Below, piece after piece: positions 1-21,915 of a stretch of 21,915 bases of DNA. The notes under the pieces were generated by a model, which saw only the letters and a list, made by a program, of their open reading frames with translations, was not told where the DNA came from and ran no database searches. Position 1 is the stretch's first letter, and each line of letters begins with the position of its first letter. Position numbers and translations under genes: made by a program. This DNA is from a virus: the IMG/VR virus record IMGVR_UViG_3300020183_003776, positions 1 through 21,915 of that record. The stretch is one strand, 5' to 3'.

Positions 1-125
1 AGGGTGCCAACATAATCAGAACCTGTCAGTCCGCTATTGGACTCAACATTGACATAAGGGCCAGCGAACGCAGCGGTGGCAAGGAAAGGAGCAGCTGCAA
101 CAGCTGCGATTGCGAATTTAAACAT
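1..125 (-). CDS. Signal-peptide protein, N-terminal fragment (cut by window edge)
   Basis: Only the first 41 or so codons are inside the window; the gene continues past base 1. The protein begins MFKFAIAAVAAAPFLATAAF and then AGPYVNVES. This is a short basic start, an Ala-rich hydrophobic core and an AFA|G cleavage site near residue 21, a clear Sec signal peptide. The visible mature start, rich in Gly, Ser, Asn and Tyr, would suit a beta-rich outer-membrane or surface protein, but that is a guess. The ATG at 125 is preceded by AGAGG (135-139) at 9 bases, a good ribosome binding site. I recall signal-peptide proteins of this kind in cyanophages without a known function. It has its own late-promoter-like motif and is separate from the sugar island upstream. 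Confidence 0.75.
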   Translation of the reverse strand, partial: MFKFAIAAVAAAPFLATAAFAGPYVNVESNSGLTGSDYVGT

Positions 126-172
126 AAAATTGTACCTCTAAGTTTCTCGCAGAGTAATACCTGCGGATGTAA

Positions 173-190
173 GGAGTTTCGACAAACTCC
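173..190 (-). repeat. Hairpin in the leader of the signal-peptide gene
   Basis: GGAGTTT at 173-179 and AAACTCC at 184-190 form a perfect 7-bp stem with a 4-base loop. It lies 48 bases upstream of the ATG at 125, inside the leader expected from the motif at 236-243. No T tract follows on either strand, so it is not a typical intrinsic terminator. It may stabilise the mRNA. Confidence 0.45.
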
Positions 191-235
191 GTGTTCAGTG
201 AGTCAACGAGTAATTGAGGTCTCATCACTAGAATG

Positions 236-243
236 TATTTATT
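236..243 (-). promoter_or_regulatory. T4-type late promoter-like octamer
   Basis: On the minus strand this reads AATAAATA, close to the T4 late promoter consensus TATAAATA and to the NATAAATA form seen in cyanophages. It lies 111 bases upstream of the start codon of the signal-peptide gene and just after the end of the sugar island. That position would give the structural-type gene an independent late start. A single octamer in AT-rich DNA can arise by chance. Confidence 0.45.
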
Positions 244-244
244 C

Positions 245-268
245 TGACATATTACTATGATTATGTCA
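245..268 (-). repeat. Inverted repeat spanning the end of the sugar island
   Basis: TGACATA at 245-251 and TATGTCA at 262-268 form a perfect 7-bp stem with a 10-base loop. It straddles the TAA stop codon (261-263) of the last island gene and abuts the late-promoter octamer. There is no T tract, so it may be an mRNA-end stabiliser or a weak terminator. Confidence 0.4.
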
Positions 269-1565
269 AGCTTTTAATGTACCGATTGACCGTTTCCTCA
301 ATGTAATCAATCATCTCATCGGTGATCACAGGAGAACAACCAATAAAAAATACGTTATCGAGAACTTTCATAGCATTAGGATAATTAAATGCCGACTCCA
401 AATGTCGATAAGCAGGGTGAATCAAAAGATTACCAGCAAAATAATTCCTGGTTTGAATCTTATTATCTTCTAAGAATTTAACCAGTTCAGTTTTATCCCC
501 ATCACAAACAATAGGAACACCAAACCAACTTGTCTCAGCGTTTTCTAGTTCATCGACAACACGAACCCCAGGAATAGTTTCAAAAATCTCATGAAGTCTT
601 GCTTTATTCAACCTACGAATGTAGTGAATCTCATCAAACTTTTTAAGTTGAATTGATCCAATTGCACCCTGCATGTCAATTGGTTTTAGGTTATATCCAA
701 CCTGACCAAAGACATACTTATGATCTACAACTTTATCATAACCAAGCAACCAATTATCAAATCTTTTACCACAAGTTCCACATGCAAGAAGATTCTGTGC
801 GCCAACGCAGTAGCAATCACGACCCCACCAAGCAAAACTACGGGCAAGATCAACCACTTCTTTAATGTTAGAAGATACCATACCACCCTCAATTGTTGTG
901 ATGTGGTGAGCTGGATAAAAAGAACAAGATGCTGCTACAGCATGATCTGTGAGATACTTACCTCTCCACTTGCTACCAAGACTATCGCAGTTATCAGCAA
1001 TCAACTGAATGTCATACTCAGCGCAGATATCTAAAATGGTATCATAATCATATGGATTTGCAAGAACTGGAGAAGAAAAGATTGCTCTAGTCTTGCGGGT
1101 AATTTTACTTTCAAGTTCCTCAATGTTCCAATTCAGATCAGAATAATCAATATCAACAAAAACTGGTTTCAGATTATTCTGAATAATGGGATTAATTGTG
1201 GTAGGAAATCCGCAAACAGAAACAATAATTTCATCATCATCGTTCCACTTAAAATACTTTTTAAGTGCTGCAATCATAACAAGATTGGCAGAACTTCCAG
1301 AATTAACCATCACAGAATGGTTGAAGTTAAACTTCTTGGAAAATTCATGCTCAAATTTATTGACAGACTCTCCAGACGAGAGCCACTTTCCAGTAAAAAG
1401 ATTATTTACAGCGGCACCAATCTCTTGCTCATCCCAATATGGACCAGAGTAAAAGATATTACTTTCACCCTTCACATAGTTTTTGTTGTGAAGATATGGA
1501 AAAAGATTATCGTTCTGATCAGAAAGTTCGGAAATAAACCCTTGAATTTTTTCTTGAATAGACAT
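261..1565 (-). CDS. DdhC/E1-type [2Fe-2S] PMP-dependent 3-dehydrase of a 4-keto-6-deoxy sugar nucleotide
   Basis: This 434-aa protein has the DegT/DnrJ/EryC1/StrS fold. The lysine that normally binds PLP is replaced by histidine in SFYPAHHITT (His220). That change marks the dehydrase branch, as in DdhC/RfbH (E1) and ColD, rather than aminotransferases. Cys193, Cys251, Cys253 and Cys265 give C-X57-C-X-C plus a fourth Cys in TCGKRF, the iron-sulfur ligand pattern of E1, which ColD lacks. The spacing to the fourth Cys is X11, which I read as about four residues longer than in classical E1. In E1 the enzyme removes the C3 hydroxyl of CDP-4-keto-6-deoxyglucose with help from the reductase DdhD (E3). 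Neither an E3 nor the CDP-glucose enzymes are in the window. The ATG at 1565 shares one base with the upstream TGA; a TTG just ahead is less likely. Confidence 0.9.
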   Translation of the reverse strand: MSIQEKIQGFISELSDQNDNLFPYLHNKNYVKGESNIFYSGPYWDEQEIGAAVNNLFTGKWLSSGESVNKFEHEFSKKFNFNHSVMVNSGSSANLVMIAALKKYFKWNDDDEIIVSVCGFPTTINPIIQNNLKPVFVDIDYSDLNWNIEELESKITRKTRAIFSSPVLANPYDYDTILDICAEYDIQLIADNCDSLGSKWRGKYLTDHAVAASCSFYPAHHITTIEGGMVSSNIKEVVDLARSFAWWGRDCYCVGAQNLLACGTCGKRFDNWLLGYDKVVDHKYVFGQVGYNLKPIDMQGAIGSIQLKKFDEIHYIRRLNKARLHEIFETIPGVRVVDELENAETSWFGVPIVCDGDKTELVKFLEDNKIQTRNYFAGNLLIHPAYRHLESAFNYPNAMKVLDNVFFIGCSPVITDEMIDYIEETVNRYIKSLT

Positions 1566-2713
1566 CAATATTCTTCTCCCATATCAATCTGAAGAGTAGG
1601 AAACATAGTAATAATCTTACCTTTGTAATGAGGTCTCAGGGACTTAGTAATATAATCTTTAAAGTTATGTGCAAGAACAATCAGATTATCAGGTTGATGT
1701 TTGTAAAGCATTTCCCTATCAAGAATTTCAAATCCAGTTCCAGGCATGAACATATTCTGCTTACTCTTTGTATCATCAACAATATAAGAATCAATAAATT
1801 GATTTGAATTAATACCCAGAGCATTTAAATAGACACAACCTTTTGCTGCAGCACCAAAGAATGCAGTTTTACCTTCAAGTTTAGAAAACCATTTCTTATC
1901 TCTTTCGATCTTGGAATAAATCTTTTGCGATGCTCCAAAGAAATCAAAATCTTTTTCAGCATTTATATACTCACTTTCAACTCCAGTTGGATTGGAAGAT
2001 GATTTATGAGTAATCCAAAGTCTCAAAGTTCCACCATGAATTGTTTGTTCTTCTGCATTGATAATGCGAAGTCCATACTGATCAAATAGTTTTACTAGAG
2101 GTGTAACCAACCAGTAGTAATAGTGTTCGTGATAGAACTGATCAAACTGCAACGTTTGAAAGGTTCTCAGAGTATAAGGAAACTCAAGAATCCACACACC
2201 ACCAAGATGCTTTTTAATACCAGCAAGAAACTTTTCTACACCTGGCGTGTGTTGAAAAACATTTGTCGAAGTGATAATATCTGCCTTAGGAAGATCTAAG
2301 TCTTCATTAAAATAGTCATTAACATATTCAATACCTGCCTCAATATTTTCTTCTCTAAAAGAAGCAGAGGCATCTACGTTGATTAAAGTGAGAGGATCTT
2401 TAGTTTGAGATCTAAATGCCTTCAAAAGAGATCCATCGTTCCCACCAATATCAATAATAGTGTTGTGCTTTAGATGCTTAATACTATGCCACATCTGCTG
2501 ACAGTGATAAACATATGGTTTATTCACAGCAGAATGATAGAGGTATGTTGCATAAAGTTTCTCAGAAGGAATGGCAGTGTCCAGTTTGATCGTCATGTTC
2601 TGATCAACCGTAGCTGCCATTGGATACTTTTTAGCATTTAGAGACTCTTCTCTAGTCTTAAACAAATTATTCACCAGAGGTTGAGCACCTAGGTCTAAAA
2701 GTGTTCTTTCCAT
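1565..2713 (-). CDS. Sugar C-methyltransferase (NovU/TcaB9/TylC3-like)
   Basis: This 382-aa protein matches the SAM-dependent sugar-nucleotide C-methyltransferases. It has the SAM loop IDIGGNDGS (87-95), the active-site segment FYHEHYYYW (193-201), GGTLR (227-231), and a C-terminal half with FGAAAKGCVYLNALG (286-300) like the family's GAxxKGxxLLN segment. Family members methylate a ring carbon next to a keto group on a nucleotide sugar. It starts directly at LLDLGAQPLVNNL, so the usual N-terminal zinc-binding cysteines are missing. The upstream gene ends one base away, which leaves no room for them. It overlaps the 3-dehydrase gene by one base, so the two may act in sequence to make a branched deoxysugar. 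Confidence 0.85.
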   Translation of the reverse strand: MERTLLDLGAQPLVNNLFKTREESLNAKKYPMAATVDQNMTIKLDTAIPSEKLYATYLYHSAVNKPYVYHCQQMWHSIKHLKHNTIIDIGGNDGSLLKAFRSQTKDPLTLINVDASASFREENIEAGIEYVNDYFNEDLDLPKADIITSTNVFQHTPGVEKFLAGIKKHLGGVWILEFPYTLRTFQTLQFDQFYHEHYYYWLVTPLVKLFDQYGLRIINAEEQTIHGGTLRLWITHKSSSNPTGVESEYINAEKDFDFFGASQKIYSKIERDKKWFSKLEGKTAFFGAAAKGCVYLNALGINSNQFIDSYIVDDTKSKQNMFMPGTGFEILDREMLYKHQPDNLIVLAHNFKDYITKSLRPHYKGKIITMFPTLQIDMGEEY

Positions 2714-2714
2714 A

Positions 2715-3527
2715 TTATTGTTGTTGATTTTGCAAACTAGAATTTTCGGTAATTCTGCCTAGGTATGGATCATAGTTCATGTAATCCCGAATGTCAATCT
2801 GAGCACCATTCTGTTCCCAGAACTGAGACAGTGCTTTAAAGTTTCCAACATGAAAAGCATCAATATGTTCAGGATGAATGGAAGATCCCAATTCAGTTCT
2901 GTAAAGGAGAAGTGGAATTGAATACGTATTTCCAGAATTATAGATTAAGTCATCTGCAACTGGACGTGGTTTGACTCCATTATCAAGTTTATATTTTTCC
3001 TCACGAACATGAAACTTCAGAAGTTTCTCTGCATGATGACGAGTAATCAAGTAACAAGCAGTTGAGAAATCATTTACAAACCTCTTATGAAGTTTTACAT
3101 GAATGTCTCCAGTACAAATAATCGCAATTTGAACTACATCCCAATCATAAGGAATGTTTGCATAAAAATCATTCCAATTAAAATTCCAAAATCTAACAAG
3201 ATCTAAACAACAATCATCTTCCATCATAATTGCATATGGAGAATCTGATGTTTCCATCCAATGTTTGATTGCTTTTAAATGAGAAGTGATGCAACCAATT
3301 TCACCAGAGGTCATCATCTCAGGATAACGTCCAGTGATGATGTCACTCAAATCATCATCACGACCATCATAGGCAGAGATGCGAGTATAGTTTTCAATCT
3401 CCCAATACTTAAATTGGTTCTCCATATATTCTTTTCTTTCTGGTTGCCCATCAAGATTCAAATAATAGATTGGACCAATGTTTTTTAGTTTGTTGGCTGA
3501 TTTATTTTTATCAAGCAGTTCCATCAT
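2715..3527 (-). CDS. Glycosyltransferase family 25 (LPS-type)
   Basis: This 270-aa protein has the GT25 features in order: IYYLNLDGQPERK (20-32), SGEIGCITSH (74-83) and the acidic metal/nucleotide-sugar motif MMEDDC (101-106). ACYLITRHHAEKLL follows further on. GT25 enzymes move a sugar, often galactose or glucose, onto LPS or a protein. No membrane segment or signal peptide is seen, so it should act in the cytoplasm. The start codon (two tandem ATGs at 3522-3527) overlaps the upstream stop in an ATGA, and one base separates its stop from the next start. Donor and acceptor cannot be read from the sequence. Confidence 0.85.
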   Translation of the reverse strand: MMELLDKNKSANKLKNIGPIYYLNLDGQPERKEYMENQFKYWEIENYTRISAYDGRDDDLSDIITGRYPEMMTSGEIGCITSHLKAIKHWMETSDSPYAIMMEDDCCLDLVRFWNFNWNDFYANIPYDWDVVQIAIICTGDIHVKLHKRFVNDFSTACYLITRHHAEKLLKFHVREEKYKLDNGVKPRPVADDLIYNSGNTYSIPLLLYRTELGSSIHPEHIDAFHVGNFKALSQFWEQNGAQIDIRDYMNYDPYLGRITENSSLQNQQQ

Positions 3528-4669
3528 AGTTCAATCTTAAAGACTTCTTCTTCGTTAAGTGGTTTTCCAAAATGAACTTTATTCCCATACCTCTCAGTCA
3601 AGAAGTCTTTTACTTGAGAAATAACATCTTCGTTATCATCAACATAAACTTCAAATCCAGAATCTAAAAGATCAAGGCATAGTCTATATTGCTGACTCTC
3701 AGTGAGAATATCTGATCCCTTCTTATAAGAGATGTAATCAAAATAGAATGGACGAAGATCTGGATTTGTTCTAATAAAATAAGTCTTGAGGAACTGTGCA
3801 TGTTCATCATTAAACTTATCTGTGGTTTGACCTAGGTTATATTCTAGTCCAAGTTTTTTTGCAAAAGCAGCAAAAGAACGATTGTCTCTTGGTAAGCACG
3901 GACCACCAAATCCATATCCATATTTGAGATATTTTTGACCCACCCTACCATCAAGACCAATTGCACCTAGAACATTTTCAATTTCATCGCCAAGACCAGC
4001 ATTAATCATAACCTCACCAACCATATTGGCATAACTGATCTTAGTTGTGAGATAACAATTAACTGCAAGTTTTACAATCTCAGCAGCAGTTAGAGACATG
4101 AATGCGATCTTTGGTTCGGTAGTTTGAATACCGTTGTAGATCATAATGATTTTACCAAGAAAGGTAGCATCGTATCCACCAATCAGAACCATGTCAGCAG
4201 TTCTTAAGTCTTTGACAATAGATCCCTGAGCAATAAATTCTGGATTATAGAATACCTCTACACCATAAGAATCCAACTGCATCTGGAATGTTTCACAGTC
4301 TCCAGGATTGGTTGTACAACCAACAACAAATGCTTTACCTTGAACATTCTCAACATTCTGGAAGTCTTCAACAACTTGCCAAACAGCACTTACATCATAA
4401 CTTCCATCTGGAAGAGAAGGTGTTGCTACAAGAGTATAAATGATCTCACACTCTTTAATCACCTCAGTGTTATCTGTAGTTGCTCTGAAGTTTTTAGCAT
4501 TATCCAAAAGTTCTGCAACTTCTGGTTCGTTAGTTTGAATAAGTCTTTCGTTTAGACTAGCAACATAGTCTTCACGAACATCCGATACAAGCACTTCATA
4601 ACCTGCTTGCTCACACAAAAGAGCGAAACAAATACCAAGTCTTCCTGCTCCGATTACTCCTATTTTCAT
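3524..4669 (-). CDS. UDP-glucose/GDP-mannose 6-dehydrogenase family protein
   Basis: The protein is 381 aa from MKIGVIGAGRLG, which contains the N-terminal Rossmann NAD motif. YNPEFIAQGS lies at 141-150, the helix motif AEIVKLAVN at 196-204, and the catalytic cysteine in FGGPCLPRD is Cys258. The C-terminal domain is present. The family oxidises C6 of UDP-glucose or GDP-mannose (or HexNAc relatives) to a uronic acid with two NAD+. Similarity alone does not decide the substrate. I chose the ATG at 4669, which overlaps the upstream TGA as ATGA and puts the Rossmann motif at the N-terminus; the longer reading adds ten unrelated residues. In this island it would supply an acidic sugar donor. Confidence 0.9.
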   Translation of the reverse strand: MKIGVIGAGRLGICFALLCEQAGYEVLVSDVREDYVASLNERLIQTNEPEVAELLDNAKNFRATTDNTEVIKECEIIYTLVATPSLPDGSYDVSAVWQVVEDFQNVENVQGKAFVVGCTTNPGDCETFQMQLDSYGVEVFYNPEFIAQGSIVKDLRTADMVLIGGYDATFLGKIIMIYNGIQTTEPKIAFMSLTAAEIVKLAVNCYLTTKISYANMVGEVMINAGLGDEIENVLGAIGLDGRVGQKYLKYGYGFGGPCLPRDNRSFAAFAKKLGLEYNLGQTTDKFNDEHAQFLKTYFIRTNPDLRPFYFDYISYKKGSDILTESQQYRLCLDLLDSGFEVYVDDNEDVISQVKDFLTERYGNKVHFGKPLNEEEVFKIEL

Positions 4670-5439
4670 TTCAGTCTTGCCGTAATAAGTAAATGCCAAC
4701 CAAGATTTTTTTCAAGAGTCCTAAACATTTCTGGAGGCATAGATTCAAACCAAGGTTGTTTGATATATTCTCCACGCTTGTAAGGCTCTACTTGATATGG
4801 GAAGATGTGATCCTGTTCAATTGAAAGAACCTCATACCCATCCAACAATTCTATCACATCTTGCTTAGTATATGTATTTGCAATTGGACAACCATATTGT
4901 GCCTCTGGTTGATCCAATCCAGATTCAATCATATAATTTTTCCAAGAATCTTTTGCATAAAGCATAATCTTGAGAACACTATTCTCATTCATATACTTTT
5001 TGATCTCTGAAATGATCTTTTCTGGTTGAGGACTATGATGAATTACACCAAAAGAGTAAATTAGATCATAAGTTTCTACAGGTACAAATGAAGAAAGTTC
5101 CTCTGCATTACCAGAATAAAATTTTCCTTCCTGTTCAAGTACCTCAAATCTCTTCCTTGCAAGAGCAAGACTCTCTTCAGATAGTTCTACGCCAGTATAA
5201 TCAGCACCATTAGAGGCAAAATTAATACCAACAGTTGCAAGACCACAACCAATCTCTAGAACTTTTTTACATTCCCATTCAGGGAAGTTTGTGAATTCTA
5301 AAATGTGAGGTTCAACAAAAAACTTTTTTGTTTCAACTTCATCAAAATATTCTTTAGTGCCAACTTCTTTACTAGAGTGTCTGACATTACAGGGACGATC
5401 ATCCCAAAACTTTTTTACTTCTTCAATTGTTACTGTCAT
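4666..5439 (-). CDS. Class I SAM-dependent methyltransferase
   Basis: This 257-aa protein carries LEIGCGLATVG (61-71, SAM loop), the acidic end of strand 2 in TGVELS (82-87), YDLIYSFGVIHHS (124-136) and a post-motif KIMLYAKDSW segment. This is the usual layout of Methyltransf_11/25 enzymes. The N-terminal FWDDRPCNVRHS segment is one I associate with methyltransferases in cyanobacterial and cyanophage sugar clusters. The target is unknown; in this context O-methylation of a sugar is most likely. Both ends have ATGA overlaps, so translation is probably coupled. No membrane segment is seen. Confidence 0.8.
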   Translation of the reverse strand: MTVTIEEVKKFWDDRPCNVRHSSKEVGTKEYFDEVETKKFFVEPHILEFTNFPEWECKKVLEIGCGLATVGINFASNGADYTGVELSEESLALARKRFEVLEQEGKFYSGNAEELSSFVPVETYDLIYSFGVIHHSPQPEKIISEIKKYMNENSVLKIMLYAKDSWKNYMIESGLDQPEAQYGCPIANTYTKQDVIELLDGYEVLSIEQDHIFPYQVEPYKRGEYIKQPWFESMPPEMFRTLEKNLGWHLLITARLK

Positions 5440-6209
5440 AGTTTGAATGTAGGAATAGAAATCATTTTATGTTTATTTTGATTATGAAACTTTTGATAGA
5501 TATTTACCGCAAGAGTTTCTTCCTCGTTCAGAAACATGGGATCTTCATGAAGACCATTTTCCATTACCCACTCAAGCATTTCGTATGATGTTCCAATCTG
5601 ATCTTCATCAGTTCTCCCATCATCCCAGAGTCCATCTGTAGGTTTAGCATCAATAATACGTTGATCTACACCAAGATGCTTTCCAAGTTCCCATACTTCA
5701 GTTTTGTAAAGATCTGCGATAGGAGCAATATCTACCCCACCGTCACCATATTTAGTATAAAATCCTACACCGTAATCTTCAACTTTATTGCCAGTTCCAA
5801 TGACAATACCACCGACAGTTGTGGCAACTTGATAAAGAGTTACCATCCGAAGGCGAGAGCGACTGTTAGCAAGTGCAAGTTTATCTGCGCCATACTCTCG
5901 CATCGTAAATTGAAAAGTATCAAATGTTTTTGATAGATCAAACTTATTCACAATAATATTACCAAAGTTAGACTCAAGCCATTCTAAATGAGAGTCCGAC
6001 AGTGTTTCTTGTTCTTCTTTTTGATAGATTGGCATCCCTATCGCATAGGTACGAAGACCTGTTGATGCTGCAAGAGTAGATGCAACAGCAGAATCAATCC
6101 CACCAGAAACACCAACTACAAATGCCTTGATGTTATGCTCAATAACATAATCACCTAACCATCTGACAATTCTATCCTTAAGTTTTTCGTAATCTGTAAT
6201 ACGATTCAT
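5436..6209 (-). CDS. nadE: Ammonia-dependent NAD+ synthetase
   Basis: This 257-aa protein is the ATP-pyrophosphatase-type NAD synthetase. It has the PP-loop SGGIDS (35-40), RSRLRM (117-122), IGTGNKVEDYGVGFYTKYGD (137-156), IAPIADLYKTEVWELGKHLG (161-180) and KPTDGLWDDGRTDEDQIGTS (189-208). It amidates deamido-NAD to NAD+ using ATP and ammonia. There is no glutaminase domain, and the length suits the bacterial short form. The ATG at 6209 gives an ATGA overlap with the upstream gene; an in-frame ATG twelve bases earlier is possible. A central-metabolism enzyme inside a sugar operon is unusual. It may feed the NAD-dependent dehydratases, epimerases and dehydrogenase here, or refill NAD during infection. 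Confidence 0.92.
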   Translation of the reverse strand: MNRITDYEKLKDRIVRWLGDYVIEHNIKAFVVGVSGGIDSAVASTLAASTGLRTYAIGMPIYQKEEQETLSDSHLEWLESNFGNIIVNKFDLSKTFDTFQFTMREYGADKLALANSRSRLRMVTLYQVATTVGGIVIGTGNKVEDYGVGFYTKYGDGGVDIAPIADLYKTEVWELGKHLGVDQRIIDAKPTDGLWDDGRTDEDQIGTSYEMLEWVMENGLHEDPMFLNEEETLAVNIYQKFHNQNKHKMISIPTFKL

Positions 6210-7060
6210 AATACAACCCAATCTTCTACATAAAGGTCTTTAGTATCTTTGTCCGCATAAGCAGGACCAAACCACATTTGAGGTGCGATAACTCTTTTAT
6301 TAGGGTTGGAAATTAACCAAGCACCCCACCAACTCATACTGCTATTAGCAATAATAGCATGAGAACACAAAGACATCAAGCACAAATCAGCGTATGGAGT
6401 GTATGATCCATCTGCATATTTTTCTTGTGGTTCGGAAATTAAAAACCTATCACTTGAGAAAAACTCTTGTTCCTTTACCCATTCAGGAGAATCAGAAAAA
6501 ACAATTACTGGTTGATCTTTATCAAAATATGAAAGTGCTTTTTCATAATAATCAATAGTCTGAACTGGGTGCATTTCAGAGCACTGTGTATATGACCATT
6601 TAAATCCACGAGGGTCTGTAAGATTTGGATCCCCACGACGTACATGAAGCATGATAGGTTCTCCTTCTACAGAGTCTATCATCTCTTTACATGGTCCCAG
6701 ATGTTCGTCATGAAATGTAAAATCTTTACGAATCTCATCAGAAACATGTTGGAAATATTTTTCTGATTGGAAGAATCCATGCAAACTTACATTATCTGGA
6801 CACTGATTAAAAAGTTCTTCATCAAAATGAAAGAATCTTTCCTGAACATACTGATAATGATCAATATAATTTAAGTTGTCTTCTTGTGCAGATTCTAACT
6901 TAAAACATTGGTGAAGACTATAATTCTCAATACCTGCTCTACTAAATGGAGGAATGCACCAATCATAACCATGATGTGCAGCAATTCCACGAACTGCTGC
7001 ATACTCAAACATTTGGTTTCCCAAGCGTCCTAAATTACCGATTTGATTAAACGCTAACAT
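6206..7060 (-). CDS. GT11 glycosyltransferase (alpha-1,2-fucosyltransferase type), copy 1
   Basis: This 284-aa protein has the GT11 landmarks: GRLGNQMFEYAA (11-22), HVRRGD (139-144, the GDP-sugar binding motif), VIVFSDSPEWV (185-195), and NSSMSWWGAWL (239-249) followed by VIAPQMWFGP. GT11 enzymes transfer L-fucose from GDP-L-fucose in alpha-1,2 linkage, but no GDP-fucose pathway is present here. It is clearly related to the protein at 8609-9412 through shared blocks such as FQSEKYF and FDxELFNxC. The gene overlaps the upstream glycosyltransferase gene by 14 bases. No membrane segment is seen. Confidence 0.88.
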   Translation of the reverse strand: MLAFNQIGNLGRLGNQMFEYAAVRGIAAHHGYDWCIPPFSRAGIENYSLHQCFKLESAQEDNLNYIDHYQYVQERFFHFDEELFNQCPDNVSLHGFFQSEKYFQHVSDEIRKDFTFHDEHLGPCKEMIDSVEGEPIMLHVRRGDPNLTDPRGFKWSYTQCSEMHPVQTIDYYEKALSYFDKDQPVIVFSDSPEWVKEQEFFSSDRFLISEPQEKYADGSYTPYADLCLMSLCSHAIIANSSMSWWGAWLISNPNKRVIAPQMWFGPAYADKDTKDLYVEDWVVL

Positions 7061-7865
7061 ATTTTTTAAGATACTCTTGTTTGGAATAGTAATCTAAAAG
7101 TTTTTCTTTATTCATGTCCTGTATCTTCTCCCACTCTTGCATATTAGATAGCATATGAGGGTTGCTAAACCAAGAATTATCTCCTCGCTCGTGCTCCAAG
7201 TGATAAACAAAATCATTAATTCGTCCTACATTATACCCTAATGTGGTAAATCTGTAAAATCTTTCTTTATCTTCTGGTGCATATGCTTTGAAGTTTTCAT
7301 TCTCCATACCACCCTCAATATAAACTTTACGACGAAAGAATTGAGCCCAACCAAAATCGGAGGTGCTTGGTTTTGATTGACGATCCAGATAAGTAAAGTC
7401 ACCAGTTTCTAAGAATTCAGAGACAATAAAATCTGTAGCAGTCACTTGCTTCTGATACATTCCCTGTCCGTAGGGATAGACAACATCACAAATCCCCTTC
7501 ATAATCGCATCATAGGCAAGGTAATAACTTTCTTTTGAGAGAATGACATCACAGTCATAATTAACCACAATATCAGTCTTCGCTAATGCAATCATCTCAT
7601 TTAGAATTTTTTGCCGATGAAATAATGGTTCATCTGATTGCTCAAAAACATGCTCAATGCTTCTTACATCGCTTCCACAACACTCTGTGATTTGTGGTAA
7701 TGCTGATGAAACAAACAAAGAACTCTTATCTACTTCTTTTACAATAATGTGTGTGTCAAAGTTTTTAAGAAGAAAACTAATTGATGTAATCACATTTCGC
7801 ATTCTGTCTTGCGACTCAATACGAACTGGAATAATAAATGTAGCATTTGATAAATCAGTTTTCAT
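7047..7865 (-). CDS. GT2/GT7-type glycosyltransferase with galactosyltransferase-like C-terminus
   Basis: The 272-aa GT-A protein begins with a nucleotide-binding strand (NATFIIPVR). It has the metal motif D-C-D at 104-106 within VVNYDCDVIL, then FGWAQFFRRKVYIEGGMEN (171-189). APEDKERFYRF and a late YHLEHERGDNSW (221-232) follow. The FGW..F...V..GG.NE..  .....ED.....R pattern is that of the C-terminal domain of beta-1,4-galactosyltransferases and polypeptide GalNAc transferases. The donor is not known. The gene overlaps its upstream neighbour by 11 bases and its downstream neighbour by 14. Confidence 0.78.
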   Translation of the reverse strand: MKTDLSNATFIIPVRIESQDRMRNVITSISFLLKNFDTHIIVKEVDKSSLFVSSALPQITECCGSDVRSIEHVFEQSDEPLFHRQKILNEMIALAKTDIVVNYDCDVILSKESYYLAYDAIMKGICDVVYPYGQGMYQKQVTATDFIVSEFLETGDFTYLDRQSKPSTSDFGWAQFFRRKVYIEGGMENENFKAYAPEDKERFYRFTTLGYNVGRINDFVYHLEHERGDNSWFSNPHMLSNMQEWEKIQDMNKEKLLDYYSKQEYLKKYVSV

Positions 7866-8616
7866 CTGGATACCTCTTGTCGTTGATAAAAAAGTCCCTG
7901 TGCTTCACCATTAGATAATCAATCTCTTTACTATCAACTAACCATGAACCCTCTGGATGGTCTATTCGTGCGTCATACTGCATGGTATTGCTTGTGCGGT
8001 CTTCGTGCTCTCGGTTTGCAATTAAAATATCCGAAACAATATGCGGCATCCCGTGCTCAAATCTCATACGGTGATAGAACTCAACATCCACTAGCAATTT
8101 AAGTTGCGTATCCAGATACATCTTTGCTTCATTTAATAGAGCAACACACGATGGGCTACCAAGAAGATTGCGTCCTTCTAAAATCATATCACACCATCTT
8201 GGCACGCAATCACGATGCGTTTCTACACCGTCTGTCGTGTGTGTAAAACCATGAAACAACCACTTACAATCGGTCTCATCAAATCCTTGTTTGATTTTCT
8301 CAAGTGCTTTATTATCTACAAACAAATCATCTTGCATAATCAACTTGAGAATTCTACCTTCTGCATTTTCCATTACACAGTTAATATTAGAACCCTGAAA
8401 TCCACGGTCATTTGGATTTTTCATATAGACAATATTAAATTCTTTGCTGCTCCTCTCACAGAATTCCTGAATGACATTATCTTTACTATGATCGGATATA
8501 ACAATCTCAAAGTCTTGGAATGTTTGTTTCTGAAGACCATTAAAAATATCAGTGAGATATTTTACACCTTGTCCCTTAAATTCATAGGTGGGAATGCAAA
8601 CTGAAATTTCAGGCAT
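7855..8616 (-). CDS. Glycosyltransferase family 2
   Basis: The protein is 253 aa from MPEISVCIPTYEF, the classical first strand of GT2 enzymes. It continues with LQKQTFQDFEIVISDHS (28-44), a conserved Asn-Asp stretch (NPNDRGFQGSN, 67-77) and the acidic motif IMQDDLF (93-99) in the DxD position. GT2 enzymes transfer a sugar from a nucleotide donor with inversion. The ATG at 8616 is preferred because the 26 extra codons upstream read through the end of the previous gene and precede a perfect GT2 N-terminus. This leaves an 8-base overlap. No membrane helix is present, so it is not a processive synthase. Confidence 0.85.
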   Translation of the reverse strand: MPEISVCIPTYEFKGQGVKYLTDIFNGLQKQTFQDFEIVISDHSKDNVIQEFCERSSKEFNIVYMKNPNDRGFQGSNINCVMENAEGRILKLIMQDDLFVDNKALEKIKQGFDETDCKWLFHGFTHTTDGVETHRDCVPRWCDMILEGRNLLGSPSCVALLNEAKMYLDTQLKLLVDVEFYHRMRFEHGMPHIVSDILIANREHEDRTSNTMQYDARIDHPEGSWLVDSKEIDYLMVKHRDFFINDKRYPDEN

Positions 8617-9412
8617 CAATTCTCTCCCATCGTTCAGGAACCAAATCTCTATCATCAAGTCCTGCCTCTGGACCAAACCAGTTTGTTGGTGCAATTACAT
8701 GTTCAGAACCAGACAACCATGCACCCCACCAACTATAAGAACTATTCACTATAATATGATGAGAGCACATGGACATCAAGCACATATCATGAATATTATC
8801 ACTAGAGTCAGAAACCAGGAACCTATCATCTGAAAAGAACTCTTCACTCTTTACCCAATCAGGTTCATCAGAAAATACAATTACAGGCAAGTCTGGAAAC
8901 TTGGCAAGTGCTTTTTCATAATAACTATTGGGTTGGACTGGATGATACTTTGACTTTACTACTTGGTCTGTGCGACGAACATGCAATGAGATTGCTTTTC
9001 CATCAGGAACAATCTGGTCAAAGATTTCCTTACAAGTATTCCAGACATCATCTCTCCACACAAAGTCATCCCGAACATCTTGTGCAATGTGAGCAAAGTA
9101 TTTCTCTGACTGAAAATATCCATAGAGATTTACATTGTCTTCACAGGTATTAAAGAGTTCTTTGTCAAAAGTAAAACTTGCTTCCTGAACATAGGGTGCA
9201 GGAAATAAATTTACCTCTTTGACTGATGGCAACTTAAATGCCATAAAAAGTTTATGTTGGTTCTCCTCATCATTAAACTCTTCATCATTTATTGGTCCAG
9301 GAGGAATGCAGAAATCAAATCCGCGATTTGTTGCAATACCTTTAGTTGCAGCATACTGGAACATTTGATTACCAAAGCGACCATTTTTACCTAGGTGATT
9401 ATGTCCAATCAT
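8609..9412 (-). CDS. GT11 glycosyltransferase (alpha-1,2-fucosyltransferase type), copy 2
   Basis: This 267-aa protein shows GRFGNQMFQYAA (11-22), the donor-binding HVRRTD (144-149), VIVFSDEPDWV (177-187) and NSSYSWWGAWL (223-233), followed by VIAPTNWFGP. It resembles the GT11 protein at 6206-7060 throughout, including GFDFCIPP against GYDWCIPP, LYGYFQSEKYF against LHGFFQSEKYF, and CLMSMCSH against CLMSLCSH. The pair looks like an old duplication with two unrelated glycosyltransferase genes between the copies. HVRRTD in place of HVRRGD may reflect a different donor or acceptor. The start has an ATGA overlap. Confidence 0.88.
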   Translation of the reverse strand: MIGHNHLGKNGRFGNQMFQYAATKGIATNRGFDFCIPPGPINDEEFNDEENQHKLFMAFKLPSVKEVNLFPAPYVQEASFTFDKELFNTCEDNVNLYGYFQSEKYFAHIAQDVRDDFVWRDDVWNTCKEIFDQIVPDGKAISLHVRRTDQVVKSKYHPVQPNSYYEKALAKFPDLPVIVFSDEPDWVKSEEFFSDDRFLVSDSSDNIHDMCLMSMCSHHIIVNSSYSWWGAWLSGSEHVIAPTNWFGPEAGLDDRDLVPERWERIDA

Positions 9413-10083
9413 AGTTTTGTTCCCTCTGGAAGAAAGAAATGAAATCCAAATGGTTTAATACCCTGTGTTTCTGGTAATGGTCGTTCATGTGAGAACCTTG
9501 CTGCAACCTCAATCGGTGCAATCTTACAACCAAGTGCTTCATAGATATGACGATTATGAACACAGATATTCCCATCTTCTGATGTGAAACCAACATTCAT
9601 ATGCTTATAGAAGTTTCCCCAATTCACATCAAAATGAATGTATGCATGTTTGGGAACATCCAAAAGTTTCTTACTGCGGAATGAGAACCCACCATTGCCA
9701 ACACGATGTGGTTTTCCCCATGGATCAAGATAGGCATCATCAGCAAGTGCCCAGGGTGCTCCAATGTAATCATAATTAAACCAATCATCATCCCACATCT
9801 CTGGATTGATTACAAATCCATCTGGTTGGATGAGGAGACAGTAATCCGTATCAATATGATTAGTGAGATTATAGAGGCAATAATAGTTGTAATCGTGTAT
9901 AGATTTAATCTCATAACATTGAGAGAACTCAATGTTCTCTGGGAGATTACCAGGGTCTTCGTGTGTAATGAGTTTAACTGCACCAAACTTGATGCCCCTC
10001 ATACTATACTGAAGAACTTTGATTGCGTCCTGAACTTTATTTGAGGAGATGCAGAATAATGTTACATTTGGAAGCTCAATCAT
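9409..10083 (-). CDS. DUF5672-type putative glycosyltransferase
   Basis: This 224-aa protein has the pattern I know from DUF5672 proteins, which sit in sugar clusters and look like GT-A transferases. It shows LIQPDGFVI (84-92, an acidic donor-site-like segment), DYIGAPWA (105-112), RVGNGGFSFRS (127-137), then TSEDGNICVHNR (167-178) and a final HERPLP/PFGFHFF region. The activity is not established from sequence. Both ends have ATGA overlaps, next to GT11 genes on both sides, which supports a transferase role in the same glycan. No signal peptide or membrane segment is seen. Confidence 0.75.
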   Translation of the reverse strand: MIELPNVTLFCISSNKVQDAIKVLQYSMRGIKFGAVKLITHEDPGNLPENIEFSQCYEIKSIHDYNYYCLYNLTNHIDTDYCLLIQPDGFVINPEMWDDDWFNYDYIGAPWALADDAYLDPWGKPHRVGNGGFSFRSKKLLDVPKHAYIHFDVNWGNFYKHMNVGFTSEDGNICVHNRHIYEALGCKIAPIEVAARFSHERPLPETQGIKPFGFHFFLPEGTKL

Positions 10084-11015
10084 AAATCACCTTCATAGAT
10101 ATTGGATGTTACTTTATACTCTTCCCATTCTACCCTACATTCATCAGGTGTGAAAAGTTTTCCCCGTCTATCCATATAGTGCGTGGGATAATTATATATG
10201 CTACAACCAAGAGACCACCATCCTTGTGAGCGGTTAAAGTCAAACCAATACTTTGGAGCAATGCAGTATTCTAAAGTCTCACTCAACCACAGGGGCCAAC
10301 AAGCAAATGTAGATGCTCCACAAATCACATGCTTGGCATTCTTCAGTGCAACAAAATCCCATGCAAGTCCTTCATGATAAGCAGGATACTCTGGGAGAAC
10401 TTGATTAGCAGTTTTAACATCCTCAGTCACAATCGCAAATTCCATTTTAGGATTGTGAGCGACCATTGCTTTAATCGCATTATCATAATAAGACCGTGGC
10501 AACCAACACCCAGCATTACCAATCATATCGCTTCCACGAAAATTGATAATACAAATATTATCTCCTTGAGTATCTGTATGTTCGTAATCTGGTTTAACTC
10601 GCAACCACTCTTTGACCAAATCAAGTTTATCATAGAAATAATCTTCAGACTGAAAGAGACCATCAATCTTAGTATTGTCTGAAATCAGAAAGAGGTTCTT
10701 ATCTGTCAGACGAATATCTGTCTTAAGTTGGGGGTCAGTGTGCTTACCGTGTCGATATTCCACATAGTAGTTCTCAATACCTTCTGGCAATTCTGTAGGA
10801 GGACCACCTGGAGGACTAGATCCACCAATCACTTCACGACCCAAATCCAAATCCATAAAATGGACACCTTCAGTATTGTATCTACGGTCTCCTAAATTTT
10901 CTCTACCAGAAATACCAAACTCATAACCAAGATTAAGAGCAAGCATTCGGGTTGTAACATAGGCAAAGAGTTGATTGCCAAATCCTTGTCCGTGATAAAG
11001 TTCAGTAATAATCAT
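10080..11015 (-). CDS. Divergent GT11-like fucosyltransferase-type protein, copy 3
   Basis: This 311-aa protein begins with the GT11 signature HGQGFGNQLFAYVTTRMLAL (8-27). It retains the downstream FQSEDYF (121-127) and an altered donor motif, NFRGSD (158-163) instead of HxRRxD. Where the other copies have NSSxSWWGAWL it has GASTFACWPLWL, followed by IAPKYWF. A Gly/Pro-rich insertion (GGSSPPGGPP, 64-73) is unique to this copy. It is likely a GT-B transferase for a GDP-L-sugar, but the changes point to a different substrate from copies 1 and 2. ATGA overlaps at both ends. Confidence 0.72.
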   Translation of the reverse strand: MIITELYHGQGFGNQLFAYVTTRMLALNLGYEFGISGRENLGDRRYNTEGVHFMDLDLGREVIGGSSPPGGPPTELPEGIENYYVEYRHGKHTDPQLKTDIRLTDKNLFLISDNTKIDGLFQSEDYFYDKLDLVKEWLRVKPDYEHTDTQGDNICIINFRGSDMIGNAGCWLPRSYYDNAIKAMVAHNPKMEFAIVTEDVKTANQVLPEYPAYHEGLAWDFVALKNAKHVICGASTFACWPLWLSETLEYCIAPKYWFDFNRSQGWWSLGCSIYNYPTHYMDRRGKLFTPDECRVEWEEYKVTSNIYEGDL

Positions 11016-11737
11016 TCTACTAGTACCTTCATTGTGTCTGCTACTTCAAAATTACACATCCATATCGTATATAATGCTCTCTCAATCATATGACTTTCTC
11101 CAGACAATTGTGCGTGTGCGACAAATGTCCTTAAGTTTTGATAAAAAACTTTCTCATACTTAAGAATATAATCTTTTGGCACGACATAGTTTGTTCCTGG
11201 AGCAAATCTTACATATCTTGGAAGAACAGGATTCTTAAAACAAAACAACATAAACTCATTGTAAGATTTGAAATACTTACTTGGATGGTCAGCACTATTC
11301 AAATACCAACTGTTGTTTGTTTCCATCCAACCACCATCGGGAGAAAGCATAGCATATCCATTCTGCAATGCTGGTTGTTCTAAATCATGAAAAGTCCATT
11401 CTTCTACAGGACAAAAACATTTGCTGTTAATAATCTTGTCAAAGAACTCTTGAGTTACATGACGACCAACGGTATTCCCTTTGATAAAAGAAATCACATC
11501 AGGTAAATTATCATAGTTGTCTATGATAAAAGTCATGTAATCATAAATGTTATATCCATTTGGTGATGTATTTACAACATTATACTTTGGATATTTGTCT
11601 TTTAGTCCCGATGGTTGAACAATTACATCTTTGTAAGATCCACCATTCCAAGTCTTGTCATAAATTAAATGTGGATTAGGATAATTCCTAACCCACTCCA
11701 AGTCATTGTCATAACTTGAGATACAAAGAAAATTCAT
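11012..11737 (-). CDS. DUF3431-like putative glycosyltransferase
   Basis: This 241-aa protein resembles DUF3431 proteins, found in fungi, algae, large viruses and some bacterial sugar clusters. The supporting segments are NGYNIYDYMTFIIDNYDNLP (60-79) followed by DVISFIKG, and later RFAPGTNYVVPKDYILKYEK with FYQNL and a final IERALYTIWM. DUF3431 members are thought to be glycosyltransferase-like, but no activity can be assigned from the sequence. The ATGA overlaps at both ends place it firmly in the operon. It has no signal peptide or membrane helix. Confidence 0.65.
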   Translation of the reverse strand: MNFLCISSYDNDLEWVRNYPNPHLIYDKTWNGGSYKDVIVQPSGLKDKYPKYNVVNTSPNGYNIYDYMTFIIDNYDNLPDVISFIKGNTVGRHVTQEFFDKIINSKCFCPVEEWTFHDLEQPALQNGYAMLSPDGGWMETNNSWYLNSADHPSKYFKSYNEFMLFCFKNPVLPRYVRFAPGTNYVVPKDYILKYEKVFYQNLRTFVAHAQLSGESHMIERALYTIWMCNFEVADTMKVLVE

Positions 11738-12669
11738 TGAGACAGACTATCTTCTACAATTTTATCAAAGAAATACGGAAGCGTCAATGAACTCAAATCC
11801 ATCGTTTGTGCTTGCTGAAAAAGATTATCATTCTCAATTAAAAGTTCTTCTGTAACTTCGGAATAGTCATTTACAAACAGCACAGGTAAATCTTTATATA
11901 ATTCTTGCAGATACGGATGCTTCTTCATCACTGGCACTCGTCTCATATAGAGAACCTCCCAGTTACGATGACAATCAATCGCATTTCCTCTGGGGCAAAT
12001 CATAAATTTAACTTGTGATAGGTTGCGTAGAAAGACAGAGAACGGAACTCTTTGCTCATGAACTTCTGCCCAAGATTGATTGCGGAACAAATCTTTTATG
12101 CCAACTCTTTCCTGATGAGATCCTTCATTGTGACTAACATATAAAAGACCAGGAGGGTTAGATGGAAGATTTCTTATAGCAGAAGCAATATCTTCTATCC
12201 TTTTATCATCTGGCGTCATTCTTCTCTGCAATCCGTAGGGAGCAGGAATGACTTTACCTCCATGAGACACAGCATTGACAGCAGAAACACACAAAACATT
12301 GTCAGGTATTGCCTCAAAGATATAATCATCAGTTGGAGTATCTTCCAGATTAGTAAAGATAATAAATCTCATATCTGGAAAGTTTGCACACAGTCTTAGT
12401 AAATCATTTTTGGAATGAAGTGCGTCAATATAGGGTCTATCTGCTTCACTTACCTCAACAATATATCTTTTGTATAAACGAATATTATCAATAAACAAAG
12501 TCATATAATCACGACTTTTCTTTATCTCAAATAACTTACTCACAAACTCTACATTGGTGAGATTTGCATCCTTCATAAAAGAAGTATAGATGTTTCCCCA
12601 CTGACCAGACTGGTCTCCAAAAGAATAATCACAAAGTTTAGAAAGTGCTACACCCTCAATCAGTTCCAT
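11734..12669 (-). CDS. Exostosin/GT47-like glycosyltransferase
   Basis: In this 311-aa protein the C-terminal half carries the exostosin-type donor-binding region: FMICPRGNAIDCHRNWEVL (222-240), then RVPVMKK, LYKDLPVLFVNDYSEVTEE and a closing helix. The N-terminal half is not distinctive. GT47/exostosin enzymes transfer glucuronic acid, GlcNAc, galactose or xylose in animals and plants, and relatives occur in bacterial LPS clusters and algal viruses. The link to glucuronate would fit the 6-dehydrogenase in this island, but that is inference. It overlaps the upstream gene by 10 bases. Confidence 0.72.
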   Translation of the reverse strand: MELIEGVALSKLCDYSFGDQSGQWGNIYTSFMKDANLTNVEFVSKLFEIKKSRDYMTLFIDNIRLYKRYIVEVSEADRPYIDALHSKNDLLRLCANFPDMRFIIFTNLEDTPTDDYIFEAIPDNVLCVSAVNAVSHGGKVIPAPYGLQRRMTPDDKRIEDIASAIRNLPSNPPGLLYVSHNEGSHQERVGIKDLFRNQSWAEVHEQRVPFSVFLRNLSQVKFMICPRGNAIDCHRNWEVLYMRRVPVMKKHPYLQELYKDLPVLFVNDYSEVTEELLIENDNLFQQAQTMDLSSLTLPYFFDKIVEDSLSQ

Positions 12670-13517
12670 GGCTTAATCAAATCAACATACTTATCTTGAT
12701 TTTGTTGGATATATTCTGGAAAAGTATCATCAATCGGCACAGGAACTAAACGATTTGTACGTCCCAGTGGATCAAGTCCCATATCAATTCTTTGTTCCAT
12801 ATTGTCGATATTAGATGAGACGTTGTTCTCTGTGTGCTCATAAGAAGCAAGTTTGAGCCGCACATTATCAGCATCACCCAAGAAACTAAAGTGCCATCCA
12901 GCATTCTCAATTTGATATGCTTGCCTCCAATCGGTGCGAAGACGATCTACCGTTGTGGTCTTCAGATGTTTAAATGTACAAAGACGTGTTCCTTTCCAAT
13001 TCTCTTGATAGAGATAGTTTAGTTTAAAGTAAAATGCACGGCATTGAGCAACATAATTATGTGCTGGATCAAACCAATCCAAATCCTCAATCACATATGG
13101 ATTGATAATCTCATCGGCATCACTGGTCAATACAATATCATCATCAGATGCACCTGCTCTGACAAGACCATAAGCACTACACTCACGATTATACACAGCG
13201 CGTTGGAAACGAATGGGTAAGTCAATATAACGTGTCCCACTTTCATCAGTGCTATTATAGTCTGTATGAAATGGTTTCTTCACAAGATACTCACTAAAGT
13301 CATCGGGAATGGTCTCCGTGACATTGTGAATAATTTTATCGTTAAACTTACCGAAGCGGTCTTTGTTCTCTTGATAATACAGTGGTTTCTCATTTCCACT
13401 GACGGTAAATGGAGATTCAGTCAGAACAAAATAATCTACAACATCATTCAAGATATTAAGACGTAGTTCTAAGAGTTCTAACTCATTAAAGAATATGAAT
13501 GAATCAAATACGGTCAT
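12660..13517 (-). CDS. Glycosyltransferase family 17 (N-acetylglucosaminyltransferase-like)
   Basis: The 285-aa protein begins MTVFDSFIFFNELELLELRL (1-20), the near-invariant GT17 opening. VVDYFVLTESPFTVSG (26-41) follows, and the metal site SDADEI lies at 132-137. A later AGWHFSFLG is the family's WHFS segment. GT17 is named for the bisecting beta-1,4-GlcNAc transferase of animal N-glycans; bacterial and viral members are common but mostly untested. The ATG at 13517 overlaps the upstream TGA as ATGA and gives the canonical N-terminus; an ATG five codons earlier is less likely. The donor is uncertain. Confidence 0.87.
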   Translation of the reverse strand: MTVFDSFIFFNELELLELRLNILNDVVDYFVLTESPFTVSGNEKPLYYQENKDRFGKFNDKIIHNVTETIPDDFSEYLVKKPFHTDYNSTDESGTRYIDLPIRFQRAVYNRECSAYGLVRAGASDDDIVLTSDADEIINPYVIEDLDWFDPAHNYVAQCRAFYFKLNYLYQENWKGTRLCTFKHLKTTTVDRLRTDWRQAYQIENAGWHFSFLGDADNVRLKLASYEHTENNVSSNIDNMEQRIDMGLDPLGRTNRLVPVPIDDTFPEYIQQNQDKYVDLIKPWN

Positions 13518-14203
13518 ACATTTAAAACGCAAGTGTTACTTTCTTTAGACAGTCTTCCGATCTGTTTGAACTTAGCAATAATCTTAGGATCAACTACATT
13601 TGGATCAACATACCAATCCTCATAAGGGTTACCTTCGTTGGCAACATTCCTTACGACTAGTTCATAACCAAGATCCTGAAGGAACCTCATCGCCTCTTCT
13701 TGGCAGTCAGGACCGTCTCTATACATATCAGTTTCATAAGTGATAACTGAAAAACGATACTGATCAAAAGGAATATTCTTAAGTGCTCTCAGAGTTTGCT
13801 CTGCAGGTTCAATATCAACTTGAAGATAATCAATTTGTAGGGGAAGATCATTCTCTTCAAAAATTTCAGCATAATCTACAGCAGTTGCATCTTCACAAAG
13901 GCAAGGACTCTTACGAAAATCATTATAGAAATCTACAGCACTCTGAATGATTTCAAATGATACACCTTTCCATCCAAACTCACTTTCCAGAAGATAACTG
14001 TTGTTGATTACAACTGGATGATCTCCGCCAATTTCAACATAAGTTCCATTCCTTTTGCCATCCAACATACTCAAGACAAACATATCTTGAAATGCCTGAG
14101 AATAATTATTCTCAATATTTTCTGCACCAGGAAACTTATGACGAAGATTGCCATAATCCTTTTTAAAATACCTATTGCAGTTGGGAAAAATAAATTGATC
14201 CAT
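13514..14203 (-). CDS. FkbM-family methyltransferase
   Basis: This 229-aa protein has the FkbM layout: SQAFQDMFVL (35-44), the SAM loop TYVEIGGDHP (54-63) with NNSYLLE, GWKGVSFE (77-84), and DYLQVDIEPAE (127-137) with acidic residues typical of the fourth strand. FkbM-type enzymes usually O-methylate sugars or lipids and are common in phage and cyanobacterial glycan clusters. The ATG at 14203 shares one base with the upstream stop (TGATG). A longer reading would need a TTG start. It probably methylates a sugar of the glycan made by its neighbours. Confidence 0.82.
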   Translation of the reverse strand: MDQFIFPNCNRYFKKDYGNLRHKFPGAENIENNYSQAFQDMFVLSMLDGKRNGTYVEIGGDHPVVINNSYLLESEFGWKGVSFEIIQSAVDFYNDFRKSPCLCEDATAVDYAEIFEENDLPLQIDYLQVDIEPAEQTLRALKNIPFDQYRFSVITYETDMYRDGPDCQEEAMRFLQDLGYELVVRNVANEGNPYEDWYVDPNVVDPKIIAKFKQIGRLSKESNTCVLNV

Positions 14204-15195
14204 CAGTCTTTCCAATAATCGTAAATGTCTTTTGTAACCTCATAGTCCATTTTCTTAACTTTTCTGTTTGGTTGTTTCATTGCCCAAACAAACACACTTT
14301 CAATGAGTTCATCTAGATTTGTTTCATCTCTAAATTCTAACACAGTCTTTGCTTTTGTGTGATCACAGTAAGCATGTTTTACCTCATGCCTTGGTTCCCC
14401 ATGTTCAATTGGAACCTCATAACCATACTTCTTACCAATCCTCTGAACTGCATTTGCAACTTCATTCAAACTGAAATACTTATCAGCACCAATATTAAAA
14501 GTCTCACCATCGTAATCAGTGAGAAGTTTATCAAAGGGATCCATATAATATCTGATATCAGAGAATGCTCTAGTTTGTTCTCCATCACCATACACAAGAA
14601 TTGATTGTCCATTCAGAGTTTTGCGAATGAAAATACCAATCACATTACGGTAGCGATCCCAAATGTTTTGATATACGCCCAGAACATTATGAGGACGAAC
14701 AATATTATATTTCAAACCAAATTGCTGACGTGCTAATTCAAGATCAACCTCAACAGCATACTTAGCAACACCATAAGGATCAATTGGTTGTGGGCGTTTG
14801 TCTTCAGTAAATGGAGGTTCTTGAGCTCCATAAACTGCCATACTAGATGTAAAGATCATCTTTGTACCGTGAGTAATACACTCATTAATCAAATTTGCAG
14901 AGCAAATAAGATTATTACGATAGTTATAGTTGCGAATAAAAGGAGATAATCCTTCTGCGGCATAAGCAGCAAAGTGGCACAGAACATCTGGTTTATGTTC
15001 TTCAAACAACTCTACAACTTTCTTTCTTTTCTCTAGGTTCAATTTCACAAAAGTAAAATTTTCCCCCTGAGGGACAAATGCTTTATGCCCACCAGAGAGA
15101 TCATCAATTCCAATTACTTTATGCCCATTAGCAATCAAATGCCTAGAATAATTAGCACCAAGAAGTCCAGCGCAACCTGTTACGAATACTTTCAT
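14203..15195 (-). CDS. NAD-dependent sugar epimerase/dehydratase (extended SDR, GalE-like)
   Basis: This 330-aa extended SDR has the NAD loop TGCAGLLG (6-13) and the acidic residues after strand 2 (IDDLSGG, 30-36). The catalytic serine region is FTSSMAVYG, and Tyr141-Gly-Val-Ala-Lys145 is the YxxxK pair. VRPHNVLG and the late NIGADKYFSLNEVANAV follow the UDP-glucose 4-epimerase plan. The likely activity is 4-epimerisation of a UDP- or GDP-sugar, but extended SDRs change specificity easily. It overlaps its upstream neighbour by ATGA and its downstream neighbour by one base. Confidence 0.8.
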   Translation of the reverse strand: MKVFVTGCAGLLGANYSRHLIANGHKVIGIDDLSGGHKAFVPQGENFTFVKLNLEKRKKVVELFEEHKPDVLCHFAAYAAEGLSPFIRNYNYRNNLICSANLINECITHGTKMIFTSSMAVYGAQEPPFTEDKRPQPIDPYGVAKYAVEVDLELARQQFGLKYNIVRPHNVLGVYQNIWDRYRNVIGIFIRKTLNGQSILVYGDGEQTRAFSDIRYYMDPFDKLLTDYDGETFNIGADKYFSLNEVANAVQRIGKKYGYEVPIEHGEPRHEVKHAYCDHTKAKTVLEFRDETNLDELIESVFVWAMKQPNRKVKKMDYEVTKDIYDYWKD

Positions 15196-16016
15196 TCGGG
15201 TAATTTATACTCCAACATTAATTTTCTTTGTTCTTCGTTGTTTCTCCAACTACAAGGATAAACTGGAATGTAATCCTTCAATTCAACTTCATTAATAACA
15301 ACATCGGTATCATACAACATAGTATAATTTAGATGTTCTGTCAAGTAAGCATCTGAAGTATAAAGGTTTTTAATATTATGAGAGCATAGAGCAGCGGAAA
15401 CACCGAAAGTTCCAACACCAGAAGTTGCCAGATTTTTTGCAGCAAGAAGAGTTGCATAATCTTGAGCAACTGTTAGAGTTTGAAACTTAATACGATCAAT
15501 CTTTTTAAGTTCAGGAAGAACAGGATTGTTATTAACTGGTTCAGTAACAACAATCATATTCGGAAACATATCAAGAAGAAGCATGTAATAGTCCAGAGGA
15601 TTTTGAACATAGTTGTGAGGTTTTTCATATTCCCTCTCAATAATATCACCACCACGAATATGAACTACTACAGTTTCATCATCAAATGGATCTAGATGTT
15701 CTACTTTCAGATTTGGGTAGATGTATTCTTTACAAATTCTACGAATGTTTTTATGCACATGTTCTTTAGAAATTCCGATTTCATTACCACCCTCAAGAAC
15801 TCCATTATCACAGTGCATGGTTGCTTCCCAGTTATAGAACTTACCAGCAACGTGCTGTCCATCGGATCCAAAGTTACAAACAAATTTACCAATCACTTCA
15901 TGATCTAGGTTTTGCTCAAAGGTATGTCCCTTTTGTTCGGCAAGCATAATGGCATTTGCAGTCTGTTGAATGTTATTTCCCAGTCTTCCTGCCCAGTGTG
16001 ATACAGAGTATCTCAT
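15192..16016 (-). CDS. Fucosyltransferase-fold (GT-B) putative glycosyltransferase
   Basis: This 274-aa protein has WAGRLGNNIQQTANAI near the start (8-23), recalling the GxxGNQxF of GT11 and related fucosyltransferases. VVVHIRGGD (116-124) takes the place of HxRRxD. The later SGVGTFGVSAAL is where these enzymes have the Ser-Phe-rich donor loop. It is too divergent to place confidently in one CAZy family. GT11-like or an O-fucosyltransferase relative are the best options, so use of a GDP-L-sugar donor is inferred. ATGA overlaps lie at both ends. It has no membrane segment. Confidence 0.65.
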   Translation of the reverse strand: MRYSVSHWAGRLGNNIQQTANAIMLAEQKGHTFEQNLDHEVIGKFVCNFGSDGQHVAGKFYNWEATMHCDNGVLEGGNEIGISKEHVHKNIRRICKEYIYPNLKVEHLDPFDDETVVVHIRGGDIIEREYEKPHNYVQNPLDYYMLLLDMFPNMIVVTEPVNNNPVLPELKKIDRIKFQTLTVAQDYATLLAAKNLATSGVGTFGVSAALCSHNIKNLYTSDAYLTEHLNYTMLYDTDVVINEVELKDYIPVYPCSWRNNEEQRKLMLEYKLPE

Positions 16017-16867
16017 TCACTATACTCCTTTTTCATTTCAGCAAACACTTTAGCGATGCCTTTATCAAGGGTAGTTTTGGGCATCCACCATCCAGTGATG
16101 TAATTGTCTGCTTCGTTTCTCTTATCCATCTGAACACTATCTTTTGCGACTCCAGGTTTAATTTTTACATCAAACCTTTCAACTAGATTGAATTGTCCCT
16201 GAATAATTTCAGCAACACTCTTGATAGAATCATTCCTAAAAGAGGTGATATGAAGAGGATCCGTTGGTTTGAAGTCAGAGTAACAATTCATGATTGTTTC
16301 CAATGCTTCACAGCAGTCTTCCGCATAAAGAAACTGACGTTCCTCTGTTCCATCAGTGAGCATCTCAAACTCACCTTCCTCAAATCCTCTGCGAATAAAG
16401 TCTGTAATAACGTGAGACTTTTCAGCATCTTTTTCTACGCCATAGACATTCCAGAACTTTACAGTCAATCCATTGAGAGTTTGAGTATAAAGTTCTCCTA
16501 CTCGCTTCAACACTCCATACGGTGAATAACTCATGTTACTCATTTGAGATGAAGCAAAGACAAATGGTTTGCGATATTCTTTCAACCACTGAAACACATT
16601 TGCCATGATGCGAGTATTGTTATTAATAAACTCGTAGGTATGCTGATACTTTTTCAGATACCTAGATCCACCAACATCGAAAGCAAGAAAAAATACAAAA
16701 TCAGAAAGTCTAATGTCATGTTGAAGTTTAGGATTTGGAATAGCGGTAAGATCCTGATCCTCACCATTTACAACATCAAACTCTGTTACTTCATGTCCCT
16801 TGTCACGAAGATACTCTGTCAGATATGCACCAATCTGACCACCAGATCCAAGAATAGTTACTTTCAT
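16013..16867 (-). CDS. NAD-dependent epimerase/dehydratase-like SDR
   Basis: This 284-aa extended SDR has the NAD loop LGSGGQIG (6-13) at the start and FASSQMSNM (104-112) at the serine position. Tyr117-Gly-Val-Leu-Lys121 is the active-site pair. The protein is shorter than GalE or RmlB, and the exact reaction (epimerase, dehydratase or reductase) cannot be read. The ATG at 16867 is chosen, two bases after the upstream stop; an alternative TTG two codons earlier would overlap it. Next to the GDP-mannose epimerase it may act on the same nucleotide-sugar pool. Confidence 0.72.
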   Translation of the reverse strand: MKVTILGSGGQIGAYLTEYLRDKGHEVTEFDVVNGEDQDLTAIPNPKLQHDIRLSDFVFFLAFDVGGSRYLKKYQHTYEFINNNTRIMANVFQWLKEYRKPFVFASSQMSNMSYSPYGVLKRVGELYTQTLNGLTVKFWNVYGVEKDAEKSHVITDFIRRGFEEGEFEMLTDGTEERQFLYAEDCCEALETIMNCYSDFKPTDPLHITSFRNDSIKSVAEIIQGQFNLVERFDVKIKPGVAKDSVQMDKRNEADNYITGWWMPKTTLDKGIAKVFAEMKKEYSE

Positions 16868-16869
16868 AT

Positions 16870-17970
16870 TCAAACAGGATGATGTACTACTTTAATCTGA
16901 GAGTTAATCCAATTATAGGTTTTACGGACACCTTCTTCAAGTGCTTGAGAATAATCCCAACCAAGTTTTTCACGAATCAAATCATTATTAGAATTACGAC
17001 CACGAACACCAAGAGGACCATCAATGTGCTTCTTGGTAACAGTCTTCCCTGCAACCTTAGCAGCAGTATCCACCAGTTGATTGATTGTCACCATCTCCTC
17101 TGAACCGATGTTCACAGGTCCAATAAAGTCAGAGTTCATCAAACGGAAAGTCGCTTCTACACACTCATCCACAATCAAGAATGAACGGGTCTGTTCTCCA
17201 TCACCCCAGACTTCAATTTCACCACCATCATCAGGAAGTTCTGCTACCTTACGGCAGATTGCTGCTGGTGCTTTTTCTCTACCACCTTTCCAGGTTCCTT
17301 CTGGTCCGAAAATATTATGGTATCTAGCAACACGTACAGGGATACCATGATTACGATTATAAGCAAAGTAGAGACGTTCCGAGAACAGTTTTTCCCAACC
17401 ATACTCAGAGTCTGGATTTGCTGGATAAGCGGATTCTTCACGGCAGTCAGGATTATCAGGGTCCAATTGATTGTGTTCTGGATACATGCAAGCAGAACTA
17501 GAATAGAAGATCTTGGTCTGATAATCTAGTTTAGGACGATTGCAAGCAGTCCATTCTTTATCCACACCATCAAAGGTTTCATTCAACTGACGTTGTGCTT
17601 CAAGAACATTCAGATTAATTGACACAGAGTTGTGCATGATCTCAGCATCATTTTCACCTGTAAATACAAATCCTGCACCACCCATATCAGCAGCGAACTG
17701 ATAGATCTCATCAAAAGGTTGGATATAACGATAGGGAACATTGGCGTAAAAATTACCCTGTTCTCCTTTGAATTCAATGACGCGACGAACAAAATCAGCA
17801 TCCCTCAGGTCTCCCTGAACGAATTCATCTGCGGCAGAAATTGAAAACTCAGGATACTTAAGATCTACACCACGAACCCAATATCCTTCTGCCTTCAGTC
17901 TTTTTACCATGTGGCTTCCAATAAAACCACCAGCACCAAGAACAAGTGCTGTTTTCTTATAATCACTCAT
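16870..17970 (-). CDS. GDP-mannose 3,5-epimerase-like SDR
   Basis: This 366-aa protein matches plant-type GDP-mannose 3,5-epimerase (GME) along its length. It has LGAGGFIGSH (11-20), QFAADMGGAGFV (91-102), YSSSACMYPE (156-165, Cys161 equivalent to the catalytic Cys) and Tyr190-x3-Lys194. GTWKGGREKAPAAICR (225-240, with the base Lys233), WGDGEQTRSF and GVRGRNSNNDLI complete the match. GME inverts C3 and C5 of GDP-mannose to give GDP-L-galactose, with GDP-L-gulose as a side product. It starts at the ATG at 17970 behind a 33-base gap, with AGGAG about 13 bases upstream and a promoter-like sequence before it. It could supply the GT11-type enzymes downstream. Confidence 0.9.
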   Translation of the reverse strand: MSDYKKTALVLGAGGFIGSHMVKRLKAEGYWVRGVDLKYPEFSISAADEFVQGDLRDADFVRRVIEFKGEQGNFYANVPYRYIQPFDEIYQFAADMGGAGFVFTGENDAEIMHNSVSINLNVLEAQRQLNETFDGVDKEWTACNRPKLDYQTKIFYSSSACMYPEHNQLDPDNPDCREESAYPANPDSEYGWEKLFSERLYFAYNRNHGIPVRVARYHNIFGPEGTWKGGREKAPAAICRKVAELPDDGGEIEVWGDGEQTRSFLIVDECVEATFRLMNSDFIGPVNIGSEEMVTINQLVDTAAKVAGKTVTKKHIDGPLGVRGRNSNNDLIREKLGWDYSQALEEGVRKTYNWINSQIKVVHHPV

Positions 17971-17995
17971 AGATGAAAAATTACTCCTAGTATAT

Positions 17996-18024
17996 ATTGT
18001 ACCTCACAGACAGAGAGTTTGCAA
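17996..18024 (-). promoter_or_regulatory. Sigma70-type promoter candidate before the GDP-mannose epimerase gene
   Basis: On the minus strand TTGCAA (18019-18024) and TACAAT (17996-18001) are separated by 17 bases. They overlap the last codons of the upstream SDR gene and sit in the largest gap (33 bases) inside the sugar island. An AGGAG follows before the ATG at 17970. The -10 matches 5/6 and the -35 matches 4/6. Confidence 0.45.
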
Positions 18025-18822
18025 GCCTTCTTCCAATGAGATTTTCTGCTCAAATCCTAAAGACTTAAGTTTATCTGCGTTTAAAGCAAAGTTTTTTGCT
18101 TGTGCTATTTGATTAAATTTTGGTGTTTCAATTGAAACCAATTCACTTTCACTTCCAAGATTCTTCTTTACCATTTCAATAATTTCTCTAAACGGTAAAG
18201 CAGTTCCGCTTGCGATATTATAGATTTGATTGACTTCACCCCTGTCCATTACAAGTTTAAGTGCTCTACAAATATCACTTACATGCATGTAATCTCTGAG
18301 TTGCATACCATCATCATAGAGCGTGATTGGATCATTTTGTTTCATCAACTCAATCAGAAATCCAAGAACATTCTTTTTTGGGGAAATAGTTTTATCTTGC
18401 CCATAGACATTTGCAATTCTCATAATGCGATACTTGACATCAAAAGTTTTGCAAAATGAGATTAGAAGTTGTTCGGCAGTTCTTTTAGTGATTGAATAGA
18501 AACCTCTTGGATCACAAGGATCATCTTCTTTCGCATAGACAATATCTGGACCATAAACAAATCCAGTACTCACGTAATTGAGGATAAGGTCATTATCCTT
18601 ACAGTACTGAAGAGTGTCAAGAAGAACTGTAAGATTGGTATCAACATCCAAATGCAAATTATCAAATACGTTGTAGTTTGAAATTGTGCTAATCAAATAC
18701 AAGATATTTTTAGACTCTGGTTCTCTCTGATCTCTTGGTATTTTAATTACATCGTCGGAATAGAGATCACAAAAGGTGCCACCAATAAAACCAGTAGCAC
18801 CATAAACGGATATTTTATTCAT
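18004..18822 (-). CDS. NAD(P)-dependent sugar-nucleotide reductase/epimerase (SDR), possible 4-ketoreductase
   Basis: This 272-aa SDR has the NAD loop YGATGFIGG (7-15), a STGFVYG segment (85-91), and Tyr109-Ser-Ile-Thr-Lys113 as the catalytic pair. The late LRDYMHVSDICRAL matches the R-D-F/Y-x-x-V-x-D signature of dTDP-sugar enzymes. It directly follows rmlB and rmlC, the position where RmlD often lies. A role as the 4-keto reductase (giving dTDP-rhamnose, -talose or -fucose) is therefore reasonable, but it is not a canonical RmlD. The ATG at 18822 gives an 8-base overlap with rmlC and begins right at the Rossmann fold. Confidence 0.75.
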   Translation of the reverse strand: MNKISVYGATGFIGGTFCDLYSDDVIKIPRDQREPESKNILYLISTISNYNVFDNLHLDVDTNLTVLLDTLQYCKDNDLILNYVSTGFVYGPDIVYAKEDDPCDPRGFYSITKRTAEQLLISFCKTFDVKYRIMRIANVYGQDKTISPKKNVLGFLIELMKQNDPITLYDDGMQLRDYMHVSDICRALKLVMDRGEVNQIYNIASGTALPFREIIEMVKKNLGSESELVSIETPKFNQIAQAKNFALNADKLKSLGFEQKISLEEGLQTLCL

Positions 18823-19357
18823 ACTTATCACACTCCTCAAGATATTTTCCTACTTGATCTTTAGCAGAAAGAGTTGGAATCCCATCTACTGGCCAATCAA
18901 TACCAATTTGTGGATCATTCCACATCAGGGTTCTATCAAATTCAGGGTAATAGTAATCAGTTTGTTTGTAGTTTATTTCTGCAGTTTCTGTAAGAGTGTA
19001 GAAACCATGAGCAAATCCAGGAGGAACCCAGATATGAATGTTGTTTTCACACAACTTTATACCAAACCAGTTTCCAAAAGTAGGAGAACTTTTCCTAATA
19101 TCGACGATTACATCATAGACAGCACCTTGAGTGCATCTAATTAATTTACCCTGAGCATGTTGAATTTGATAATGAAGTCCTCTCAAAACTCCTCTAGATG
19201 ACTTTGAGTGGTTGTCTTGAACAAACTCACTTTCAATTCCAGTTGCTTCTCTAAACTTTTTTAGATTAAAACTTTCAAGAAAGAATCCACGCTCATCTTC
19301 ATACCTTGGAGTAGTGATGATGTAAGCATCCTTTAAATTAATTTCTGTTGCTTTCAT
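18815..19357 (-). CDS. rmlC: dTDP-4-dehydrorhamnose 3,5-epimerase
   Basis: This 180-aa protein is a full-length RmlC cupin, with DERGFFLESF (21-30), SRGVLRGLHYQ (54-64, with the catalytic His62), Lys71, YDVIVDIR (81-88), VPPGFAHGFY (111-120) and YKQTDYYYP (130-138). The carboxyl-side WNDPQIGIDWP is also typical. It epimerises C3 and C5 of dTDP-4-keto-6-deoxyglucose, the product of RmlB encoded just upstream; the two genes overlap by 20 bases. An end product such as dTDP-L-rhamnose would still need a 4-ketoreductase, possibly the next SDR. Confidence 0.95.
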   Translation of the reverse strand: MKATEINLKDAYIITTPRYEDERGFFLESFNLKKFREATGIESEFVQDNHSKSSRGVLRGLHYQIQHAQGKLIRCTQGAVYDVIVDIRKSSPTFGNWFGIKLCENNIHIWVPPGFAHGFYTLTETAEINYKQTDYYYPEFDRTLMWNDPQIGIDWPVDGIPTLSAKDQVGKYLEECDKYE

Positions 19358-20264
19358 ACCATTTAATTGTCTGTTCTATACCGTTTTCAAAAGTAGTCAA
19401 AGGTCTCCAACCAAGTTCATCTTTAATTTTTGTAGCATCTGTAGCATACACTCTATCATGCCCTGGTCTATCTTCAACGAACTCAATTAAGTCTTCACTC
19501 TTATTTAAGGCACTACAAATATGTTTTACTAGATCAATATTGGTCATACCGTGATCACCACCAATATTATATTTTTCACCTACCGTTCCACCACTCCAAA
19601 CAGTTAGAAGTGCTTCACAATGATCCTGAACAAACAACCAATCACGAATTTGTTTTCCATCACCATACACAGGGACTTTTTTATTTTCTAAGAGATTGGT
19701 GATTGTCTTTGGAATCATCTTTTCCCTATGTTGCCTTGGTCCGTAGTTGTTAGAACAATTAGTAATAATGGCAGGAAGACCATAAGTGTTGTGATATGCC
19801 ATCACAAAATGATCACTCGCTGCTTTAGATGCAGAGTATGGATTTCTTGGATCATACAGTGTTGTCTCAGTAAATGGTTTATCTTTTACTGATCCATAAA
19901 CTTCATCAGTAGAAACATGAATGAATTTTTCTACTCCGTACATTACGGAGAGATTTAAAAGATTTACGGTCCCGCTTATGTTCGTGTTAATGAATTCCGA
20001 ACAGTCTTGAATAGAATTATCTACATGACTTTCTGCGGCAAAATGAAAGATTGTTTTTGGTTTATACTTCTCAAAAATATAATCACAGTCTTCTTCATTT
20101 GAAATATCAACTGTGTAGAGTATAACTGGATCAGGAATATTTTTCCAATCCGCAGCATAAGTCAATTTATCTACACAGACAATATCTTCTGCAAACCAGT
20201 CAATTGCATTGTGCAAGAAATTTGAACCGATAAATCCTGCACCACCTGTAACTAAAACCGTCAT
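19338..20264 (-). CDS. rmlB: dTDP-glucose 4,6-dehydratase
   Basis: This 308-aa extended SDR has TGGAGFIGSN (6-15), VDKLTYAADW (31-40, the RmlB signature after strand 2), HFAAESHVDNS (74-84), the catalytic STDEVYG (118-124, Thr-Asp-Glu) and Tyr143-Ser-Ala-Ser-Lys147. NNYGPRQ, IRDWLFVQDHC and RPGHDRVYA follow. The TDE triad separates dehydratases from epimerases. It converts dTDP-glucose to dTDP-4-keto-6-deoxyglucose, the entry compound for deoxysugars. It is somewhat shorter than the usual 330-360 aa. It is the first gene of the sugar island, 15 bases below a TATAAT and without a clear Shine-Dalgarno. No RmlA is in the window, so the host may supply dTDP-glucose. Confidence 0.94.
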   Translation of the reverse strand: MTVLVTGGAGFIGSNFLHNAIDWFAEDIVCVDKLTYAADWKNIPDPVILYTVDISNEEDCDYIFEKYKPKTIFHFAAESHVDNSIQDCSEFINTNISGTVNLLNLSVMYGVEKFIHVSTDEVYGSVKDKPFTETTLYDPRNPYSASKAASDHFVMAYHNTYGLPAIITNCSNNYGPRQHREKMIPKTITNLLENKKVPVYGDGKQIRDWLFVQDHCEALLTVWSGGTVGEKYNIGGDHGMTNIDLVKHICSALNKSEDLIEFVEDRPGHDRVYATDATKIKDELGWRPLTTFENGIEQTIKWYESNRN

Positions 20265-20278
20265 ACTTTTTTCTTTTT

Positions 20279-20307
20279 ATTATACTAAAAAAGGTGGGTT
20301 TATGCAA
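20279..20307 (-). promoter_or_regulatory. Promoter candidate for rmlB, overlapping a terminator hairpin
   Basis: On the minus strand a perfect -10 TATAAT (20279-20284) lies 17 bases from TTGCAT (20302-20307), a weak -35. The start point would be about 7 bases downstream, leaving a leader of under 10 bases before the ATG at 20264. The -35 and spacer lie inside the terminator hairpin and its T tract. Confidence 0.5.
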
Positions 20308-20313
20308 CCCGCC
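20287..20313 (-). terminator. Intrinsic terminator between the structured leader and rmlB
   Basis: On the minus strand GGCGGGTT and AACCCACC (arms within 20293-20313) pair with one C-A mismatch around a 5-base loop, followed directly by six T (20287-20292). It would stop transcripts arriving from the upstream small genes before rmlB. Its 5' arm can alternatively pair with a CCCGCCT inside the upstream structured repeats (20362-20368), suggesting conditional termination. Confidence 0.65.
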
Positions 20314-20459
20314 TCTGTAACTCAGGCTCGCCACTTGCCCTTTGACTGGAGGCAAGAAACCAGGCGGGAGAGAGTCCCATCCGCACCACTTGCTCTTTTA
20401 GGAAGCAAGAAACCTAAGGGGTCAAATTTGACTCCACCACTTAGTTTTGAAAAACTAAG
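20314..20459 (-). ncRNA. Candidate structured leader RNA with tandem pseudoknot units
   Basis: The stretch holds no gene below 20441 but strong repeated folding. Unit 1 has stem 20334-20339/20351-20356, and its loop bases 20346-20349 pair with 20360-20363 in an H-type pseudoknot. Unit 2 has stem 20389-20394/20404-20409, with 20398-20402 pairing to 20413-20417. A 7-bp hairpin (20418-20424/20429-20435) follows, then a third stem of 9 bp (20440-20448/20451-20459) that overlaps the stop of the small membrane gene. All three units begin CCACTT on the plus strand. The minus strand is chosen because the units are followed by a terminator and the rmlB start. The manA and wcaG RNA motifs, described in cyanophages near sugar genes, are the natural comparison; I cannot confirm identity. 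Confidence 0.55.
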
Positions 20460-20674
20460 AAAAGTTGGGACAGTTTTGCAATTTCATTCACTGAGAAGAA
20501 AACACATAAAATCAAAACATCATAGAGTTTTAATTTTATTGCAAAAGGTATAGTTAAAGCGCCACCAATAAACTTTACCAATAGTCCATATTTGAAATCT
20601 CCCCATAGCATGATTTGATAACCAAGAATGAGAAGAATGTTGCCGATGTATCTTAAGATATTTATTTTTGACAT
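20441..20674 (-). CDS. Small membrane protein, function unknown
   Basis: This 77-aa protein has three or so hydrophobic stretches: YIGNILLILGYQIMLWG (9-25), GLLVKFIGGALTIPFAI (30-46) and LYDVLILCVFF (50-60). The Gly-Tyr, Trp-Gly-Asp and Pro-Phe-Ala-Ile-Lys positions look conserved, and I recall similar short proteins in cyanophages. No function can be assigned. The ATG at 20674 lacks a Shine-Dalgarno; a run of seven C lies just upstream instead. The stop codon lies inside the third stem-loop of the structured leader. An overlapping reading frame (20520-20780) is less convincing. Confidence 0.65.
   Translation of the reverse strand: MSKINILRYIGNILLILGYQIMLWGDFKYGLLVKFIGGALTIPFAIKLKLYDVLILCVFFSVNEIAKLSQLFLVFQN
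20659..20666 (-). promoter_or_regulatory. Late promoter-like octamer inside the start of the small membrane gene
   Basis: The minus strand reads AATAAATA, identical to the octamer at 236-243. It lies about 200 bases upstream of the structured leader and could start a late transcript through the leader into rmlB. It is also coding sequence (Lys-Ile-Asn-Ile codons) in AT-rich DNA, so chance is a real alternative. Confidence 0.22.
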
Positions 20675-20715
20675 AAGGGGGGGTTCCGCTTATCCCGACC
20701 AGGGCGCTTTTTAAG
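20675..20715 (-). repeat. Short GC-rich gap with direct repeats and a C7 run
   Basis: Between the oxygenase and the membrane-protein gene the minus strand has TCGGGAT twice (the first copy overlaps the oxygenase stop) and seven C immediately before the ATG at 20674. There is no recognisable ribosome binding site. The G-rich repeats could pair with the C run and cover the start codon. Confidence 0.3.
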
Positions 20716-21261
20716 TCATCCCGAGACTGTAAGATTAAATGAAATACTAATTCTATCCTCGTGTGATTTGTTCGGTTCAACCATATGATGAATCCAAGAT
20801 GGGAAAATAATTAACATATTTTCTTCTGGTTCATAAAAATGATAGGTGTGCCCATCATTATAGTAATTCATATCCAATGAATTGCAAATGTGAAGTCTAG
20901 GATCATACAATCTAAGTCTTCCACAATTCTCTGGAGTTTTTACATAAAAGACACCAGATAGAAATACTCCATGATATGGTCCATGATTATGTAAATCATT
21001 CCAATCATTTAGTTTGTTTATATTTACCCAAAAATCAACACTAAGATCATTTAACTGTTTGTCAGGTCTAACTGGAACTAAAGATATAATTTCATTTAAT
21101 AGATCAGAGTCATAAAAATTATGACCTTGATATCCACCATTGTTAGATAGTTTTACTGAAGAAACAGTTTTTTGATGCTCTCTACATTTTTCTTCAAGGT
21201 ATGAAATATTTAGATCACACTTTTTAAGAAAAACATTTGTAGAGAACAAAGAATCAATCAT
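20716..21261 (-). CDS. 2OG-Fe(II) oxygenase family protein
   Basis: This 181-aa protein belongs to the double-stranded beta-helix 2-oxoglutarate/Fe(II) oxygenases common in cyanophages. The WNDLHNHGPYHGVFLSGVFY segment (87-106) holds the first metal histidine (His91 or His93) in the family's H-P-x-x-L-S-G-V-Y-Y context. LRLYDPR (116-122) follows, and IIFPSWIHHMVEP (151-163) holds the second metal histidine. RISISFNL (170-177) has the Arg that binds 2OG. The substrate is unknown; proposals for phage members include protein or nucleic-acid hydroxylation. It overlaps the upstream small gene by 8 bases and leaves a 41-base gap downstream. Confidence 0.85.
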   Translation of the reverse strand: MIDSLFSTNVFLKKCDLNISYLEEKCREHQKTVSSVKLSNNGGYQGHNFYDSDLLNEIISLVPVRPDKQLNDLSVDFWVNINKLNDWNDLHNHGPYHGVFLSGVFYVKTPENCGRLRLYDPRLHICNSLDMNYYNDGHTYHFYEPEENMLIIFPSWIHHMVEPNKSHEDRISISFNLTVSG

Positions 21262-21487
21262 CTTTCACATAACAAGGAACCCGATCTGGATCTAACCATT
21301 TTGCATATTCAATGTCTTCCATTGCTAGAGAACATTGCATACCGTTATCAAAGAGATAAATGTCATTCCAACGTTTGGTATAATAATTTTGTTTTTGAAG
21401 ACGGTAATCTGGTTTTCCATTTATCTCAAGGATACCCGCTTCTACAAAACGGTATCCCTCACGTTCAAAAAGAACTTTTGTTTTCAT
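21254..21487 (-). CDS. Hypothetical protein, cyanophage type
   Basis: This 77-aa soluble protein is rich in aromatic and charged residues (FEREGYRFVEAGILEINGKP at the start, WNDIYLFDNG in the middle). It has no motif that I recognise, no signal peptide and no membrane segment. The alternation of short beta-like stretches suggests a small beta-rich fold. Its ATG overlaps the upstream stop (ATGA) and it overlaps the oxygenase gene by 8 bases, so the three are co-translated. No function is proposed. Confidence 0.7.
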   Translation of the reverse strand: MKTKVLFEREGYRFVEAGILEINGKPDYRLQKQNYYTKRWNDIYLFDNGMQCSLAMEDIEYAKWLDPDRVPCYVKDD

Positions 21488-21699
21488 GCAACCTCAACGG
21501 ATTCAAGATCGCTAGCAACATATTCCATAAGCATCTCATAATCATCCAGAGGATCACCAGAGAATACTACACCCTCATTTTCATAGTACCGACGAACCTT
21601 TTTGTAGAGTTTCGGATTCTTTACATCAAGGTAGAAGTCGCCATTTGCAGCACCACGAAGGGTTTGAACGTCTTTCTTGAATTTTGCTGTGAGAGTCAT
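21484..21699 (-). CDS. Hypothetical protein, cyanophage type
   Basis: This 71-aa protein starts MTLTAKFKKDVQTLRGAANG and has a basic N-terminal half and an acidic C-terminal tail (DLESVEVA). I recall very similar short proteins in T4-like cyanophages, always unnamed. The ATG at 21699 is preferred because it lies about 16 bases below the expected transcription start of the strong promoter at 21722-21750; the longer reading runs through that promoter. No clear Shine-Dalgarno is present. It is followed by an ATGA overlap with the next gene. Confidence 0.75.
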   Translation of the reverse strand: MTLTAKFKKDVQTLRGAANGDFYLDVKNPKLYKKVRRYYENEGVVFSGDPLDDYEMLMEYVASDLESVEVA

Positions 21700-21721
21700 T
21701 GTTTTGTTTATTGACTTTGTT

Positions 21722-21750
21722 ATTATAAGAAAAATTGGGTTAAGAGTCAA
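21722..21750 (-). promoter_or_regulatory. Strong sigma70-type (early) promoter
   Basis: On the minus strand TTGACT (21745-21750) and TATAAT (21722-21727) are spaced by exactly 17 bases, 11 of 12 consensus bases. It sits just upstream of the 71-aa gene and downstream of the tRNA, and should be read by unmodified host RNA polymerase early in infection. Confidence 0.75.
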
Positions 21751-21774
21751 GTAGGACAGTTCGGATTCTGTCCA

Positions 21775-21847
21775 TGCTCCTTGAGGGGATCGAACCCACC
21801 TTAGCCGAATTATGAGTTCGGTGCATTCACCAGATTGCTAAAGGAGC
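21775..21847 (-). tRNA. tRNA with CAT anticodon (Met elongator, or Ile2 if C34 is lysidine-modified)
   Basis: The 73 bases fold as a cloverleaf. The acceptor stem is GCTCCTT/AAGGAGC with discriminator A, the D arm has GCA/TGC, and the anticodon stem is CCGAA/TTCGG with loop CTCATAA. The variable loop is CTAAG, and the T arm has loop TTCGATC and one T-T mismatch in its stem. No CCA is encoded. The paired first base and the lack of three G-C pairs in the anticodon stem argue against an initiator tRNA. A CAT anticodon cannot distinguish elongator Met from Ile2. Confidence 0.9.
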
Positions 21848-21877
21848 AAGAAAATTAACTACCTAGTCCCAATCCGC

Positions 21878-21899
21878 AAAAACTAGATATACAATATCT
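21878..21899 (-). terminator. Weak hairpin with short T tract upstream of the tRNA
   Basis: AGATAT (21885-21890) and ATATCT (21894-21899) form a 6-bp AT-only stem with a 3-base loop. On the minus strand it is followed by AG and five T. It could end a transcript from beyond the window or mark a processing site before the tRNA; the stem is weak. Nothing else was seen in 21848-21915. Confidence 0.25.
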
Positions 21900-21915
21900 T
21901 CCACAATTTTCTGAA

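Follow-up and report, generated by a model that had tools for sequence, protein, structure and literature searches.

The structured leader at positions 20287-20459 of the window, as we call the whole 21,915-base virus record analyzed here, lies on the minus strand and belongs to a known RNA family, wcaG. Comparison with its relatives points, with about even probability, to wcaG being a modular 3'-end or intercistronic RNA of the operon upstream of it, and not a ligand-gated attenuator, with a terminator-promoter junction at which cargo is exchanged. The family itself was already known; new here are an extended array, a predicted promoter embedded in the terminator and the linkage to upstream genes. 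All structural parts that the initial annotation had described between 20287 and 20459 are real, far beyond chance, while two amendments to that description emerge from comparative sequence analysis and prediction: the conserved RNA has a further upstream part at 20678-20732, and a predicted promoter overlaps the terminator. The interpretation of the leader as a switch is only partly supported.

When the window was scanned with cmscan against all 4227 Rfam families, positions 20320-20417 (minus strand) matched the wcaG RNA (RF01761) over model positions 1-98 of 98, with 102.3 bits and an E-value of 5.4e-19 (gathering threshold 42; E 1.3e-22 when the record was searched alone), so that the feature is a full-length member of the family. 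The initial annotation had suggested such a covariance-model search with manA and wcaG in mind; of its two guesses wcaG held and manA (RF01745) did not, since the scan, taken to E 5, brought no manA match in the window. Membership of manA is rejected on this result, although manA, too, is found in cyanophages close to sugar genes and tRNAs and is annotated near wcaG in S-CREM1. The wcaG RNA dates from 2010, when Weinberg et al. (PMC2864571) presented it as a candidate riboswitch, known almost exclusively from marine metagenomes and T4-like cyanophages, where it precedes exopolysaccharide or high-light genes. It was later annotated in several cyanophages (PMC9964418, PMC9602691, PMC10665884); none of the papers found reports a ligand or mechanism. 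The present locus has the same setting, as its upstream genes, assigned to phrog families, and the H element described below are arranged as in named Kyanoviridae isolates, and an RmlB-like gene of exopolysaccharide type starts at 20264. The 98-nt RF01761 model, which as used here scores hairpins only, contains neither the upstream PK0 unit nor the H element nor the terminator-promoter, whereas all three are present at this locus; moreover, the published wcaG is a 5' UTR or riboswitch candidate, whereas the RNA studied here tracks the upstream operon. A strict wcaG pattern gave no match in the bacterial and archaeal chromosomes of 84,980 species genomes, and a looser one gave 75, none of them cyanobacterial by title, which we take as chance matches, mostly in GC-rich genomes, judging from the titles alone.

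Homologues were collected with a degenerate core pattern, which retrieved at least 120 stretches of IMG/VR DNA, and 12 annotated isolates were added. After removal of one chance pattern match (L010) and of duplicates, at least 114 loci were retained, which are not phylogenetically independent and in which the pseudoknots PK1 and PK2 were parsed by simple rules. Each phage record carried a single wcaG locus (17/17), with phage Syn1 (GU071105.1) showing two adjacent weak matches at 167073-167284 (45 and 41 bits), the first of which is overlapped by a match to the H model.

The two tandem pseudoknots and the third stem-loop seen by the initial annotation, each opening CCACTT on the plus strand (three occurrences), are all present on the minus strand. 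In PK1 (20389-20417), UUAGG (20413-20417) pairs with CCUAA (20398-20402) and CUUGC (20405-20409) with GCAAG (20389-20393), after which UGGUG follows; in PK2 (20334-20363), CUGG (20360-20363) pairs with CCAG (20346-20349) and CUUGCC (20351-20356) with GGCAAG (20334-20339). The hairpin linking the two units (20363-20382, minus strand; GGAUGGG-ACUCUCU-CCCGCC) is part of the Rfam consensus structure, and its CCCGCC is invariant across homologues because it belonged to the search pattern. Compensatory changes, for which the initial annotation had proposed a test, support both pseudoknots. The PK2 loop helix was Watson-Crick paired in 96 of the 97 parsed loci among the matches listed, against a maximum of 54 with shuffled loops, and it took six sequences in the listed matches (CUGG, CAGG, CCAG, CCUG, CUAG, and CGAG). 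PK1 is shorter and weaker than PK2 and still well above shuffles, with a mean Watson-Crick run of 2.86 as compared to 2.02 ± 0.09 (shuffle maximum 2.26; 114 loci among the matches listed). The 207-nt region as a whole folds at a z-score of -2.9. By a strict pattern, the number of units varies from one to four between phages, and L007 and L118 carry arrays of four pseudoknot-like units. In L030 (about 1120-1200) and L079, unit 2 leads directly into a tRNA-Leu gene, the start of which, GUGGCGGAAUUGG, is similar to the GUGGCG motif found at the end of wcaG units. The GGA-containing loops could be considered as candidate protein-binding sites.

Beyond the Rfam model lies a related upstream unit, PK0 (20418-20459, minus strand), with a stem CUUAGUUUUUCAAAACUAAG and a UGGUGGAGUCA..UGACCC hairpin, the third stem-loop being located at 20440-20459. 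Among the 112 scorable loci in the matches listed, the PK0-like unit is of the GGTGGAG (GGTGGAGTC) type in 52 and of the CTGGTCGG type in 32. Further upstream, the H element (20678-20732, minus strand) comprises a 4-bp stem with a YGGR loop, an A-rich linker and CCCUGGUCGGGA. It precedes wcaG in 100 of the 102 listed loci whose upstream sequence covers 1 kb or more, and its stem is paired, with compensation, in 95-99 of 99 of the listed matches, three of the four pairs being far above shuffles. A covariance model of H recovered 20678-20732 at 50 bits as the sole significant match in the window; in the phage records H adjoins wcaG in 17 of 17, all strong matches lying no more than about 900 nt ahead of wcaG and four weak ones elsewhere (E 0.01-0.1), while against Rfam the element had no match up to E 10. 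The support for H is comparative, because taken alone its thermodynamic fold is no stabler than shuffles, and on such comparative evidence it is a conserved RNA element not reported before. The stop codon of the 2OG-Fe(II) oxygenase gene upstream is overlapped by H, and shortly after H comes the start codon of a 77-aa ORF (20441-20674, minus strand; phrog_2318, unknown function), which lies between H and PK0 and whose stop codon falls inside the PK0 stem; among 95 listed flanks, 29 contain a relative of this ORF in the 3 kb upstream. The conserved RNA, as delimited by these alignments, reaches beyond the Rfam model to include PK0 and H, wcaG being the 3' part of a modular array. A role of H as a mere provider of stop codons in three frames was rejected, the enrichment being modest (at least two frames in 76 of the 107 listed loci vs. 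a background of about 37%). By eye, in an alignment of 35 loci, the second loop base C/U goes with G/A four positions before UGG, a correlation that looks like a tertiary pair, with lineage effects possible.

The intrinsic terminator that had been placed after the units and before the first sugar gene is genuine (20287-20316, minus strand). Its hairpin (20290-20316), followed by a T6 tract (20287-20292), folds at -13.3 kcal/mol (z -4.3), and none of 200 shuffles was as good. Homologous terminator stems pair 6.75/7 against 3.75 when shuffled, with 28 different 5'-arm ends among the matches listed, and since the arms differ between loci yet pair almost perfectly, the hairpin is under selection as RNA. 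A probable sigma-70 promoter is predicted to overlap it (20279-20307, minus strand), with TTGCAT (20302-20307) in the -35 slot, a 17-nt spacer holding the T-tract, and TATAAT (20279-20284); the -35 slot sits in the loop and inner stem of the terminator hairpin, and the -10 box downstream of the T-tract. TTGCAT is a poor -35 that matches TTGACA at only three of six bases, which accounts for the absence of this promoter from the promoter listing of the window, and it occupies the exact slot filled by TTGACA in relatives. The terminator-promoter composite was found in 72 of the 110 loci among the matches listed (-35 slot TTGCAT in 33, TTGACA in 14, and TTTACA in 13; -10 exactly TATAAT in 51), whereas the remainder of these contigs, 2.2 million strand-bases in all, gave 37 composite matches, many of them spurious; such composites are thus rare elsewhere. 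Given this predicted overlap, the sugar operon probably has its own promoter. Hairpin and T-tract were lacking in 29 of the 110 listed loci, some of which enter a coding gene or a tRNA directly, so a mechanism that requires the terminator is not general. Away from wcaG, too, there are terminator hairpins that carry TTGACA in the loop and are followed, behind the T-tract, by a -10 box (for example in L017, about 363, plus strand, and L105, about 7128, minus strand), so that the composite is a more general cyanophage device.

Along the minus strand, the window begins with a tRNA-Met (21848-21774), followed by a predicted strong promoter, TTGACT-N17-TATAAT (21750-21722), two small genes of a conserved upstream operon (21254-21750; phrog_552 and phrog_481), the 2OG-Fe(II) oxygenase gene of the same operon (20716-21261; Pfam PF13759, 5e-22), the 77-aa ORF, the structured RNA and the sugar island. 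The first gene of the island encodes an RmlB-like nucleotide-sugar 4,6-dehydratase/epimerase (19338-20264, minus strand; Pfam GDP_Man_Dehyd, 1e-80; phrog_540), and the island extends over about 20 kb from 20264 to near the window edge. It also holds, on the minus strand, a NAD synthase-like gene (5436-6209; Pfam NAD_synthase, 4e-48) and three family-11 glycosyltransferase (fucosyltransferase-type) genes (6206-7060, 8609-9412, and 10080-11015), the third being weak and under the Pfam cut-off.

The flanks of the homologues behave differently on the two sides of the RNA. Genes of phrog_552 and/or phrog_481 occurred in 84 of 95 upstream flanks and in 0 of 85 downstream flanks among the matches listed, and tRNAs were present upstream in 88 of 96 listed loci. 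The first downstream gene fell into 35 families in the same listed set, near-identical cassettes precede different genes (L052/L068 and L051/L077), and in isolates the cargo downstream of wcaG consists of sugar genes, a tail fibre, tRNAs or hli/psbA. The sugar association is nevertheless not trivial, as in 58 of 85 listed loci the first 3 kb downstream contain a nucleotide-sugar epimerase relative. PK1 identity among the listed matches was 0.828 in pairs sharing only the left flank, 0.761 in those sharing only the right flank, and 0.760 in unrelated pairs; right-flank-only pairs showed a weaker but real similarity in PK2 and the terminator (PK2 0.803 vs. 0.765). Homology in left-flank-only pairs stops at +100 to +139 of the core, around the -10 box, in 97 of 124 listed pairs, while in right-flank-only pairs it begins at -60 to -20, the 5' edge of wcaG, in 70 of 142 listed pairs; the block is conserved in every pair, and this breakpoint pattern alone is therefore no proof of recombination within it. 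The conserved upstream genes, the PK1 similarity that follows the upstream flank and the homology breaks suggest that the RNA is part of the upstream operon, with cargo swapped at its 3' edge.

According to Weinberg et al., who grade wcaG "y" (probably) both as cis-regulatory and as a riboswitch (PMC2864571), a ligand-binding riboswitch would instead be present, i.e., wcaG would be a 5' leader in which a metabolite such as a nucleotide sugar, bound to the pseudoknots, alters read-through of the terminator. The strong conservation of the tandem pseudoknots and the epimerases downstream in 58 of 85 listed loci are in agreement with such a role, as is the terminator lying directly downstream at near-constant spacing: the distance from PK2 to the terminator loop is narrow (28-40 nt among the matches listed), which could reflect functional coupling and is the best hint for a riboswitch or for an RNA of the put/EAR type. 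The initial annotation had gone further and proposed that CCCGCCT (20362-20368) pairs with AGGCGGG in the 5' arm of the terminator (20308-20314), making terminator formation and folding of the upstream unit mutually exclusive. This 7-bp complementarity does exist in the window but is not conserved: a CCCGCCN pairing of at least 6 bp with the terminator 5' arm was found in just 12 of 80 terminator-bearing homologues among the matches listed, and cognate complementarity was no better than non-cognate (-9.39 vs. -9.27 ± 0.16 kcal/mol, with 8 of 40 shuffles as low, in the listed matches). A wider pairing test agrees, its mean energies containing sentinel values, so that only its cognate/non-cognate difference is usable. 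Loss of the pairing in close relatives, which the initial annotation itself had named as grounds for abandoning it, is seen in L008, L028, L040, L100, and L117, which share the linker GAGCCTGAGTTAC yet have terminator arms that cannot pair with it. The antiterminator pairing is accordingly rejected as a conserved mechanism, and no conserved expression platform exclusive with the aptamer fold was found, a result that covers only base-paired attenuation of this terminator. As for a switch controlling the island, the terminator and the sugar genes do follow the RNA as had been claimed, but the claim is weakened by the predicted promoter with which the next operon is provided in most loci, by the RNA tracking the upstream flank, and by the 29 of 110 listed loci without hairpin and T-tract; in addition, the cargo is not always sugar genes. 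Taken together, we consider a riboswitch unlikely.

The EAR RNA of the Bacillus eps operon lies before a terminator and a long polysaccharide operon, and wcaG could similarly be a processive-antitermination RNA of the EAR or put (HK022) type, which modifies the polymerase so that it reads through the terminator and a long operon with no small ligand. Like EAR, wcaG is followed at once by a terminator and in many cases by a long sugar operon, its multi-unit hairpin/pseudoknot form would suit such an RNA, and the outcome of the pairing tests fits a mechanism that needs no base-paired antiterminator. Neither EAR (epsC) nor put, however, had a sequence match in the Rfam scan of the window, the promoter overlapping the terminator would make read-through unnecessary for island expression, and some loci have no terminator or precede tRNAs. 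Antitermination is here only a candidate role, and we regard it as improbable.

At the borders of gene cassettes in T4-type phages, PeSL elements, which Arbiol in 2010 and Comeau in 2014 are said to have described, reportedly join a stem-loop terminator to a sigma-70-like early promoter. The present composite resembles them in uniting both signals in one unit (72 of 110 homologues among the matches listed; predicted TTGCAT-N17-TATAAT in the window) and possibly in cargo exchange at the element, and seems to differ in that a conserved multi-pseudoknot RNA precedes it and the -35 slot lies within the terminator hairpin. Breakpoints cluster at the block edges, a pattern that gene shuffling of the PeSL type could leave and that conservation of the block could yield by itself. 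That the block is purely a recombination or insulator module, kept for separating and swapping operons and with no regulatory job for its structure, is very improbable: the homology breaks and the likeness to the PeSL cassettes of T4-type phages, cited together with gene shuffling in a passage of PMC4503421, would fit it, but the compensatory changes in the pseudoknots and the H stem show that the RNA structure is under selection, something for which recombination by itself would have no need.

We return to wcaG as a 3'-end or intercistronic RNA of the upstream operon. The array, in the order H, optional 77-aa ORF, PK0, PK1, and PK2, stands at the end of the conserved tRNA/small-gene operon and overlaps stop codons of its genes. 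The T-tract may mark the end of that operon's transcripts, the pseudoknot array forming their 3' domain, and the promoter embedded in the terminator would drive most transcription of the sugar island. As for its function, the array may end translation and transcription, block decay, process the transcript or bind a factor, and the whole block could act as a PeSL-like junction for the exchange of cargo operons. More tentatively, and with a probability somewhat short of even, wcaG may be the 3' half of a larger multi-pseudoknot RNA, including the H element and the optional ORF, that serves as a functional 3'-end domain fused to a terminator-embedded promoter, into which sugar, tail-fibre or photosynthesis cargo plugs.

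Since 2010 wcaG has been a riboswitch candidate, and regulation of exopolysaccharide genes is often ascribed to it in annotations that name no ligand or mechanism. Should it be part of the upstream operon, screens for sugar-compound ligands may target the wrong gene set, and the annotations copied into cyanophage papers would have to be corrected. Predictions on where transcripts end and on how these phages exchange large cargo islands would, moreover, follow from the longer array and from the promoter placed in the terminator.
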